Source: Halopenitus persicus (GTDB taxonomy: Archaea; Halobacteriota; Halobacteria; Halobacteriales; Haloferacaceae). Taken from it: a stretch of DNA of 64,000 nt. The notes beneath the pieces were generated by a model. That model was not told the DNA's origin. It searched no databases and saw only the letters and a list, made by a program, of their open reading frames with translations. Position numbers and translations under genes: made by a program. The stretch is taken from assembly GCF_002355635.1 (NCBI RefSeq), contig NZ_AP017558.1, positions 2,232,001-2,296,000 on the forward strand, read 5' to 3'. Positions 1 through 64,000 of this stretch are shown one piece after another (positions within the stretch are counted from its first letter, which is position 1; every line of letters begins with the position of its first letter).

Positions 1-1
1 G

Positions 2-364
2 CTGGTGTACGCCCGCCGGAAGAGCCGGACGGGTCTGATCGCCTACCTGAGCGCGACGATACTGCTCGGGCTCACCTTCCTGTCGATCAAGTTGTGGGAG
101 TGGCACCACGAGATCTACGACGTCGGCGTCACGCTCACCCAGAACTCCCACGGCGACCCGGTCCAGGCGACGATCTACTACGTGACGACCGGTCTCCACG
201 GGATCCACGTCGTCATCGGACTACTGATCGCCGGGTTCCTGCTCGTTCGCGCCTGGAACGGCGCCTATCAGGAGGACCAGCGCCCGGTCGAGTACTTCGG
301 CCTCTACTGGCACTTCGTCGACATCGTCTGGGTCATCCTCTTCCCGCTGTTCTACCTCTTCTGA
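2..364 (+). CDS. coxC: Heme-copper (cytochrome c) oxidase subunit III, C-terminal part
   Basis: The gene enters from the left edge, so only about the last 120 residues are present. Several hydrophobic helices are visible, including the subunit III-type stretch [13 protein letters not shown] and a final helix with [16 protein letters not shown]. Both are characteristic of the seven-helix subunit III of aa3/ba3-type terminal oxidases. The protein sits in the cytoplasmic membrane and stabilises the catalytic subunit I, which is presumably encoded upstream outside the window. A small membrane protein and an oxidase subunit IV-like protein follow on the same strand, which supports an oxidase operon. 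The true start is not visible. Confidence 0.9.
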
Positions 365-537
365 CGCCCGTCGGTTTCGGGCGGTCCCCGTCTCGGTTGG
401 GGACGTCGAATTCGTGACGCATACTGAGTCGAATTCGTGTTTCCCACCGGGACGTCGGGTCCCCGTGGCGTATCGCCAACGCCCCGACGACGGCACCGCT
501 TGCACGGGTATTTACGTCTCGGTGGCGGACTGTCGAT

Positions 538-681
538 ATGGTCACGGACGTGCTCACCGATCCCCGGCTGCTGAAGGGGATCTTTTGGACGCTCGTCGGC
601 GTCTCCTTTTGGGTCGCCGGCCCGTTCGTCGGGTACTACCTGTGGAAGCGATGGCGTGGTCCCGACGACGAGGATGGATAG
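538..681 (+). CDS. Small single-span membrane protein of the oxidase cluster
   Basis: This ATG-started 47-residue frame lies between oxidase subunits III and IV. It has a short polar N-terminus, one hydrophobic helix (FWTLVGVSFWVAGPFVGYYLW) and a positively charged then acidic tail. That composition is what a haloarchaeal single-span membrane peptide would have. A start just downstream of a region without other reading frames, and its place in the oxidase operon, support it as a real gene. I do not recognise a named family. A small accessory subunit of the oxidase is an inference from position only. Confidence 0.65.
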   Translation: MVTDVLTDPRLLKGIFWTLVGVSFWVAGPFVGYYLWKRWRGPDDEDG

Positions 682-717
682 ACATATTAGGCCACACATC
701 CAGATTTCGCGTGAACA

Positions 718-990
718 ATGGCGTCGGATTCGATCAAACTCTATGCGCTGGTGTACGTCGCGCTCGTGGGGCTGGCGACCTCGAAGTTCGTCTTCTTCGA
801 GTTCGACCAGTTCTTCACCTACGAGCAGGCGTTCGCCGGCACGATGGGAGCTGCCGCGTTGAAGGGCGCGCTCATCGTCGGCTACTACCAACACCTCAAG
901 TGGGAGAACCGGTCGCTGACTTACCTGATGGCCGTCGCGCTCGCGTTCGCGCTCCTGCTGATGGCGGCCGCGACCTACTCCATCACGTAG
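718..990 (+). CDS. Cytochrome oxidase subunit IV-like membrane protein
   Basis: This 90-residue protein has three hydrophobic helices (about residues 7-25, 40-58 and 67-88) and the pattern ALKGALIVGYYQHLKWENR. In prokaryotic oxidase subunit IV families, a helix followed by a short charged loop with a conserved lysine or histidine is typical. It follows subunit III and a 47-residue membrane protein on the same strand. The protein is expected to be a non-catalytic accessory subunit of the terminal oxidase. A weak TATA-like stretch (gacatattag, about 681-690) precedes it, so it may also have its own promoter. Confidence 0.8.
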   Translation: MASDSIKLYALVYVALVGLATSKFVFFEFDQFFTYEQAFAGTMGAAALKGALIVGYYQHLKWENRSLTYLMAVALAFALLLMAAATYSIT

Positions 991-1102
991 TCGTCGCGGT
1001 CGCGTCGTCGCTTCTTCCCCCGATGCGGTGGCTTGCGTCCTGCCCGCCGTCCGCCGTAACGGGAGGGGAAACTCCAAAACCCCTCCGAACGTAGCGGCGG
1101 GC

Positions 1103-1507
1103 ATGTACCACGTACTGCTGGCCGTGGACGAGGACGAGAGTCGAAGCAGTCGAATCGCCGAGGCGGTCGCCGACCTCCCGAGCGCGAGTACGGACGTGTT
1201 CGTGTCGATCTTCCACTGTTTCGTGGACAATCCCGCGGGCGCCTCGGCGACGCAGGTCGGCAGCGTCCGGACCGTGCAGGACCTGCTCGAGGAGGCGGGG
1301 ATCGACAACCAGGTGCTGGAGGCCAGCGGCGACCCGGCGGACGCGATCCTCGAGGCCGCCGACGAGGAACAGGTCGACGCGATCTACCTCGGCGGACGCA
1401 AGCGATCGCCCGCCGGCAAGGCGCTGTTCGGCAGCGTCACGCAGTCGGTGATCCTGAGCGCTGAGCATCCGGTGACGGTCGCCGGGAAGACGAGAACGGC
1501 GGATTAA
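1103..1507 (+). CDS. Universal stress protein (UspA family)
   Basis: This 134-residue protein begins MYHVLLAVDEDESRSSRI, the usual first beta strand of the UspA fold. It ends with the nucleotide-binding signature G-G-x9-G-S-V-T-Q-S (GGRKRSPAGKALFGSVTQS), so ATP binding is likely. The chosen ATG at 1103 gives the family's normal length. An upstream in-frame ATG at 1028 would add 25 residues unlike the family. It lies just after the oxidase genes but has no evident functional link to them. USPs are cytosolic dimers of generally unclear role; haloarchaea carry many paralogues. Confidence 0.88.
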   Translation: MYHVLLAVDEDESRSSRIAEAVADLPSASTDVFVSIFHCFVDNPAGASATQVGSVRTVQDLLEEAGIDNQVLEASGDPADAILEAADEEQVDAIYLGGRKRSPAGKALFGSVTQSVILSAEHPVTVAGKTRTAD

Positions 1508-1602
1508 TCGGGCGCCGCGGAGCCGCGAGGTCGAGTGCCCGACCAGGGTCGGGCGAACCCACGTTTTCGTCGGCGAAGCGCACCGTCTCGTCGACGTGGG
1601 GA

Positions 1603-2637
1603 TCAATCACGAAGGTCGGGCCCGTCATCGGCGGATCGGCCCTTCACGGCGAACAGCGACAGGTACCCCGCGAGCAGTCCCGGCCAGTAGGTCGTGAGCC
1701 GGAAGAGGACCGCCGCCGTCACGGCCGTGGCGAGTCCGACGGGGTAAAACAGGGTCACGAGTCCGGAGAAGACGACCTCGTACGTCCCCGACCCGCCCGG
1801 GGTCGGCGAGATCGTCGCCACGACCGAGAGGTTGACGATGAAATACAGCGAGACGAGGTCGGGCTCGATCCCGAGCGACAGGAAGACGAAGTATAGCGAG
1901 ACGATCTGTGCCAGTATCGCCAGGTGTGAAACGACCGCGGTCGCGGCCAGAAACGAGGGATCACGGCCCGCGGTCTGAAAGTGCCCCTCGACGCGCACGA
2001 TGCGGTCCCGCAACGACCGAAAGAGCCCTTCCGCTCGGTCGACGCGTGCCTCGATCGCGTGTACCGCGTCGACCGCCGTGCCGCCCAGCGTTTCGTCCTC
2101 GGACCACAGCAGGTACGCGAGAACGCCACCGACGAGCAGCAACAGCACCGAGATCGCACCGATGGTTCGAAGAAAGCCGCTCACCGACCCGACGACGACG
2201 AGATACGCCAGGCCGCCGAGCGTGAAGGTGAAGAAGGGGGCGGCGTTGAGGATGTCCGCGGAGACCACGGCGGCCAGCGCCTTCTCGTAGTCCGTCTCGA
2301 GGGAATCGGAAACGACGTAGGCCATTATCGGCTCCCCGCCGAACTGGCCGAGCGGGGTGATCGAGTTCAGAAAGTGGCCGGTGAGAAACAGGGCCACGGT
2401 CCTCGATGGCGTGGGAGTCATTCCCATATGGCGGAAGAAGCGGTGCCAGACCCAGGCCCACAGCAACAGCGACGAGAACCCGACGACGAATGCGACCGCG
2501 AAGTGGGACGGATCCGTCCGCACGAGCGCGGCCAGGAACTCCCCGAGGTCGGCCAGATACAGGAGCGCGGCGAACAGCACGCCGGTCGCGATGAACCAGA
2601 TCCACTCCCGCCTTCCCCCGGCAATCGGGACGTTCAT
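1603..2637 (-). CDS. Flippase-like membrane protein, LPG-synthase TM domain (UPF0104/YbhN type)
   Basis: This 344-residue polytopic protein has about eight hydrophobic helices. Family signs include GQFGGEPIMAYVV near residue 100 and the C-terminal SVVATISPTPGGSGTYEVV, both typical of the lysylphosphatidylglycerol-synthase N-terminal/UPF0104 membrane domain. There is no LPG synthetase catalytic domain, so aminoacyl transfer is not expected. Stand-alone members are often placed with glycosyltransferases and are thought to move or bind lipid-linked intermediates. Its ATG overlaps the end of the upstream sulfatase gene by 4 bp, so the two are almost certainly translated from one mRNA. Confidence 0.85.
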   Translation of the reverse strand: MNVPIAGGRREWIWFIATGVLFAALLYLADLGEFLAALVRTDPSHFAVAFVVGFSSLLLWAWVWHRFFRHMGMTPTPSRTVALFLTGHFLNSITPLGQFGGEPIMAYVVSDSLETDYEKALAAVVSADILNAAPFFTFTLGGLAYLVVVGSVSGFLRTIGAISVLLLLVGGVLAYLLWSEDETLGGTAVDAVHAIEARVDRAEGLFRSLRDRIVRVEGHFQTAGRDPSFLAATAVVSHLAILAQIVSLYFVFLSLGIEPDLVSLYFIVNLSVVATISPTPGGSGTYEVVFSGLVTLFYPVGLATAVTAAVLFRLTTYWPGLLAGYLSLFAVKGRSADDGPDLRD

Positions 2638-4040
2638 CGATAGCCCAGCTGCTCCAGACGGTCCGCGACGGCGTCGTCGACGGGACGGTCTCCCGCGTCG
2701 TCAGCCCCGCCGCCGGACTCGACGCCATCGGAGTCGGCACTTCCGGGATCGACGTCGCCCGTCGCGTCGACGGCGGCCTTGAGATCCGCCGGGACCGGGA
2801 TCGACTCGCCCGTCTCGACGTCGAGGGCCTCGTAGGTGGCCGCGCCGTCCTCCGTGACCGATTTGACCACCTTCACTCCGTCACGCTTGGCGTATCTGTG
2901 CTTTCGGTAGTAGTCGTCCCACCGGTCGGTCGGAATGTAGCCCGTGAAGTTCTCGGGAAACTCACACCCGCCCACCACGGTCTCCGGGAAGACGTCGTCT
3001 GGATCCGGTGCGGGGCGGATGCCGGCATAGGCGGGCACGAGGTCGCACAGCGACCTGAGCTCGATCGGGTCGGCGACGGTGTCGGCCTCGCGGTCCGGAT
3101 GATCGACCATCAGGACGACGTTCACGACCGGCTCGGCCACCGTGAACTGGTGGCCGAAGTCGCCCCCGTTCTCGCCGAGCGCCTGGCCGTGGTCGGAGAG
3201 CAACACCACCACGGTGTCATCGCGGAGGCCGTTGTCCTCGAGCGCGGCGACGATCTCTCCCACGAGATCGTCCGTATAGTCGACGGAGGCGTCGTAGACG
3301 CGTTCGAGCTGGTCGAAGTCGATGTCCTCCATCGTGAACACGTCCTTCTGCCGGTGCGGGATCGCCGCGTCGTCGGCCACGCCGTGGCGCTCGGCGTACC
3401 GCTTCGGGGGCCGGTACGGTTCGTGTGGCTCCATCAGATTGGCGTAGAGGAAGAAGTTCCCGTCGTCGTCCCCGCGGTCACCGAGGTACTCGGTCACCGC
3501 CGCCACGGTCTCCTCGGACCGGGTGGAGTCGTCGACGTCGAAGGCCCTGAAGACGCGGTCGATCTGTCTCCCGAGGATCCGCCGCGGCGTGTCGCCGAGG
3601 GAATGGTAGAACTTCGCGAACGCCCGTGAGAGGCGGACGCTCAGCCGGTTGTCGGCCGTTCCGAGGAAGTTCTCGACGTGATCGAAGTCCCCGGTCATCC
3701 CCTTGTGTGGGGTTATCCAGACGTTCGGGGTGATCGCGGCGGTGTCGTATCCCGCCTCACGGAACGCGGAGACGAAGGTCGCCCGGTCCTCGTCGAAGTA
3801 GCTCCTCGCGTGGGTGGTGCCGTGCTCCCATGGATACTCCCCGGTGAACATCGAGGCGTGCGACGGAAGGGTCCAGGGTGCCTGCGTGACCGCGTTCTCG
3901 AAGACCGTCGCCGAGTCGGCCAGCGCCTGGATGTGGTCCGTAAACTCGACGTCGGGGTTGTACGCCGACACCCGGTCCGTCCGGAGCGAATCCAGAACCA
4001 GAAAGACGACGTTCCGCTCGTCCGAGACGGCGTCCTGCAT
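2634..4040 (-). CDS. Sulfatase/alkaline-phosphatase superfamily enzyme
   Basis: This protein has 468 residues from the ATG at 4040, chosen because NVVFLVLDSLRTDRVS starts the fold directly; an upstream start adds 29 residues of low similarity to the fold. Metal-binding signs are D17 in the first strand and the late LSDHGQALGENG motif. The nucleophile region reads APWTLPSHASMFTGEYP: a Thr stands where classical sulfatases have the Cys or Ser that becomes formylglycine. It could therefore be a phosphotransferase or phosphodiesterase rather than a sulfatase. There is no signal peptide. The gene is co-transcribed with the flippase-like gene and divergent from two glycosyltransferases, so a role in modifying surface glycans or glycolipids is inferred. 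Confidence 0.85.
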   Translation of the reverse strand: MQDAVSDERNVVFLVLDSLRTDRVSAYNPDVEFTDHIQALADSATVFENAVTQAPWTLPSHASMFTGEYPWEHGTTHARSYFDEDRATFVSAFREAGYDTAAITPNVWITPHKGMTGDFDHVENFLGTADNRLSVRLSRAFAKFYHSLGDTPRRILGRQIDRVFRAFDVDDSTRSEETVAAVTEYLGDRGDDDGNFFLYANLMEPHEPYRPPKRYAERHGVADDAAIPHRQKDVFTMEDIDFDQLERVYDASVDYTDDLVGEIVAALEDNGLRDDTVVVLLSDHGQALGENGGDFGHQFTVAEPVVNVVLMVDHPDREADTVADPIELRSLCDLVPAYAGIRPAPDPDDVFPETVVGGCEFPENFTGYIPTDRWDDYYRKHRYAKRDGVKVVKSVTEDGAATYEALDVETGESIPVPADLKAAVDATGDVDPGSADSDGVESGGGADDAGDRPVDDAVADRLEQLGYR

Positions 4041-4136
4041 GTCCGTCACCGGGAGCGCCCGGCAGTTAGGGACATCGGTTCGGAACCGGGCATCGTGCGG
4101 GACCGGAGCCGGAGCCGACGACCCCACGATCGACCA

Positions 4137-4230
4137 TCATCGGGACCGACACGCCGATGTCATCCGGGACCGACACGCCGATGTCATCCGGGACCGACAC
4201 GCCGATGTCATCCCGGACCGACACGTCAAG
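4137..4230. repeat. 24-bp tandem array in a divergent promoter region
   Basis: About four copies of a 24-bp unit built on catccgggaccgacacgccg, starting at about 4137, 4161, 4185 and 4209. The last copy is diverged. The array lies in the 249-bp gap between the divergent sulfatase (minus) and glycosyltransferase (plus) genes. The plus-strand TATA-like gatttatag lies at about 4261-4269, just downstream of the array. No dyad is obvious within the unit. Confidence 0.85.
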
Positions 4231-4289
4231 ATTTCCCATCGTCGGAACGGACCCACGACCGATTTATAGGGGACGCGATAACGGGGGGT

Positions 4290-5243
4290 ATGGTCGAGAG
4301 CGTGGCGATCGTCTACTGGTGTGACGGGGCCGGACACGCGGCCAGGAGCATCCCGGTCGCCAAGGAGCTCGAGTCACGCGGCGTGGACGTGTCGATCGCT
4401 GGCGGCGGGCAGGGCGCGCGGTTCGTGGACATGAACGGCTTCGACCAGCCGGACCTCACGACCGTGTCGGTGAAGGGGGACACGCCGCTGTCGTTTCTGA
4501 AACACACCCTCCTCGATCTCGTTCCCTCCTCGGTCCGGCGGACCCGGGAGCTCCACCGCTGGTTGGCGGCGGAGGACCCCGACGTGCTGATAACCGACGA
4601 CGTCTTCGCGGGCCTGTCGGCGGCCGCCCAGGGGATCGACTTCTACCGGATCGACCACCTGACGCCGGACCTGTTCGGCCCGGCGTGGGGAACCCCGCTG
4701 CGGATATATAACGCGATCTCGCTGCTGTTCGGCGAGGGGATACTCGTGACGTCGCTGTGGCCCGACGATCCGGACCCGGCGGGGATCAGGCGAGTTGGGC
4801 CGCTCGCACAGGAGGGGAATTCCGACGGGAAGATCGACGAGTACGACGTGCTCATCAACCCGGGCACACACGGCGAGGGCTTTGCGGAGATTCGGACGCG
4901 GTTGGAGGCCGACGGCTACACGGTCAGAACGGTGGGCGACGACGACTGGGAGACGAAGCCCACGATGACGCCGTACACCGAGGCCGCCGACGTCGTGATC
5001 TGCACCGGGTTCTCCTCGATCGCGGACACGGTCGTCGCGGGGACGCCCTGCGTGATCTACCCGTTCCTTCCGTTCCAGAAGGCGATCGCGGAGCGGGCGG
5101 AACGGAAAGGGATCGAGGGGGTCGCGAAGGCCACCTCGGTTCCGGATGCCGTCCTGAAAGCGAAACGCTTCTGTGAGTCCGAGGAAAGTCCCGATTACGA
5201 GAACGGTGCTCCCGAGTTCGTGGATGCGGTCCTCGATGCATAG
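4290..5243 (+). CDS. Glycosyltransferase, GT28/MurG-like (GT-B fold)
   Basis: This 317-residue protein starts at the ATG at 4290, placed about 22 bp after a TATA-like gatttata. The N-terminal motif AIVYWCDGAGHAARSIPVA contains the G-x-G-H that binds the acceptor side in MurG-like enzymes. The C-terminal half carries TPYTEAADVVICTGFSSIAD and a following GTPCVIYPF, which match the nucleotide-sugar-binding G-x4 loop region of the family. It would transfer a hexose or HexNAc from a nucleotide sugar to a lipid acceptor at the inner face of the membrane. Donor and acceptor cannot be read from the sequence. It is followed 75 bp later by another glycosyltransferase. Confidence 0.8.
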   Translation: MVESVAIVYWCDGAGHAARSIPVAKELESRGVDVSIAGGGQGARFVDMNGFDQPDLTTVSVKGDTPLSFLKHTLLDLVPSSVRRTRELHRWLAAEDPDVLITDDVFAGLSAAAQGIDFYRIDHLTPDLFGPAWGTPLRIYNAISLLFGEGILVTSLWPDDPDPAGIRRVGPLAQEGNSDGKIDEYDVLINPGTHGEGFAEIRTRLEADGYTVRTVGDDDWETKPTMTPYTEAADVVICTGFSSIADTVVAGTPCVIYPFLPFQKAIAERAERKGIEGVAKATSVPDAVLKAKRFCESEESPDYENGAPEFVDAVLDA

Positions 5244-5318
5244 CCGTCCCGGCCGGCGTCGAAGCCGGACCCCAAGCCAACGGATCCGGACCGCCGGAGG
5301 CAACCGACGGAGGGTCAT

Positions 5319-6353
5319 ATGAGGATCGGGTTCTTCACTGACAGCTACTTCCCCGGAATCGACGGCGTGACGTACACGATCCGGGCCTGGCGCGAGCGCC
5401 TCGAGGAGCGTGGCCACGAGGTGTACGTTATCTACCCGGCAAGCAGCCACGAGCCGGACGACCACGAGATCCCCGTCAGGTCGTTCCCGAACCCGTTCTA
5501 CGACCAGTACCGGTTCCCGACCTACCGGCGGCTGTCGACGCTGCCGGACCTGGACGTCGTCCACTGTCACGGGCCCGCCTCGACCGGAATCATGGGACGG
5601 CGGTACGCGAAGAAGACGGGCGCGAAATCGGTCTACACGCATCACACGCCCGTCGAGGATTACCTCGTGCAGGGGCTCAAACTCCCGTCCCTCGCCGCCG
5701 TCGCGTCCAGGCTGTACGTGGCCTACGAGAACCGGTTCCTCCGCTCGTTCGACTGCGTGACCGCCTCGACCTCACGGATCCGGCGGGACGTGGAGCCCCG
5801 GAAGCTCCCCGTCGGCATCGAGATGGATACCTTCCGGCCGCAGTCGGACCGACTGTTCTCGACCGACGACCCCGTCATCGGCTACAGCGGCCGGATGACC
5901 GCCAAGAAGAACGTCGACGAGATCCTCCGGCTGGCGGACGACACCCCTGACTATCGGTTCGTGCTCGTGGGCGAGGGGCCGGAGCGGGAGCCGCTGGAGC
6001 GGGCGGCCCCGGAGAACGTGACGTTTCGGGACTTCCTGCCGCGCGCGGAGTTGCCGACGTTCTACTCGTCGGTCGACGTGTTCCTCACGGCCTCGACGTG
6101 TGACACCCTCGGGCTGTCGACCCTCGAGGCGAACGCCTGCGGCACGCCGGTGGCGGCGGCCGACGTCCCGCCGTTCGACGAGACGATCGGGAACGCAAAC
6201 GGCGCCCGGTTCGCGTACGGGGACGTCGACGACATGAAGCGAGCCGTCGAGGACTGTCTGCGTCACGACGCGGACACGCGGGACGCGGTTCGACGGTTCT
6301 CGATCACGCGGACCATCGACGAGCTCGAACGGATCTACGAGGTGACCGACTGA
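5319..6353 (+). CDS. Glycosyltransferase family 4 protein
   Basis: This 344-residue GT-B enzyme has an N-terminal motif, MRIGFFTDSYFPGIDGVTYT, with the usual glycine-rich acceptor loop. The C-terminal Rossmann half holds GYSGRMTAKKNVDEI, then the donor-binding signature STCDTLGLSTLEANACGTPV with the conserved E of the EX7E motif. Closest in style are PimB/SQDG-synthase-like hexosyltransferases acting on lipids. The gene overlaps the following DUF2070 gene by one base (TGATG), which implies coupled translation. A function in membrane glycolipid or lipid-linked oligosaccharide synthesis is inferred from its neighbours. Confidence 0.9.
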   Translation: MRIGFFTDSYFPGIDGVTYTIRAWRERLEERGHEVYVIYPASSHEPDDHEIPVRSFPNPFYDQYRFPTYRRLSTLPDLDVVHCHGPASTGIMGRRYAKKTGAKSVYTHHTPVEDYLVQGLKLPSLAAVASRLYVAYENRFLRSFDCVTASTSRIRRDVEPRKLPVGIEMDTFRPQSDRLFSTDDPVIGYSGRMTAKKNVDEILRLADDTPDYRFVLVGEGPEREPLERAAPENVTFRDFLPRAELPTFYSSVDVFLTASTCDTLGLSTLEANACGTPVAAADVPPFDETIGNANGARFAYGDVDDMKRAVEDCLRHDADTRDAVRRFSITRTIDELERIYEVTD

Positions 6354-7996
6354 TGGGCGCCGACAACGTGGACGTCTTCCAGCGGATGGTCTTCAGCCTG
6401 CCGTCGCTGAAGGTACAGATCCCCGCACTCGTCGCCTTGAGCCTGCTGTACAGCTTCGGAATGCGCCTCGCGTTCACCGTCTTCACCCCCATCCGGCTGT
6501 CAATCCCGCTCGTGCTCGTCGCGGGATCGCTCGTGTTCCTCGTTCCGTTCCTGGTTGCGGGCGAGCTCTTCCACCAGGTGTTACCCCGGTATCCGCGCTC
6601 CTGGAGCTACTTCCTTGCGCTGTTCAACCAGTTCGTCCTGTTCATCCACGGACTCATCCTTTCGGGAGCTGACACCACCGGAAACGCCTGGAGCATCGTC
6701 TGGTTGGCGTTCATCACCGTCCACGTGACCAACGTCCTGGTGTTGCTGATATCGACCGGGATCGAGTATTACAAGCGGATCCTGGTCGTTTCCTCGGTAC
6801 AAACGGCGCTGCTGATCGCCGTCTTCTACCTGTTCGTCGGCGGCGCCCTGGGCATCGAGCGGTACAGGCACGCCTTCAGCCTCGCGTCGGTGGCCATCGC
6901 CGCCGTCTTCGTCGTGTTGATCCTCCTGGCCGTGGAGTACCTGATCAAGAGCAACACCGACGTCTCGGCGTTCACGCTCACGTCCGGGCTGTTACGAAAC
7001 GACCGGGAGTCGCTCGATCTCGGCTTCGAGGCCGAGCCACACGTCCAGACCCTGACGATCGACAACGGCGACCGCCTGCGGCTGGCCGCCCCGTGGATCC
7101 ACCCGGGTCCGCTCGGCGGGTTCGGCGGCGGTCAGCTGAGCGGCACCGTTATCTCCGAACTGAACCGGGACGGAACCGGGTTCTTCCTGCACGTTCCCTG
7201 CACGCACGAGGAGGACCTGGCCGACCCCGAGGACGCCGAGAAGGTTCTGGAGGCGGTTGCGGACCCCGAGGGCACCGGCCACGCGTCGACGTTGGTGCAT
7301 CGGGACTACGGGGAGATCGAGTTCTTCGGTCGCCGGTTCGACGGGCAGACGATCGTCTTCCTCCACGCCGAGCACATCGACGACTACGACACGGGTGTGT
7401 TTATGCGGGACGTCGAGCGGTCGGACGTGCTCCTCGTGGACCTCCACAAACACGACATCCAGGAGGGGCCCGAAAAGGAGGTCCAGTACGGCACCGCCGA
7501 GGCGGACCGGCTGAAGCGGTACTTCGACGACTTCCTCGAGACCCTGGACGACGCCCCGCTGCACGACTACAGTGCAGGATTCGACGTCCACCTCGGCGAC
7601 CAGGACCTGCTGGCGATGGTCGAGGTCGTCGACGGCGAGCGCACCCTCCTGATGGGCATCGACACGAACGGCGTCACGGCCGACATCCGGGACCTCGAGG
7701 CGGCGTACCGCGAGGAGTTCGACCACGTCCTGCTGTTCTCGACGGACACGCACGCCTCCATCCACGACCTGGCGAACATGACGCGATCGAACGTCGACGC
7801 GATGCGGCGCGCGGTTGCGGCCGCAACCGACGACGTCGCGCCGGCGACCATCGGCCTGACGAGCCGGACGACGCGGCCGCTACAGCTCCTCAAAAACGAC
7901 TACAACGGGCTGGTCTTCAGCGTCAACATCCTCATCCGGCTGACGATCATCTCCCTGTTTTTGTTCTACTTCGTCCTGATCGTCTGGATGTTCTGA
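6353..7996 (+). CDS. DUF2070 family membrane protein
   Basis: This 547-residue protein has about six N-terminal transmembrane helices (residues 1-200), a soluble domain of about 300 residues, and one C-terminal helix (SVNILIRLTIISLFLFYFV). The soluble part contains histidine- and aspartate-rich motifs such as APWIHPGPLGGFGGG, DLHKHD and FSTDTHASIHD that look metal-binding. This arrangement is the archaeal DUF2070 family, whose activity is unknown to me. The start ATG overlaps the upstream glycosyltransferase stop, so it belongs to that operon. A hydrolase or transferase acting on a lipid-linked product is possible but not shown. Confidence 0.85.
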   Translation: MGADNVDVFQRMVFSLPSLKVQIPALVALSLLYSFGMRLAFTVFTPIRLSIPLVLVAGSLVFLVPFLVAGELFHQVLPRYPRSWSYFLALFNQFVLFIHGLILSGADTTGNAWSIVWLAFITVHVTNVLVLLISTGIEYYKRILVVSSVQTALLIAVFYLFVGGALGIERYRHAFSLASVAIAAVFVVLILLAVEYLIKSNTDVSAFTLTSGLLRNDRESLDLGFEAEPHVQTLTIDNGDRLRLAAPWIHPGPLGGFGGGQLSGTVISELNRDGTGFFLHVPCTHEEDLADPEDAEKVLEAVADPEGTGHASTLVHRDYGEIEFFGRRFDGQTIVFLHAEHIDDYDTGVFMRDVERSDVLLVDLHKHDIQEGPEKEVQYGTAEADRLKRYFDDFLETLDDAPLHDYSAGFDVHLGDQDLLAMVEVVDGERTLLMGIDTNGVTADIRDLEAAYREEFDHVLLFSTDTHASIHDLANMTRSNVDAMRRAVAAATDDVAPATIGLTSRTTRPLQLLKNDYNGLVFSVNILIRLTIISLFLFYFVLIVWMF

Positions 7997-8073
7997 CCGG
8001 GCGGTTCGGACGTCATCGGAGCGACCTACCGCACCACGTCCCTCGCGCCCGCGCCGGCCGCGTCCGAACCAAC

Positions 8074-9297
8074 CTACGGCGTGTCGATCACGTCCGCGTC
8101 AGCCGGTCCCGCGCCGTCGAAGACGGCGACGGCACGGTCGAGACGATCCGGATCGTCCGTGGCGGGCAGCTCACGCTCGGCGGTCCGACAGGGGGCGTCG
8201 ACGCCGAGCCGGTCACAGACGAGGTCGGCTGTCGATTCCGCCATCAGCCGGTGCGTGGTCAGCTTCCCGCCGACGATCGTTGCGAGGTTGGCCACGCCGT
8301 CGGCGGCGTGGTCGATCCGAACGAATCCCCGCGAGATCCCCCGACCGCCGCGGTCGACCTCGTCGGGGGCATACAGCGGGCGAACGCCCCACCACCGACG
8401 AACGATCGGGCGCTCGGCGACCGCCGGCAGCATCGCGGCGCATTCGGCGATCGTCGTCTCGACCTCCCGCTGTGGCGTTTCGTAGTCGTCCGGGTCGCGG
8501 ACGGGAACGCTCGTGGTCCCGAGCACGACCTCCTCCCGGTGCGGGACGACGATGTCGCCGTCGGCGGGGGTTCGACAGCGGTTCAACACGGGGCCGAGAC
8601 CGTCGTAAGCGACGGACACCATCACCCCGCGTGTCGGCTGCATCGCGACGGTTACGCCCGCCAGTTCGGCGACCGATCCCGCCCACGCACCCGCGGCGTT
8701 CACGACGTAGTCGGGCCGGATCACGTCGTCGACCCGGCCGCCGACGCGGGCTTCCGTCACCGCGCCGTCCCGGACGGTCAGCGACTCGAGGGGCGCGTGC
8801 GTGTGGATCGTCGCGCCGTGCCGATCCGCGTCGAGGGCGGTCGCGGCGACCAGCCGCGAGGGTGAGACGACCGCGTCGGGCACGCGCATCGCACGCTCGG
8901 CGTCGGCGGACAGATCCGGCACGCGGTCGCGCACGATCGTCGGGTCGACGACGTCGACCGGGATCCCGACCGACTCGCAGGCCGCCCGCTTGGCGTCGAA
9001 GTAGGCCGGGTCGTCGTCCGCAAGCTCGAGAAAGAGGCCACCCGTCTCGCGGACGCAAACGCCGGCTATCCGGCGGAGGGTCCGACTCTCCGCGAGACAC
9101 TCCGTCGCGCCCTCGGGGTCCGAGTCGGCGTAGCGCGCGCCGCTGTGGAGCAGGCCGTGTGACCGACCCGTGGTCCCGGCGCAGAGCCCGTCCCGGTCGA
9201 CGAGGGTCACGTCCACGCCCCGCAGCGCCAGGTCGCGGACGACGCCGACGCCGGTCGCGCCGCCGCCGACCACGAGCACCTCCGGTTCGAGCGCCAT
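8074..9297 (-). CDS. FAD-dependent oxidoreductase, GlpA-like (glycerol-3-phosphate dehydrogenase family)
   Basis: This 407-residue protein starts at the ATG at 9297, directly before the dinucleotide-binding motif EVLVVGGGATGVGVVRDLAL. Further family signs are GLCAGTTGRSHGLLHSGARY (FAD contacts), PDYVVNAAGAWAGSVAEL and IVGGKLTTHRLMAE. The pattern is that of anaerobic GlpA. True GlpA subunits carry an extra C-terminal Fe-S domain of about 150 residues, which is missing here. No glpB, glpC or glpK neighbours are present. The substrate could be glycerol-3-phosphate or a related 2-hydroxyacid; electrons would go to quinone. Confidence 0.82.
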   Translation of the reverse strand: MALEPEVLVVGGGATGVGVVRDLALRGVDVTLVDRDGLCAGTTGRSHGLLHSGARYADSDPEGATECLAESRTLRRIAGVCVRETGGLFLELADDDPAYFDAKRAACESVGIPVDVVDPTIVRDRVPDLSADAERAMRVPDAVVSPSRLVAATALDADRHGATIHTHAPLESLTVRDGAVTEARVGGRVDDVIRPDYVVNAAGAWAGSVAELAGVTVAMQPTRGVMVSVAYDGLGPVLNRCRTPADGDIVVPHREEVVLGTTSVPVRDPDDYETPQREVETTIAECAAMLPAVAERPIVRRWWGVRPLYAPDEVDRGGRGISRGFVRIDHAADGVANLATIVGGKLTTHRLMAESTADLVCDRLGVDAPCRTAERELPATDDPDRLDRAVAVFDGAGPADADVIDTP

Positions 9298-9425
9298 ACG
9301 TCGGGTTCGTGTCGGCAGGATATGAGCGTGTTCGTCGAGGCGGCCGGATGTGAGCGCGTTCGTCGAGGCGGCAGGGGAGATCCGACGCGCGAGGCTTTTT
9401 GTGATTGGGCACCGAGTACCACGGT

Positions 9426-10181
9426 ATGGAGATCCGAGCGGCCACGCCGAACGACGTCGAGGCGATCCGGTCGGTCGCGCGCGCATCGATGACCGATTCC
9501 TACGGTCACGCGGTCGCGGAGTCGGTGCTCTCGCGGTCCGTCGACGAGTGGTACGACGCGGAGGAGCTGGCCGCGGACGTCTCCGCCCGACGAACCGTGT
9601 TTCCGGTCGCGGTGGTCGACGACGAGGTCGTCGGGTTCGCGGAGAGCTACGTCGTCGACCGACGCGAGCGCGTGGGCGAGATCGATTGGCTCCACGTCCA
9701 TCCCGACCACCGCGGTGCCGGGATCGGCCATCGGCTGCTCGCCCACGTCGAGGAGGCGCTTCGGGACCGGGACGTCGACCGGATCGAGGGGCGGGTGCTC
9801 GAGGCGAACGAGTCCGGAACGCGCTTTTACGAGGAGGAGAGCTACGACCACGCCGGGGACGAGGACATCACGATCGATAGGGAGACGTTCCGCGAGCGGA
9901 TCTACACGAAGCGGCTCGGCGAGGAGCGTCCCGCCCGCGAGACGAAGACGTACACCGACGACCAGGGATCGGAGCTCTACGTCGAGTTCGAACGCGGCGA
10001 ACGGGGGTCGAACGGACCGTTCTTCCCGGCGTACCGCGACCCGGACCACGAGGAGCGGTACGGCTACGTCTGCGGAAACTGTGAGGGGATCGACGTCGCG
10101 GTGGACACGATGGACCGCCTCGAGTGCCTCGACTGCGGGAACCGTCGCAAGCCCGCGCGCTGGGACGCCGCATATTTATAA
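9426..10181 (+). CDS. GNAT acetyltransferase fused to a C-terminal zinc-ribbon domain
   Basis: This 251-residue protein starts at the ATG at 9426, just before MEIRAATPNDVEAIRSVAR. Residues 1-165 are a GNAT fold: the acetyl-CoA loop reads HPDHRGAGIGHRLLAHVEE, followed by a NESGTRFYEEESY motif. Residues 165-251 form a separate domain ending in two cysteine pairs, C-G-N-C and C-L-D-C, spaced like a rubredoxin-type zinc ribbon. The fusion is one I associate with haloarchaea (DUF5816-like tail). The substrate is unknown; the ribbon could position the enzyme on a nucleic acid or protein. Confidence 0.85.
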   Translation: MEIRAATPNDVEAIRSVARASMTDSYGHAVAESVLSRSVDEWYDAEELAADVSARRTVFPVAVVDDEVVGFAESYVVDRRERVGEIDWLHVHPDHRGAGIGHRLLAHVEEALRDRDVDRIEGRVLEANESGTRFYEEESYDHAGDEDITIDRETFRERIYTKRLGEERPARETKTYTDDQGSELYVEFERGERGSNGPFFPAYRDPDHEERYGYVCGNCEGIDVAVDTMDRLECLDCGNRRKPARWDAAYL

Positions 10182-10338
10182 GCCGACTCCGACTCCCCCG
10201 GTCGTTCCCCGTTCGAAACCCGCCGATCGCCGCGAGATCCGGGCCTGTCGTAACGCCTAAGAGCGAAACGGCCATGGTCTCGGACAATGAATACCGAACT
10301 TCGCGACCGATCTCCGAACCGACCACGGAGGCCCGACC

Positions 10339-11031
10339 GTGGGCGTTGAAATAAAGGAATCCCGGGTTCCGGACGGCGAGTTCGAGGAGATGAAGTCGTT
10401 CGTCCACGACTACCTCGCCGCCAGCGTCGAAAGCGAGACGGACGGCGGCCGGATGCGGTGGTACCCCTGGCACTCGGCGGAGTACCGATTCAACCACATC
10501 CTCAACGTCGTCGCCATCGCGACGCGGATCGCTCGGGCGGAGGGCGCCGACCTCGACGTCGTTCGCGTGGCCGCGCTGTTTCACGACGTGGCCAAGCTGG
10601 AGGTCGACCAGGACGTCCACGCCGAGGCTGGCGCCCGGATCGCCCGGGAGTACCTCCGGAACCGGGGCGAGTATCCCGAATCGTTCATCGAGGAGGTCAC
10701 CCGGTCGATCGAGGACCACTCCTACCAGGGTGACCTCTCGAACGTCTCCCTGGAGTCACAGTGTCTGATGGAGGCGGACCTGCTCGACAAGGTCGGAGCC
10801 AACGGGGCCGCGCTGATGCTGTTGCGGATGGGCTACGAGGCGCGGACGCACATGGACGCCGCCAAGATGGTCGACCGCGTGCTCGAGCGCGGTCGCGACC
10901 ACGCCGACCGAGTCCGGTCGGAGACCGCCGAGAGCATCGCCCACCAGCGGCTCAAGCGCGTGAAGTGGTTCCGCGAGTGGCTCGAGGCCGAGGTGGCGGA
11001 GATGGACCCCGAGGGCGTCACCGACCGCTGA
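10339..11031 (+). CDS. HD-domain phosphohydrolase
   Basis: This 230-residue protein has a GTG start at 10339; no in-frame ATG lies close upstream. The metal-binding HD pattern is complete: H53 in NHILNVV, the H82-D83 pair in ALFHDVAKLEV, a further histidine in SIEDHSYQG, and an acidic residue in MEADLLDKVGANG. HD proteins of this size hydrolyse nucleotides or cyclic dinucleotides in the cytosol. The substrate cannot be read here. The stop codon TGA lies inside the first copy of a 29-bp tandem array. Confidence 0.85.
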   Translation: MGVEIKESRVPDGEFEEMKSFVHDYLAASVESETDGGRMRWYPWHSAEYRFNHILNVVAIATRIARAEGADLDVVRVAALFHDVAKLEVDQDVHAEAGARIAREYLRNRGEYPESFIEEVTRSIEDHSYQGDLSNVSLESQCLMEADLLDKVGANGAALMLLRMGYEARTHMDAAKMVDRVLERGRDHADRVRSETAESIAHQRLKRVKWFREWLEAEVAEMDPEGVTDR

Positions 11032-11150
11032 CCCCTGCCCGAAGGGGAACGACCGGTTGACCCCTGTCCGATGGGGAACGACCGGTTGACCCCTGTCCGA
11101 TGGGGAACGACCGGTTGACCCCTGTCCGATGGGGAACGACCGGCTTGTCG
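11029..11150. repeat. 29-bp tandem array carrying the upstream gene's stop codon
   Basis: Four consecutive 29-bp units, with TGACCCCTG starting at 11029, 11058, 11087 and 11116. Each contains cccctgtccgatgggg, a 4-bp CCCC/GGGG dyad around 8 bases. The first TGA is the real stop of the HD-domain gene. The later units repeat TGA in the other two frames because 29 is not a multiple of three. The array fills most of the gap before proS. Confidence 0.92.
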
Positions 11151-11220
11151 ACGCAGCCGGCCGTCCGCCCGCGAGGGGGCTTCGGTCGGTTTAAGTCCCG
11201 CACGGCGGATCCTCGATGTA

Positions 11221-12696
11221 ATGACCGACGACGAGCAGGAACTCGGGATCACCGAGTCCAAATCACACAACACCGGCGACTGGTACGCCGAGGTCGTGCG
11301 GAAGGCGGGGCTGGCGAGCTACGGGCCCGAGGGAATGAGCGGGTTCATCGTGACCCGCCCGCGCGGCTACGCGCTCTGGGAGGCGGTCCAGAACGCGCTC
11401 GACGCGGAGTTCAAGGACACGGGGGTGCAGAACGCCTACTTCCCGGTGTTCATCCCCGAGTCGTACCTGGAGCGCGAGAAGGACGTCGTCGAGGGGTTCG
11501 ACCCGGAAGTCGCCTGGGTCACCCAGGGCGGCCACGAACAGCTCGAGGAGCGACTGGCGGTGCGGCCGACCTCCGAGTCGATCATCGCGCCCTACATCTC
11601 CCAGTGGGTCCGGAGCCACCGCGACCTCCCGATGCGCGTGAACCAGTGGTGCTCGGTCGTCCGGTGGGAGGCCACCGAGACGAAGCCGTTCTTCCGCACG
11701 AAGGAGTTCCTCTGGCAGGAGGGCCACACGGCCCACGAGACGGACGAGGGGGCTTGGGAGGAGACGATGCTGCGGCTCGACCAGTACGAGTCGCTCTACG
11801 AGGACGTCCTCGCGATCCCCGTGTTGCGCGGCCAGAAGCCCTCCCACGACGCGTTCCCGGGTGCGAAGACGACGACGACCGTCGAGGCGCTGATGCCGGA
11901 CGGCAAGTCGGTTCAGGGCGCGACCTCCCACCACCTCGGGCAGTCGTTCGCCGAGGCGTTCGACATCACGTTCTCGGACGCGGCGGAGGAGGAGCGGGTC
12001 GCACACACCACCTCCTGGGGCGTCTCCTGGCGCTGTCTCGGGGCGCTCATCATGACCCACTCGGACGAGCAGGGGCTCGTGCTGCCGCCGACGGTGGCCC
12101 CCACGCAGGTCGTCGTCGTCCCGATCTGGCAGTCCGACACGCGCGAGGAGGTCCTCGAGTACGCCGAGGGCGTCACGGCCGACCTGGAGGAGGCGGGCAT
12201 CAGCGTCGAGCTCGACGACCGCGACGAGCGCAATCCCGGCTTCAAGTTCAACGAACACGAGCTCAACGGCGTCCCGATCCGGATCGAGATCGGCCCGAAC
12301 GAGGTCGACGACGGGGAGATCACCCTCGTGCACCGGCCCGACGGCGAGAGCGTCGTCGAGGATCGGGACGACGTCGCCGACACGGTCGAGCGCCACTTCG
12401 ATGAGGTCTACGCCAAGCTGTACGCCGCCGCCGAGGAGACTCTCGACGGCGCGGTCCGGGAGGCCGACGACCGCGCGGAGATCCTGGGGACGCTCGGCCG
12501 CCACGGCGGCTACGTGGAGACGCCGTGGTGCGGCGAGGAGGCCTGCGAGGAGGAGATCAAAGAGCAGATCGCCGCCGAGATCGTGATGGTCCCCTTCGAG
12601 GACGACGACGACCTGATCGGGACGGACCACGGGGAGACCTGCGGCGTCTGCGGCGACCCCGCCGAGCGGACGGCCTACTTCGCGAAGTCGTACTGA
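11221..12696 (+). CDS. proS: Prolyl-tRNA synthetase
   Basis: This 491-residue class II synthetase is of the archaeal/eukaryotic type. Motif 2 and the prolyl-specific TRPRGYALWEAVQNAL, VRPTSESIIAPYISQW and FFRTKEFLWQEGHTAHE are all present. The anticodon-binding domain begins around residue 290 (APTQVVVVPIW). The C-terminal zinc-binding domain has two cysteine pairs (C-G-E-E-A-C and C-G-V-C) and ends in the family's terminal tyrosine, AYFAKSY. The enzyme charges tRNA-Pro in the cytosol. The length is normal for the archaeal form, and the ATG at 11221 is the family's usual start position. Confidence 0.97.
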   Translation: MTDDEQELGITESKSHNTGDWYAEVVRKAGLASYGPEGMSGFIVTRPRGYALWEAVQNALDAEFKDTGVQNAYFPVFIPESYLEREKDVVEGFDPEVAWVTQGGHEQLEERLAVRPTSESIIAPYISQWVRSHRDLPMRVNQWCSVVRWEATETKPFFRTKEFLWQEGHTAHETDEGAWEETMLRLDQYESLYEDVLAIPVLRGQKPSHDAFPGAKTTTTVEALMPDGKSVQGATSHHLGQSFAEAFDITFSDAAEEERVAHTTSWGVSWRCLGALIMTHSDEQGLVLPPTVAPTQVVVVPIWQSDTREEVLEYAEGVTADLEEAGISVELDDRDERNPGFKFNEHELNGVPIRIEIGPNEVDDGEITLVHRPDGESVVEDRDDVADTVERHFDEVYAKLYAAAEETLDGAVREADDRAEILGTLGRHGGYVETPWCGEEACEEEIKEQIAAEIVMVPFEDDDDLIGTDHGETCGVCGDPAERTAYFAKSY

Positions 12697-12839
12697 CCGT
12701 CGGACCCCCGTTCGAGAACGGTCGGTCCACGACCGGGAACGCGGTGGTCGCGATCCGAGCCGGGGAAAGGGTCGAGAGAAACAGGCGAGATTTGGGAAGA
12801 CCGCAGGAGCGGCTCGGGAGGACCAGACGGGATTTGAGA

Positions 12840-13059
12840 AACGTGTTCCAACACGGGGAATATGTTCTCTACATACTGGAATTTTGGACTGATATATGGA
12901 GACATTGACTAATTTATGACTCAAAAGTTCTATTTTTAAAGGTGTGACATTCAGCCACGAGCCCTGAACAATAATGACCTTATATTCCCTAATGGGTGGG
13001 TAAGGCTCCCTAAGTGTATCAGGGTTAGCCCTTTAAGGTAAAGGCGGTTCCGTAGGCGT
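12840..13059 (+). promoter_or_regulatory. AT-rich 5' region of gltB
   Basis: The 363-bp gap between proS and gltB has no convincing gene. From about 12850 to 13050 the base composition drops sharply in GC compared with its neighbours. It holds several TATA-like stretches, such as gactgatatatgg (about 12889-12901), ctatttttaaagg (about 12930-12942) and ccctttaaggtaaagg (about 13029-13044). The last would place a transcription start near or just before the ATG of gltB at 13060. This looks like a multi-box control region for nitrogen-regulated glutamate synthase; no factor can be named. Confidence 0.5.
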
Positions 13060-17924
<4,865 letters not shown>

Positions 17925-17937
<13 letters not shown>

Positions 17938-17999
17938 TCGGAGCGACGACTGACCGGAGCGACGACTGACCGGAGCGACGACTGACCGGAGCGACGCGG
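17925..17999. repeat. 16-bp tandem array carrying the gltB stop codon
   Basis: Units of gagcgacgactgaccg start at 17925, 17941, 17957 and 17973, with a partial fifth from 17989. The gltB stop TGA (17935-17937) is in the first unit. Later TGAs fall at 17951, 17967 and 17983, covering all three frames because 16 leaves remainder 1 on division by 3. The array fills the gap to the convergent gene at 18024. Confidence 0.92.
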
Positions 18000-18023
18000 G
18001 GGGAAGCCACAACCGCCGCCCCC

Positions 18024-18515
18024 TCAGTCGTCGACGTCGACCCCGAACGGACTCGGCTTCTCGCGCCACTCCCATCCCGGCAGTCGCGTCTGGAACCCGG
18101 CCGCGAGGGCGGCGTCCAGGTCGTCGACCCCGGCCGGATCACCGTCTGCTCCGTGGGTGTGAATATCCGCGAAGTGGAACGTCGCGCCGGCGAGCAGCGA
18201 GAGGGGCTGTCCGCCCGCGATCGTCTCCGCGAGCGCACGACCCAGGACTTCGTCGACGACGAACCCCGGATAGTCGTTGGCGACGTCGAGATCACGGAGG
18301 ATCGCGACGTAGCCGGCGGCGTTGACCGCCACCTCGCCGTCGGTGAAGACGGCGTCGACGGCCTCCCGATACGCGGCCGGGGAGACCGAGGCCACGTCGG
18401 TTCCGAACCGGTCGCCCAGGGCGTCGCGCGTCTCGTTGATGAGCGCCACGACGGTCGGTTCGCGCTCGCGCACCCACTCGTATTCGGCCACGACGCGGTC
18501 GGGCGTGAGTCGCAT
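18024..18515 (-). CDS. Uncharacterised haloarchaeal protein
   Basis: This 163-residue acidic soluble protein begins MRLTPDRVVAEYEWVRERE. The ATG at 18515 is preferred over an upstream TTG. It is mostly predicted helix, with one motif-like stretch, GATFHFADIHTHGADG, that contains three histidines and acidic residues and could bind metal. I do not recognise a family. Codon use is typical for the window and the frame has no stop over 163 codons. It converges on gltB. Confidence 0.75.
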   Translation of the reverse strand: MRLTPDRVVAEYEWVREREPTVVALINETRDALGDRFGTDVASVSPAAYREAVDAVFTDGEVAVNAAGYVAILRDLDVANDYPGFVVDEVLGRALAETIAGGQPLSLLAGATFHFADIHTHGADGDPAGVDDLDAALAAGFQTRLPGWEWREKPSPFGVDVDD

Positions 18516-18623
18516 CGTCGTCAACTACGGCGGGTGACGGTCAAGTACGTTCCCCCGAGCAGGCCGCGGATCGCTCGACTGGCGCCGGGTCCCGACCGTA
18601 TCCGACGGTGGTCGTTTGCGAAG

Positions 18624-18829
18624 GCTTTTATAACGGGTGGCGTCTATGTCCGAGTAAGCGGGTTTTCGCCGTCTCTTCCCGCAGACGAAGTACCGACAGT
18701 ACTCGCCATTATGCCTCCCTCGTCTCGCGTGACGACACAGCAGTCGTCAGACCTCGAACCCGTGCGTCCCCGTCCGAGCGGTCGGACGGGGCCGTTCACG
18801 GCGTCGCTCACGGCGGGGGGTTTTCACCT
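18624..18829 (+). promoter_or_regulatory. Promoter and structured 5' leader of aCPSF1
   Basis: A TATA box (cttttataac, about 18625-18634) lies about 200 bp before the ATG. The mRNA would therefore have a leader of about 170 nt, although most haloarchaeal mRNAs are leaderless. The leader holds two hairpins: GACGAC-acagca-GTCGTC (18731-18748) and a perfect 10-bp stem, CCCCGTCCGA-gcgg-TCGGACGGGG (18768-18791), ending 38 bases before the start codon. The box, the distance and the hairpins are seen; a regulatory role is inferred. Confidence 0.6.
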
Positions 18830-20755
18830 ATGAGCCAAGTCGACACCCAACTCGAAGACATCAGATCCCAGATCGAACAGGAGATCCCGAACGACATCAC
18901 GATCACGGACGTGAAATACGAGGGGCCGGAGCTCGTCGTCTACACCCGTGATCCCAAGCGGTTCGCGGGCGACGGCGACCTGATCCGCCGGCTCGCCTCA
19001 CAGCTGCGCAAGCGGATCACGGTGCGGCCGGACCCAAGCACGCTGTCCCCGCCCAGCGAGGCCCGCCAGCAGGTCCTCGACGTGGTCCCCGAGGAGGCCG
19101 GGATCAGCGACCTCGACTTCCACGCCGACACCGGCGAGGTGGTCATCGAAGCCCAGAAGCCGGGAATGGTGATCGGTCGGCACGGGTCGACGCTCCGGGA
19201 GATCACCCAGGAGGTCGGCTGGACTCCGGAGGTCGTTCGGACGCCGCCGATCGAGTCCTCGACGGTCTCGAACGTCCGCAACTTCCTGAAACAGGAGCGC
19301 GAGGAGCGCCGTGACATCCTCGAACGCGTCGGCCGTCAGATCCATCGCGAGGAGCTCTCCGACGACGAGTGGGTCCGGATCACCACGCTCGGCTGCTGCC
19401 GCGAGGTCGGTCGCGCCGCCTTCATCCTCAACACGCCCGAGACGCGGATCCTGATCGACTGTGGCGACAAGCCCGGCGCCGAGGGCGAGGTGCCGTACCT
19501 GCAGGTCCCGGAGGCGCTGGGGGCGGGCGCACAGAACATCGACGCCGTCGTGCTGACCCACGCCCACCTCGACCACTCGGCGCTCATTCCGCTGCTGTTC
19601 AAGTACGGCTACGATGGACCCATCTACACGACCGAGCCCACGCGTGACCTGATGGGACTGCTCCAGCTCGATTACCTTGACGTCGCCGCCAAGGAGGGTC
19701 GCACGCCGCCGTACGAGTCCGCGCAGGTCCGGGAGGCGATCAAGCATACGATCCCCCTGGAGTACGGTGACGTGACGGACGTCGCGCCCGACGTGAAGAT
19801 CACCTTCCACAACGCCGGCCACATCCTGGGGTCCGCGGTCACGCATTTCCACATCGGCGACGGGCTCTACAACGTCGCCTTCTCCGGCGACATCCACTAC
19901 GACGACACCCGGCTGTTCAACGGGGCGGTCAACGACTTCCCGCGCGTGGAGACGCTGGTGTTGGAGTCGACCTACGGCGGACGCAACGATTACCAGACGG
20001 ACCAGGAGGACTCCGAACGGAAGCTCAAGGAGGTCATCAACGAGACCTACGAGCGCGGCGGCAAGGTCGTGATCCCCGCCTTCGCGGTGGGGCGATCCCA
20101 GGAGCTGATGCTCGTCTTGGAGGAGGCGATGCGGAGCGGTGACATCCCGGAGATGCCGGTCCACCTCGACGGGATGATCTGGGAGGCGACCGCGATCCAC
20201 ACGACCTACCCCGAGTATCTCCGCGACGACCTCCGCGACCGGATCTTCCACGAGGACGAGAACCCGTTCCTCGCCGACCAGTTCAACCACATCGACGGCG
20301 GCGAGGAGGAACGCCAGGAGGTCGCCGACGGCGAGCAGTGTATCGTCCTCTCGACCTCCGGGATGGTCGAGGGCGGGCCGATCATGTCGTGGCTGCGCCA
20401 CATCGGCACCGACCCGGACTCGACGCTCACCTTCGTCGGCTACCAGGCACAGGGAACGCTGGGCCGGCGGATACAGAACGGCTGGGACGAGATCCCGGTC
20501 GACGGCTGGGGCGGCGGCGGCCGGGGTGACACGCTCACCCTGAACATGGAGACCGAAACCGTCGACGGCTTCTCCGGCCACGCCGACAGACAGGGCCTCG
20601 AGAACTTCGTGAAGACGATGAACCCCCGACCCGAGAAGGTGCTCTGCGTCCACGGCGACGAGAGCTCGGTGCAGGACCTGTCCTCGGCGCTGTATCACGA
20701 CTACAACATGCGGACGTTCGCGCCGAAGAACCTCGAGACGTTCCGGTTTAAATGA
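18830..20755 (+). CDS. fttA: Beta-CASP ribonuclease aCPSF1 / transcription terminator FttA
   Basis: This 641-residue protein contains two N-terminal KH-type RNA-binding regions (residues 1-70 and 70-145, with KPGMVIGRHGSTLREI), then a metallo-beta-lactamase domain with the zinc motif LTHAHLDHSALIP. A beta-CASP insertion and the late motifs LSTSGMVEGGP, FSGHADRQGL and KVLCVHGDE follow. This order and length are those of archaeal CPSF1. aCPSF1 is known to cleave nascent RNA and trigger transcription termination genome-wide, acting with RNA polymerase and Spt4/5. The ATG at 18830 is chosen because MSQVDTQLEDIRSQIEQEIP matches the family's start. Confidence 0.95.
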   Translation: MSQVDTQLEDIRSQIEQEIPNDITITDVKYEGPELVVYTRDPKRFAGDGDLIRRLASQLRKRITVRPDPSTLSPPSEARQQVLDVVPEEAGISDLDFHADTGEVVIEAQKPGMVIGRHGSTLREITQEVGWTPEVVRTPPIESSTVSNVRNFLKQEREERRDILERVGRQIHREELSDDEWVRITTLGCCREVGRAAFILNTPETRILIDCGDKPGAEGEVPYLQVPEALGAGAQNIDAVVLTHAHLDHSALIPLLFKYGYDGPIYTTEPTRDLMGLLQLDYLDVAAKEGRTPPYESAQVREAIKHTIPLEYGDVTDVAPDVKITFHNAGHILGSAVTHFHIGDGLYNVAFSGDIHYDDTRLFNGAVNDFPRVETLVLESTYGGRNDYQTDQEDSERKLKEVINETYERGGKVVIPAFAVGRSQELMLVLEEAMRSGDIPEMPVHLDGMIWEATAIHTTYPEYLRDDLRDRIFHEDENPFLADQFNHIDGGEEERQEVADGEQCIVLSTSGMVEGGPIMSWLRHIGTDPDSTLTFVGYQAQGTLGRRIQNGWDEIPVDGWGGGGRGDTLTLNMETETVDGFSGHADRQGLENFVKTMNPRPEKVLCVHGDESSVQDLSSALYHDYNMRTFAPKNLETFRFK

Positions 20756-20856
20756 GCTCGCCGGGGAGTAGGCAGTGGCTCCACCGTCGAACCGTGCGAA
20801 CGGGTCACACGCACGTCTGACACACATTTATACGTCTCGGCCGACCGAACACACGT

Positions 20857-21282
20857 ATGAGTAATCGGGTGACGGAACTCGAACGCCAAGTCTCGGAGCT
20901 TCAGGCGGCGGTCAACGGACTCACGGAGGAGCTCGTCGAGACGAAGGAACGCGTTCGACAGCTGGAGGCGGACGACGCGCCCGGTTCGACCGGGGAGACG
21001 ACGGGCGCCGGCGAGTCGTCCGCGGACCGCGGGGCGACCGACCAGCCCGGCGCCGGGCCGACGCCGGAGGCCGCCGAGCCGACCGAGCGGACGACCAAGA
21101 GCGACGACCACGTGAACGTGGTCGAGCAGACGGCGGCCGACGAGGACCCGGCCGCTGCGGCCGCGGAGGCGGCCGAGGCGGCAGCCGAAGCGGCGGCGGA
21201 GACGAGCGGCGAGGCCGAGACGGACGCACACGAGGACACGACTGAGGGGGACGCCGAGGAAAGCGACATCATCGTCGCGTAA
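20857..21282 (+). CDS. Coiled-coil/low-complexity acidic protein upstream of smc
   Basis: This 141-residue protein has an N-terminal heptad-repeat helix (VTELERQVSELQAAVNGL to about residue 43). A long disordered tail rich in Glu, Ala, Thr and Gly follows, including an alanine-glutamate run at about residues 100-120, and it ends EESDIIVA. The coiled coil could dimerise. It lies 28 bp before smc on the same strand, which suggests a link to chromosome structure or simple co-transcription. Such proteins are sometimes labelled bZIP, but there is no basic DNA-binding region. A TATA-like catttatac lies at about 20824-20832. Confidence 0.75.
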   Translation: MSNRVTELERQVSELQAAVNGLTEELVETKERVRQLEADDAPGSTGETTGAGESSADRGATDQPGAGPTPEAAEPTERTTKSDDHVNVVEQTAADEDPAAAAAEAAEAAAEAAAETSGEAETDAHEDTTEGDAEESDIIVA

Positions 21283-21310
21283 GCTTCGCGGTCCCCTCGC
21301 GAGCCCACCA

Positions 21311-24300
21311 ATGCACATCACGGAAGTCGTTCTGGACGATTTCAAGAGCTTCGGGCGGACGACGAGGATCCCCTTCTACGAGGATTTCACGGTCATCACG
21401 GGACCGAACGGCTCGGGGAAATCGAACATCATCGACGGGATCCTCTTCGCGCTCGGACTGGCACGGACGCACGGGATCCGCGCCGAGAAGCTGACGGACC
21501 TGATCTACAATCCCGGCCACGACGGGGCGGAGTCGGGTGACGGTCCCGACGAGGCTGCCGTCACGGTCGTGCTCGACAACGCCGACGGGACCCTCGATCG
21601 GGGGCAGGTCGTCTCGGCGGCCGGCTCGGAGAACGTCGGCGACGTCGAGGAGATCACGGTCAAGCGGCGCGTCAAGCGGACCGACGACAACTACTACTCC
21701 TACTACTACCTCAACGGACGCTCCGTCAACCTCTCGGACATCCAGGACCTGCTCGCGCAGGCCGGGGTCACTCCGGAGGGGTACAACGTCGTGATGCAGG
21801 GCGACGTCACGGAGATCATCAACATGACGGCCTACCAGCGCCGCGGGATCGTCGACGAGATCGCCGGCGTCGCCGAGTTCGATGAGAAGAAGGAGGCCGC
21901 CTTCGAGGAGCTGGAGGCCGTCGAGGACCGGATCGGCGAGGCGGACCTCCGGATCGAGGAGAAACAGGACCGTCTCGATCGACTGGCCGACGAGCGCGAG
22001 ACGGCCCTGGAGTATCAGTCCTACCGCGAGGAGCAGGAGGAGTACCGCGGCTACCGCAAGGCCGCCGAGCTCGAGGAGAAGCGCGACACCCACGAGTCTG
22101 TGCGTGCCGAGCTCGAGGAGACGGAGGCCGAACTAGCGGACCGCCAGGAGGAACTCGACACGCGACAGGGGCGCGTCACGCGTCTCGAGGCGGAGCTCTC
22201 GGAGCTCAACGACGAGATCGAGCGAACGGGCGAGGACGAACAGCTCGCGATCAAAGCCGAGATCGAGGAGATCAAGGGCGACATCTCGCGTATCGAAGGA
22301 CGGATCGAGAACGCCGAGGGGCGTCTGGAGGAGGCCGAGACCGACCGCCGCGACGCGTTCGTCCAGATCGATCGCAAGCAGGAGACGATCGAGGAGCTCG
22401 AGGCGGACGCCAAGGAGATCAAGGTCGAAAAGGCGTCGGTCAAGGCCGACGTCGCCGACAAGCGGACCGAGCTCGCGGAGATCGAAGCGGAGATCGACGG
22501 GATCGACACCCAGTACGACGAGCTCAAGGCCGACCTCGCCGAGAACAAGGACCGGCTCGAGGAGCTCAAAGCCGAGAAGAACGACGTCCAGCGCGAGAAG
22601 GACCGGCTGCTCGACGAGGCGCGGCGACGCTCGAACGAGATCAGCGAGGCACAGTCCGATCTGGAGGACGCCCACGAGCGGATCCCGGACCTGAAGGCCC
22701 GTATCTCCGAGCTGCACAGCGAACTCGACACGGCGGAGACGAACCGCGACGCGATCGAGGAGACGATCGCGGACCTGTTCGCCGAAAAGACGGAGCGACA
22801 GGAGCGACTCGACGGCCTCGAGGACGACCTTCGGGAGAAGCAAAGCGAGTACGCCACCCTGGAGGCGGAGGCGAAGAACCGCGGCGACGCCTCCTGGCCG
22901 CGGGCGGTCACGACGGTTCGAAACGCCGGCATCGACGGGGTCCACGGTCCCGTCGGCGAGCTGGCGTCGGTGGACCCGACGTACGCGGAGGCGTGTGAGA
23001 CCGCCGCCGGCGGCCGGCTCGCCAACGTCGTCGTCGACGACGACGGAGTCGGGGAGACGTGCATCGACCACCTCAAGAGCCGCAACGCTGGCCGGGCGAC
23101 GTTCCTGCCGATCACGGAGCTTGACGACCGCGGGCTCCCGAACGCGCCGACGATGCCGGGCGTGGTCGACTTCGCGCGGAACCTCGTCGAGTACGACGCC
23201 CGCTACGACCCGGTCTTCTCGTACGTCCTCGGGTCGACGCTCGTCGTCGAGGACATGGGGACCGCCCGCGATCTGATGGGCGACTACCGGATGGTGACCC
23301 TGGAGGGCGACCTCGTCGAGACGTCGGGCGCGATGACCGGGGGATCGGGCGGCGGCTCCCGGTTCTCCTTCAGCACCGCCGGCGGCGGCAAGCTCCAGCG
23401 GTTGGCCGAGGAGATCGAGGAGCTGGAGGACGAGCGACGGTCCCTCGAGTCCGAGATCGACGAGCTCGACGCGGAGATCGACGACGCGCGCGAGCGGAAG
23501 GCCGACGCCGAGGAGCGGGTCCGGTCGGTCGAATCCGACATCGACAGGGCCGAAACGGAGCTGGAGGACCAGCACGACCGGATCGAGGAGCTGGAGTCGA
23601 CCCTCGAGACGCTTCGCGACGAGCGCGAGGCGGTCGACGAGCGGATGACCGAGCTCGACGCGGAGATCGACGATCTGGCCGACGATCAGGCGGCGGTCGA
23701 GGACCGGATCGAGGAGCTCGAGGCCGAACTCGCGGACTCGCGGATCCCGGAGCTGACGAGCCGGGCCGACGAGGTTCGCGAGGCGATCGACGAGCTCGAG
23801 TCGCGGATGGGCGACCTCGACGGCCGGCTCAACGAGGTGCAGCTCGAGAAGGAATACGCCGAGGACGCCGTCGAGGACCTCCACGACCGCATCGAGGCGG
23901 CCCAGAACAAGAAGGCCGAGGCCGAGGAGGCGATCGCCGACCACGAGGACGCCATCGCCGACAAACGGGAGCTGCTCGCCGAGAAGCGCGAGGCGATCGA
24001 GGACCTCGAGGAGGAACTGGCCGAGCTCAAGGCCGAACGGTCGGACCTCCGGGAGACGCTGTCCGCGGCGACTCAGGAACGCGACGAGCAGCGGCGGCGC
24101 GTCTCCGAGGTGGAATCGACGCTTTCGGACCTGCGCGACCGGGCGGACCGGCTGGAGTGGGAGATCGACGAGCTCGAGTCGCAGGTCGGCGACTACGATC
24201 CCGAGGCGATCCCCGACCACGACGAGGTGGAACGCCGCATCGAGGAGCTCGACGCCGAGATGGAGGCGCTCGAGCCGGTCAACATGCGGGCGATCGACGA

Positions 24301-24907
24301 GTACGACGAGGTCGAATCGGATCTCGACCGGCTGCAGGAACGCCGGGACGTGCTCGTGTCGGAACGCGACGCGATCGAGGAGCGCATCGAGGAGTACGAG
24401 TCGCAGAAGAAACGGACGTTTATGGACGCCTTCGAGTCGATCAACGGCCACTTCGAGGACATCTTCGAGCGTCTCTCGGCGGGGACCGGCGAGCTCGTCC
24501 TCGAGAACCCCGAGGACCCCTTCGAGGAGGGACTGACGATGAAGGCACAGCCGGCCGACAAGCCGGTCCAGCGGCTCGACGCGATGTCCGGCGGCGAGAA
24601 GTCCCTGACGGCGCTGGCGTTCATCTTCGCGATCCAGCGGCACAACCCCGCGCCGTTCTACGCGCTCGACGAGGTCGACGCCTTCCTCGACGCGGTCAAC
24701 GCCGAGCGCGTCGGCGAGATGGTCCACGACCTGGCCGGCGAGGCGCAGTTCGTCGTGGTCTCACACCGCTCGGCGCTCCTTGAACGCTCCGAACGGGCGA
24801 TCGGCGTGACGATGCAGGAGGACAACGTCTCCGCGGTGACCGGAATGCAGTTCGGCACGGACGGCGAGGAAGCCGACGGTGACGGGGAGGTGCCCGCGGA
24901 TGACTGA
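21311..24907 (+). CDS. smc: Chromosome segregation ATPase Smc
   Basis: This 1198-residue SMC protein has Walker A GPNGSGKSN at residues 31-39. A first coiled coil runs to about residue 500, the hinge spans about 520-660 with the flanking GAMTGGSGGGSRF, and a second coiled coil runs to about 1040. The C-terminal head carries signature LDAMSGGEKSLTALAF and Walker B FYALDEVDAFLD. The glycine-rich hinge motif and full length show it is intact. It forms the condensin-like ring with ScpA, whose gene overlaps the end of this one by 8 bp. Confidence 0.97.
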   Translation: MHITEVVLDDFKSFGRTTRIPFYEDFTVITGPNGSGKSNIIDGILFALGLARTHGIRAEKLTDLIYNPGHDGAESGDGPDEAAVTVVLDNADGTLDRGQVVSAAGSENVGDVEEITVKRRVKRTDDNYYSYYYLNGRSVNLSDIQDLLAQAGVTPEGYNVVMQGDVTEIINMTAYQRRGIVDEIAGVAEFDEKKEAAFEELEAVEDRIGEADLRIEEKQDRLDRLADERETALEYQSYREEQEEYRGYRKAAELEEKRDTHESVRAELEETEAELADRQEELDTRQGRVTRLEAELSELNDEIERTGEDEQLAIKAEIEEIKGDISRIEGRIENAEGRLEEAETDRRDAFVQIDRKQETIEELEADAKEIKVEKASVKADVADKRTELAEIEAEIDGIDTQYDELKADLAENKDRLEELKAEKNDVQREKDRLLDEARRRSNEISEAQSDLEDAHERIPDLKARISELHSELDTAETNRDAIEETIADLFAEKTERQERLDGLEDDLREKQSEYATLEAEAKNRGDASWPRAVTTVRNAGIDGVHGPVGELASVDPTYAEACETAAGGRLANVVVDDDGVGETCIDHLKSRNAGRATFLPITELDDRGLPNAPTMPGVVDFARNLVEYDARYDPVFSYVLGSTLVVEDMGTARDLMGDYRMVTLEGDLVETSGAMTGGSGGGSRFSFSTAGGGKLQRLAEEIEELEDERRSLESEIDELDAEIDDARERKADAEERVRSVESDIDRAETELEDQHDRIEELESTLETLRDEREAVDERMTELDAEIDDLADDQAAVEDRIEELEAELADSRIPELTSRADEVREAIDELESRMGDLDGRLNEVQLEKEYAEDAVEDLHDRIEAAQNKKAEAEEAIADHEDAIADKRELLAEKREAIEDLEEELAELKAERSDLRETLSAATQERDEQRRRVSEVESTLSDLRDRADRLEWEIDELESQVGDYDPEAIPDHDEVERRIEELDAEMEALEPVNMRAIDEYDEVESDLDRLQERRDVLVSERDAIEERIEEYESQKKRTFMDAFESINGHFEDIFERLSAGTGELVLENPEDPFEEGLTMKAQPADKPVQRLDAMSGGEKSLTALAFIFAIQRHNPAPFYALDEVDAFLDAVNAERVGEMVHDLAGEAQFVVVSHRSALLERSERAIGVTMQEDNVSAVTGMQFGTDGEEADGDGEVPADD

Positions 24908-25913
24908 GGACGACGGATACGTTCCCGACATCGACCTCACCGGCGGATCCGAGGCGGGGACGGTCGCGATCGAGACGGACGCTCCTGACGAGGATGCGGC
25001 CGACGCCAACCCTCCCGACGAGGATGCGGCCGACGCCAACCCTCCCGACGAGGATGCGGCCGACGCCCCGGCTATGGATGCGACCGACGACGAGGTCGAG
25101 CCGGTGGAGCTGCTCGTCCAGCTGGCCGAGGAGGGCGAGATCGAGCCGTGGGACATCGACATCGTGCAGGTGACCGACGCGTTCCTCGCGGAGCTGGACG
25201 CTCGGGACCTGCGGACGACGGGGCGGGCGCTGTTTTACGCCAGCGTTCTGTTGCGGATGAAAAGCGACGCGATGCTCTCGGAGGACGACGAGGACGGCGA
25301 CGACGAGCCGGAGCTGGAGCCCTGGGAGGCCGCGATGCGCGGCGAGGCGTATCCGGGCGTCGGCGATGGGGACGGGGAATCGACCGACGGCCACGGTTTC
25401 GACCCGGTCGACCGGCTCGAGGCCGAGATGGACCGCCGGCTGGAGCGCAAGAACACCCGCGGCTCGCCCGAGACGCTCGACGAGCTGGTCCGCGAGCTCC
25501 GCGAGGCCGAGCGCGGCTCGTGGTGGAAGCGGTCGCGGGAGTACGACACCTCGGAGTCGCCCCGCGGGCACGACCGCGGGACGCAGACGCTCGACTATCG
25601 CGCCGCGGGCGACGTCCGCCGGGAGGGCGAGCCGACCGAGGGCGACGTCACCGGCGGGACCCACGACGAGGACATCGAGGAGGTCATCGACGACGTCCGG
25701 GGCGTCCTGCGGACCCAGTACGACCAAGGCCGCGCGGAGGTGCTGTTCGCCGAGATCGAGACGGTCGGCGGGCGGCCCTTCATGACCTACCTCGCGCTGT
25801 TGTTTCTCGCACACCGTGGCGGCGTCCGGCTCCAGCAGGACGACCTCTTCGGCGACCTGTGGATCCGGGACCCGACCGCGGCCACCGTCGAGGCGGAAGC
25901 GATCGCGGATTGA
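24900..25913 (+). CDS. scpA: Segregation and condensation protein A (kleisin)
   Basis: This protein has 337 residues from the ATG at 24900, which overlaps the smc stop by 8 bp; an in-frame start at 24879 is also possible. After a 60-residue acidic N-terminus with a threefold DEDAADANPP repeat, the ScpA N-terminal domain begins (VELLVQLAEEGEIEPWDIDI), which docks on the Smc neck. A variable linker follows. The C-terminal winged helix (EVLFAEIETVGGRPFMTYLA) would bind the Smc head cap. Together with Smc it organises and segregates the chromosome. No scpB is nearby, which is usual in haloarchaea. Confidence 0.92.
   Translation: MTEDDGYVPDIDLTGGSEAGTVAIETDAPDEDAADANPPDEDAADANPPDEDAADAPAMDATDDEVEPVELLVQLAEEGEIEPWDIDIVQVTDAFLAELDARDLRTTGRALFYASVLLRMKSDAMLSEDDEDGDDEPELEPWEAAMRGEAYPGVGDGDGESTDGHGFDPVDRLEAEMDRRLERKNTRGSPETLDELVRELREAERGSWWKRSREYDTSESPRGHDRGTQTLDYRAAGDVRREGEPTEGDVTGGTHDEDIEEVIDDVRGVLRTQYDQGRAEVLFAEIETVGGRPFMTYLALLFLAHRGGVRLQQDDLFGDLWIRDPTAATVEAEAIAD
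24984..25067 (+). repeat. In-frame 30-bp repeat in ScpA N-terminus
   Basis: Nearly three copies of a 30-bp unit (cctcccgacgaggatgcggc and following) encode repeated PDEDAADAN in residues 29-56 of ScpA. They lie upstream of the conserved Smc-binding domain, so copy-number change should be tolerated. Confidence 0.88.
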
Positions 25914-26142
25914 AACCCTCAAAAATAAATCGTGCTGAAACAGCCGGTCGTTGAGGAGTGCTTCTTGAGCATCCGCGAGCGAACGGAGTGAGTGCGGGAA
26001 CCCGACGTTCACGAGAGCTGTGCTCTCGTGCAGCCCATCAGAAATCAGAGATTTCTGAGGACGATGAAAAAGGTGGCTGGACTGAGCGATTGTGGGTGGA
26101 GTACTCTCAACTGCTGAGGGTTGTAACGAAGCCGGACGACGC
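25914..26142. other. Non-coding AT-richer element with three hairpins
   Basis: The 229 bp between convergent scpA and the transporter gene contain no convincing gene and differ in composition from both neighbours. Visible structures are GAGAG-CTGTG-CTCTC (about 26013-26027), a perfect CAGAAATC-AGA-GATTTCTG hairpin (about 26038-26056), and a weaker one around ctcaactgctgagggttg. Several stretches (gcgagcgaacggagtgag and others) resemble sequences I associate with dispersed haloarchaeal non-coding repeats near transposon genes. A degenerate MITE, a transposon-associated RNA remnant or a double terminator are all possible. Confidence 0.45.
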
Positions 26143-27102
26143 CTAGATCAGGATCCCGGAGCGAAGCACGGCGATCAGCAGCGTGAGGACGGGGATCGAC
26201 AGCAGCGTAGTCACGAGGACGCTGGTCGAGACGAGCGCCGGCGCGGTGAGGCCGCCGGAGCCGTCCTCGCCGGCGAACTCGACGACGAGAACGAGCGGGG
26301 TGATCGCGGCCGGCATCGCGGTCTCGAGGACGAACACCCGGGCGACCGTCGGATTCTCGAAGCCGAGCAGGAGCGCGATGCCGAGGCCGACGACAGGCGC
26401 GAGGAGGAACCGCAGCGCGGTCGGGGTCGCAGTGCTCGAGAGGGCCGCGCCGTACTCGGTCCGGGACAGCTGGATCCCCAGGATGAGCAGTAACACGGGG
26501 ATTGCGGCGTCGCCGACCATCCCGAGCGCCTCCATCGAAGGAGAGTCAGCCGGGGGAACGATTCTCGCGGCGCGGGCGATCAGCGCGACGATCACCGCGT
26601 AGACGAGCGGGATGTGAAACACGCGCCGAACGCCCGAGAGCCCCGACGACCCGCCGGACCGGGACGCGACGTAGACGCCGACCGTGTACACCAACACGGA
26701 CTGAACCGACAGGAACAGCACCGCCGTCTGGCGGCCGACGTCGCCGAAGGCGAAATCGGAGACGGGGATCCCGAGGTTGCCGCTGTTCGTGAACGCCGCC
26801 ACCAGCAGCAACACGCTCAACAGCGGCTCCTCCCGGCCGACCGCCCGCCCGACGCCCTCGGCGACGACGAGCATCACCGCGATGAAGGCGACGACGCCGA
26901 GGGCCAGCCGGGCCAGCGTGCCGGCCGCGAGCTCCGTGAGCGCGAGACTGTGGAGAACCAGCGCCGGCGCGAGCACGTAGACGACGGCCGTGTTGAGCGG
27001 CCCGGGGTCGACGTCCTTGTACCGCCCGAGGAGGGCGCCGACCGCGGCGATCGCGACGATGGGCAGGACCGCGGAGGTGAAGATCCCGATCAGGGCGGTC
27101 AT
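26143..27102 (-). CDS. AEC family transporter (auxin efflux carrier-like)
   Basis: This 319-residue protein has about ten hydrophobic helices in two five-helix halves, with the crossover motif AAFTNSGNLGIPVSDFAFG in the first half. The second half contains ETAMPAAITPLVLVVEFAG. This matches the auxin efflux carrier/malate permease family (BART superfamily). It would export or import organic anions across the cytoplasmic membrane. The start codon overlaps the end of the upstream HD-domain gene by 4 bp, so both are read from one mRNA. The substrate is not inferable. Confidence 0.88.
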   Translation of the reverse strand: MTALIGIFTSAVLPIVAIAAVGALLGRYKDVDPGPLNTAVVYVLAPALVLHSLALTELAAGTLARLALGVVAFIAVMLVVAEGVGRAVGREEPLLSVLLLVAAFTNSGNLGIPVSDFAFGDVGRQTAVLFLSVQSVLVYTVGVYVASRSGGSSGLSGVRRVFHIPLVYAVIVALIARAARIVPPADSPSMEALGMVGDAAIPVLLLILGIQLSRTEYGAALSSTATPTALRFLLAPVVGLGIALLLGFENPTVARVFVLETAMPAAITPLVLVVEFAGEDGSGGLTAPALVSTSVLVTTLLSIPVLTLLIAVLRSGILI

Positions 27103-27944
27103 CGGGACGGCTCCCCGTCGCGGGCGGCGACGTATCGCTCCCGGATCAGGTCGACGTACGCCCGGCCGGTCTCGGTGGTCACGCCCTCCACGGCGGTCGC
27201 GAAGAACTCGTCGAGCGCGTCGTACTCGGCGAACGCTTCCGGATCGCCCGCTTCCGGATCGCCCGCGGCCGGATCGTCCGCCGCCGGACCGTCTGCCGCC
27301 GGATCGTCCGCGGCCGGATCAGTTGGGTCGTATCGGTCCGCGCGCTCGTAGACGAGCGCCTGGAGACACATGTCAACCACGTCGAGATCCTTGATGACCC
27401 GCGCCTCGGGTCGATCACGGCGTTCGTAGGCCTCCCAGTCCGCGCGCAGTCGCTCGGCGGCGCCGAGGGGCGCGGTCAGGTCGGTGACCGCCTCGCGTTC
27501 GGCGGCCTCCACGTCATCCGCGTCGGGGAGCGACTTCGCGGCCGCGGCGTCGGCGCGGGTCGGAACGTCACCCGTCTCGGCCTCGCCGAGGTCGTGGATC
27601 ACCGCCATCCGGAGGGCGGCATCGAGGTCCACCTCGGGGAGCTCGTCGGTGAACGTCTCCCCGATCGCGACGACGAGATAGGCGACGCCCCACGAGTGGG
27701 CGGCAACCGATTCGGGGTCCCGAACGCCCCGCAGCGCCCAGCCCGTTCGCGTCTCGTCCTTCAACGCGAGCGCGTCACACAGGGTCTCGATCGCCGCCCC
27801 ACGGACCGCCGTGGACCGAGATTCGTCGCCGTTGGCATCGGCATCGACACCGGCATCGGCGTCGACACCGGCATCGGCATCGGCATCGGCATCGACACCG
27901 GCATCGGCGTCGACGTCCGCGTCAGGTTCCACGTCATCCGTCAT
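27099..27944 (-). CDS. HD-domain 5'-nucleotidase-like protein (YfbR/HDDC2 type)
   Basis: This 281-residue protein has the family HD pattern: AAHSWGVAYLVVAI (first histidine), VIHDLGEAETGDVP (HD pair) and KDLDVVDMCLQALVYER (distal Asp). YfbR-like enzymes remove the 5' phosphate from deoxynucleoside monophosphates. Two low-complexity insertions are present: residues 7-40 repeat VDADAG-type units, and residues about 205-237 repeat DPAAD-type units between catalytic helices. The gene overlaps the transporter by 4 bp and lies 4 bp after a phosphoribosyltransferase gene, which fits a nucleotide-salvage operon. Confidence 0.85.
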   Translation of the reverse strand: MTDDVEPDADVDADAGVDADADADAGVDADAGVDADANGDESRSTAVRGAAIETLCDALALKDETRTGWALRGVRDPESVAAHSWGVAYLVVAIGETFTDELPEVDLDAALRMAVIHDLGEAETGDVPTRADAAAAKSLPDADDVEAAEREAVTDLTAPLGAAERLRADWEAYERRDRPEARVIKDLDVVDMCLQALVYERADRYDPTDPAADDPAADGPAADDPAAGDPEAGDPEAFAEYDALDEFFATAVEGVTTETGRAYVDLIRERYVAARDGEPSR

Positions 27945-27948
27945 CGGA

Positions 27949-28644
27949 TCACGCGACCAGCCGCCACTCCGCGTCGCCGGCCAGCTCGATCACGTCCCGG
28001 CGCTCCATCTCGGTGAGAACCTCCTCGAGGCGGTCCGGCTGGGCGATCTCCATCTCGATGCGGTCGACCCCGTGGTAGTCGGCGAGCCGGGCGCGAACGT
28101 CCTCCTCGCTGAAGGTCGTCTCCGGAGCACGCTTCATCGCGCCGGCGATCAGGTCGATCATGTCCTCGATGAAGTTCCACGGGTAGACGACCCACGTCCA
28201 CTCCGCGAGGCGCTCGCCGACGAAGTCGGGGTCGAACTCGGAGGTGCCGAGCAGCTGGAGGGTCGCGGTCCGCACCGTCCCGGCGTCGCGGTCGGTGACG
28301 TACTCCTCGGCGCGCCGTATCGACCCGCCGGTGTCGGCGATGTCGTCGATGACCAGCACGTCCTTCCCCGCGACGCTGCCCTCCGGCATCGGATAGCGGA
28401 CCTGCGGCTCGTCGGCCTTCTCGCCCGTGCCGACGTAGTGTTCCATCTTCAGGCTGGTGAGGTCGTCGAGCCCGAGGAAATCACAGGTGCAGCGCCCGGC
28501 GAACCACCCGCCGCGCGCGAGCGCGACGACGACGTCCGGCTCGAAGGACGCGCGTTTCACCTGGTTCGAGACCGTCCGGCAGAGCCCGTAGATGTACTCC
28601 CAGTTGGTGATCGTGCAGTCGAAATCGTCCGGGAGGTCGCTCAT
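27949..28644 (-). CDS. Purine/xanthine-type phosphoribosyltransferase
   Basis: This 231-residue protein starts at the ATG at 28644 (MSDLPDDFDCTITNWEYIYG). The PRPP-binding signature VLVIDDIADTGGS is at residues 96-108, and VVVALARGGWFAGR at 39-51 forms the pyrophosphate loop. A C-terminal 60-residue extension resembles a winged-helix tail (EEDVRARLADYHGVDRIEME). The enzyme would join a purine base to PRPP in salvage. Its precise base (hypoxanthine, guanine or xanthine) is not readable. It heads a minus-strand operon with the HD nucleotidase and the AEC transporter, and is divergent from a deaminase. Confidence 0.87.
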   Translation of the reverse strand: MSDLPDDFDCTITNWEYIYGLCRTVSNQVKRASFEPDVVVALARGGWFAGRCTCDFLGLDDLTSLKMEHYVGTGEKADEPQVRYPMPEGSVAGKDVLVIDDIADTGGSIRRAEEYVTDRDAGTVRTATLQLLGTSEFDPDFVGERLAEWTWVVYPWNFIEDMIDLIAGAMKRAPETTFSEEDVRARLADYHGVDRIEMEIAQPDRLEEVLTEMERRDVIELAGDAEWRLVA

Positions 28645-28721
28645 CGTGTCCGACACTGTCGGGGCGTCCCTCATAAGCGTATCCGACGGACCGCGGCGGA
28701 CGCGAACGGGCGACCCCGGAA

Positions 28722-28790
28722 CTGATCGGCTTTCGGCCGGGACCGATCGCTTTTCGGCCGGGACCGATCGCTTTTCGGCCGGGAGCGTGA
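28722..28790. repeat. 21-bp tandem array between divergent genes
   Basis: Three 21-bp units (ccgatcgcttttcggccggga; the first slightly diverged) start at 28722, 28743 and 28764, with a short remnant after. The array occupies the divergent promoter region between the phosphoribosyltransferase and deaminase genes and reaches within about 15 bp of the deaminase start. Confidence 0.88.
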
Positions 28791-28800
28791 ACGTCGGTCA

Positions 28801-29352
28801 ATGACCGACGCGAGCGACCACGCGGAAAAGTCCGCTCCCGACGTGACCGACCACGCCGGGTCCGTTCCCGACGCCTCCGAGTTTGACGCGTTCGACCACG
28901 AGGCACACCTCGAGCGGGCGATCGAGCTGGCTCGGGCGGCCGCCGACCGCGGCGACGAGCCGTTCGGGTCGGTGCTCGTCCGCGATGACCGGATCGTCGC
29001 CGAGGCCTCGAACCGGATTCACACCGACGACGACGTGCGTCGCCATCCCGAACTCGATCTCGCCGCGCGCGCGATACGCGAGGACGCGCCGGCCGAGCGC
29101 GCGCGGACCGTGCTGTACACGAGCACGGAGCCCTGTCCGATGTGCTCGGGCGGGCTCCGGTCGGCGGGGCTCGGCCGCGTCGTCTACGCGGTCGGAAGCG
29201 ACGAGATCGCCGAGTTCCAGGGGACGCCGACGCCGCCGGTTCGATCACGGGACGTGCTCGCGGACGTCACCGAGGTCGTCGGCCCGGTCTCGAACGCGGC
29301 GGGGCGCGTCGTCCACGAGGAGTACGAGTGGGACGACCGGAGCGACGGCTGA
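28801..29352 (+). CDS. Nucleoside/cytidine-type deaminase (CDA fold)
   Basis: This 183-residue zinc deaminase has EPFGSVLVRDDRIVAEASN, then catalytic H82-P83-E84, where the family usually has H-A-E, and the zinc pair in EPCPMCSGGLRSAG (C112, C115). The fold suits guanine, cytosine or nucleoside deaminases acting on free bases or nucleosides. It is divergent from a phosphoribosyltransferase, so a base-salvage role is plausible. The first 30 residues are acidic and low complexity. The tRNA-specific TadA alternative is less likely because archaea lack that editing. Confidence 0.82.
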   Translation: MTDASDHAEKSAPDVTDHAGSVPDASEFDAFDHEAHLERAIELARAAADRGDEPFGSVLVRDDRIVAEASNRIHTDDDVRRHPELDLAARAIREDAPAERARTVLYTSTEPCPMCSGGLRSAGLGRVVYAVGSDEIAEFQGTPTPPVRSRDVLADVTEVVGPVSNAAGRVVHEEYEWDDRSDG

Positions 29353-29415
29353 CCGAACCCGTGACTACCCGACGCGACGGCTGACCGGACGGACGGCTGA
29401 CCGGACGGATGATCG
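29341..29415. repeat. Irregular repeat around the deaminase stop codon
   Basis: Copies of cgacggctgaccgga-like sequence follow the deaminase stop (TGA 29350-29352), with further TGAs at 29382, 29398 and 29410. The units are less regular than the arrays at 11029 and 17925 but show the same content: the gene's last bases with the stop codon, repeated downstream. Confidence 0.7.
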
Positions 29416-29503
29416 GAGGGAAGAGAGGTCGGTTCGAAAACACGGGACCGCCGGAACGCGTGAACGCGGGACCGTCGGAACGTGCGACCGTCGGACCGCC
29501 GAA

Positions 29504-29788
29504 CTACTCGATGTGGCCTTCGCGGCGGAGCTGGTCGGCCGCCGAGTCGTCGTAGCGCCACTCGATGTTCGCCTTCTCGTCCTGGAAGCTCCACGGCTCC
29601 GCGAGGACGACGTCGTCCCGGTTGATCCAGTTACGGTACTTCATTCGACCCGGAATCCGCCCCATCCGCTCGACGCCGTCGGCGCATCGAAGCTGCACGC
29701 GGCTGTGACCAAGCATCTCGGTCACAACGGCGAATACCTGATCGTCGTTGGGCATTCGGAGGTCCCGACGCCCGCTTTGATCGCTCAC
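29504..29788 (-). CDS. eif1A: Translation initiation factor aIF-1A
   Basis: This protein has 94 residues from a GTG at 29788: [20 protein letters not shown], then the OB-fold signature [20 protein letters not shown] and [18 protein letters not shown]. aIF-1A binds the A site of the small ribosomal subunit and helps select the start codon. The GTG start is supported by a minus-strand TATA box (ccttatacg, about 29812-29820) 24-32 bp upstream, which suits a leaderless transcript, and by the family's usual N-terminus. An ATG 11 codons later would cut conserved residues. Arg and Trp residues differ from some paralogues, so this may be one of two aIF-1A copies. Confidence 0.92.
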
Positions 29789-29918
29789 ACGACCGATAGG
29801 ACCCGGCCACGTATAAGGAGTCGGATCGGGTGACACGTGCACACGGGGATCGGACGACGGTGCCGTGGGTCACGGGAGGCAGTTCGACGAGACGTTCGAG
29901 GAGAACGACCGAGGAAAG

Positions 29919-29993
29919 TAGCGGGAAGTGGATTTGAACCACCGATCTCCGGGTTATGAGCCCGGCGGAATCTCCTGGCTATCCCATCCCGCT
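29919..29993 (-). tRNA. Initiator tRNA-Met (CAT)
   Basis: The cloverleaf can be drawn fully on the minus strand. The acceptor stem AGCGGGA pairs with TCCCGCT, and the anticodon stem CCGGG/CCCGG surrounds loop CTCATAA with anticodon CAT. The T arm contains GTTCAAATC, and the discriminator is A. The A1-U72 pair and the G-C-rich anticodon stem mark it as the initiator. It has no encoded CCA and no visible intron. A minus-strand box (cccttaacc, about 30017-30025) lies about 28 bp upstream. Confidence 0.95.
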
Positions 29994-30110
29994 ATCGGAA
30001 CGAACACGAGTCCGACGGTTAAGGGTTGTGATTCGGCTGCCGTATGCGAGTTAACCGCGTGCGGATCCCCCGGTCGCTTATAAATGGTGCAGGCGTCGAA
30101 AACGGCCGTC

Positions 30111-30566
30111 TCACCGGCCGGTAGCCACGCGCCAGGTGAACAGGCTCTCGGTGACGTAGTTGACGACGAAGGAGACGCCGATGGCGATGGGCATCGTCAC
30201 GACCGCCCAGACGTCGGTGCCGGCGACGATGACCTCGACGTCGAGGCCGGTCAGCGTCCACACGACGACGAACTGCACGGCGAGCCCGCCGGACCGGACG
30301 ACGTTCGACCGGAGGAGCCGGCGGAGCTTCGCGCGAACGCCGGGCGCGCCCTGGCCGTCGAAGGTCCAGGCGTCGTTTATCAGGAACATCACGATGATCG
30401 CACACTCGGTGCCGACGACCTTCGCCCACTGCGGCTCCAACAAGGCTGTAAGGGTGAGCGCCGAGCTGATCGGGAGGTCGACCATCGCGCCGAGCGCGCC
30501 GACCGAAAGGAACCTGCCGAACCGAGCCCCCGTGGCCAGCTCGTCGAGGGCATCCCCGAGGCTCAT
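30111..30566 (-). CDS. GtrA-like membrane protein
   Basis: This 151-residue protein has four hydrophobic helices. The family pattern is a first helix FGRFLSVGALGAMVDLPISS, then FLINDAWTFDGQG and a last helix SFVVNYVTESLFTWRV. GtrA proteins are thought to flip undecaprenyl- or dolichyl-phosphate-linked sugars across the membrane. It lies 28 bp downstream of a GT2 gene on the same strand, the usual GtrB-GtrA pairing, which makes a lipid-linked sugar synthesis and translocation unit. Confidence 0.88.
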   Translation of the reverse strand: MSLGDALDELATGARFGRFLSVGALGAMVDLPISSALTLTALLEPQWAKVVGTECAIIVMFLINDAWTFDGQGAPGVRAKLRRLLRSNVVRSGGLAVQFVVVWTLTGLDVEVIVAGTDVWAVVTMPIAIGVSFVVNYVTESLFTWRVATGR

Positions 30567-30594
30567 TCGCGGACCCCCGTCAGTTCGTGAGTGC

Positions 30595-31404
30595 TCACGT
30601 CGGATCCCCTCGCGATCCGTCCGGATGGGCGGCTTCGTGCAGCCGTTCGCGAAGCGACGGCCCGGGATCGATCGGGAGCAACCGATGCAGCCGGCTGCCG
30701 GAGACGACCGCGGACCGGTGGTACGCGACCGCGAGCCCGCGGAACATCCGGGCGGTGTCGCGGATCGGGTCGACCGTGGATCCGGGCTGGTCCTCCCAGC
30801 GGATCGGGACCTCGCGTATCCGGGCGCCGTACGCGCCCGCGAGCGCGACGAGCTCGATGTCCCAGGCGAACCCCGGCTCGTAGACGTCGTCGCGAAGCCG
30901 GCGCCACGTCTCGGCCGTGATCGCCTTCGCGCCGCACTGGTAGTCGTACAGCGAGGGGCCGAGGACGCGGCGGGCGAGCCACGCGAACCCGTCGCCGAGC
31001 GCCCGTCGGAGGACGGTCTGGTGGGACTGCACGACCGACTCCGGGTGCCGCCGGGATCCGACCGCGAGGTCGGCCGTCCCGTCGCGGACGGGCTCGACGA
31101 CGGCGGCGGCCGCCGCGGCGTCGGTCGCGCCGTCGGCGTCGAAGAAGGCGAGGACGTCGGCCTCGAGCGCCTCGAACCCGGCGGTCACCGCGGCACCCTT
31201 CCCCCGGCGGCGATCGACCGCGTTGACCTGGGCAGGGGGCTCGAGCGCCTCCCGAAGCGCCTCACGAACCGCCGGCTCGGGATCGTCGAGTTCGATCCGG
31301 ATCGTCTCCGGGGCAAGCCCGTCGGCGAGCGACCGGACGTACGCCGTGAGCCGGTCGACGTCGGGGCGGAACGCGGGAACGACGATCCCGAGCGTCGCGG
31401 ACAT
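30595..31404 (-). CDS. Glycosyltransferase family 2 (dolichyl-phosphate sugar synthase-like)
   Basis: This protein has 269 residues from the ATG at 31404 (MSATLGIVVPAFRPDVDRLT). The GT-A motifs are VNAVDRRRGKGAAVTAGFEA, the metal-binding FFDADGATD, and YDYQCGAKAITAETW with EPGFAWDIELVALA. These are typical of polyprenyl-phosphate mannose or glucose synthases such as DPM1 and GtrB. A nucleotide sugar would be transferred to dolichyl phosphate at the cytosolic face. It forms an operon with the GtrA-like gene. Much longer in-frame upstream extensions overlap the divergent gene and are not credible. Confidence 0.87.
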   Translation of the reverse strand: MSATLGIVVPAFRPDVDRLTAYVRSLADGLAPETIRIELDDPEPAVREALREALEPPAQVNAVDRRRGKGAAVTAGFEALEADVLAFFDADGATDAAAAAAVVEPVRDGTADLAVGSRRHPESVVQSHQTVLRRALGDGFAWLARRVLGPSLYDYQCGAKAITAETWRRLRDDVYEPGFAWDIELVALAGAYGARIREVPIRWEDQPGSTVDPIRDTARMFRGLAVAYHRSAVVSGSRLHRLLPIDPGPSLRERLHEAAHPDGSRGDPT

Positions 31405-31524
31405 ACCGTCCGATACCCGGCCACGGATAAAAAACGGAGTGACTCGACCCGCGCCGCGCGGACGGCCGTCTCCCGCCCCGTCCAGACCCGAAGGGATTAC
31501 ACCGTGGCCCCGTCTTCCGGGGGT

Positions 31525-33927
31525 ATGGAGGTCCTCCTCGTCGGACGGTGGCTCCTCGCGTTCGCGGTCCTCTCCGCGCTCGCGGTCCCGATCGCGGCTC
31601 GCCTGTTCCGGTGGGCGCCCGGACGCGGCGTCGGGCTCGCTCCGATCCTCGCGATCGCCGTCCTCACGACGGCGGGCTACTGGGTCGGCCGCGTCAGCTT
31701 CGGCGTCGAGGCCCTCGCCGCCGGACTCCTCGCGCTGGGTGCCGGCTCGCTGGGGGCGTCGATCGACACCGGTGCGGCGCGGCGTGGATCGCTCTCGCTT
31801 GCGGACGACGCGATCCCGTCCGGTCAGCGAGCCATCGGCAGCGCTCTCCTCGTCTTTCTGGGTGCGTTCACGCTCGTCCTGCTGATCCGCGCTGCCGATC
31901 CCGCGATCACCCCGGTCGGCGGCGAGAAGTTCCTCGATTACAGCCTGCTCCGGAGCCTGCTCAGGGCGGAGACGCTGCCCCCGCTCGACCCCTGGTTCGC
32001 CGGCGAGGCGGTGAACTACTACTACGGCGGCCATCTCGCGGCCGCGCTGATGACTATCCTGTCGGGGGTCCCGCCCGCGTACGCGTACAACCTCTCGCTT
32101 GCGACCGTCTACGCCTGTCTGATCGCCGCCGTCTTCGAGCTCGCCCGCGGGATCGCCGTCGATCGCATCGGCGACCGGACCGGTGGACGGAACGATCCGG
32201 GGAACGGAACGCAGCACGACCACGCCGCCGCCCCACGTCTCGCCGCTGGTGCCGGCGTCGCCGCGGCCGCGGCAGTCGGCCTGGCCAGCAACCTCGCGAC
32301 GGTACGGTCGCTTCTCGAACGCCTCGGATCGGGATCGGCCGCCGAGGCGGAGCCGTTTCACTATTGGGACGCGAGCCGCGTCATCGAGGGGACGATAAAC
32401 GAGTTCCCGTTCTTCGCGTTCCTCAACGGCGACCTCCACGCGCACATGATGGGCGCGCCGTTCCTCGTGCTCGGGACGGCGATCGCCTACGCCTACTGGC
32501 GAACCCCCGAAGACGAGCTGCGCCGCCGCCGGCTGCTCGTCTTCGGCGTGATACCCGCCCTCGGCGGGACGATCGCGGTCGTCCACACCTGGGACCTAGC
32601 GACGCTGTTCGGCGTGGTCTGGCTCGCCGCGACGTTCGCTCCCGCGCGCCCGCTCACGCTGCTCCCGGGCAGCAGCGTACGTTCGTTCGACGGCGATTTC
32701 GATGCCGGCGGAGATTCCGACACCGACCCCGGATCCGACCGATCCGTCCTTCGTGAGGAGATCGAGCGAACCGGCGGGGCGCTCGTCGTGACGGCCCTGG
32801 CAGCGGGAATCGGCGGGATGCTCGCCGCGCCGTTCCTGCTCGGGGCGAGCAGCGGTCAGGAGCCGGCCCTCGTGCCCCCGGGCCGGCGATCGGGGCTCGG
32901 CGGACTACTGACCGTTCACGGCGCGTTCCTCGCAGCGTTCCTCGCGTTCCTGATCGGTCGACTCGCCGGAACCAACTCGCGTCTCGCCGGAATCAGCCCG
33001 CTCCTCGTCGGCCTCGCGGCGGTGGTTGGGAGCGGTCTCCTCGTCGGCGTCTCCGCGATCGCGGTCGTCGCCCCGCCGTTGGTCCTCGGCTGGGTCGCGC
33101 TCCGGGCCGATCGCGGGGTGGGCTTCGAAACGGCGCTGATCATCGGCGGGGCCGGGCTCGTCGGGCTCGTCGAGATCGTCCACGTGGCCGAACAGGCGGG
33201 ACCGGGACGGCTCAACACCGTTTTTAAGACGTACTTCCAGGTCTGGACGTTGTGGGGGATCGCCGCCGGCGTGGTCCTCTCGGAGCTCTGGGCGGCCGGG
33301 GTCACCGGAACCGACCTTCGGAAGTCAACGGCGGCGGCGCTCCCCGCCGGTCGAACCGTTGCACGCGTTCTCGTCGTCCTGCTCGTCGTCTCGACGCTGC
33401 CGTACGCCGCGCTCGCGCTCGACGGGCACTTCGACCGGCACGACGTCGGAACGCTCGATGCGACCGCCTTCGTCGCCGCCGACCATCCCGGGGAAGCCCC
33501 GGCGATCGCGTGGATCGACGAGCACGCGACCCGCGAGGACGTGCTGTTGGAGGCGCCCGGAACCACCCGGTCCCCGGAGGGTCTCGCACAGGCGGCCGAG
33601 CCGGGGATGTACACCTGGCGGGCGAACCCCGCTTCTTCGGTGACGGGAATCCCGACGGTCGCCGGCTGGGACCACGAGGTCGGCTATCGGGGCGTCGAGC
33701 CCTACGAACGCCGCGTCGCGGCGGTCGACCGGGCGTACGCCGGGACGACGGTCGAACGCGTCCGAACGCTCGACGCCTACGGTGTGACCTACGTGTGGGT
33801 CGGGCCGACGGAGCGCGAACGATACGGCGAGAACGTCGCGTTTGACCACCTCGAGGGGGTGTCGGTCGCCTACGAGACCGACCGCGTGACGATCTATCGA
33901 GTCGACCAAGACGCGCTTCCCGGGTGA
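31525..33927 (+). CDS. DUF2298 large membrane protein (YYY family)
   Basis: This 800-residue protein, from the ATG at 31525, has around 15 hydrophobic helices. The family-defining motifs are VGGEKFLDYSLLRSLLRAE, DPWFAGEAVNYYYGGHL and NEFPFFAFLNGDLHAHMMG. The C-terminal soluble part (about residues 640-800) includes GWDHEVGYRG and WVGPTERERYGE. The fold is related to GT-C membrane glycosyltransferases that use polyprenyl-phosphate sugars, with acidic and His residues in the external loop. Glycosyl transfer at the outer face using a donor made by the divergent GT2 is an inference. Confidence 0.87.
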   Translation: MEVLLVGRWLLAFAVLSALAVPIAARLFRWAPGRGVGLAPILAIAVLTTAGYWVGRVSFGVEALAAGLLALGAGSLGASIDTGAARRGSLSLADDAIPSGQRAIGSALLVFLGAFTLVLLIRAADPAITPVGGEKFLDYSLLRSLLRAETLPPLDPWFAGEAVNYYYGGHLAAALMTILSGVPPAYAYNLSLATVYACLIAAVFELARGIAVDRIGDRTGGRNDPGNGTQHDHAAAPRLAAGAGVAAAAAVGLASNLATVRSLLERLGSGSAAEAEPFHYWDASRVIEGTINEFPFFAFLNGDLHAHMMGAPFLVLGTAIAYAYWRTPEDELRRRRLLVFGVIPALGGTIAVVHTWDLATLFGVVWLAATFAPARPLTLLPGSSVRSFDGDFDAGGDSDTDPGSDRSVLREEIERTGGALVVTALAAGIGGMLAAPFLLGASSGQEPALVPPGRRSGLGGLLTVHGAFLAAFLAFLIGRLAGTNSRLAGISPLLVGLAAVVGSGLLVGVSAIAVVAPPLVLGWVALRADRGVGFETALIIGGAGLVGLVEIVHVAEQAGPGRLNTVFKTYFQVWTLWGIAAGVVLSELWAAGVTGTDLRKSTAAALPAGRTVARVLVVLLVVSTLPYAALALDGHFDRHDVGTLDATAFVAADHPGEAPAIAWIDEHATREDVLLEAPGTTRSPEGLAQAAEPGMYTWRANPASSVTGIPTVAGWDHEVGYRGVEPYERRVAAVDRAYAGTTVERVRTLDAYGVTYVWVGPTERERYGENVAFDHLEGVSVAYETDRVTIYRVDQDALPG

Positions 33928-34044
33928 CCTTCTCCGCGTGAACGCGGGGAGTCGGCAACGTCCGGCGCCGGAGCGCGTCACCACCCCACGTCGCCGCTGA
34001 GCGACTCCGAACCGTTCAACCCGCCGCGGCGGATCGGGATCGAT

Positions 34045-34731
34045 ATGGGAACCAAACGGGAGACGCGCGAGGCGCAGGCCGGGGCCGTGATCGATCGGCT
34101 CGAGGAGGAGTATCCTGACTCGACGATCTCGCTCCGGTACTCGAACCGGCTCGAGCTGTTGATCGCGGTGGTGCTCTCGGCCCAGTGTACCGACGAGCGC
34201 GTCAACGCGGTCTGTGCGGACCTCTTCGAGAAGTACGAGACGGTCGAGGACTACGCGACCGCCGACCAGGAGGAGCTGGCCGAGGACATCTCCTCGATCA
34301 CCTACTACAACAACAAGGCGAAGTACATCCGGTCGGCCGCACAGGACATCCACGAGGAACACGACGGCGAGGTTCCGGACACGATGGACGAGCTGACCGA
34401 TCTCGCCGGCGTGGGGCGCAAGACGGCCAACGTAGTCCTCCAGCACGGTCACGACGTCGTCGAGGGGATCGTCGTCGACACCCACGTCCAGCGACTCTCC
34501 CGACGGCTCGGGCTGACGGAGGAGACGTCTCCGGAACGGATCGAGGCGGACTTGACCGGGATCGTTCCGCGATCGAAGTGGCAGGAGTTCACACATCTGT
34601 TCATCGACCACGGACGGGCCACCTGCACCGCGCGGAACCCGGACTGTGCGGACTGCGTGCTCGAGGACCTCTGTCCGTCCTCGAAGCTGACTGCCGATGT
34701 CGACCTGGCGAGCGGCGAGCCCTGGGAGTGA
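34045..34731 (+). CDS. nth: Endonuclease III
   Basis: This 228-residue base-excision repair glycosylase/AP lyase has a helix-hairpin-helix with catalytic lysine, LAGVGRKTANVVL (K126). The catalytic aspartate is in IVVDTHVQRLSRRLG (D145). The C-terminal 4Fe-4S cluster has the exact spacing C-x6-C-x2-C-x5-C (C194, C201, C204, C210). It removes oxidised pyrimidines from DNA. The length and all key residues are normal, so it should be active. Confidence 0.96.
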   Translation: MGTKRETREAQAGAVIDRLEEEYPDSTISLRYSNRLELLIAVVLSAQCTDERVNAVCADLFEKYETVEDYATADQEELAEDISSITYYNNKAKYIRSAAQDIHEEHDGEVPDTMDELTDLAGVGRKTANVVLQHGHDVVEGIVVDTHVQRLSRRLGLTEETSPERIEADLTGIVPRSKWQEFTHLFIDHGRATCTARNPDCADCVLEDLCPSSKLTADVDLASGEPWE

Positions 34732-34770
34732 CGGCCGGTTGCTCCGGATCGATCGTTGGACGAGCCGGGG

Positions 34771-35250
34771 CTACAGAAGGTGGAGATTCAGCAGCCGGTA
34801 GAGCCCGGTGAGCCACGCGAGGATCCACAGGATCGTGTATCCGAACACGCCGACTCGGAGCCGAGTTCGCCAGTGGCTCATGTCCTCGTGCAGCTCGTCG
34901 ATGTCGACGTCCTGGTCGGGGTCCCGATAGAGATCGGCGTTTCGCTTCGCGCGGAGGATATGAACGATGCCGGTGAGCGCGAAGGTCAACAGCGCGTACG
35001 CCTGGACGCCGAAGAAGGCATGCACGGCCGCAGTCCCGGACAACTGGTCGAACAGCCGCGGGATCATCCAGCCGACCATCGGGACCGTCGTCAACACGAG
35101 CCCGACCCCGACGAACTTCAGGTGGTAGACGAGGAGGTCCCACGTGACGACCTCGGCGTCGATCATCACCCACGCCCCGTACAGGAAACACGGGAGACTC
35201 GCCGTGACCGTGACGGCGACGGCGACCGCCACGATCGACTCCTCGACCAT
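34771..35250 (-). CDS. Four-helix membrane protein beside the cytochrome b locus
   Basis: This 159-residue protein starts at the ATG at 35250. It has four helices (about residues 5-28, 45-64, 78-96 and 132-152) and a charged loop (RAKRNADLYRDPDQDVDIDE) between helices 3 and 4. It contains several histidines next to helices (YHLKFVG, VHAFFG, GIVHILR), so heme or quinone binding is possible. It is divergent from the cytochrome b/halocyanin operon. Its place next to that operon suggests a related respiratory function. I do not recognise a characterised family. Confidence 0.75.
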   Translation of the reverse strand: MVEESIVAVAVAVTVTASLPCFLYGAWVMIDAEVVTWDLLVYHLKFVGVGLVLTTVPMVGWMIPRLFDQLSGTAAVHAFFGVQAYALLTFALTGIVHILRAKRNADLYRDPDQDVDIDELHEDMSHWRTRLRVGVFGYTILWILAWLTGLYRLLNLHLL

Positions 35251-35401
35251 ACCGGCGGTTCGACCCACGACGCGTAAAGGCTCCCGATCCGCGGCCGGCG
35301 AGCGTTCGGCGACTACAGCTCGTGGTCGCACTCGGCGAACGGGGTCGTGGTCGCACCCGGGACGAAAACGGTAACATCCCTGGCGACCGTACCGATCGAC
35401 G

Positions 35402-36268
35402 ATGACGGAGCCTGCCGGTCCGGTCGACAGGGGAAGCGACGGCTCGCCGGCGGACCCCGAGACGCAAACGGACGTCGAGACCCTCCGCGAGGAGGTCGAG
35501 CGGAAGTACGACTTCGACAACTTCGGGCCGGCGGACATGGCGAAGATGACCGTCGAGGAGTGGGAGGCCGCCTTCGATCCCGAGACGTGGATAACGGGGA
35601 CGGAGCTGCTCGACCGCGTCGAGCGGGAACTGAAGAACCGGATCGCGAGTCGCGACGTCTTCGCGACCTTCGAGCGGGAGCGGCTGGACGGGGTCGCTAG
35701 CCTGGTCGTGTACTCCGATGAGGGGTACGCCGTCGTCTCCGAGTCCGGCGACGTGCGGGGGCAGGGAACGGTGCTGCGCGACGTCGAGCCGATCGTCGCG
35801 CTCTGCTCGATGGAGGCCTACGACGTTCCCGAACCGCCGGAGAACTGGGCGCTTCCCGATCCCGATGACGTCACCGAGGGAACGAACGAGATCGGGAACC
35901 TGATGATGCAGATCGTCGCGGGCATCCAGCTGATCGCCGGCGCCGCCCTGTTCGGCGCGTGGATCTTCGCCGGCGTCGAGACGCTGGTTGCGCCCGCGAT
36001 GGGGATCCTCTTCCTGCTCGGCGGACTGTTTTTCTTCTCGACGGTCGCCAACGCCCGGCTCTCGGACCGCTTCCGGTCGGCCGAATACCGGGACCGGCTC
36101 CGCGCGCTCCGGACGGCACGCGAGCGGTCCGACGTGCCCCCGGCCGCGGGTGAGACGCCTGGCGGGAACGAGGCGTCTTCCGCGGAGAACGATGCACCAT
36201 CGAACGACGCCGATCCGGACACGATCGGCGCGGACGACGGACCGACGGACCGCGGCGAGAACGCCTGA
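35402..36268 (+). CDS. Membrane protein heading the cytochrome b/halocyanin operon
   Basis: This 288-residue protein has a soluble N-terminal half of about 155 residues (KYDFDNFGPADMAKMTVEEW and a beta-rich SLVVYSDEGYAVVSESGDV). Two helices follow at about residues 180-200 and 203-222, then a disordered acidic tail. It has no recognisable redox motif. It is the first gene of a plus-strand series ending at 39966. Either a structural or an assembly role in the bc complex is possible; only the location supports this. Confidence 0.75.
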   Translation: MTEPAGPVDRGSDGSPADPETQTDVETLREEVERKYDFDNFGPADMAKMTVEEWEAAFDPETWITGTELLDRVERELKNRIASRDVFATFERERLDGVASLVVYSDEGYAVVSESGDVRGQGTVLRDVEPIVALCSMEAYDVPEPPENWALPDPDDVTEGTNEIGNLMMQIVAGIQLIAGAALFGAWIFAGVETLVAPAMGILFLLGGLFFFSTVANARLSDRFRSAEYRDRLRALRTARERSDVPPAAGETPGGNEASSAENDAPSNDADPDTIGADDGPTDRGENA

Positions 36269-36346
36269 TGCTACCGCGATCGCCGAGTCCAGCCGATCGA
36301 CGATAGTCGGTGGGTTTAAGCGCGCGCCGATCCGATTCGGATCCGT

Positions 36347-36976
36347 ATGAAACGGCGGGAGTTTATGCGTACGGCCGGCGGGTCAGCGGCCGCGGTCGCC
36401 GCCACGAGCGCGGCGGCCGGCACGGCCGCGGCCCAGGAGGTGCGACCCGTGTGGCCCTCGGCGGTGGAGGGAAACGTGAACAGCTACACGGACGCCCGCG
36501 GACAGGACGAGGTAACGATCTCGGTGGGCGCGGGCGACGGCCTCGCGTTCGACCCGACGAAGGTGTGGGTCGACCCCGGCACGACCATCGTCTGGGAGTG
36601 GACGGGTAACGGCGGCGACCACAACGTCCACGCGGTCGAGGGCCCCGCCTCCTTCGAGAGCCAGATCACCGGCGAAGAGGGCTTCACCTTCGAGTACGAG
36701 ACCTCCGAGGAGGACGCCGGCATCACCCACTACCAGTGTGACCCCCACGCACAGGTCGGCATGCACGGCGGCATCGCCGTCGGCGAGAACATCGAGACCG
36801 AGGAGGTCGGCGGTGCCAACACGGGCTGGCCGGAGAACGTCCACGACATCGGCGTACCGCTGCACGCCCACTGGGTCGGGCTGATCGTCGCCGTCGCGAT
36901 CACGTTGACGTGCATCTTCACGTTCTACGTGCTCAAATACGGCGAATCCGCACACACGGGACACGGTGACCGATAA
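36347..36976 (+). CDS. Halocyanin, membrane-anchored blue copper protein
   Basis: This 209-residue protein has a twin-arginine signal, RREFMRTAGG (residues 3-12), followed by an alanine-rich stretch and an AAAQ cleavage region. A plastocyanin-like domain follows with the four copper ligands H92 (GGDHNVHAV), C131 and H134 (YQCDPH), and M139 (VGMHGG). Unlike many halocyanins, which carry an N-terminal lipobox, it ends with a transmembrane helix (VGLIVAVAITLTCIFTFYVL). The copper domain would face outside. It overlaps the next gene by one base. It probably carries electrons to or from the cytochrome b complex. Confidence 0.93.
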   Translation: MKRREFMRTAGGSAAAVAATSAAAGTAAAQEVRPVWPSAVEGNVNSYTDARGQDEVTISVGAGDGLAFDPTKVWVDPGTTIVWEWTGNGGDHNVHAVEGPASFESQITGEEGFTFEYETSEEDAGITHYQCDPHAQVGMHGGIAVGENIETEEVGGANTGWPENVHDIGVPLHAHWVGLIVAVAITLTCIFTFYVLKYGESAHTGHGDR

Positions 36977-37368
36977 TGAGTTCGGGTGAATCCTCCTACG
37001 GCGACATTCATCGGTACGAACCGGCACGCGAGAGTACGGCGGCCGCGATCGCGATCGTCCTGTTGACGATCATCGAGGTCGTGTTCGTGTTCCTGTTCGT
37101 CTACGGCCTGATGTTCGGCTGGGCGACGACCGAGAACGGGAATATGTTCCTCGGCGGGCTGCTCGCGCTGGTGTTCATCGATCTCGCGTTCATCCTCGCG
37201 CTGTATCGAAAGGAGTTCCTCCCGGACGTGATGGTCGTCAAAAAGCGGCGGCGCAAGTGGGAGGACCTCTACGTTCGTGAGGAGGACGTCGAGGGCGAAT
37301 CCCTCACGGACCCCGAAGACACCTGGGAGACGGTGAAACGCGCCGTCTACCCGTACTACAAACGGTGA
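36976..37368 (+). CDS. Small two-helix membrane protein of the bc operon
   Basis: This 130-residue protein has two helices (about residues 22-48 and 58-76) followed by a basic segment (VVKKRRRKWEDLY) and an acidic tail ending YYKR. Its start overlaps the halocyanin stop by one base, and cytochrome b follows 7 bp later, so it is tightly embedded in the operon. It has no cysteine or histidine cluster, so it is not a Rieske protein despite its position. A structural subunit of the complex is inferred. Confidence 0.8.
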   Translation: MSSGESSYGDIHRYEPARESTAAAIAIVLLTIIEVVFVFLFVYGLMFGWATTENGNMFLGGLLALVFIDLAFILALYRKEFLPDVMVVKKRRRKWEDLYVREEDVEGESLTDPEDTWETVKRAVYPYYKR

Positions 37369-37375
37369 CAAACCA

Positions 37376-38185
37376 ATGAGCCTCGAAAAGAAAGACGAAT
37401 TCGACCACGACGCCTGGCTCAAACGGAAGGACCTGACAGCCGTCGAGACGGCCTTCCTAACCACGCTTATCTGGATGGACAAACGGCTCCGAATCGTCGA
37501 CTATCTGGAGCTGCTGGAGACGCTGTACTACCGGATCAACCTCCAGATGCCCAAGAGCCACACCGAACAGTACGACCTCGACAACAAGTTCTGGTATTGG
37601 TATCCCCTCTACTCGCTGGGGTCGCTGTCGATCATCGCGTACCTCGTCGCGGCGGTCTCCGGCGCGCTGCTGGGCTTTTATTATTCACCCTCGACTGCCG
37701 GCGCCGCAGCGGCCGGCGATCCGACCGCCGCCTGGTTGTCGATCGAGATGATCATCAAGGACATCCAGTTCGGATTCATGCTGCGGTCGATCCACCGCTG
37801 GGCTGCGCAGTTCATGGTGGCGGCGGTGTTCCTCCATATGTTGCGCGTCTACTTCACCGGCGCCTACAAAGAGCCCCGCGAGGGCAACTGGATCCTGGGC
37901 GTCATCCTCATCCTGTTGACGCTGCTGTTCGGATACTCCGGCTACGTGCTGCCGTGGAAGCAGCTGTCCTTCTGGGCCGCACAGATCGGCGTCGAGATGG
38001 CGCTCGCAACCCCGATCGTGGGTGAGTGGGCGGCACAGCTCCTGTTCGGCGGGTTCACTCTCGGACAGGCGACGCTCGTACGGATGTACATTATGCACGT
38101 GTTCCTGTTGCCCTTCGTCGTGACGGCGCTCATCGCGCTACACGTCGGCATCGTGTGGGTACAGGGCATCGCGGAGCCACACTAG
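37376..38185 (+). CDS. petB: Cytochrome b N-terminal (b6-like) subunit
   Basis: This 269-residue protein has two pairs of heme-ligand histidines: H140/H154 in SIHRWAAQFMVAAVFLH and H241/H256 in MHVFLLPFVVTALIALH. The spacings of 14 and 15 positions match the b6 type. GYSGYVLPWKQLSFWA is the quinone-site helix. A long N-terminal extension (about 75 residues) precedes the first helix. It would oxidise quinol and carry electrons through two b hemes. The remaining helices are in the next gene, so the protein is split as in b6f complexes. Confidence 0.93.
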   Translation: MSLEKKDEFDHDAWLKRKDLTAVETAFLTTLIWMDKRLRIVDYLELLETLYYRINLQMPKSHTEQYDLDNKFWYWYPLYSLGSLSIIAYLVAAVSGALLGFYYSPSTAGAAAAGDPTAAWLSIEMIIKDIQFGFMLRSIHRWAAQFMVAAVFLHMLRVYFTGAYKEPREGNWILGVILILLTLLFGYSGYVLPWKQLSFWAAQIGVEMALATPIVGEWAAQLLFGGFTLGQATLVRMYIMHVFLLPFVVTALIALHVGIVWVQGIAEPH

Positions 38186-38193
38186 TCCGGACA

Positions 38194-39015
38194 ATGACCG
38201 ACCAGCACACACCCACCGACGCGACCGGCACCGACGAACGGGAACCGCTGACGGACGGCGGGACCGACGACGAACCACGAACCGACGGCGGCCCGCCGGC
38301 GACGATCCCGCCGGACGACGAGACGCCGACCTGGAGCGAGCGGAAGGAGCGAAGCCAGGGACTCTCGCGACTGACCTACGAGTACTTCGAGCGGGCACGT
38401 CGTGAGGACCAGGACCTCCGGCAGGAGTCGACCTACGTCGAGCGCGACGTGCTCGGCTTCCCCGCCTGGCCCCACGAAACGATCCGCAACCTGGCGATCA
38501 CGAGCTTCTTCGTCGGGATCATCATCCTCGTCTCGGCGACGATCCCGATGTACTTCGAGAACCCGGCGAACGCAAGCTCGACGCCGTCGATCATCCTGCC
38601 GGACTGGTATCTCTACTGGTCGTTCGGCCTGCTGAAGCTCAACCCGATCAATCCCGGCCTGGCCGTCCTGGACGGCGAGCTCGTGTTCTCCCACGAGTTC
38701 TTCGGCGTGCTCGCCCACGGACTCATCATCGGCGTCATCGCCCTGGTGCCGTTTCTCAACAAGGGGAACGCGCGCCGGCCGGTCGAGCAGCCGTTCTGGT
38801 CGGCGGTCGGCGTGATGGGCGCGCTCCTGTCGGTCTCGCTCGCCGCGCTGGCGATCCAGAACTTCTTCCCGATCGAGCTGGAGCTGCTGTTCACCCTCGT
38901 GTTCGTCCTGCCGTTCCTCGCCGGAGTGGTCACCTACGCCGTGTTGAAGACGATGCGGGAAGGATACATGTACGACCTGAACAAGCGGTACTACCGGCTT
39001 CGACCACCGCAGTGA
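38194..39015 (+). CDS. petD: Cytochrome b C-terminal (subunit IV-like) protein
   Basis: This 273-residue protein starts at the ATG at 38194. An acidic disordered N-terminus of about 90 residues is followed by three or more helices. The quinol-oxidation motif is present as P136-D137-W138-Y139 (LPDWYLYWSF), the PEWY equivalent. It begins 8 bp after the petB stop. With PetB it completes the eight-helix cytochrome b module in the cytoplasmic membrane. Confidence 0.92.
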   Translation: MTDQHTPTDATGTDEREPLTDGGTDDEPRTDGGPPATIPPDDETPTWSERKERSQGLSRLTYEYFERARREDQDLRQESTYVERDVLGFPAWPHETIRNLAITSFFVGIIILVSATIPMYFENPANASSTPSIILPDWYLYWSFGLLKLNPINPGLAVLDGELVFSHEFFGVLAHGLIIGVIALVPFLNKGNARRPVEQPFWSAVGVMGALLSVSLAALAIQNFFPIELELLFTLVFVLPFLAGVVTYAVLKTMREGYMYDLNKRYYRLRPPQ

Positions 39016-39068
39016 CCGCACTGCGGGCGTGCTTCGCCACGACGGTCCGCCATATCGCCGGCGCACCG

Positions 39069-39164
39069 ATCGCCAACCGCCAACCCATCATCGCCAACCG
39101 CCAACCCATCATCGCCAACCGCCAACCCATCATCGCCAACCGCCAACCCATCATCGCCAACCGC
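39069..39164. repeat. 21-bp tandem array in the bc operon
   Basis: Four full copies of atcgccaaccgccaacccat plus one base start at 39069, 39090, 39111 and 39132, with a fifth partial copy to about 39164. It lies in the 206-bp gap between petD and the next membrane-protein gene. The unit has no stop codon in the plus frames. No dyad is evident. Confidence 0.92.
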
Positions 39165-39221
39165 TGGCCGTCGATTGCCGCGACGGGCGGCGATGAACCA
39201 CAGTGACACGATCGTTCACCG

Positions 39222-39692
39222 ATGTCCCAAACGGAATCCGACCACGACGACCGACGCCGATCGGACGGCGGGCAGACCGATACCGACCGGGACGTCGACG
39301 CGACCGGTGACCCCGTACCGAAGTCCGAACGCGAGACGGACGCCCAGTCCGAACCAACCGGACCGACGGAGGGGCCGGGCGGACGGGAGATCGTCGTTCC
39401 GTTGCGTCTGTATAAGACGGTGATCGTCTTCTCGACGCTCGTCGCGATCGTCGCGTTCGTCGGCGGGTTCGTCCTGATCGACGCCGCGACGCTGCAGGTG
39501 AGCCTGCTCCGGTCGGTGATCGCCGGCGTGCTCGCGAGTGCCGGGATCGCGCCGAGCGCGGACGTTCTCACGGCCCTGCTGGCGGTTGCCGGGCTCGCAT
39601 CGATCGTGTTCGGGTCGGCCGTCTACGTCTTCGGGACTCGGTTTCGGGCACAGGGAATGGGAAAGTCTCAAGAGGACTCCGACGAAGAATGA
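39222..39692 (+). CDS. Two-helix membrane protein of the bc operon
   Basis: This 156-residue protein has about 60 residues of acidic disordered N-terminus. Helices follow at about residues 64-90 (IVVPLRLYKTVIVFSTLVAI) and 115-137, with a short charged tail. No redox motif is visible. It ends 4 bp before the following small gene, so the pair is likely co-translated. I do not recognise a characterised family. Linkage to petB/petD suggests an accessory subunit. Confidence 0.75.
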   Translation: MSQTESDHDDRRRSDGGQTDTDRDVDATGDPVPKSERETDAQSEPTGPTEGPGGREIVVPLRLYKTVIVFSTLVAIVAFVGGFVLIDAATLQVSLLRSVIAGVLASAGIAPSADVLTALLAVAGLASIVFGSAVYVFGTRFRAQGMGKSQEDSDEE

Positions 39693-39696
39693 ATCA

Positions 39697-39966
39697 ATGG
39701 CCGACGAGTTCATCAAAGGACTGACCCTGTCGATGGTCGGTGCCCTCGGGTGGTTCATCTTCGCCGGCTGGTACCGAACCCCCGAGTACTACGCCATCGA
39801 ACAGCTGACCGCGGCGGCGCCCGAGCCGAATAACGTGTATCAGGCGATCGGTATCTTCGCCGGCGACGTGTCCCTGTGGCTGATGCTCCTCGGCGCGTTG
39901 GTATACTGGGTCGTCATCCCAACCCTGCGCGAGGCTCGCGGCAGCATTACCGAATCGCCGAACTGA
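39697..39966 (+). CDS. Small two-helix membrane protein of the bc operon
   Basis: This 89-residue protein starts at the ATG at 39697 (MADEFIKGLTLSMVGALGWF). Helices lie at about residues 9-25 and 53-75. The loop between them is uncharged and proline-containing. It is the last gene of the plus-strand series. The function is unknown; an accessory subunit of the cytochrome b complex is inferred from the compact gene order. Confidence 0.75.
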   Translation: MADEFIKGLTLSMVGALGWFIFAGWYRTPEYYAIEQLTAAAPEPNNVYQAIGIFAGDVSLWLMLLGALVYWVVIPTLREARGSITESPN

Positions 39967-39998
39967 GTACCCGAAACCCCGGCGGTCGAACGCGGTCG

Positions 39999-40124
39999 GT
40001 CTCGTTCTTTCGTCCCGCATAGCCGGTCTCGTTCTTTCGTCCCGCATAGCCGGTCTCGTTCTTTCGTCCCGCATAGCCGGTCTCGTTCTTTCGTCCCGCA
40101 TAGCCGGTCTCGTTCTTTCGTCCC
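39999..40124. repeat. 27-bp tandem array after the bc operon
   Basis: Four full copies and one partial copy of a 27-bp unit (gtctcgttctttcgtcccgc and following) start at 39999, 40026, 40053, 40080 and 40107. They are nearly identical. The pyrimidine-rich ttcttt tract in each copy lies 30-150 bp after the last stop of the operon, so it could form a series of archaeal termination sites on the plus strand. Confidence 0.92.
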
Positions 40125-40355
40125 CGTTCGACGTCGGTACCTGCGGTGTGTTCTCCGCGAGTCGCTTCCCAACGACGACGTGTTCCCAGTGGGCTGCCGG
40201 CCGATCGCGGTGGCAGCGCGGCGGCGGGCCCGTCGAACGACGACCGATTCACTCCGGTCCGTGCAACGCGTACGCTACGTGCGCAGCGACCGTACCGACG
40301 CGGGGACTCCCGCCAATCGGGCGCGTCACTCGGCGTTGAACCCGTAACGGTCGGT

Positions 40356-40431
40356 CCGGACGAACGGATGCACGATCCGGACGAACGGATGCACGGCCCG
40401 GACGAACGGATGCACGATCCGGACGAACGGG
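40356..40431. repeat. 21-bp tandem array in a gene-free gap
   Basis: Three full copies of ccggacgaacggatgcacga plus one base start at 40356, 40377 and 40398, with a partial fourth from 40419. The gap 39967-40511 between convergent genes holds this array and the 27-bp one. Between them (about 40125-40355) I see no convincing gene or RNA. Confidence 0.9.
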
Positions 40432-40511
40432 CGACGGCAAGGTCACCGCACACGACCGAGCTGGGTCGGTGGGACGACCGAGCGGAGTCGATGCTGGTCC
40501 GATCGCCGCCG

Positions 40512-40958
40512 TCAGGCGAACAGCCCGGACCAGAACGTCGCGTCGAGCGCGACGAGGGAGTAATAGAGTCCGTAGATGACGACGATCGAGGAGGCCGCGA
40601 TGGAGCTCTTGGGCCGCTCGATCTCCAGCTCGTTTCGGGCCTCGACGTTTCGGGCCTCGAACTCGAAGACGTCGGCAAGCAGGACCGTCGCGGCAACCAC
40701 CGAGATGATAGCCCCGCCGGTCGGTTGGACGAGGGTGAACAGGAAGCTCATCAGCACGAGCCCGATCGTCGTGAAGACGTGCGGGAAATAGCGGTCGACG
40801 CTGTCGCCGTCGGCCGCCTGTTCGACGTGTTTGGCGTGGGCGCGGTGGCGCGTGGCGACGTTCGCGAGCGCCAACACGAGGATGGCGAACGGGAGCGTCG
40901 GTCCCACGACGGCGAGCCAGTCCAGGGGAACGAGGAACTGCAGTGGGTCCATATCCAT
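40512..40958 (-). CDS. Membrane protein convergent with the bc operon
   Basis: This 148-residue protein has four helices (about residues 8-34, 60-78, 79-97 and 122-140) and a short loop with a histidine-rich stretch, RHRAHAKHVEQAADG. Two in-frame ATGs two codons apart begin it. The promoter-proximal sequence contains a minus-strand TATA-like actctaatgag at about 40973-40983. The function is unknown. Nearness to the cytochrome b cluster again suggests a respiratory connection. Confidence 0.72.
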   Translation of the reverse strand: MDMDPLQFLVPLDWLAVVGPTLPFAILVLALANVATRHRAHAKHVEQAADGDSVDRYFPHVFTTIGLVLMSFLFTLVQPTGGAIISVVAATVLLADVFEFEARNVEARNELEIERPKSSIAASSIVVIYGLYYSLVALDATFWSGLFA

Positions 40959-41099
40959 ACCTGGGGCGACGACTCATTAGAGTTTTTCCAATCGATGCTC
41001 GCCGACGACCGATGACGCCCCGCCATGGATGGCCGGGAGCGGTCGCGGCGACCGTCCGAGTCGACAAGTGTCTGCGCGATTCCGGTCACATCGCGTCGC

Positions 41100-41804
41100 T
41101 CAGTCCGCGCGTGGTGCGGGACGGACCACGGGCACGTGGTCCACGGTCCGCACGGTGATCGGCGCGTGCGTCGGTACCGGTCCCCGCTCGTCGCCGTCGA
41201 CGACGAGCGAGACGGGTTCGTCGTCCCGTTCGACCGAGAGCGTCGCTGATCCGGGGAGCACCAGCGTGTCGGCGTGGGTGGTGAAGGAAGCGATCGGAAC
41301 GACCGCAAGGCCGGCGTTCGGCCGAACGACCGGCCCGCCCGCCGCGCGCGCATAACCGGCGCTGCCGGCTGGCGTCGCGACGGTGACGGCGTCCGCGCGG
41401 AACGTCTGGAGGGTTGATCCCTCGTTCGCGACGCCGTATTCGGAGATCCGCGCCGGCTCGCTCGTGAGGAGGGTCACCTCAAGCAGCGCCCGGCCGACGT
41501 GCTCGCCGTCGAGCGTCACCTCGACGATCGGATGGTCGACGTGTGATCGGTCCCCCGAGAGTGCGGCCGCGATCATCTCACCCACCTCGTCGATCGGCGC
41601 TGCATAGTAGACGTCGCCCGCGGTCACGACGAGAACCGGCGTATCCGTGTCCGAGAGGGCCGCCCGACGGAACCCGGCCGCGTCGATCGCGACGATCAGA
41701 TCCGCGGCTGCCGGGTCGACGATCGAGCCGCCGAGCCGGCGAACGGTCTCGGGAACGTCCCCGTCAGCGCCGACGACCGCCAGCCGATGACCCGAGAGAT
41801 CCAT
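41100..41804 (-). CDS. ATP-NAD kinase-like protein lacking the GGDG motif
   Basis: This protein has 234 residues from the ATG at 41804. The C-terminal NAD-kinase domain is recognisable: TVATPAGSAGYARAAGGPVV matches the family's S-P-T-G-S-x-A-Y region, and LVVDGDERGPV matches its late DG motif. The N-terminal GGDGT motif, which supplies the catalytic aspartate and phosphate binding, is absent. The only nearby candidate is VGADGDVPETV at residues 10-20. It may be inactive, regulatory or act on a different substrate. A canonical NadK should exist elsewhere in the genome. Confidence 0.75.
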   Translation of the reverse strand: MDLSGHRLAVVGADGDVPETVRRLGGSIVDPAAADLIVAIDAAGFRRAALSDTDTPVLVVTAGDVYYAAPIDEVGEMIAAALSGDRSHVDHPIVEVTLDGEHVGRALLEVTLLTSEPARISEYGVANEGSTLQTFRADAVTVATPAGSAGYARAAGGPVVRPNAGLAVVPIASFTTHADTLVLPGSATLSVERDDEPVSLVVDGDERGPVPTHAPITVRTVDHVPVVRPAPRAD

Positions 41805-41970
41805 ATCACGGGTTGAAGCGGGGGACGGCAAAAACCTCCCGACACGAACGGCGGGGGCGGCCGCGGGATCCGTATTCCCACCGGTTCCCGCCGGGACGGC
41901 AGCAGGGACCTTCGGCAGCGCCGGCCGGGAAGCGATCCCTTTTGCCCGTCGGGAAGAACCGTGTGTCGGA

Positions 41971-42417
41971 ATGTCGACGTTGTACTTCGAGGACCTGGAG
42001 ACGGACGTGGAACGCGATCTCGGCTCGTACACGGTGTCACGGGCCGAAATGGTCGAGTTCGCGCGGCAGTACGACCCCCAGCCCATCCACGTCGACGAGT
42101 CCGTCGCCGCGGAGACGATATACGGCGGACTCATCGCCAGCGGCTGGTACACGGCGAGCGTCTGTATGCGGCTGCTCGTCGACGAGTTCCTGAGCGAGAC
42201 GGCGAGCATCGGATCGTTCGGGCTCGAGGAGCTCCGCTGGCGGACGCCGGTCCGCGCCGGCGACACGATCCAGGCGTTTCACCGAATCACCGAGAAGACG
42301 CCCTCGAGCTCGCGGGACGACCGTGGGTACATCGAGAACGAAATCCGTGCGGAGAACGGCGACGGCGAGGAGGTCGTCTTCTGGCGGGCGACGAACATCT
42401 TCGCGCGGAAGTCGTGA
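41971..42417 (+). CDS. MaoC-like dehydratase (R-specific enoyl-CoA hydratase)
   Basis: This 148-residue hot-dog fold protein has the hydratase 2 motif FARQYDPQPIHVDESVAAET, in which D35 and H40 are the catalytic pair, and YGGLIASGWYTASVCMRLL forms the substrate tunnel. It would add water to trans-2-enoyl-CoA. It may act in PHA or branched-chain acyl metabolism. There is no gene cluster around it to settle this. The start ATG at 41971 is the usual family position. Its end lies 10 bp from the convergent DUF420 gene. Confidence 0.88.
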   Translation: MSTLYFEDLETDVERDLGSYTVSRAEMVEFARQYDPQPIHVDESVAAETIYGGLIASGWYTASVCMRLLVDEFLSETASIGSFGLEELRWRTPVRAGDTIQAFHRITEKTPSSSRDDRGYIENEIRAENGDGEEVVFWRATNIFARKS

Positions 42418-42427
42418 GCGCGGGACG

Positions 42428-43015
42428 TCAGTACGTGTACGAGTAGACGTGATTCAACAGGAGATACGTGATCACGCCGAGCACCAACGAAAGGAGCCAG
42501 GACCCCGCGGCGATCCGGCCGACGCGCGCGTGAGGCGTCTCCGTTCGGAGTTCGCGTTCGGTGTGCGTGAGTCCCAGAATTATCGCGTACAGGACGATTG
42601 GGACGGCGAGAATGGACAGGAGAATGTGGATCGCGAGCATCACGAAGTAGGCGTAGGTAACGAGCTCGGGCCCCTCGAAACGCTTCGTGCCGCCGCCGGC
42701 GACCCGCGGAACGTAGATCGAAAGGAACGTGACGATCAGGGCGAAGGAGGTCCCCATCGCGGCCCGATGTTTCTCCACGTCGCCGACGCGGATGAAGTAC
42801 CAGCCGAGCGCCAGCGTGACGATCGTGATCGAGTTTACTACGGCGATCGCGTGCGTGAGGAGATCGATCGTGGACCGTGAGAGGTCGGGAAACAGTGCCT
42901 GAAACGACGGGACGAGGAAGACGCCGAGGACGACGCCGTATCCGACGACGGTGAGGATCCCGGTGAGGGCTGCCGGGTGGCGTTTCGCCCACTGGCGGAG
43001 ACCATCGGCTACCAT
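42428..43015 (-). CDS. DUF420 membrane protein
   Basis: This protein has 195 residues from the ATG at 43015, with five or six helices. Conserved histidines sit at helix ends: LLTHAIAVVNSITIV, VEKHRAAMG, LAIHILLS and GLTHTERE. This matches the DUF420 family (YozB-like), which is linked to assembly of heme-copper oxidases in bacteria. It probably binds heme or copper. The oxidase genes at the left edge of the window lie 42 kb away. Longer in-frame upstream starts add residues with no hydrophobic or conserved character. Confidence 0.85.
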   Translation of the reverse strand: MVADGLRQWAKRHPAALTGILTVVGYGVVLGVFLVPSFQALFPDLSRSTIDLLTHAIAVVNSITIVTLALGWYFIRVGDVEKHRAAMGTSFALIVTFLSIYVPRVAGGGTKRFEGPELVTYAYFVMLAIHILLSILAVPIVLYAIILGLTHTERELRTETPHARVGRIAAGSWLLSLVLGVITYLLLNHVYSYTY

Positions 43016-43116
43016 ACACGTCGGTTGGGGCAGGCGGGTAATGCGTCTTTGGTTCCGACCACGAGGCGTCGTCGGGTTCGGTGCGGCGGACGTCCCCGAC
43101 CGGATCGCCGAGCGTC

Positions 43117-44163
43117 TCAGATCACGCCGGTCGCGGTCGCGGTCTCGATCGCCGCCGCCTCCGTGACGCCGCCGGCGAGAATGGTGTAGCGGTCGCGGAT
43201 CTCGTGGGCGGTGGTGAGCGCGCGGATCAGTTCCTCGTCGGTCACACCCAGGTCCGCCGCGGTCGTCGGCGCGTCGATGCTCGCGAGCGCGTCGCGGATG
43301 GACCGCCACTCCCCGTCCTCGCCGCTGTGCAGATACTCGGTCAGGATCGATGCGACGCCGACCTGGTGGCCGTGGAGCGCCTTTCCGGGGGCGATCCGGT
43401 CGAGCTGGTGGGACACGAGGTGTTCGGCGCCCGAGGCCGGCCGCGAGGACCCGGCGATCGACATCGCGACGCCCGAGGAGACGAGCGCCTTCGCGACGAG
43501 CCACGAGGACTCCTCGAGCCCGGGTTTGATCGAGTCGGCGCTCGCGACGAGCAGCTCGGCCGTCATCTCCGAGAGCGCGCCCGCGTACTCGGAGTACTCG
43601 ACGTTCCGCAGTCGCCGGGCGAGCCGCCAGTCCTTGACCGCGGTGTAGTTGGAGATGATGTCCGCACAGCCCGCGGTCGTCAGCTCCCAGGGGGCGTCCG
43701 CGAGGAGCTCAGTGTCCGCGACGACCGCAAGCGGCGGATCGGCCGCCACAGAGTGCCGCGTGTCGCCCTCGGGAATCGACGACCGCCCGGAGACGATCCC
43801 ATCGTGGGAGGCCGCGGTCGGCACCGAGACGAACCCGACGCCGAGCCGGTGGGCGGCCATCTTCGCGGTGTCGATCGGTTTGCCGCCGCCGAGCGCGACG
43901 AGGTAGCCGGGGGCGACCGCCTCGGCGACGTCGACGACCTCCTCGACCGCCGAGAAGGAGGCATCGTCCACGACCGCCGTCTCGGGATCGGTCAGCTGCG
44001 CGCGGACGCGGTCGCCGGCCAGCTCGTTCGGCGTCGGGCTCGTGACGACGAGCGGCCGCCCGGTGAGGTAGAGGTCCTCGAGGGCCGCGCCGAGATCATC
44101 GAGGACGCCGTGGCCGAGCAAGACGTTCCGCGGGAGCGTGATCCACGTCGACTTCTCGAACAT
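43117..44163 (-). CDS. egsA: Glycerol-1-phosphate dehydrogenase
   Basis: This 348-residue archaea-specific enzyme makes sn-glycerol-1-phosphate for ether lipids. It reduces dihydroxyacetone phosphate with NAD(P)H. Motifs are LVALGGGKPIDTAKMAAHR (nucleotide binding), VSVPTAASHDGIVSGRSSI, ELTTAGCADIISNYTAVKDW with a zinc-binding Asp, and the histidines in SGAEHLVSHQLD and ALHGHQVGVASI. Length and metal ligands are normal. The gene stands alone on the minus strand upstream of DUF420. Confidence 0.96.
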   Translation of the reverse strand: MFEKSTWITLPRNVLLGHGVLDDLGAALEDLYLTGRPLVVTSPTPNELAGDRVRAQLTDPETAVVDDASFSAVEEVVDVAEAVAPGYLVALGGGKPIDTAKMAAHRLGVGFVSVPTAASHDGIVSGRSSIPEGDTRHSVAADPPLAVVADTELLADAPWELTTAGCADIISNYTAVKDWRLARRLRNVEYSEYAGALSEMTAELLVASADSIKPGLEESSWLVAKALVSSGVAMSIAGSSRPASGAEHLVSHQLDRIAPGKALHGHQVGVASILTEYLHSGEDGEWRSIRDALASIDAPTTAADLGVTDEELIRALTTAHEIRDRYTILAGGVTEAAAIETATATGVI

Positions 44164-44247
44164 ACCGGACGTCTCACGGCCGAGTCCAAAGGCGTTGCCG
44201 CTTCGGACCGCTTCCGCTCCGCCGCGGCGGACGCGAGATGCGGGCGC

Positions 44248-44994
44248 TCACGCGATCGCGGCGGACACGAACGACCCGGCGTCGTACAGGAAGTAGACGC
44301 CGAATCCGGCCAGTACGACGGCCGAGAGGGCGGCGATGACGGGTGCAAGCGTCTCGATCCGGCGCTCGGCCAGGACGATCGATGCCGGAAAGCCGGTGAT
44401 CCAGACCCCGATCCCGGCGAAGAAGCCGACGATGAGCGCCGGCGATCCGGTGGTGACGAGGAACGTGCCGGCGAGGTCGGCGCCGACCAGCGGGAGCCAC
44501 GAGAGGACGTCGAGCGTGCCCGGACGCAGCAAACCGACGCCGACGGTGAGCCAGAAGAGGACCTGGTAGGGGTTCGTCAACGCGAGCACGAACGCCTTGC
44601 GAAAGCCCTTGCCGTCATCGGCGACGGGGCGTGAGCCGCCGCCCGGACGGAAGGACGCTCGAACGCCGTTGGCGGCGCCGTAGGCGAAGTACAACATCAG
44701 CACGCCGCCGAGACCAACCATGGCGGCGCGCAGCGCGGGCAGCGACTCGACCACCGAGACGATGCCGAGGTACGCGAGGACGAAGAAGACGGCGTCGGCG
44801 CTGGCCGCGCCCAGTCCGGCGGTGACGCCGGCGAGCCAGCCGCGCCAGGCGGACTCCTCGGCGATGATCGCGTTCATCGGCCCCGGCGGAGCCGCCAGCG
44901 CCAGCCCGAACACTACACCCGCCAGGAGACTCACAACGCCGTTCACGTGAGAATCGACGCCGGCTGCCGTGAAAAATTCGACGATGGCGGTCAT
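44248..44994 (-). CDS. LysE family amino-acid exporter
   Basis: This protein has 248 residues from the ATG at 44994, with six hydrophobic helices. The family motif LALAAPPGPMNAIIAEESAW is at residues about 30-50, and ALTNPYQVLFWLTVGVGLL at about 140-160. The LysE/RhtB superfamily exports amino acids or their analogues. The substrate is not readable. It lies 84 bp upstream of egsA on the same strand but shows no functional relation. Confidence 0.85.
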   Translation of the reverse strand: MTAIVEFFTAAGVDSHVNGVVSLLAGVVFGLALAAPPGPMNAIIAEESAWRGWLAGVTAGLGAASADAVFFVLAYLGIVSVVESLPALRAAMVGLGGVLMLYFAYGAANGVRASFRPGGGSRPVADDGKGFRKAFVLALTNPYQVLFWLTVGVGLLRPGTLDVLSWLPLVGADLAGTFLVTTGSPALIVGFFAGIGVWITGFPASIVLAERRIETLAPVIAALSAVVLAGFGVYFLYDAGSFVSAAIA

Positions 44995-45131
44995 CCGTCG
45001 GGTGAGAATGGCCGGATCGTCGTCGTCACCGATCGACGGGGCCGGACGGCGGGACCGGCCGCTGGCCGTGACGGCCGGTTTGCGGCCCACGAACCGTCAC
45101 GCCTTATTGAGCTCGTCCCGTCGAGTCGACA

Positions 45132-46121
45132 ATGACCGTTCTCTGCGTCGCCGTCGCCCGCGAGCGTGGCGAGGAAGTACGTCGCCGGCTAGCCGAGGCG
45201 GACGCGCTCGCCGGCGAGTACGAGATCGACGTCGCGGACGGGACGATCTACCTGCCGGTGACCGACCGGACCGACGTTCCGGAGTCGCTGCGCGGGTTGC
45301 TCGTGAACCGGGAGCTGGACCGGCGGGAGACGCCCACCACGCCCGCCGACCTGCTCGGGTACGAGCCGTCGATCGAGCGACTCGGCGACGTGGTCATCGT
45401 CGACGAGGCGGACGCGGAACGCGCCGCCGAGATCGCCGATGCAGTGATGGCCTCCGACGTGCCCTGCGAGACGGTGGTGAACCGCGCCTCGCCGATCGAG
45501 GGCGAGCTCCGCGTCCGCCGGTGGGACGTCCTCGCCGGGAACGGGACCGAGACGGTCCACCGGGAGTACGGCCACGAGTTCCTGTTGGACATCGCCGAGG
45601 TCTACTTCTCCCCGCGGCTCGCGACCGAACGTCGCCGCATCGTCGAGCAGGTCGAGCCGGGCGAGCACGCGTTCGACATGTTCGCCGGCGTGGGCCCCTA
45701 CGCGATCCCGATTGCCGACGCCGGCGCGACCGTGGTCGCCTGCGACCTGAACGAGCACGCCGTCGCGTACCTCCGTGAGAACGCGCGGCGAAACGGGGTT
45801 GCCGACCGAATCACGGCCGTCCACGGGGACGTCCGCGAGGTCGCGGTCGACTGGACGGGATGGGCCGACCGGATCGTGATGAATCTGCCGCACTCTGCCG
45901 ACGAGTTTCTCGAAACCGCAACGACGCTTGCGGGCGAGGACTGTGTGATCCATTACTACGACATCCAGCACGAGGACGATCCCTTCGGCCCCGGACGAGC
46001 CGCGATCGAGGAGGCCGCCGGCGACGATTACGAGGTAACCGTCGAAACGGAACGAGTCGTCCGGTCGTACGCACCCCACGAGCTGAACGTCCGGCTCGAC
46101 GCTCGGCTGACGCGTCGATGA
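45132..46121 (+). CDS. trm5: tRNA (guanine37-N1)-methyltransferase Trm5
   Basis: This 329-residue SAM-dependent enzyme has an N-terminal recognition domain of about 150 residues, then the catalytic Rossmann domain: FDMFAGVGPYAIPIADAGA (residues 181-199), ACDLNEHAVAYL, and N251-L-P-H254, the Trm5 NxPH active-site motif. It methylates N1 of G37 next to the anticodon, preventing +1 frameshifting, and the same intermediate feeds wyosine synthesis. It lies about 200 bp before a tRNA-Thr gene. Confidence 0.93.
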   Translation: MTVLCVAVARERGEEVRRRLAEADALAGEYEIDVADGTIYLPVTDRTDVPESLRGLLVNRELDRRETPTTPADLLGYEPSIERLGDVVIVDEADAERAAEIADAVMASDVPCETVVNRASPIEGELRVRRWDVLAGNGTETVHREYGHEFLLDIAEVYFSPRLATERRRIVEQVEPGEHAFDMFAGVGPYAIPIADAGATVVACDLNEHAVAYLRENARRNGVADRITAVHGDVREVAVDWTGWADRIVMNLPHSADEFLETATTLAGEDCVIHYYDIQHEDDPFGPGRAAIEEAAGDDYEVTVETERVVRSYAPHELNVRLDARLTRR

Positions 46122-46162
46122 CCTCGAGGACTCCGCCGAGCGTGCCGGGGGACAGATTCCGG

Positions 46163-46236
46163 CAGCCACGGCACCGATAGCTACGCGGCGTCGACAGCCA
46201 CGGCACCGATAGCTACGCGGCGTCGGCAGCCACGGC
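46163..46236. repeat. 32-bp direct repeat upstream of tRNA-Thr
   Basis: Two full copies and the start of a third of a 32-bp unit (cagccacggcaccgatagct and following) begin at 46163, 46195 and 46227. They lie between trm5 and tRNA-Thr. Each copy includes accgatagctacg. The array ends about 80 bp before the tRNA. Confidence 0.88.
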
Positions 46237-46318
46237 GTATGGGACGTGCTCTCCCGCGGCGTCGTGGTGCGGTTTCGGAAGCCTTATTTCCCTCATCCGG
46301 GTAGACGGGAGTACACGC

Positions 46319-46391
46319 GCCGGAGTAGCTCAGCTGGCAGAGCGATTCCTTCGTAAGGAATAGGTCGAGGGTTCAAATCCCTCCTCCGGCT
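46319..46391 (+). tRNA. tRNA-Thr (CGT)
   Basis: The cloverleaf is complete: acceptor GCCGGAG pairs with CTCCGGC, the D arm is GCTC-AGCTGGCA-GAGC, and the anticodon stem ATTCC/GGAAT surrounds loop TTCGTAA with anticodon CGT. The T arm is GAGGG-TTCAAAT-CCCTC, and the discriminator is T. It reads ACG codons. There is no intron and no encoded CCA. A box-A-like gccttatttccc (about 46281-46292) lies upstream and a T-run (ttttc) follows. Confidence 0.95.
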
Positions 46392-46437
46392 TTTCTTCGA
46401 CCGCCTGTGGGGCCGGATCGGGCCGATCGCGCGCCCG

Positions 46438-47586
46438 TCAGTACTGCCGACGAACCTCGCCGCCGACGTCGTTGTTCTCGATCTCGACGCTGCCACCCTG
46501 CATTCGGTCGACGGTGACGACCAGGTCGCTACCGACGTCGTTTTCGGTGACCTCGAGGTCGCCACTCAGCCGTGCGACGGTCACGGAGACGTCGTCGCCG
46601 ACGTCGGTGGAGTCGATCGAAGCGTCACCGAACTTTCCGTCGGCGGTGATGGTGATCGATCCGTCGACCGTCGATCGCGAGAGGGAAACCTCCCCGTTGG
46701 CGTTGCCGGCCACCACGATCTCCACGTCACCGGTCACGTGGCTGTCCTCGATCGAGAGGTCGCCGTTCATATTGCCGTCGATCACGATACGGAGGTCGCC
46801 GTTCACCGTCGTCCCGTCGATCTCGATGTCGCTTCCGGCGAGGTTCCCGCCGACCCGGAGTTCGGTGGGACCGCCGAACGTCGACGACTCGACGGAAACG
46901 TCACCGTTGAGGTTCTTTCCGACGTCGATCGTCGTCGAGCCGCCGACGTCGCTGTCCGACATCGCGAACTCGCGGTGGTTCGAGGCCGCGAGGTCGAAAT
47001 CACCGGTGATCGTGGTCTCCTCGAGGCCCACGCGGTACTGGTTCGCGTCGATCTCGATCGAACAGTTGAACGTCTCGTTCTCGGCGACGAACGCCTGCTT
47101 TCCGATGCGGTCGTCGCCGCTCGGCGTACAGGTCGGGCCGCCGGTGGCACAGTCGATGTCGACCGACCGGGTGAGCTCGACGCTCCCGAAGGTTCCCTCA
47201 GCGGTGATGGTGATGTCGACCGTGCCGCTCGATTGCGAGCCACAGACGACCCGACCCCGGATGTCCCCGGATTCTCCCGGCTGGAGCGAGTCCGGCGTGC
47301 CGGTTATCCGAACGCGATTGAATCCCCCCTCGTCGACCACCTGTACGGAGACGTTCTCGACCGCACCGTCGAAGCGGTTCGTGACGGTGGCCAGCACGAC
47401 CTCCTGGTTGGTTCGGATGCTTCGGTCCTCGATGTCCACGCCGAGCAGGGCCGTCTCGTCGCTCGCCGTGTCGATCTCGCCGATGCGGTCGGCAGTTACG
47501 GCCGAAAACGCGCCGGTCCCGAACACGATGGCTGAGAGGCTCGTGACGATGATCAGGAGGCTTACCCATTTGACCAGTGTTGGCAT
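46438..47586 (-). CDS. Exported beta-repeat protein (SipW-type signal)
   Basis: This 382-residue protein has an N-terminal helix, VKWVSLLIIVTSLSAIVFGT, followed by GAFSAVTADRIGEI, which resembles SipW-dependent signal regions. Residues about 45-160 form an Ig-like domain with cysteines. Residues about 180-380 consist of roughly ten beta strands repeating every 20-22 residues in the pattern G-D-V/L-x-I/V-x-V-x-G-N, as in GDVEIVVAGNANGEVSLSRS. This suggests a beta-solenoid. It is probably surface-located. A signal peptidase gene follows 0.9 kb away on the other strand. Confidence 0.75.
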   Translation of the reverse strand: MPTLVKWVSLLIIVTSLSAIVFGTGAFSAVTADRIGEIDTASDETALLGVDIEDRSIRTNQEVVLATVTNRFDGAVENVSVQVVDEGGFNRVRITGTPDSLQPGESGDIRGRVVCGSQSSGTVDITITAEGTFGSVELTRSVDIDCATGGPTCTPSGDDRIGKQAFVAENETFNCSIEIDANQYRVGLEETTITGDFDLAASNHREFAMSDSDVGGSTTIDVGKNLNGDVSVESSTFGGPTELRVGGNLAGSDIEIDGTTVNGDLRIVIDGNMNGDLSIEDSHVTGDVEIVVAGNANGEVSLSRSTVDGSITITADGKFGDASIDSTDVGDDVSVTVARLSGDLEVTENDVGSDLVVTVDRMQGGSVEIENNDVGGEVRRQY

Positions 47587-47772
47587 CGGTTGATTGCTCC
47601 GCTGACCCGCCGTAATTATGTAAGCGCGTTTATACTACTCGATACGGGAACAAGGATCCGATCGGACTTGAGCCTGTCGGTGAGTCGAAACACGAGGGTC
47701 GAAACGCGGGCGTTGAGCGTTGTTGCGCGGGAACAGCCGATTCCCGTGACGTCGCACGCACCGCCGCCGACG

Positions 47773-48138
47773 TCAGACGAGCCCCAGAACGATGATCGAG
47801 AGGTTCCAGCCGGTAACGAGGACTCCCAGCGCGCACAGCCCGAGCGGGATGCCGGCGTTGTGCGGACGCGGAACGACGACCCACAGCGCGAAGAAGCCGC
47901 CCAGCAGCAGGACCTTGACCGGCGCGATCGTCCAGACCCCGAACGATCGAACGATCCAGACCCCGACGGGGCTCGCCTCCACGATCGTCGGCAGATACAA
48001 GCCGACCGCCGTGGTGAGGAGATCGCCGACTCCGAAGAGCGTGATCGCCCCGAACCACCACCACGGCGTCAGCGCGGTCAACGCTTCGATCGAGGGGGCA
48101 AACGGGTCGGAACGGGCCGCTTCCGAGGATGACCTCAT
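47773..48138 (-). CDS. Small four-helix membrane protein
   Basis: This 121-residue protein has helices at about residues 26-50, 52-66, 68-88 and 95-118. One has the motif GVGDLLTTAVGLYLP, with an aspartate and two threonines inside the membrane, resembling DUF5658-like proteins. The function is unknown. It lies between the exported protein and the signal peptidase genes and is transcribed on the minus strand. A TATA-rich region (gatatatatg, about 48193-48202) lies upstream. Confidence 0.65.
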   Translation of the reverse strand: MRSSSEAARSDPFAPSIEALTALTPWWWFGAITLFGVGDLLTTAVGLYLPTIVEASPVGVWIVRSFGVWTIAPVKVLLLGGFFALWVVVPRPHNAGIPLGLCALGVLVTGWNLSIIVLGLV

Positions 48139-48452
48139 CGTCGTTGCACCGGCATAGCCTGCCGACGCTCGAGGTCCGGGATCATCATTGGCGATATATA
48201 TGTTCTTATCCTATAATTAATTAACTGAACTATTCGGGAACGTTCCCGGGTCGGGTCGGATCGAACGAGCGGTCCGCTGGTCGATCCCACGCAGCCGGCA
48301 ATCGCGGGGACAACTTCATTCCGGTCGGGGCCGTTGACGGACGTACGCGCGACCGATCCCGCGACGGGGTTCGCGGCTGCTGTCACGCCGAGCGCCGGCA
48401 TCTCGAGCGTCAGCATCCCGAGCGCCGTCACGACGATCGTCATCGCTCCAGC
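48139..48452. promoter_or_regulatory. Divergent regulatory gap with AT-rich tract and 14-bp palindrome
   Basis: This 314-bp gap separates a minus-strand membrane protein and the plus-strand signal peptidase. It contains an AT-rich tract (gatatatatgttcttatcc and ctataattaattaactg, about 48193-48227) and, beside it, the perfect palindrome CGGGAACGTTCCCG at 48235-48248. No credible gene fills the remaining 200 bp. The AT tract could hold promoters for both genes. The palindrome has the size of a dimer-binding site. Confidence 0.5.
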
Positions 48453-49610
48453 ATGAATCTCACGCGTCTCCTCACCGGACTGGTCACGCTCATCGCGGTC
48501 CTCATCGCGCTCTCGATACTGGCGGGCGCGGCGTTGGGCCAGCCGATGGGCGTGAGCTACGTCGAAACCGGGAGCATGTCGCCGACGCTGGAGCCGGGGG
48601 ACGGGTTCATCGCGGTGCCGACCCCGATCGCCGGTCCCGTCGAGCCGGGCGACGTGATCGTCTTCGACGCGGTCAACCTCCACGGCGGGGGGCTGGTCAC
48701 ACACCGGGTGGTCGGCGAGACGGAGTCGGGCTACATCACCCGCGGGGACGCGAACCCGGTCACCGACCAGGACGGCGACGAGCCCCCGGTCGAGCCGGGA
48801 CGGATCGAGGCGAAGGCGTTGCAGGTCGGCGGCGACGTCGTGGTGATCCCGGGATTCGGTACCCTGGTCACCGGCGCGAGCGGCGCGGTCGGGTCCCTTC
48901 AGCAGTTCCTGGCGTCCACGTTCGGCACCCGGGCGTTCCTGGGGACTCAGGGGGCGGTCTACCTCCTGTTCGGGTTCGGCGTCGTCACCTACGTGCTCGC
49001 CTCGCTCGCGGAGCGGTCGGACTCACGACGGCGGGACCGCCACACATCTCGGTGGACCGGCTACGTCACGCCCCAAACCGTCATCGGCGTGATGGCGGTC
49101 GTGTTGATCCTCGCGGTGACCGCCAGCATGGTCGTTCCTGCCGGGACGCACACCTTCCAGTTCGTGAGCTCCGAGGTCGCCTCCGAGAACCCGAGCGTCA
49201 TCCAGCAGGGAACGACGAAGAACGTCACCTACGTCGTCCCCTCGAACGGTCCGTTCCCGGTCGTGGGGGTGATCGAGCCGACAAGCGGCGGCGTGACCGT
49301 CTCCCCGGAGACCGTCTCCGTCGCCGGCGGCGAGACGGCGAACGTGACCGTCACGATCCAGGCACCGCCCGACACCGGCGTGTACACGGCGTCGATCCGG
49401 GAACATCGGTACCTCGCGCTCCTCCCGACGGGCGTCATCCTGACGCTGCACGGGATCCATCCCTGGTCGCCGATCGTGGTCATCGACGTTCTCCTCGGCG
49501 TCGGGTTCGTTATCCTGGCCGTCGCGCTGATCGGGATCGACCCCATCCGGCTCGACCGGCGGCGCCATCCGGTGCCCCTCCGGGTTCGAATCCGTCGGTG
49601 GTTTAAATAA
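48453..49610 (+). CDS. Archaeal signal peptidase I (SipW/Sec11-like) with C-terminal extension
   Basis: This 385-residue protein has an N-terminal helix (residues 4-28), then the catalytic serine S41 in TGSMSPTLEPGD and the catalytic histidine H84 in VTHRVVGE. Archaeal and ER enzymes use this histidine instead of lysine. Then come FVSSEVASENPSV, an Ig-like beta region (about residues 260-330) and two C-terminal helices. Simple Sec11 enzymes are about 200 residues, so the extra half is a haloarchaeal addition. It would cleave signal peptides outside the membrane, possibly of the nearby exported protein. Confidence 0.88.
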   Translation: MNLTRLLTGLVTLIAVLIALSILAGAALGQPMGVSYVETGSMSPTLEPGDGFIAVPTPIAGPVEPGDVIVFDAVNLHGGGLVTHRVVGETESGYITRGDANPVTDQDGDEPPVEPGRIEAKALQVGGDVVVIPGFGTLVTGASGAVGSLQQFLASTFGTRAFLGTQGAVYLLFGFGVVTYVLASLAERSDSRRRDRHTSRWTGYVTPQTVIGVMAVVLILAVTASMVVPAGTHTFQFVSSEVASENPSVIQQGTTKNVTYVVPSNGPFPVVGVIEPTSGGVTVSPETVSVAGGETANVTVTIQAPPDTGVYTASIREHRYLALLPTGVILTLHGIHPWSPIVVIDVLLGVGFVILAVALIGIDPIRLDRRRHPVPLRVRIRRWFK

Positions 49611-49652
49611 CGGAACGGCGACTAGCTGCCGAGTCGGCTCTCCCGGGAGCGA

Positions 49653-50768
49653 TCACGGACCGCCATCCGACCCGACGCTTGCCACGGTCGCCTCGACCGT
49701 GACCGCGCCCAGATCGAGGACGACCGTCGAGCCCTGCCGGATCGATTCGCCCTTGAAGCGGAGGCCGGTGCTCGTCTCGCGCACCTGCAGATCGGCGGTG
49801 ATCGTCACGTCACGTTCGACCGGATGGTCGACGACGTTCACGCTGCCGTCGTCGCCGGTGGCGATGATGATCGCGGGCTCGGCGTCGACGGCCGACACCT
49901 CGGCGATCGTCTCGCCGCCGGTCCGTTCGGTCAACCCGGGCTCGATCGCGTCAGCCAGGTCCTCGTGGACGCCGTCCATCCGGAGGGTGACCCGACGCGT
50001 CGTGGTGTCGCCGAGGCCGGCGTCCGAGCCGACGCGCTCGATCGTGCCCGTGACCTGATAGTCGGCGGCGGGAAGCGTGAGGGTCTGGCCCGTGCGGAGG
50101 GGCGTCCCGCCGAATCGGAGGTCGCCGCCGTAACGAGAGGCGTCGAGCGATGCTACGAGTCGGAGCCGACGCGTTCCCGGCTCGGCGGTCGTGTAGGCGG
50201 TGGCCGCCTCGATCCTCGCGACGGTGCGGCCCGCGATCCGGACCTCGTCGCCGGGTGCAACGGCCTCGGCGGTCGCGGCACTTACCGTCTCCTGGAGGAC
50301 GACACGGGTCTCGACGCGGTCGATGGCATCGGACTCGCCGACCGACCGGATCGATCCCTCGGCCTGATAGCGATTCGTTGCGATCGAGAGGGTGCGTCCG
50401 AGCCGGAGCGGAGCGTCACCGTAGGTCACGTCCCCGTCGCCGTCGAGGGGGCCCCGTACCTCGACGCGCGCCAGGACGCCGACGCCGTTCCCGCGCGGCG
50501 TGAGGTGGACGTCGGTGATCGTCACCGACCGGGCGTCGGACGGTTCGTGGGTGTCGCCCTCGTTGATCGCGTCCGCGACGGCGGGCTGTTGGGTGCCCAG
50601 ATCCAGGGTGACGTAGGTCGTTCCGGTCTCGGGCTCCGGCGGGGCCGGATCATCGGAGAAGACGAGCGCGGCGCCTGCGACCACGACCGCGAGGACGAGC
50701 AGGACGGCGAGCGCGTCCACGACGTTCACGACGCCGAGGAGGTTTCCCTCGTCGTCTATGAGCTCCAT
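49653..50768 (-). CDS. DUF4330-like membrane-anchored protein
   Basis: This 371-residue protein begins MELIDDEGNLLGVVNVVDAL, the family's typical opening. A single helix follows (LAVLLVLAVVVAGAALVFSD), then about 330 extracytoplasmic residues forming three related beta-rich units. Each unit contains G-R-T-L-S/G-Q-T-L and a following Y-Q-A/V-x-G-x-I segment. The repeat suggests internal triplication. The role is unknown. It is convergent with the signal peptidase gene, which fits a secretion or cell-surface function. Confidence 0.78.
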   Translation of the reverse strand: MELIDDEGNLLGVVNVVDALAVLLVLAVVVAGAALVFSDDPAPPEPETGTTYVTLDLGTQQPAVADAINEGDTHEPSDARSVTITDVHLTPRGNGVGVLARVEVRGPLDGDGDVTYGDAPLRLGRTLSIATNRYQAEGSIRSVGESDAIDRVETRVVLQETVSAATAEAVAPGDEVRIAGRTVARIEAATAYTTAEPGTRRLRLVASLDASRYGGDLRFGGTPLRTGQTLTLPAADYQVTGTIERVGSDAGLGDTTTRRVTLRMDGVHEDLADAIEPGLTERTGGETIAEVSAVDAEPAIIIATGDDGSVNVVDHPVERDVTITADLQVRETSTGLRFKGESIRQGSTVVLDLGAVTVEATVASVGSDGGP

Positions 50769-50954
50769 CGTCGATCACCGTCCGGGGCCGGCGGTCGCGT
50801 ACGGACCATCGAAGTCATCGGTATCTGTGACACGCGTGCGGGAGGTACATGATTGTTGCCGTTTTCGTCCGGTGGACGCACCTCGGGCGGAACGAACGCG
50901 TCGGCGTTCGATACGGTCGGATCGGAGACGCGCTCCCCATCCAGAACAGTCGAC

Positions 50955-51061
50955 ACGGTGGGGTGGAGTGGGATGGGGTGGAGCGGGATGAGGTGGAGCG
51001 GGATGAGGTGGTGCGGGATGAGGTGGAGCGGGATGGCGTGGAGTGGCGTGAGATGGCGTGA
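50955..51061. repeat. 15-bp G-rich tandem array
   Basis: About six degenerate copies of ggtggagcgggatga run from about 50961 to 51058, varying at the last bases. They lie in the 410-bp gap 50769-51178, where I see no credible gene. The array is purine-rich on the plus strand. Confidence 0.85.
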
Positions 51062-51178
51062 GTGTTCCGATCGGCCCGACGCTTGGGGTGAGAATTTCGC
51101 GATCGCCCGGCGTTCCGGCTTTGTTCGCCCGCGTTCTGGGCTTGCTTGCCGTGCTATGTCTCGACTACGGGGTCGTCG

Positions 51179-51301
51179 CTACTCCTCTTCGACCTCGTCG
51201 GCGTCGCGTCGCTCGCTGAGTTTCTCCCAGATCTCCGTACAGCCCGCTCCGTCCTCGAGGTCCGCGAGGTGGTCGTCGTCCGCGGCGACTTGGTTACTCA
51301 T
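51179..51301 (-). CDS. 40-residue acidic protein with GCTEIWE motif
   Basis: This protein starts at the ATG at 51301: SNQVAADDDHLADLEDGAGC, then TEIWEKLSERRDADEVEEE. The single cysteine and the tryptophan in GCTEIWEKLSE are a pattern I associate with small haloarchaeal proteins, though I cannot name the family. A minus-strand TATA-like gataagctat (about 51321-51330) lies 20-30 bp upstream, so the mRNA is probably leaderless. The start codon falls inside a 21-bp dyad that recurs at 56001. Confidence 0.68.
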   Translation of the reverse strand: MSNQVAADDDHLADLEDGAGCTEIWEKLSERRDADEVEEE

Positions 51302-51313
51302 ATACTGAGTAAC
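51293..51313 (-). promoter_or_regulatory. Candidate operator GTTACTCA-N5-TGAGTAAC, copy 1
   Basis: This perfect 8-5-8 dyad (51293-51300 and 51306-51313) spans the start codon of the 40-residue gene and lies just downstream of its TATA box. The flanks ttg before and ttctgg after are also shared with the copy at 56001. A repressor dimer bound here would block transcription initiation. Confidence 0.7.
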
Positions 51314-51515
51314 TTCTGGATAGCTTATCAATCTTCCGGTGCCGGTCGCTCCGCCGTCGGTCGCTCTCGTGTCGGCGGCTACTTCGATGCCGGTCGTTCG
51401 GCGCCGATCAGTTGCGGTCGGTGATCGCTTCACGATCGAACACTGTGCTGCGATGATCGCTTCCCGTCAGCGGCGGTCGTCGTCGACAGCTCGAGCAGCA
51501 CTGCCGTACGAGGAA

Positions 51516-51552
51516 TATGGCCTGATTGGCCTGATTGGCCTGATTGGCCTGA
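51516..51552. repeat. 10-bp repeat GGCCTGATT adjoining the TrmB promoter
   Basis: Three exact copies of a 10-bp unit (ggcctgattg), plus a fourth start running into gatatac, span 51518-51552. Neighbouring copies form ggcc-tgatt-ggcc dyads. The array abuts TATA-like elements (gatatac at about 51550 and cttaaag at about 51562) 25-42 bp before the TrmB-family gene. A 10-bp period would put all copies on one DNA face. Confidence 0.8.
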
Positions 51553-51591
51553 TATACGGGGCTTAAAGGGACGCGCACGCCAGGAGAGGAT

Positions 51592-52449
51592 ATGGACGAC
51601 GAGCGTGACCCGATCGACCTGCTGGAGACGCTCGATCTCACGGAGTACGAGGAGCGGGCCTTAAACCGGCTCATCGAGCTCGGCCGGACGACCGCGCCGG
51701 ATCTGTCGGAGGCGACGGGCATCCCGAAGGCGCGAATCTACGGCGTGCTCGACGAGCTCGCCGACGCCGGCTACGTCAAGGTCATTCCCGGGCGACCGAA
51801 ACGCTACCAGCCGAAGTCGCCGGAGACGATCCTCGACCGGGCGGTCGAGAACCGCCGGCAGGCCTACGAGTCCTATCGGTCCGACATCGAGGACGTTCGG
51901 GAGGAATTCCTGGAGACGTTCGGGCCTCTCTACGAACGCGCGAGCGAGGACATCTCGCCGACCGAGGAACTGTTCCACGTCGTGGACGTCGGCGACCCCA
52001 GCGAGGCCGAGACCCGATCCCTGTATCGGGAGGCCGACGAGCGCGTGGACGTGCTGACGAAGAGCTTCGAGTACTTCGAGTCGGTCGAACCCGCCTTTGC
52101 CGACGCGGCCGAGCGCGGCCGGGATCTCCGTGTGCTCTTTCTCGACCCCTCGTTTTTAAGCGCGGAGAACGCCGCGGTGCAGGAACGGACGGTGACCCGC
52201 CTCCGGGAGCGATATCCCGGCGTTGCGCTCCGGTTCAGCGCCACGCGGTTGCCCTGGCGCGGAACGTTCGCGGACCCGAGTCTGGAGTACGACTCCGGTC
52301 GCGCCGTGTTGCTCGTCGAGGAGGAGGAGATCCCCCTTCATAAACGGCAGGCCGCGGTCACCGAGAATCCGTCGTTCGTGGCCGGGCTCGAGCGGTACTT
52401 CGAGTTGACCTGGGAGTACGACACCCTGGAGACCGATCCGTATTCGTGA
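51592..52449 (+). CDS. TrmB family transcriptional regulator
   Basis: This 285-residue protein has an N-terminal winged helix-turn-helix (LTEYEERALNRLIELGRTTA to IPKARIYGVLDELADAGYVK, about residues 12-65). A coiled segment and the C-terminal TrmB sensor-like domain (about 130-280) follow. The ATG has a good ribosome-binding site, ggagagg. TrmB proteins regulate sugar or central-metabolism genes in archaea. Three nucleotide-sugar genes follow on the opposite strand. The effector is not readable. Confidence 0.87.
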   Translation: MDDERDPIDLLETLDLTEYEERALNRLIELGRTTAPDLSEATGIPKARIYGVLDELADAGYVKVIPGRPKRYQPKSPETILDRAVENRRQAYESYRSDIEDVREEFLETFGPLYERASEDISPTEELFHVVDVGDPSEAETRSLYREADERVDVLTKSFEYFESVEPAFADAAERGRDLRVLFLDPSFLSAENAAVQERTVTRLRERYPGVALRFSATRLPWRGTFADPSLEYDSGRAVLLVEEEEIPLHKRQAAVTENPSFVAGLERYFELTWEYDTLETDPYS

Positions 52450-52575
52450 ACCGCCTCGGAGTCAAGTGGTTTGAGACGCGAAGCGTTTCGTCATCACGGA
52501 GATCGGAGATTTCCGAACGACCCTGAGCACTCGGCCTGCCCCTCCGGGTAGAAGCGTCCGGCAGTGCGGCGTTCA

Positions 52576-53559
52576 TTACGCCTCGTCCTCGGCGGACCGC
52601 TCGCGGAGCAGCCGGCGGATGGAGTCCGCGACCGTGTGCTCGGGTTCCCAGCCGAGGCCGGAGCGTGCGGCTTCGATGTCGACCGCGAAGGAGTCGACGA
52701 GCGTCTCATCGCGGGGGTTCTCAAGCAGCGTGATCTCGGGATCGAACCCGATCTCCTCGGCGGCGATCGCCGCGACGCGCTCGGCGACGGTCGTGATGTC
52801 CGGATCCTCTTTCGAGGCGATCTCGTACTTCTCGACGCCCGTCTCGCCGGCCGCGAGCGCGTCGAGGAGGCGTTCCGTGCTCCGGACGTACGCCCGCGCG
52901 ACGTCCGAGACGTGGACGTAGTTGCGCGCCTGGGTGCCAGGCTCGTAGACCGTAAGCGGCTCGCCCGCGAGCGCGCGGCCGACGAAGAAGTTGATGACCG
53001 TCCCCTTCGAGACGCGCTGGCCGTCGATCTCGTGTTCGCCGTAGAGGTTCGACTTGAGATAGAGGTGGGCCGGGAACGCGCCGTCGGCGAAGTCCTCGAT
53101 CGCGTGCTCGGCGATCACCTTCGTGCGGCCGTACCAGTTCATCGGGTCGCGGCCGGCGTCCACCGTGATCGGGAAGGAATCCGGGTCGCCGAGCACCGCC
53201 ATGCTGAACGGGAACACGAGCGCGGCGCCGGTCTTGCGGCAGAACCACGCCACGTTGTTCGTCCCCTGCACGTTCACCTCGTAGGCGAGGTCCCGATGCT
53301 CCTCGCAGTCGTCGACGCCGCTGATCGCCGCCAGATGACAGACGACGTCGGCGCCCTCGAGCGCGTCCTCGAGTGCGCCCCGGTGGCGGACGTCGACGTG
53401 TTCGACGTCGACGTCGCCGATCGAGCGCACGTCGCCGAGGTAGAAGTTGTCGAGGGCGGTGATCTCCCACTCCGGGTGGACCTCCTGGAGGAGGCGCACG
53501 ACCCGGCTGCCGATGAACCCCGCGGCGCCGGTGACCGCCACGGACGTCTGGCTTGACAT
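52576..53559 (-). CDS. NAD-dependent epimerase/dehydratase (extended SDR), nucleotide-sugar type
   Basis: This protein has 327 residues from the ATG at 53559. The Rossmann motif VTGAAGFIGSRVV (G-x2-G-x2-G) is at residues 9-21, with D in LDNFYLGD. The active-site tyrosine and lysine are in NWYGRTKVIAE, and FPFSMAVLG supplies the serine. The tail contains NPRDETLVDSFAVDIEAARS. UDP-glucose 4-epimerase-like activity is likely. It is the third gene of a minus-strand set, 103 bp after the preceding gene. Longer upstream starts do not fit the fold. Confidence 0.88.
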   Translation of the reverse strand: MSSQTSVAVTGAAGFIGSRVVRLLQEVHPEWEITALDNFYLGDVRSIGDVDVEHVDVRHRGALEDALEGADVVCHLAAISGVDDCEEHRDLAYEVNVQGTNNVAWFCRKTGAALVFPFSMAVLGDPDSFPITVDAGRDPMNWYGRTKVIAEHAIEDFADGAFPAHLYLKSNLYGEHEIDGQRVSKGTVINFFVGRALAGEPLTVYEPGTQARNYVHVSDVARAYVRSTERLLDALAAGETGVEKYEIASKEDPDITTVAERVAAIAAEEIGFDPEITLLENPRDETLVDSFAVDIEAARSGLGWEPEHTVADSIRRLLRERSAEDEA

Positions 53560-53662
53560 ACCCGAGTGGGCGGCTTCGGGCGGCAAATAGCCCCCGCTTT
53601 CGGAACTCGGATTTCCGAGTCGAGACCCGTCTTTCACCACTGCGACTGGAGTCCGATCGTCC

Positions 53663-54769
53663 TCACTGCGAGGCGATCGCGGCGTCCGCCTCGAACCGCT
53701 CCGCGAGCTCGCGGATCCCCTCCCGGAGGGACCGCTCGGGCTCGAAGCCAGTCCCCGCGAGCCGGTCGAAGTTGACGTTGTAGGAGGGACCTGGATGTTC
53801 CTCCTCGAGGTAGGTGATCTCGAGGTCGCGGTCGAGTTCGTCGCGGACGGCCTCGGCGATCTCCGCGATGCGGTAGTTGGCGTCGTTGTCGCCGACGTTG
53901 TAGACGAGGCGGTCCCAACGCTCGGGCTCGAGCGCGGCGGCCGCGTACGCCCGGGCGGCGTCGGTCACGTGGATGAACGGCCGCCAGTTGGAGCCGTCGC
54001 CGTAGACCGTGAGGGGGCGGTCGGTGAGCGCGCGAAAGACGAAGTGGTTGACCACGAGGTTGAACCGGACGCCGGGCGAGTAGCCGTAGTTCGTGCTCAT
54101 CCGGAGCGCGGTCCCCTCGAGGCCGTACTCCTCGATGGCCTCCGACAGCAGCGTCTCGGCCGCGAGTTTCGTTTCGGCGTAGGGGTTGATCGGATCCGGC
54201 TCGACGGTCTCGTCGATGTCCGTCGTGGCGGCGCGCCCGTAGACGTTACACGATGAGGCAAAGACGACGTTCGAGACGTCGAGCTTGCCGGCGGCGTGGA
54301 GGACGTTCTCCGTCGCGTCGTAGTTCACGCGCCGCGTCTCCTCGCGGCGGTCGTGCGTCGAGGAAGCGCCGGTGATCGCCGCGAGATGGATCACGGCGTC
54401 GGCGCCCCGCATCGCCGACTCGACGTCGCCGTACTCGGTGACGTCGCCGCGTCGGAACGCGATCGCGTCGTCGCTGGCGAGGCCGCTGCCCATCAGGTTG
54501 CGTGGCGAGGCGCTCGAGAGGTCGTCGAGGATGGTGACCGTCGAGACCCGATCGTCCCGGCGGAGTCGCGGGACCAGGGCGCTCCCGATGTAGCCGCAGC
54601 CGCCGGTGACGAGGACGTTCCGAGGAGGATCGACATCGTGCCGGGAAGCGTCGGCGTCGTGCCGGGAAGCGTCGGCGTCGTGCCGGGAGGCGTCGGCGTC
54701 GTGCCGGGAGGCGTCGGCGTCGTGCCGGGAGGCGTCGGCGTCGTGCCGGGAGGCGTCGGCGCCCGTCAC
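53663..54769 (-). CDS. NAD-dependent epimerase with a sevenfold-residue N-terminal repeat
   Basis: This 368-residue extended SDR has VLVTGGCGYIGSALVPRL after residue 50, VIHLAAITGASSTHDRREE, FASSCNVYGRA, and the catalytic NPYAETKLAAE. This is UDP-glucose epimerase-like. The first 45 residues are six copies of ADASRHD, encoded by a 21-bp tandem repeat just after the start codon, which no known epimerase needs. Its ATG overlaps the upstream SQD1-like gene by 4 bp, so they are co-translated. Confidence 0.88.
   Translation of the reverse strand: MTGADASRHDADASRHDADASRHDADASRHDADASRHDADASRHDVDPPRNVLVTGGCGYIGSALVPRLRRDDRVSTVTILDDLSSASPRNLMGSGLASDDAIAFRRGDVTEYGDVESAMRGADAVIHLAAITGASSTHDRREETRRVNYDATENVLHAAGKLDVSNVVFASSCNVYGRAATTDIDETVEPDPINPYAETKLAAETLLSEAIEEYGLEGTALRMSTNYGYSPGVRFNLVVNHFVFRALTDRPLTVYGDGSNWRPFIHVTDAARAYAAAALEPERWDRLVYNVGDNDANYRIAEIAEAVRDELDRDLEITYLEEEHPGPSYNVNFDRLAGTGFEPERSLREGIRELAERFEADAAIASQ
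54635..54760 (-). repeat. In-frame 21-bp repeat at the N-terminus of the epimerase
   Basis: Six copies of a 21-bp unit (on the plus strand gtcggcgtcgtgccgggagg and one base) encode ADASRHD six times, residues 4-45. Units differ only at a few third positions, so amplification is recent. The array starts only three codons after the start codon and ends before the Rossmann fold. Confidence 0.92.
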
Positions 54770-55998
54770 TCGGCCTCCACCTCGGAGAGGGCATCTTTCG
54801 TTTTCGCTTCCTCGTCGTCCGACGCGAGCCGGTCCTCGAGCACACCCGGCAGGAACCGGTCCTCGTGGGCTGCGATCGTGTCGCCGTGTTCGGTGAGAGT
54901 GGAGAGCACGTCACGGATCCCCTCCTCGAAGGTGACCGACTGGCCGCCGATGAGATCGAGGTAGCGCTCGTTCTCGATCTCCATCTTGTGGGTTTCGTCC
55001 TCGTCGCGGGGGTTCTCGAAGTGTTCGACCTCGGTGCCCAGATCGAACTCGGACGCGACGTCGGCGATGGTGGTTCCCATCTCGACGATGGAGATCGGGC
55101 GAGTGACCTGGTTGTAGACGACGTGGTCGGCGGGCCGGTCGTCGGGGTCGCCGAGCGCGAGGCGGGCGAGCCCCTCGACGGCGTCCTCGAGCGCGACGAA
55201 GGGTTTGCGCTGTTCGCCCTTGCCGTAGACCGTGATGGGGTAGCCCGCGACCGCCTGCGCGGCGAAGCGGTGGGCGACGACGCCGAAGTAGTAGTCGAAG
55301 TCGAACCGGGTGGCGAGCCGGTCGTCCGCCGCGGTTTCGGCGGTCTCGGTCCCGTAGGTGATCGCGGTCCGGACGTCCGAGACCGGGACGTCGAACTGCT
55401 CGTGGGCCAGGCGGAGGTTGGCGGCGTCGTGGCTCTTGGTGAGGTGGTACCAGCTGCCCGCCATCGCGGGGAAGGGAACCCCGTCGCGCTCGCCGCCGTG
55501 TTCCATCGTCGCGCCGCCCTCGGGGATGGGGAACTCGGGAGCGCCGTAGACGCCCGTGGTGGTCGTCTCGATCAGGTGGGTATCGGAGAGGTCGTTCTCG
55601 TGGAGCCCCCACGCGAGGTTGCGCGTGGCCTGCATGTTGTTGTGCTGGGTGAAGTTGGCCCGCTCGCCGTTGATCTGCGAGTAGGGCGCGGAGGGCTGTG
55701 CGGCGGCGTGGACGACCGTCTCCGGCTCGTGGACCTGGAGGAGCTCGTCGACGAACGACCGGTCGGTCAGGTCGCCCTCGACGAACGAGAGGTTGGTCAG
55801 GCCGTGGACCTCCTCGGCGGCCCGGAGTCGGTCGTCCATCGACGCGACGGGGATCGCCGACGTCGAGCCGACCTCGGAGACCCACTCCCGGCGCCCGAAG
55901 TTATCCGTCAGCAGGACGCGGTCGTCGGTCCGTGTCGCGATGCGCAGTGCAGTGGGCCAACCGATGTAGCCGTCGGCGCCCGTGACGAGGATCGTCAT
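54766..55998 (-). CDS. UDP-sulfoquinovose synthase-like protein (SQD1/Agl3 family)
   Basis: This 410-residue SDR begins MTILVTGADGYIGWPTALRI, the SQD1-specific GYIGWPTAL opening. It continues with TDNFGRREWVSEVGS, QPSAPYSQINGERANFTQHN (the SQD1 sugar-binding region) and ETTTTGVYGAPEFPIPEGG. The catalytic tyrosine and lysine are in SWYHLTKSHDAAN, and YGKGEQRKPFVALED follows. SQD1/Agl3 enzymes convert UDP-glucose and sulfite to UDP-sulfoquinovose, used for sulfated glycans or lipids. The C-terminal 30 residues are extra and acidic. It heads the operon and has an operator-like dyad at its start. Confidence 0.88.
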   Translation of the reverse strand: MTILVTGADGYIGWPTALRIATRTDDRVLLTDNFGRREWVSEVGSTSAIPVASMDDRLRAAEEVHGLTNLSFVEGDLTDRSFVDELLQVHEPETVVHAAAQPSAPYSQINGERANFTQHNNMQATRNLAWGLHENDLSDTHLIETTTTGVYGAPEFPIPEGGATMEHGGERDGVPFPAMAGSWYHLTKSHDAANLRLAHEQFDVPVSDVRTAITYGTETAETAADDRLATRFDFDYYFGVVAHRFAAQAVAGYPITVYGKGEQRKPFVALEDAVEGLARLALGDPDDRPADHVVYNQVTRPISIVEMGTTIADVASEFDLGTEVEHFENPRDEDETHKMEIENERYLDLIGGQSVTFEEGIRDVLSTLTEHGDTIAAHEDRFLPGVLEDRLASDDEEAKTKDALSEVEAE

Positions 55999-56000
55999 TG

Positions 56001-56021
56001 GTTACTCAGGAGTTGAGTAAC
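56001..56021 (-). promoter_or_regulatory. Candidate operator GTTACTCA-N5-TGAGTAAC, copy 2
   Basis: This perfect dyad (56001-56008 and 56014-56021) sits immediately before the ATG of the SQD1-like gene and overlaps the region 10-25 bp downstream of its TATA-like cttttaccc (minus strand, about 56026-56034). The flanks match copy 1 (ttg before, ctggg-type after). Confidence 0.7.
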
Positions 56022-56274
56022 TACTGGGTAAAAGGTTGTGGAAACGGGGTGGATGGCGGTGAGGGGGGACATACCTCGTACCGAGTGACACGGGCACCGC
56101 ATCGTCGGTGGTGTCTCTCTCGCCGCCCCCTTCGTGACGAGCGTTGGATCGAGGCACCGGTGGAGCACGCCGCAAAGCCGATCCGACCATTTCGATGTCT
56201 CCACTCCCCGTATGGGAACGGTGAGTACGGACCTACACGGCGTTCCTAAGTGGCACGACGCCGAACCGATCGGT

Positions 56275-56400
56275 ATGTGCAGCATCGATCTCTCGCCCGA
56301 CGTGCTGGATACGATCGCCGCACAGCTGGCGGATCGCGAGCCGATCGTCAGGCGGGAACTCGCGGTGTCGCTGTATCGGGAGGGATGTTTGTCATTATAT
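56275..56400 (+). pseudogene. Truncated UPF0175-type antitoxin gene
   Basis: From the ATG at 56275 the frame reads MCSIDLSPDVLDTIAAQLAD, then REPIVRRELAVSLYREGCLS. This matches the N-terminal half of UPF0175 proteins: a beta strand, then the family's L-A-x-x-L-Y-x-x-G-x-L-S-L motif. After LSL (about 56397) similarity stops at an AT-rich junction, cattatataactgc. The expected GKAAELAG half is absent. No partner toxin (PIN or DUF3368) is near. This is a decayed toxin-antitoxin fragment beside the origin. Confidence 0.62.
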
Positions 56401-56486
56401 AACTGCTCGTTCGTCAACGATTTGCAGCCACGCGGAACGCCTCGGACTCGCGAGGAAAGAGTTACCGAAACCGGTCACTGCCGGGA

Positions 56487-56734
56487 GACACACCCCACCG
56501 TGTCACGTGTTCTCCGAAAGATCGACTCCTGAATTCATCACTCATCGATCGAACACGGACACACACCACCGTGTCACGTGTTCTTCCCGAGGAATTGGAC
56601 CACCGGATCCGTCATCCATTGCTCGGACACGGACACACACCACCGTGTCACGTGTTCTTCCCGAGGAATTGAACCACCGGATCCGTCATCCATTGCTCGG
56701 ACACGGACACACCCCACCGTGTCACGTGTTCTTC
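56487..56734 (-). repeat. Left ORB cluster: four origin-recognition boxes, minus orientation
   Basis: Four copies of caccgtgtcacgtgttc, with upstream gacacac and cca stretches, have cores at 56496, 56567, 56641 and 56715, spaced 71, 74 and 74 bp. The intervals between copies 2-3 and 3-4 are almost identical over their whole length (gaggaattg through gctcggac). Read on the minus strand each is GAACACGTGACACGGTGGTGTG, a haloarchaeal ORB pattern. They end 30 bp from the stop of the Orc1/Cdc6 gene. Confidence 0.88.
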
Positions 56735-56763
56735 CCCAATCATCACCGACTGGCCACGCGAGA

Positions 56764-57972
56764 TTAGAGCTGTCTGGCGACGTTGCGTGGGACCGTGATC
56801 CCCTCAAGGTCGGCGACGACGTCACGGACCGTGCCGAGATCGACGTTGAACTCGTACTCGTAGTACTGGCCGCCCGCTCGTCCCTCGTTCCGGGTGCGTC
56901 GATCGAGGATGCCAAGCATCGCGAGATCGGCGAGGTGATCGTGAAAGCGGCGGCGGACGAGAGGGTCGGTTTTGGACTCCGACGCGATGGTTCGATAGAG
57001 TGGATATATCTCGCGTATCCGGACCGGCGTCTCGTCCTGAAGTGCCAGTCCGAGCGCGGCGACGAGGGCGAGGTGGCCGTGGCGGGTGAGTTCGCGCATC
57101 CCGTGTTCGATCTGGTCCCGTTCGATCACGGTGAACGCCTCGTGGACGTGCTCCTCCGTGACCGTCGTGGCGTCGCCGGTGCGCACGAGTTCGCCGGCCT
57201 TGTAGAGGAGGGTGAGCGCCTGCCGCGCGCTCCCGGTGTCCTGGGCCGCGATCGCGGCGCACAACGCGATCACGCCGTCGCCGACGGCGTCGTCGTAGAA
57301 CGCGTCGTCGACGCGCCGATCGAGGATCGCCTCGAGTTCAGGGGCCTCGTAGGGCGGGAAGTGGATCTCCTCCTCACAGAGTGTATCCTTCACCTTCGGG
57401 GAGAGCTCGTCGCGGAACCCGAAGTCGTTGCTGATCCCGATCACGCCGGGTTTCGTCTCCTCGAGGTAGCCGTTCGCCCGCGCACGCGGGAGTTCGTAGA
57501 GGATCTCGTCGTCGGTGCCGATGTGGTCGATCTCGTCGAGAACGAGCAGGACGGTCCCGCCGATCGCCTCGAGTTCCTCGTACAGGAGGTCGAAGACGCG
57601 CTGTTGTGGATAGCCCGTGGTGCTGATGTGGGCCGCGGGCTCGCGAAACGTGTTCACGAGGCTGACCGCGACCTGGTAGGAGGACGCGAGGTTCGTGCAG
57701 TTCAGCCAGACGACCGAGAGGTCGACGTCGTCGTAGGCTGCGGTGTCGCGTTCGAGCCGGTCGAGGAGGTACTGGGAGACGAGGGTCTTGCCCACGCCGG
57801 TCTTCCCGTACAGGAAGACGTTCCGCGGTTGGGCACCGTTAACGATCGGTTGGAGGGCCGTTTTGTACGTCTCGAGTTCCTCCTCGCGGGCCGTGATCGA
57901 GTCCGGTTGGTAGTCCTCTCGAAGCAGATCCTCGTCACGGAAGACCTCCGTGTCCCGAGTGAACGTCGTCAT
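56764..57972 (-). CDS. orc1: Orc1/Cdc6-type replication initiator
   Basis: This protein has 402 residues from the ATG at 57972; longer in-frame starts run into the ORB array. Walker [12 protein letters not shown] (G56-T63), Walker [10 protein letters not shown] (D146/E147), sensor 1 [10 protein letters not shown] and a C-terminal winged helix (about residues 310-402) are present. Arg-finger and sensor 2 regions look intact ([18 protein letters not shown]). It binds ORBs and loads MCM helicase. Many haloarchaea have several paralogues with matched origins; the flanking ORBs here imply this origin is its own. Confidence 0.95.
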
Positions 57973-58066
57973 CGATACTCGGGCCTCTATGGAGCGGCAT
58001 CTTAATACTACCGTGTCGTGTGTAACATCTGAGTCGAATGTTCTTCGACAGGGCCGATCCGTCGAT

Positions 58067-58685
58067 GAACACGTGACATCGTGGTGTGTCCGTGTTCGAT
58101 CCACGACTGTTGATTCCGACCGATGGATGGCGGTTTCGGCGGATGAATCGTGATGATGAGTCAGGGGCTGATCCTTCCCGGAACACGTGACATCGTGGTG
58201 TGTCCGTGTGCGAGGAGGGATGTCGATCGGGAAAGAGCATTTGACACGGTGGGGTGTGTCTCCCTGGACGCTCGGCGTCGACGAAGATCGACGACGCTTC
58301 ACTCGAAACAGTGGTGTGTCTCTGTCCGAGGAGTGATGTCGATCGAGAAAGAGCATTTGACACGGTGGGGTGTGTCCCCGTGAGATCGATAGGGTGGCGA
58401 TCGACGTGGAACACGTGACACGGTGGGGTGTCTCCACGATGATTCGGTCACACTAGCCCGTGAAACGCGCTTCTTCACTCGAAACGGTGGTGTGTCTCCG
58501 TCCGAGGAGTGATGTCGATCTTTCGGAGAACACGTGACACGGTGGGGTGTGTCTTCCCGGACGATCGGCGTCGACGAAGACCCACCGCGATCGACGACGC
58601 TTCACTCGAAACAGTGGTGTGTCTCTGTCCGAGGAGTCATATCGATCGACAAAGAGCACTTGACACGGTGGGGTGTGTCTCCCCG
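58067..58685 (+). repeat. Right ORB cluster: ten boxes, plus orientation
   Basis: Ten boxes have GTGG cores at 58081, 58195, 58249, 58311, 58365, 58423, 58487, 58542, 58614 and 58668. Three variants occur: CACGTGACA(T/C)(C/G)GTGG, TTCACTCGAAACaGTGG, and TTTGACACGGTGGGG. Four neighbouring pairs (2-3, 4-5, 7-8 and 9-10) keep 54-55 bp between cores. Large blocks around them are duplicated, for example 58297-58376 against 58600-58681. Confidence 0.9.
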
Positions 58686-58770
58686 GACGACCGGCGTCGG
58701 CGAAGACTCACCGTGATCGACCACGCGTCACGCGACGACTCACGCTGACGACGTCTGTGGAGCGCCGTAC

Positions 58771-58857
58771 ACCCCACCCACCCTACCCAACCCCACCCTA
58801 CCCAACCCCACCCTACCCAACCCCACCCTACCCAACCCCACCCTACCCAACCCCACC
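58771..58857. repeat. 15-bp CCAACCCCACCCTAC array (G-rich, telomere-like on minus)
   Basis: Five or more near-perfect 15-bp units give, on the minus strand, repeated GTAGGGTGGGGTTGG. Four G-runs of 2-4 recur every 15 bases, so the strand could form stacked G-quadruplexes. The array lies about 90 bp beyond the last box of the main right ORB cluster and about 280 bp before the two distal boxes at 59134 and 59208. Confidence 0.9.
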
Positions 58858-59133
58858 GCTTCCGCTGTTAGTCAGAGCTGATCGTGGGCGGTAGCGGGTC
58901 CGGTTTGAACGCCGAAACCGTCCCTTGGTGTCGGTGTGGGAACGATTGCACCGGGGGCCGTCTCTTCAGTCGTCTCGATCCATCACTGCTGGTAGCCACA
59001 CGAACACGGTCCACTATCAGTTGTTGGTCCTGAGACGGTTCCGCTGACGAGTGACGCTCCGGAGACGGACCATCGCGGGACACAGACCACCGGAGTCGAT
59101 CGCCGTCGATCAGGGTCCGCGCGATCGACCACG

Positions 59134-59236
59134 CTTCACGTGAAACGGTGGTGTGTCCGTGTGCATATGGCGAGGCCGTACATATGGCGAGGCCGTCGAT
59201 CGACGCGGAACACGTGACACGGTGGGGTGTGTCCCC
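59134..59236 (+). repeat. Distal pair of ORBs, plus orientation
   Basis: Boxes with cores at 59148 (TTCACGTGAAACGGTGGTGTG) and 59222 (CACGTGACACGGTGGGGTG) lie 74 bp apart, the same spacing as in the left cluster. The first is the closest of all to the canonical haloarchaeal ORB. Between the two, gcgaggccgtacatat-like sequence is repeated twice. They lie 480 bp from the last box of the main right cluster. Confidence 0.85.
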
Positions 59237-59276
59237 GAATCGTCGACTCCGTCGTGAGCGACGTCGACGGCAGCAC

Positions 59277-59726
59277 TCAGTCGGCTCGATCCCCGACCGC
59301 GGTCGCCGACCGGATCGCGACGAACCGCACGTACCGGTCCAACGCGATCCACACGACGAGCGCGAGACTCGCGCCGAGCGCGTTCACGCCCATATCGGCG
59401 ACCGCAAACGTTCGCGCGGGCAGCTGCGACTGCACGAGTTCGATCGCCACGCCGTACCCGACCGTCCCGATCCACATCCCGACTCGTCGCCGCACCGTCG
59501 ACGCCGATCCGACCAGCGCGTAGCCGATCGACCCGCCGAGCCCCGTATACGCCAGGCCGTGCAGCCACGTCGAGTACGGAACGAGCCCGAAGGGTCCCCG
59601 CTCGATCGTTCCGGCTCCCGGCGGCGCGAACACGGAGTAGTACAGAATGATGCCGGCGACGAGCACGGCGGCTCCCAGGCGGAGACGCGTCGGGAGCAAC
59701 GGGAGTCGGAGCCGGCGCCGAGTCAC
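59277..59726 (-). CDS. VanZ-like membrane protein
   Basis: This protein has 149 residues from a GTG at 59726; another GTG at 59801 would add 25 polar residues. About four helices carry the VanZ pattern GLVPYSTWLHGLAYTGLGG with IELVQSQLPARTFAVADMGV, where the D in V-A-D-M-G-V-N is conserved. VanZ-like proteins occur in many bacteria and archaea and have no settled function. The gene lies just outside the distal ORBs and transcribes towards the origin. Confidence 0.8.
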   Translation of the reverse strand: MTRRRLRLPLLPTRLRLGAAVLVAGIILYYSVFAPPGAGTIERGPFGLVPYSTWLHGLAYTGLGGSIGYALVGSASTVRRRVGMWIGTVGYGVAIELVQSQLPARTFAVADMGVNALGASLALVVWIALDRYVRFVAIRSATAVGDRAD

Positions 59727-59809
59727 AGTGAGCCCACCATGCGAGCGGATGGTCGGCGACGGACCAAAACGGTTCGTGGTTCGACGGCGCGTCGTGTTCA
59801 CGGACTCTG

Positions 59810-59872
59810 GCAGCGGACGACGACATTATGGCAGCGGACGACGACATTATGGCAGCGGACGACGACATCCAC
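59810..59872 (+). repeat. 21-bp repeat supplying the start codon of the 58-residue protein
   Basis: Nearly three copies of gcagcggacgacgacattat plus g start at 59810, 59831 and 59852. Each complete unit ends in ATG, so the number of units fixes how many in-frame starts the gene has (59828 and 59849). Confidence 0.88.
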
Positions 59873-60004
59873 CACGACGAACGGCGTGGAAACGCTGACG
59901 CGCTTTCCGAGCGGATCGATGTTTCCGAGCGGATCGATGCGGTCGACGTCGACGACGACGAAACCTGTTCTCCCAACGAGCTGCGTGAGCGTCTCGGACG
60001 CTAG
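59828..60004 (+). CDS. Small acidic protein, possible antitoxin-like
   Basis: This 58-residue frame (or 51 from the second ATG) has MAADDDI twice, then ALSERIDVSERIDAVDVDDD and ETCSPNELRERLGR. The C-terminal half is helical and charged. Its length and position between the VanZ gene (divergent) and another small frame support translation, but I recognise no family. If the RN-x3-H protein downstream is a toxin, this frame or the next could be its partner. Confidence 0.55.
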   Translation: MAADDDIMAADDDIHHDERRGNADALSERIDVSERIDAVDVDDDETCSPNELRERLGR

Positions 60005-60163
60005 CCGGGCGGACTGTCCGGCGGCCACAGTACTTCGGTCGGTCTCGTCGAGCGGTGGGTATATATGAATCAGGATCGGCTGACACATATCGAACGACGC
60101 CGAGATCACCGTTCACGCTGCGGAGCAATGTTTTAATAGTTCCCTCACCGATCTCTTGGTACG

Positions 60164-60310
60164 ATGTGCTTTGAGGCGCCGACCGTGGAAGAGGTCGCCG
60201 AAGCGACCGGTCAGGATCTCGAACAGGTGGCCAGGGACTTCCACGCCACCGCCAAGGCGGCTGAAGAGTCTCCCGATGAGACCGTCGACGTCTCTCCGGC
60301 GGACGATTAA
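60164..60310 (+). CDS. Small 48-residue acidic protein
   Basis: The frame starts at the ATG at 60164 and reads MCFEAPTVEEVAEATGQDLE, then QVARDFHATAKAAEESPDE. Predicted secondary structure is two helices with a short turn, as in small helical regulators. A TATA-like ttttaatag (about 60131-60139) lies about 25-33 bp upstream, which fits leaderless transcription. It ends 11 bp before the RN-x3-H gene on the same strand, so the two probably share an mRNA. No family is recognised. Confidence 0.62.
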   Translation: MCFEAPTVEEVAEATGQDLEQVARDFHATAKAAEESPDETVDVSPADD

Positions 60311-60321
60311 TCGATCTCTCG

Positions 60322-61008
60322 ATGGGTGATCGCGAAGAACAGGGGTCGACGAACTGCATTGACCAGCTACTTCACGATGCAAACAGTCCCCACCTCCCGG
60401 TCCAGCAGTACGAGTTGAAGCGATTGCGGCGTTCTGCGTGGATCGTCCACCGGAATTTCTATGATATTACCAAACTGGGGACGAACGTCACGCAGGATGG
60501 GATGATCAGCTCACCGGACGGACTCGACGAGCGAACGATCCGGACGGAAGTATTCAAACGAGTTCATAATTATCTCTCATCGTTGTACTCGTTCAACGAG
60601 CAAGCAAGAGCGATCATCGACGACAAATACACCGGTCGGACGATCGACAAAGCTGATTTTCTTCCCGATCCCGACGGGACACGACGTGCAAGCGTACCGG
60701 CGTATAGCAAGCGGCTCGTTTTTCTTTGGGGGCTCCGCAATCAGTTCACTCACGGGCAGTACCGGTGTCTGAACCTCGACCAACACACGGCCCACGACGG
60801 GACGGAATATTTCGAGCTCACGTTCCGGGAATCGCTGTATGCTCCGACTCCGACGGGTGGACTTGAGGAGTCCGGTGACTATCTTCGATACTGTACCGCA
60901 CGAGACCGGGAGCGTCCCCTCTGCTATATCGGCGAGTTTCACGAGGAGTACTTCAACGCGTTCGAGTCCGATCTCAACACGTGGTGTCGTCGGACGCTCC
61001 GGAGTTAA
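60322..61008 (+). CDS. Uncharacterised protein with a HEPN-like RN-x3-H motif
   Basis: This 228-residue protein has lower GC and more mixed codons than its neighbours, which suggests transfer. It is largely helical. One stretch, FLWGLRNQFTHGQYRCLN (about residues 132-149), contains R-N-x3-H, the catalytic pattern of HEPN ribonucleases, on a helix after KRLVF. Another histidine-rich region (LDQHTAHDGTEYF) follows. HEPN toxins pair with small antitoxins, and a 48-residue gene lies 11 bp upstream. Function is inferred only from this motif and context. Confidence 0.6.
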   Translation: MGDREEQGSTNCIDQLLHDANSPHLPVQQYELKRLRRSAWIVHRNFYDITKLGTNVTQDGMISSPDGLDERTIRTEVFKRVHNYLSSLYSFNEQARAIIDDKYTGRTIDKADFLPDPDGTRRASVPAYSKRLVFLWGLRNQFTHGQYRCLNLDQHTAHDGTEYFELTFRESLYAPTPTGGLEESGDYLRYCTARDRERPLCYIGEFHEEYFNAFESDLNTWCRRTLRS

Positions 61009-61331
61009 CGCACACCTCGTGAGCGTCCGACGGCGTCAGCAGTTCTCCCCGAGGAGCCCACTCGCGCCATTCGCTTACCGATGGCCCTCTCCAGACCCAT
61101 CGTCGGCACTCGGCGGCGGCACAGTGCTACGGCGGCGCGGCGGGCCCCCGGTCCGCCGGGCCATCGCGGTCACGTCTCACGCGGTCGCGTGCGGTTTGCG
61201 TCCGCGTCGCGATCCCGCACCCCTACACCGTCGATCGCCCACACGACCGACCGATCGCCCCCACGATCCCCCGTCACAGGGGACCGGTAAACCACCCATA
61301 TTTAAACTGTTCCTCCACGCATCGTGTGACG
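61009..61331. promoter_or_regulatory. Gap before the sugar transferase, with a TATA box
   Basis: I see no convincing gene in these 323 bp. A strong TATA box (catatttaaactg, about 61296-61308) lies about 25-30 bp before the first of two start codons (GTG 61326, ATG 61332), so the downstream mRNA is probably leaderless. The rest is GC-rich with no repeats or dyads I could support. Confidence 0.5.
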
Positions 61332-62765
61332 ATGAACGGGGGGTGGCGCTACCGGATCTCGAGCGCGGCCGGGGTGGCGGGACTGACGATTCTCGCGGTC
61401 ACGATCGTCAACTCGAGCCCGGTCCAGACCCTCATCACCTCGCTGCCGGTGTTGGGACGCCTGTCTGTCGACGCGCCCTCGGGAGCCGAGGCGGTCTTCG
61501 AGGTATTGGTCACGACGGTCGTGGTGACCGGCGCGTTCCTGCCGCTTTATAAGCCCCGGCCGAGACGGATCCTCGATACGATCGCGCTCACCCAGAAGCG
61601 CGTGCTGGTCGCGACGTTCGCGCTGGCGACGATCGGCTACTTCGATTACACCTACCGGCTGCCGCGGGCGACCCTGATCGCGGTCGCGCCGGTGCTGTTG
61701 GTGAGCCTACCGGCGTGGTTCGTCTGGATTCGACGTCGACCCACCGGCGAGCCGGAGCGGGCGATCATCGTCGGGGACGATCCGGCCGAGCTGGAGCGGT
61801 TGGCGTCGGACGTGTCGATCCCGCTGTTCGGCTACCTCTGTCCCACGAGCGCGTTGATGCGGGCACCGATGGGACCCGATTGGGGGTCGGACGCGGACCA
61901 GCGCTCCTCGGTGGCCGCGGTCCCGGACGGGGGCGTGGAGATCGCGGGCCTCCAGCGGTTGGGAGGGCTCTCTCGGATCGAGGACGTCCTCGTGGAGTAC
62001 GACGTCGATACCGTGGTGTTGGCCTTCGAGCGAACCGACCGGGCGGAGTTCTTCGGCGCCCTGGACGCGTGTTTCGAACACGGCGTCGACGCGAAGGTCC
62101 ATCGCGACCACGCGGACGCGGTGTTGACCGCCGGGGACGACGTCGGGACGCTCGTCGACGTGGAGATCGAGCCCTGGGACGTGCAGGATCACGTGCTCAA
62201 GCGAGGGTTCGACGTCGGATTCTCGGTGGCAGGGTTGGTCGGGTTGCTGCCGGTCATTGCGGCCATCGTCGTCGCGATCAAACTGGATGATGGTGGGCCG
62301 ATTCTGTATACCCAGGAGCGAACGGCGGTCTTCGGCGAGACGTTCGAGGTGTACAAGTTCCGGTCGATGGTGCCCGAGGGCGAGTCCGCGAAACCCGTCG
62401 AGGACGACGAGAACGACCGTATCACCGACGTTGGACGGATCCTTCGGCGGACGCACCTCGACGAGATCCCGCAGCTCTGGTCGATCCTCGTCGGCGATAT
62501 GAGTGTCGTCGGACCGCGGGCGGTCTGGACCGAGGAGGAGTCGTTGTTGGAGGCGCAGACCCGGTCGTGGCAGCAGCGGTGGTTCGTGAAACCCGGATTG
62601 ACTGGCTTGGCGCAAGTGAACGACGTGAAGAGTACCGATCCACGAGAGAAGTTGCGGTACGACCTGCAGTACGTGCGGAAGCAGTCGTTCGAGTACGATA
62701 TGAAGCTCGTTGTACGGCAGATCTGGAAGGTCGGTGGGGATGTCGTGGAGACGATTCGGACGTAA
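61332..62765 (+). CDS. Polyprenyl-phosphate sugar-1-phosphate transferase (exopolysaccharide type)
   Basis: This protein has 477 residues from the ATG at 61332; a GTG two codons earlier is equally possible. Four or five N-terminal helices (residues 10-140) precede a nucleotide-binding-like middle region (about 145-275). The C-terminal bacterial sugar transferase domain follows: KRGFDVGFSVAGLVGLLPVI, FEVYKFRSMVPEGESAK, RRTHLDEIPQLWSILVGDMS, VGPRAVWTEEE and KPGLTGLAQVN. This is WbaP/PssY architecture. It would move a sugar-1-phosphate from UDP-sugar to a polyprenyl phosphate, starting a lipid-linked glycan. Confidence 0.9.
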   Translation: MNGGWRYRISSAAGVAGLTILAVTIVNSSPVQTLITSLPVLGRLSVDAPSGAEAVFEVLVTTVVVTGAFLPLYKPRPRRILDTIALTQKRVLVATFALATIGYFDYTYRLPRATLIAVAPVLLVSLPAWFVWIRRRPTGEPERAIIVGDDPAELERLASDVSIPLFGYLCPTSALMRAPMGPDWGSDADQRSSVAAVPDGGVEIAGLQRLGGLSRIEDVLVEYDVDTVVLAFERTDRAEFFGALDACFEHGVDAKVHRDHADAVLTAGDDVGTLVDVEIEPWDVQDHVLKRGFDVGFSVAGLVGLLPVIAAIVVAIKLDDGGPILYTQERTAVFGETFEVYKFRSMVPEGESAKPVEDDENDRITDVGRILRRTHLDEIPQLWSILVGDMSVVGPRAVWTEEESLLEAQTRSWQQRWFVKPGLTGLAQVNDVKSTDPREKLRYDLQYVRKQSFEYDMKLVVRQIWKVGGDVVETIRT

Positions 62766-62846
62766 ACCGCATCTCGCGAAGTAGCTGCGACTGCCGACCG
62801 GTGTGGTCGGCTGCGATTTACAAACAGACGTCGTCGAAGACCGCTC

Positions 62847-64000
62847 CTACGACCCCGCAGCAACCGCGACCTGCGTCCCGTTTTCCACTGCCGCGTTCGA
62901 GACCTGCACCGACTGATTCCCGACCGTGTATTCTCCCGGATACGCGACTCGAACCGCGTACGTTCCGTTCTCGTTCGCCGTTCCCCGCTGTGCATACGCG
63001 AACTCCTCTCCGAACGTCGTCACGGTCGTACTCACGCGCACGTCCGTCCCCGGATCCCCCTGCCCGACGATCGACGCACCCGGAACCGGACGGAACACCT
63101 TGACGTTGCCACGTTCGGCCACGTGCACGAGCCGGAAGTGCCCCGACCCGTTCGCGACCGACGTCGCGCTCCCGTGCGCCTCGAACAGCTGTGCATAGGT
63201 CGTTCGCGGGTTCGCATCGACCTCCAGTCGTTCGATCGCGATGTAGCCGACGCGCCCCGAGAATCGGTTATAACTGCTATCCGGATTCGTGCTATTTACG
63301 AACGGTTCGTAGTTCGCCCGGGCATACCCATATCCGTTCCCCTCACCGCTCACCTGGTAGTTGTACATCCGCGCCCGTCCCCAGTTACTCAACACGTAGT
63401 TCGGCCCCTCACGCTGCTCCGCGTCCTCGTCGATCCACGCCGCCGCGTCCGCCTCGGCGTCGCTGATCGCCACGGTGTCCATTATTCCGGGCACGAGGAA
63501 CAGACTCAGGCTGCCGATCAACATCACCGACAGCGTGATCGTGCTCATCCGCCGGATCGTCATCGAGTCGGGCCACCACTGGAACCGCGTCCGAGATCCG
63601 GATTCGTCCGTCTCGTCCTCGACGCCACGAGCCAACCCTCTCGGCCGATCGTCATTCCCGGACTTCCGGACGATCGTCGGCGGCTCGATCAGCTCCACTT
63701 TCCCCAACAGCCAGACCGTTCCGACCGCGGCGAACACCGCGGTCACCGCGGTCGCCTCCCCGGCGAAACGGATCTGGAAGAACGCGAACCCCAGCAGGCC
63801 GCTCGCGTAGCTCACGAGCACCAACCACTCCGGACGATGCTCCTCGGCACACCGCCACCCGACCCAGATCAACGCCGGCAGCGCGAAGAAGAGGAACCAC
63901 CCGAAGTGGTCCACCGACCCGAAGAAGTAGCCGAAATCGCCCGAGACCAGCGACCGCGTCTCGGCGATCCCCTCACGCCCCAGCAAGCTGTTCAGAACTC
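62847..64000 (-). CDS. Large membrane protein, STT3/AglB-like or GT-C family, C-terminal part
   Basis: The frame remains open to the right edge, so the start is outside. About 380 residues are present. Several helices at the start (HFGWFLFFALPALIWVGWRC and others) are followed by a long extracytoplasmic domain with beta strands and a final Ig-like part. The stretch NYVLSNWGRARMYNYQVSGE occupies the place where oligosaccharyltransferases have WWDYG, but does not match it. It could be a divergent STT3-like transferase or another GT-C enzyme. It is convergent with the sugar transferase. Confidence 0.6.
   Translation of the reverse strand, partial: VLNSLLGREGIAETRSLVSGDFGYFFGSVDHFGWFLFFALPALIWVGWRCAEEHRPEWLVLVSYASGLLGFAFFQIRFAGEATAVTAVFAAVGTVWLLGKVELIEPPTIVRKSGNDDRPRGLARGVEDETDESGSRTRFQWWPDSMTIRRMSTITLSVMLIGSLSLFLVPGIMDTVAISDAEADAAAWIDEDAEQREGPNYVLSNWGRARMYNYQVSGEGNGYGYARANYEPFVNSTNPDSSYNRFSGRVGYIAIERLEVDANPRTTYAQLFEAHGSATSVANGSGHFRLVHVAERGNVKVFRPVPGASIVGQGDPGTDVRVSTTVTTFGEEFAYAQRGTANENGTYAVRVAYPGEYTVGNQSVQVSNAAVENGTQVAVAAGS

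Follow-up and report, generated by a model that had tools for sequence, protein, structure and literature searches.

The locus analysed here lies in a 64,000-nucleotide stretch of the Halopenitus persicus genome (the window) and encodes a divided cytochrome b and a halocyanin, but no Rieske protein. The question it raises is whether the resulting complex works without a Rieske subunit or receives one encoded elsewhere.

Gene content of the operon

The genes of the region are listed in Table 1. As described in the initial annotation, petB- and petD-like genes were present (Pfam Cytochrome_B and Cytochrom_B_C matches), together with a putatively Tat-exported, C-terminally anchored halocyanin (Copper-bind match; TIGR03102, 95.0 bits vs. 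a cut-off of 93.8) and at least four small membrane proteins (DUF7318, DUF7319, DUF7315, DUF7314, DUF7313 and DUF7321). The lack of a Rieske gene in the operon was also borne out: none of the nine operon-region proteins matched a Rieske family in Pfam (E <= 0.01), and the end of DUF7318 (37368) and the start of cytochrome b (37376) leave no room for a gene between them.

Table 1. Features of the operon region, with positions in the window.
Feature	Position	Strand	Evidence and remarks
DUF7321 membrane protein	34771..35250	-	Divergent; Pfam PF24007, E 8e-78; adjoins DUF7319 in 27/28 fetched operon loci
DUF7319, N-terminal soluble-looking domain and membrane hairpin (topology by eye)	35402..36268	+	PF24003, E 4e-93; operon order
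Halocyanin: Tat motif RREF, type-1 copper domain, C-terminal membrane anchor	36347..36976	+	PF00127, TIGR03102
DUF7318 small membrane protein	36976..37368	+	PF24002, E 2e-72
7-base gap, site of the Rieske gene in other haloarchaeal families	37369..37375	+	Operon comparison
Cytochrome b, PetB/b6-like	37376..38185	+	PF00033, E 1e-44
PetD-like C-terminal part of cytochrome b, Qo motif PDWY	38194..39015	+	PF00032, E 3e-9
DUF7315 small membrane protein	39222..39692	+	PF23997, E 9e-44
DUF7314 small membrane protein	39697..39966	+	PF23996, E 4e-35
DUF7313 membrane protein	40512..40958	-	Convergent to the operon; PF23995, E 4e-56

The window cytochrome b, the only one of its genome, carried the two haem-ligating histidine pairs characteristic of Rieske/cytochrome b complexes: H140/H154 (spacing 14) and H241/H256 (spacing 15), at least 97% conserved in the 45 proteins compared (44 distinct). 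The Qo motif P-x-W-Y of these complexes was present as PDWY in all 45 PetD-like proteins; no paper treating PEWY together with PDWY was found in the literature. The division of cytochrome b into PetB- and PetD-like chains is shared with the cytochrome b6f complex, and so is the ligand spacing, which is 14/15 in cytochrome b6. Unlike b6f, the window PetB contained no cysteine at all, and hence none for covalent haem ci, the haloarchaeal operon included no cytochrome f, haloarchaeal PetB had a conserved N-terminal extension, and the Qo motif was PDWY.

The gene set proved conserved: of 242 haloarchaeal genomes, 176 gave a DUF7318 match and 175 gave one that exceeded the Pfam cut-off. DUF7318 was the sole operon protein touching an NCBIfam Rieske model, through the N-terminal membrane part and not the cluster domain: the window protein weakly resembled the N-terminal part of actinobacterial QcrA (NF050121 positions 20-100), and 19/20 DUF7318 members matched this model. 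Against solved structures, the top match of DUF7318 was a bc1 Rieske subunit, weakly (E 0.078).

A distant Rieske gene

The genome search proposed in the initial annotation found a bc-type Rieske gene at C1:1309614-1310450, 0.96 Mb from the operon, with a Tat motif (RRRFVK) and both cluster-binding boxes (CTHFCC...CQCHQS). Its product was homologous along almost the entire chain to the operonic Rieske of other haloarchaeal families (E 1.5e-95, 56% identity, residues 3-283 of 288), and the same 175 of 242 haloarchaeal genomes carried a strong DUF7318, a strong Rieske and cytochrome b. Rieske proteins were collected from 133 of 140 loci, the seven loci without one being, as expected, Haloferacaceae operon loci; the 133 proteins corresponded to 125 distinct sequences, several genes having been seen twice through two collections. 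All 133 contained CTHxxC...CxCHxS, with GP[AP] before box 1, and the Tat motif RR[RQ]F[VI]K. The protein thus has the C-x-H-x-x-C and C-x-C-H boxes of a bc-type Rieske and is predicted to be exported and membrane-anchored. Six plasmid records also matched the haloarchaeal Rieske, five of them with a Rieske product name.

Of the two possibilities raised in the initial annotation, a Rieske protein encoded elsewhere is the one supported, with a homologue 0.96 Mb away and present in 175/175 genomes with DUF7318. The other, a Rieske-less complex in which the halocyanin receives the first quinol electron directly at the Qo site, agrees with an operon that lacks a Rieske gene and encodes a membrane-anchored halocyanin, and with the failure of the Pfam Rieske model to detect any bc-type Rieske in the genome. 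It was rejected on finding the distant gene, a homologue of the operonic one of other families, and is very improbable given that a Rieske accompanied DUF7318 in all 175 genomes, including eight where PF00355 matched nothing.

The weak step was to conclude from an operon lacking a Rieske gene that the complex lacks a Rieske. PF00355 gave the Rieske of this genome 13.3 bits (cut-off 20.3), missed it even in a whole-genome scan, and matched only 20 of 40 of its relatives at E <= 1; as a test of Rieske absence it was discarded, since it overlooks the haloarchaeal complex III Rieske. TIGR01416 matched all 40 (best E 2.2e-12), pointing to homology of the cluster-binding part, and scored the Rieske of this genome at 40.5 bits, under its equivalog cut-off of 97.4. 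A Pfam scan alone is therefore insufficient to call a bc complex Rieske-less.

The genome also encodes four small Rieske-domain proteins besides a ring hydroxylase, and one of these soluble Rieske-type ferredoxins might in principle serve the complex. Read by eye, their sequences showed neither a Tat signal nor the C-x-H-x-x-C / C-x-C-H pair, for which reason they were rejected as partners; they would be cytoplasmic, across the membrane from the Qo site, and PF00355 proteins were not tied to the operon (eight DUF7318 genomes had no PF00355 match). We regard such a partnership as scarcely credible.

Position of the Rieske gene across haloarchaeal families

Other haloarchaeal families have the Rieske gene inside the operon, flanked by DUF7318 and cytochrome b. 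In the position comparison, which took in the 133 of 175 genomes listed in both match tables (79 of 88 Haloferacaceae and 54 of 87 others), the gene was far from the operon (at least 185 kb, or on another contig) in 79/79 Haloferacaceae and within 2.5 kb of it in 54/54 genomes outside this family. Direct reading of the fetched operons gave the same picture: a Rieske gene in 21/21 non-Haloferacaceae and 0/7 Haloferacaceae operons. In a Rieske tree of 72 of the 133 sequences, with many weak forks and with extra Haloferacaceae copies other than L166 omitted, 20 of 21 Haloferacaceae sequences fell into one clade (100/99), together with two named sequences. Lineages outside the Haloferacaceae likewise included cases of a remote or duplicated Rieske gene, and the tree needed seven operon/remote label changes. 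For Haloferax volcanii, the locus tags of petA (HVO_2620) and petBD (HVO_0842/HVO_0841) already imply the split (PMC8305020); its petABD complex III has the same divided cytochrome b and the same petA/petBD separation, and the account, in the part consulted here, is silent on permutation, family-wide relocation, DUF7318 and the other small proteins.

Order of the Rieske blocks

The haloarchaeal Rieske looks circularly permuted, with the Pro-loop block before both cluster-binding boxes. This block (GPAPRGMPQIPI) was located 165-186 residues ahead of box 1, while in canonical Rieske proteins it comes after box 2. The order Pro-loop block, box 1, box 2 was found in 128/133 proteins by a strict pattern, GP[AP] stood at residue 60-64 in 133/133, and a second GPA[PAK]R motif was absent from all collected haloarchaeal Rieske proteins examined. 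Against 30 canonical haloarchaeal Rieske proteins, hhalign aligned two blocks whose order was exchanged and which met at template column 153 (56-82 to 153-179, E 2.9e-7; 146-267 to 68-153, E 2.4e-5), and a single collinear path when the template was doubled (E 2.4e-9), these E-values referring to one pair and not to a database search. Rotation of the Rieske profile raised its score against the canonical archaeal relative L282 from 67 to 139; a canonical control (score 62) did not rise at any rotation, and thirty column-shuffled templates scored at most 25.5. The block match to L282 ran to its residue 236 of 238 (DWYVYCGV vs. EWFQYCGM). With a single canonical Rieske as query, 18 of the matches listed aligned to its residues about 152-180, 16 of them placed by their coordinates inside permuted genes. 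The AlphaFold2 model of the Rieske had a pLDDT of 82 (85-98 in the Pro-loop block) and a pTM of 0.78. No report of a circularly permuted haloarchaeal Rieske was found in the literature.

Other results were less clear-cut. The rotation optimum was broad (all cuts between 85 and 205 scored more than 117), and with L282 doubled the best score rose from 67 to 96, yet the printed alignment spanned residues 151-272 only. In the best match of the PDB search the swapped blocks were weak singly (i-E 9.1 and 0.25) and the whole sequence reached 5.5e-4. When single sequences were rearranged and compared with NF050121, two of the three proteins went from swapped stretches to a single contiguous match, without a gain in score (32.7 to 31.6, 30.1 to 27.2 and, for L184, 15.3 to 15.8); reversed-block controls dropped to 17.0, 11.2 and 12.3, L184 being barely above its own control (12.3). 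TIGR01416 was unresponsive to rearrangement (within 1.3 bits) and is unable to discriminate the order, because its match ends before the Pro loop in canonical L282 as well. Two b6f models shifted by 3.4 bits at most, and the control of one protein exceeded its rearranged form. This NCBIfam rearrangement test of the putative permutation was useful, not decisive.

Foldseek with the Rieske model gave nothing at E <= 0.001, and the best 50 matches listed included no Rieske, a result predicted by a permutation and equally given by a wrong model. VIA-align with the same model gave 16 rows, cytochrome bc complex chains only, with low Z (2.7-4.3) and alignment from residue 97 or later.

If the distant Rieske were not permuted, its C-terminus would simply be short and its N-terminal GPAPRGMPQIPI block a chance or convergent strand-turn motif. 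The GPAP...PQIPI...DG block also matched DnaK, weakly, so a widespread strand-turn pattern could account for part of the block similarity, and the short tail after box 2, with a PRP-like stretch (19-21 residues in 113/133), could act as a proline loop. The swapped blocks abut, however, and gain on doubling and rotation where controls do not; the match extends almost to the end of the canonical relative; and the invariant GP[AP] position, with no second GPA[PAK]R motif, also argues against this explanation, which appears improbable.

Halocyanin and the third redox subunit

Judged by gene order, the halocyanin occupies the place of cytochrome c1/f in the operon. Its putative type-1 copper ligands (H92/C131/H134/M139) were at least 97% conserved in 44 proteins, and no CxxCH was found in the ten operon and Rieske protein sets searched. 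Recruited c-type subunits differ between Rieske/cytochrome b lineages (PMC3062577), so the missing c-type cytochrome weakens the name "bc1" or "b6f" and not the Rieske/cytochrome b core. The "Haloarchaea paradox", in which a bc complex has no recognisable cytochrome c (PMC4429474), is narrowed, the operon supplying a copper protein in the cytochrome c place. The halocyanin anchor scored 29 against the cytochrome c anchor of an archaeal relative operon (G436, L282; 25 shuffles at most 18), over 25 columns only, and a common C-terminal anchor is suggestive at most. With a halocyanin at the cytochrome c1/f position and a permuted-looking Rieske, the variant bc complex suspected in the initial annotation gains support on grounds other than those first given.

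Comparison with related complexes

The G436/L282 operon, from the same phylum, has DUF7318-like, Rieske, cytochrome b and PetD-like genes in the same order, the cytochromes b sharing about 50% identity. It differs in the canonical order of its Rieske, in a C-anchored cytochrome c at the halocyanin position, and in a PetD-like protein that carries an additional ferredoxin-like part. Searches with the L282 Rieske gave no match in the PDB at E 0.01, in plasmids or in the 57 further genomes of its class, so this contig could have been acquired in a rare event or reflect a binning error.

The canonical haloarchaeal Rieske (NarB-like, L281), presumably linked to nitrate reduction, is also membrane-anchored and bc-type, and cytochrome b adjoins it in L281, but its order is box 1, box 2, then GPAPRALPQLPI. 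It was strongly matched in 48/194 genomes (E < 1e-30) and had no strong match in the H. persicus genome (best E 6.2e-4). The petABD complex III, as found in H. volcanii, is reportedly the second haloarchaeal Rieske/cytochrome b complex of Baymann et al. (2012).

Among solved structures, the Rieske profile matched best the bc1 Rieske subunit of Corynebacterium, which belongs to the actinobacterial bcc (QcrABC) type, and the N-terminal part of QcrA is resembled by DUF7318; unlike the haloarchaeal proteins, QcrA is a single chain with the Rieske blocks in canonical order. The exit for electrons in that complex is a dihaem cytochrome c, not a copper protein.

Proposed complex III and its meaning

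The operon very probably (probability roughly 0.86) codes for the membrane portion of a haloarchaeal complex III of the Rieske/cytochrome b kind with a b6-type split cytochrome b, whose permuted Rieske gene was relocated in an ancestor of the Haloferacaceae and here stands 0.96 Mb off. The Rieske gene, its co-occurrence, its operonic position in other families and its permuted order were read from the sequences, whereas the electron path is drawn from known bc-complex biochemistry. Menaquinol would be oxidised at the Qo site (PDWY), one electron passing to haems bL/bH and the other to the Tat-exported Rieske head with its [2Fe-2S] cluster, from which it would reach the membrane-anchored halocyanin, in place of cytochrome c1/f, and then a terminal oxidase.

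A more detailed structure seems rather probable. The Rieske chain would have been cut between box 2 and the Pro loop and its old C-terminus joined to the old base domain, the tether entering beside the Pro loop; the c-type cytochrome would have been swapped for a halocyanin on a similar C-terminal anchor; and DUF7318 would be the free-standing counterpart of the QcrA N-terminal hairpin. By eye, some 16-20 residues separate the point where the tether meets the permuted head from the Pro loop that follows, compared with roughly 110 in canonical L281, and head movement in catalysis is thus probably unlike that of classical complexes. Textbook accounts of the bc1 and b6f complexes include the Rieske head and its swing on a tether; if the proposal is true, electron hand-over by head movement in haloarchaea follows another geometry. 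The permutation would also account for the Pfam domain model overlooking the Rieske subunit in haloarchaeal genomes, and, as a natural rearrangement that keeps the cluster boxes and shifts the tether, it would allow an in vivo test of the domain-movement model.

The operon and its redox proteins

The operon of the window (C1:2232001-2296000; genes summarized in the table) contained no Rieske gene among its genes (34771-40958), as the initial annotation had stated: DUF7318 ended at 37368 and cytochrome b started at 37376. The halocyanin carried the Tat motif and C-terminal hydrophobic segment previously described, together with four copper ligands. In cytochrome b, the haem-ligand spacings were 14 and 15 and the N-terminal extension was conserved; cysteine was absent from the protein of the window. 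PDWY was present in 45 of 45 PetD-like proteins. The CxxCH motif was absent from all ten protein sets checked, which argues, from sequence, that the halocyanin occupies the place of a c-type cytochrome. The genome gave eight matches to the blue-copper model (PF00127), a count that by itself does not identify the partner of the operonic halocyanin.

Two histidines of DUF7321 (H43 and H77) were conserved at 97% or more in 40 proteins and could bind haem, their membrane position being judged by eye. Three short intergenic tandem arrays were located around the 3' half of the operon, and the perfect repeat copies in two of them suggest a recent expansion.

Features of the operon, associated repeats and Rieske genes encoded elsewhere
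Feature	Position	Strand	Remarks
DUF7321	34771-35250	-	first in the gene order
DUF7319			follows DUF7321
Halocyanin			follows DUF7319
DUF7318	36976-37368		follows halocyanin
PetB-like cytochrome b			follows DUF7318
PetD-like protein, DUF7315, DUF7314			in this order
DUF7313	up to 40958	-	last in the gene order
Tandem array	39069-39164		21 bp x 4.6, 100% matching
Tandem array	39997-40124		27 bp x 4.7, 100% matching
Tandem array	40355-40430		21 bp x 3.6, 92%
Rieske of the same genome	C1:1309614-1310450		0.96 Mb from the operon
Second Rieske copies	L148, L150, L151, L153, L155, L157, L159, L160, L162, L164, L165, L166		away from the operon

A distant Rieske gene

Among the matches listed for other haloarchaeal families, about 1.1 kb separated DUF7318 from cytochrome b, and in the three loci opened this gap was filled by a gene whose product, 288-381 residues long, has the bc-type boxes CTHFCC and CxCHQS as well as a Tat motif. 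The Pfam Rieske model retrieved five proteins from the H. persicus genome: one ring hydroxylase, plus four small proteins with a Rieske domain, in whose sequences no Tat signal was seen; alone, with no bc-type Rieske, this result would favour a Rieske-less complex in which the copper protein takes the first electron. A search of the same genome with one operonic Rieske, however, gave one clear match (E 1.5e-95, 56% identity over residues 3-283 of 288). This distant bc-type Rieske counts against the Rieske-less complex: direct electron acceptance by the halocyanin was not supported, and the other possibility raised by the initial annotation, a Rieske encoded elsewhere, was supported by the genome search suggested there. 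The protein scored 13.3 bits in the Pfam model (cut-off 20.3), which matched 20 of 40 relatives at E <= 1; the NCBI bc-complex models TIGR01416 and NF050121 matched all 40, the H. persicus protein scoring under the curated cut-offs of both.

Co-occurrence and relocation in Haloferacaceae

DUF7318 was found above the cut-off in 175 of 242 haloarchaeal genomes, and the operonic-type Rieske (E <= 1.6e-73) in the same 175, with one extra borderline match in each search (G236, G010). Cytochrome b was present in 175/175. In seven genomes the only cytochrome b scored more weakly. Eight of the 175 had no PF00355 match. DUF7318 matches were absent from 66 of the 242 genomes; complex III is described as absent from about a third of haloarchaea in PMC8305020.

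Among the matches listed, 133 genomes had both DUF7318 and Rieske: the two were at most 2.5 kb apart in 54/54 genomes of other families and far apart in 79/79 Haloferacaceae, the smallest same-contig separation in this family being 186 kb. Gene order read directly in 28 fetched loci showed the Rieske between DUF7318 and cytochrome b in 21/21 loci of other families, and absent, as in the window, in 7/7 Haloferacaceae. The same split is implicit in the Haloferax volcanii gene numbers in PMC8305020 (petA HVO_2620 vs. petB HVO_0842 and petD HVO_0841). In the tree, 20 of 21 Haloferacaceae Rieskes grouped in a single clade (support 100/99) that also held two named sequences; the remaining one was a second copy in one genome. 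Among named sequences, that of Halopenitus persicus was 99% identical to the Rieske of the window's genome, and such matches would assign the family to Haloferacaceae. The family's history is most simply explained by a single relocation, or by a single duplication after which the operonic copy was lost. Over all families the operon/remote label needed 7 changes, because extra remote copies occur in other lineages. Extra off-operon permuted copies were seen in at least 10 genomes of other families and at least three Haloferacaceae.

Permuted order of the Rieske chain

The canonical Rieske order is base strands, box 1 and box 2 (the cluster-binding motifs), Pro loop (GPAP...) and last strands. 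This order was present in L281, representing a second haloarchaeal type of bc Rieske (end ...GGPAPRALPQLPITLSSDGFL...), and in L282, from an archaeal genome (G436) of the same phylum. In 133/133 haloarchaeal Rieskes of the operonic type, GP[AP] was located at residues 60-64, preceding box 1 by 165-186 residues (167-170 in 89 of them), and no second GPA[PAK]R motif was found in these proteins.

In the PDB, the bc1 Rieske chain 7q21_A was matched by a profile built from 40 haloarchaeal Rieskes, as two blocks in opposite order (residues 221-265 to chain 326-363, and 59-81 to 368-390) that were singly weak (i-E 9.1 and 0.25, compared with 5.5e-4 for the whole sequence). The hhalign comparison with 30 canonical haloarchaeal Rieskes put residues 56-82 on columns 153-179 at E 2.9e-7 and residues 146-267 on columns 68-153 at E 2.4e-5, two swapped blocks meeting at column 153; a doubled canonical profile gave a single collinear path from 56 to 267 (E 2.4e-9). 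These E-values are pairwise and not database-calibrated; the argument for permutation rests on the controls. Rotating the haloarchaeal profile behind the membrane segment brought its L282 score from 67 up to 132-139 (cuts at residues 121-150), with a broad optimum (>117 for cuts 85 to 205), and its score with the canonical set rose from 53 to 79. The canonical set itself scored 62 with L282 before rotation and no more than 59.5 after it, and the best of 30 column-shuffled templates reached 25.5. With the Pro-loop block moved, the profile covered L282 residues 16 to 236 of 238 (E 2.5e-20); when this block was reversed its match was lost. A single canonical query matched with residues ~152-180 in 18 listed rows, of which 16 lay inside permuted genes by coordinates and two were not placeable. 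Single rearranged sequences, a weaker test, gave mixed results. In sequence order, this haloarchaeal Rieske is circularly permuted in all 133 copies examined.

The AlphaFold2 model (40 sequences) had a mean pLDDT of 82.4 and a pTM of 0.78, with averages of 84-98 per block of ten over residues 51-100. Foldseek, which follows chain order, gave no match to the model at E <= 0.001. Among the 977 Foldseek candidate chains, VIA-align gave 16 rows with Z >= 2. Each came from a cytochrome bc complex, several being Rieske chains, at low Z (2.7-4.3) and with alignments starting at model residue 97 or later. This fits a predicted Rieske fold whose moved block is unalignable in chain order.

No report on Rieske proteins and circular permutation was found, judged by titles and abstract openings, and none of the titles listed for the literature on Rieske, halocyanin or haloarchaeal bc complexes concerned a permuted Rieske.

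Canonical relatives and DUF7318

The L282 operon (G436 contig 117, about 2437-6067) was homologous to that of the window, with its canonical-order Rieske between the DUF7318-like and cytochrome b genes, cytochrome c as the first gene and the PetD-like gene as the last. It encoded a C-anchored cytochrome c where the window has the halocyanin, the anchors being weakly similar, and its PetD-like protein had an added cysteine-rich ferredoxin-like part. No match to the L282 Rieske occurred in the 57 remaining genomes of the class.

By profile comparison, DUF7318 is homologous to its counterpart in the L282 operon (hhalign score 64; 25 shuffles, at most 17). It resembled the N-terminal part of actinobacterial QcrA: 19 of 20 members matched the QcrA model NF050121 (the window protein at positions 20-100), and among solved structures a bc1 Rieske subunit was matched at only E 0.078. 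DUF7318 directly preceded the Rieske gene in the operons read from other families. It may tentatively be regarded as a separate protein corresponding to the N-terminal hairpin of QcrA, QcrA looking as if it were a fusion of DUF7318 and Rieske.

Proposed electron path

At the sequence level, the gene content and its conservation were established, as were the relocation and the permuted order. By established bc-complex biochemistry, menaquinol would be oxidised at the PDWY Qo site, electrons would bifurcate between haems bL/bH and the Rieske cluster, and the cluster would reduce the halocyanin, which would pass electrons to the terminal oxidase. The c-type partner of haloarchaeal bc complexes is given as unidentified (PMC4429474), c-type subunits are described as repeatedly recruited in bc complexes, and the halocyanin of Natronomonas is described as feeding a terminal oxidase (both PMC3062577).

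The real surprise was a Rieske whose sequence order is circularly permuted, encoded outside the window. Taking the end of the hydrophobic segment by eye, the tether reaches the head ~16-20 residues before the Pro loop in the permuted chain, vs. ~110 residues in L281, and this changed position would be predicted to alter head movement.

Follow-up and report, generated by a model that had tools for sequence, protein, structure and literature searches.

A conserved gene pair of Halobacteria encoding a predicted HEPN-fold protein and a small acidic partner: a probable toxin-antitoxin-like module

Introduction

A stretch of 64,000 nucleotides from the genome of Halopenitus persicus (NZ_AP017558.1, positions 2,232,001 to 2,296,000; hereafter the window) holds two small adjacent genes on the forward strand, the first encoding 48 amino acids (60164-60310) and the second 228 (60322-61008). 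The original prediction saw in them the layout of a two-gene toxin-antitoxin (TA) or defence module of an unrecognised family, with the larger product as a HEPN-type toxin carrying an R-N-x3-H motif, and named structure prediction of that product as a check. This raises the question of whether the 228-residue protein belongs to the HEPN superfamily, in which no feature is more conserved than R-x4-H and the arginine is usually, though not invariably, followed by a polar residue (Anantharaman et al. 2013, PMC3710099), and of whether the short frame in front of it is a functional partner or a chance neighbour.

Results

The two genes are separated by a gap of 11 bp, their predicted coordinates and spacing being correct, and the pair is indeed lower in GC than its neighbours: 60164-61008 has a GC fraction of 0.567 and the window as a whole averages 0.672, and only 0.3% of 845-bp windows fall as low. 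Across the 18 loci measured the gap is 6-37 nt, mostly 8-15 nt. A TATA-like element, TTTTAATA (60131-60138, forward strand), can be read from the sequence about 30 nt 5' of the ATG of the small gene, and GCGAAAGGTATAATTG is found at a comparable position and distance before the small gene in other members of the family. As a putative promoter element, TTTTAATA would yield a leaderless or near-leaderless mRNA, and the pair would be served by a single promoter with the antitoxin gene first on the message. The promoter region and codons 1-39 of the small gene are about 95-97% identical to those of a sister genome, G066.

The AlphaFold2 model of the 228-residue protein, computed with 18 relatives in the input (pLDDT 86.1, pTM 0.87), has a body of four long helices (residues 29-50, 70-99, 127-144 and 199-227), with R139 and H144 at the end of helix 3, E93 within helix 2 and a beta-hairpin (150-168) between helices 3 and 4. 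The structural check named in the original prediction therefore gave a four-helix model of HEPN type. A motif at the end of helix 3 and an acidic residue in helix 2 are both described for HEPN domains, and in Csx1 a hairpin directly follows the motif (PMC3710099). Among the Foldseek matches listed against the PDB, a TM score above 0.5 was found only for the HepT toxins 7ae6 and 7ae8 (0.54-0.66 by target, probability 0.41-0.57), at Foldseek E-values above 1 that are not significant, and no match was found among viral models. HHalign gave probabilities of 5.4% against HepT (PF01934) and 0.3% against ApeA (PF18739), neither significant, which together with the lack of a profile match excludes membership in either family; HepT is excluded further because the protein has neither the AMPylated tyrosine of RX4HXY nor an adjacent MNT gene.

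The sole R-x4-H within the protein, RNQFTH (residues 139-144; 60736-60753, forward strand), is its predicted catalytic signature, with the codon of R139 at 60736-60738 and that of H144 at 60751-60753. R139 and H144 are invariant in all 24 aligned homologues, which are 25-44% identical to the window protein; G137, L138, H82, N83, Y89 and S90 are likewise invariant, and E93 and G145 are conserved in at least 90%. The residue after the arginine is N140 in the window protein and N, T, H or I across the homologues. Because this position varies, the conserved motif is R-x4-H and not RN-x3-H, and the motif originally predicted stands in its arginine and histidine and fails in its asparagine. By alignment and model, HNYLSSLYSFNE (60565-60600, forward strand) is an invariant or near-invariant block of helix 2 that comprises H82, N83, Y89, S90 and E93, the last of these in the context E-x2-R as against the typical E-x3-[KR]. 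Two marks of the HEPN superfamily are accordingly present, an R-x4-6-H motif, in its position as described (PMC3710099), and a conserved acidic residue in helix 2. The gene is under purifying selection. Its product has a pI of 5.9, which seems high for a haloarchaeal protein. Given the combination of fold, motif position and conservation, the 228-residue protein is very likely a member of the HEPN superfamily.

No significant match to this protein was found in Pfam, NCBIfam, PADLOC (2.0.0) or the PDB sequences, in agreement with the view of the family as unrecognised, and the alignment of 24 members returned no significant match in the same libraries either, Pfam HEPN models included. One homologue has a weak PDC-S04 match in PADLOC (E 0.0013, 16.5 bits) and the window protein has none; the 48-residue protein stays below the Pfam, NCBIfam and PADLOC cut-offs. 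Both proteins are annotated as hypothetical, where they are annotated at all, and therefore the family is missed by current pipelines; the open-access articles searched do not report the pair. The larger protein very likely represents a new HEPN family, its partner is new as well, and the two form a TA-like or defence module for which existing profiles give no match.

The 48-residue protein has a pI of 4.05 and a charge of about -12 and is modelled as a two-helix hairpin (residues 8-15 and 19-35) followed by an acidic tail of lower confidence (pLDDT 77 overall, about 90 in the hairpin). Across the family the partner is an acidic protein of 36-60 residues, and it is encoded directly upstream in 33 of the 33 distinct intact HEPN loci with upstream sequence, a few of the matches being weak (14-19 bits). 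An independent copy outside the training of the profile, on plasmid pHsi117 of Haloarcula sinaiiensis, also has a partner, MDMTGEMPETPEEVADITGGDPDRMKRTAARMLEDSESE, before the HEPN gene, and the predicted small upstream partner is confirmed by this copy and the 33 loci together. The pHsi117 pair (L129, 8859-9651) is unannotated and lies inside a type I restriction-modification (R-M) operon, with the HsdR gene on one side and the HsdS/HsdM genes on the other, and the deposited annotation has an opposite-strand ORF where the pair sits. In a test of specificity, a profile from five small proteins was run on 24,050 ORFs (943 kb, with some loci overlapping) and at 10 bits or more found nothing beyond HEPN partners and orphan copies that had been fetched on purpose.

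The dN/dS of the small gene is 0.03-0.09 in six of the eight computable pairs and 0.24 and 0.48 in the other two; this is a genuine coding gene under strong purifying selection at the protein level. The inter-protein distances of HEPN protein and partner correlate (Mantel r = 0.945, p = 0.0001) and therefore the two genes travel as a unit. Co-oriented, closely spaced and co-inherited, with the small gene first, they have the layout of a type II TA locus. Given that short frames are plentiful in high-GC DNA, it might be supposed that a spurious frame merely stands beside an unrelated gene whose R-x4-H is fortuitous; this is refuted by the conservation, by the dN/dS values and by the exclusive adjacency of the two genes, and it retains practically no probability.

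No ribbon-helix-helix or AbrB domain was found above cut-off in the partner, and a weak similarity to HTH_15, below cut-offs, is seen in 13 of 22 small-protein members. The latter raises the possibility that the small protein is a helix-turn-helix transcriptional autoregulator only, and that the enzyme is inhibited by an RNA or regulates itself; RNA regulation of a HEPN system is reported for AbiF (PMC12373285). This arrangement is improbable: a DNA-binding domain that works on its own would normally be longer than a two-helix hairpin, the small gene is selected at the protein level, and an RNA encoded between the genes would have only the 6-37 nt of the gaps measured.

Homologous loci were analysed as genomic stretches around each match. 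By protein search, relatives occur in 11 of 171 genomes of the taxonomic family and in 7 of 28 genera, and neither of the remaining two genomes of the genus has any; a profile search of the order found matches in 41 of 394 genomes. A pattern scan of GTDB contigs with the alignment found 26 loci, all in Halobacteria, among them Haloferax mucosum, Haloquadratum walsbyi J07HQW1, Natronococcus, Natronorubrum, Halorussus and Halorubrum laminariae, whereas the scan of genome contigs with a single sequence found no relatives. Eight PLSDB plasmids have a match, annotated as hypothetical or not annotated. Homologues are thus found on both chromosomes and plasmids, in a patchy distribution that is consistent with mobility, and none was found in viral contigs and phage records. 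On a plasmid of Haloarcula sp. GH36 the HEPN pair is preceded, at a distance of about 1 kb, by a UPF0175/DUF3368 gene pair (L128, 7151-7874), presumably another TA pair. A phylum-wide search added only distant proteins (E 1e-9 to 1e-3), several of which retain R-x4-H, and the small partner was not found beside them in the flanks examined. The HEPN-like proteins of L159, L160, L162 and L163, one of them from outside Halobacteria, are of this kind, keeping R-x4-H with no small partner in those flanks, and L010/L054 have lost the histidine of the motif.

The manner in which the loci decay bears on the role of the partner. In about ten of them a truncated or frameshifted HEPN gene stands behind an intact small gene (examples are G237, G208, G286, the second copy of G099, and G131), and intact orphan small genes with no HEPN gene downstream are found in three lineages (G066, G117 and G115/G145/G169). 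No intact HEPN gene without a small gene was seen among the loci examined. The toxin is lost first and the antitoxin never first, as a TA pair predicts, though the numbers involved are modest and were influenced in part by the way the loci were found. In G066 what is left of the small gene is codons 1-39, which run into the 3' end of a 58-residue frame that is discussed below. In this stretch of G066 (L101, 8611-9578) the fused remnant is followed by genes for a 166-residue protein (weak DUF7718 match, E 0.02) and for an acidic protein of 67 residues; another two-gene module may have taken the place of the first one here.

This pattern also bears on two other readings of the pair. The first is an abortive-infection or defence effector, in which the partner is a sensor or activator and the HEPN ribonuclease stays inactive until infection is detected. 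HEPN ribonucleases are common as defence effectors (PMC3710099), and one copy of the pair lies inside a type I R-M operon. This reading is unlikely: if the partner were an activator, a lone HEPN gene would do no harm and ought to turn up now and then, but none did among the loci examined, and it is the partner that is found orphaned; furthermore, the window protein has no PADLOC match and the neighbourhoods inspected are mostly not defence islands. The second is an ordinary, non-toxic RNA-processing enzyme assisted by a small cofactor. That both genes are under purifying selection would suit such an enzyme and some HEPN ribonucleases, Las1 for example, are housekeeping proteins (PMC3710099), but the pair is present in only about 10% of the genomes of the order and missing from the other two genomes of the genus, and its HEPN gene is often broken and often plasmid-borne, which leaves this reading very unlikely.

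The pair lies near an orc1/cdc6 gene (56764-58437) that has origin recognition box (ORB)-like repeats on both sides. The core of the last repeat is at 59217, 0.95 kb upstream of the small gene, which agrees with the predicted distance of about 1 kb. A perfect 15-nt tandem array, CCCACCCTACCCAAC (58762-58872), adjoins the ORB-like repeats, a strand-biased G/C tract by the origin. Of about 30 loci, an orc1/cdc6-like match within about 5 kb was found in the window, in G143, in G125 and in the clade G230/G281/G286, where the matches are weak (28% identity); this exceeds the 0.03 or so per locus expected from some 12.8 orc1 matches per genome, with the independence of the loci uncertain. In G143 (L014, C3:961000-977000) the pair is flanked on either side by an orc1/cdc6 gene less than about 1.3 kb away. 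Most loci, however, are not origin-linked; the proximity noted in the original prediction applies here and at a few other loci but not generally, and a general linkage of the pair to origins is a lead that is suggestive only. Origins of this kind are often on mobile or integrated replicons, where addiction modules accumulate. Against G066, the orc1/cdc6 and ORB block of the window (56042-59345) cannot be aligned, a different sequence of about 1 kb (L101, 5774-6832) standing there in place of its 3.3 kb; because the syntenic block is absent there, the origin of the window looks either recently gained here or lost in G066.

Between the origin and the pair lies the 58-residue frame (59828-60004), which the original prediction had placed with the module. 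It was rejected as a part of it: the frame lies within 21-nt and 18-nt tandem repeats, is built from them, and shows no conservation alongside the pair. Of this frame, G066 retains just the 3' end, together with the DNA downstream, joined to codons 1-39 of the small gene.

Discussion

The conserved pair, the invariant R-x4-H and the four-helix model support the predicted layout of a two-gene TA or defence module. It is probable that the locus is a TA-like module, different from MntA-HepT, in which a HEPN ribonuclease is paired with an acidic antitoxin that binds it directly; the module may have a part in defence as well. Counting towards this are the strongly acidic small protein beside a less acidic enzyme, the position of the small gene, the patchy and plasmid-borne spread, and the copy inside an R-M operon; counting against it are the non-significant Foldseek E-values and HepT and ApeA profile-profile scores, and a partner with no recognised antitoxin domain.

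By analogy with other HEPN ribonucleases, which are dimers that cleave RNA without metal (PMC3710099), the second gene would encode a metal-independent endoribonuclease that uses R139 and H144 and is probably a dimer. The first gene, transcribed first, would supply an acidic inhibitor of the HEPN protein that acts by direct binding. The two-helix hairpin of this inhibitor would most likely dock on the HEPN protein, and may bind the promoter too, and its flexible, strongly acidic tail would compete with RNA at the active-site cleft, by analogy with the tail of VapB. Upon loss of the small protein, be it through loss of the plasmid or locus, takeover by a virus, or stress, the freed ribonuclease would cut cellular RNA and growth would stop. 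It could further be supposed that the pair is a new type of TA system, its HEPN ribonuclease neutralised stoichiometrically and without AMPylation by a hairpin-plus-acidic-tail protein of about 40-60 residues, and that it is kept preferentially beside orc1/cdc6 replicators, preventing the loss of secondary origins and integrated replicons in haloarchaea; this larger proposal is speculative and fairly improbable.

The closest known system is MntA-HepT (HEPN-MNT, PF01934), which is also a two-gene operon with the antitoxin first and an R-x4-H HEPN protein, and whose HepT (7ae6/7ae8) is the best structural match of the window protein. The MntA-HepT partner is a nucleotidyltransferase, whereas the partner here is a two-helix acidic protein of 36-60 residues. 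HepT has RX4HXY with an AMPylated tyrosine (PMC7641770), whereas the family described here has R-x4-H-G-x-[YF], variable at the second position after the histidine. The window protein is moreover longer than HepT, has a beta-hairpin between helices 3 and 4, and, unlike HepT, does not match PF01934. The HEPN systems of abortive infection, RnlA-RnlB (RNase LS) and AbiF/AbiD among them, share the logic of a HEPN ribonuclease and the mobile or defence contexts; RnlA is tabulated in an operon with a separate antitoxin gene, and the same table describes no small acidic partner for these systems (PMC3710099). The HEPN domain of ApeA (PF18739) also has RN-x3-H at the end of a helix, but it is part of larger proteins (open frames of about 450-540 residues) of which only the motif aligns with the window protein, and ApeA-type HEPN was not found in the Halobacteria genomes sampled. 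VapBC provides a mechanistic analogue, with a small upstream antitoxin whose flexible C-terminal tail lies over the active site of the ribonuclease (PMC10127717), although VapC is a PIN-domain nuclease and not a HEPN protein.

In the literature compared, the most fully described HEPN TA systems are kept silent by antitoxins that are nucleotidyltransferases and act through AMPylation. Constant pairing with a tiny acidic protein, as in the present family, would represent a second means of restraining a HEPN ribonuclease, and it occurs in Halobacteria, a group with good laboratory genetics. The profiles and the predictions for R139 and H144 make the family directly testable.
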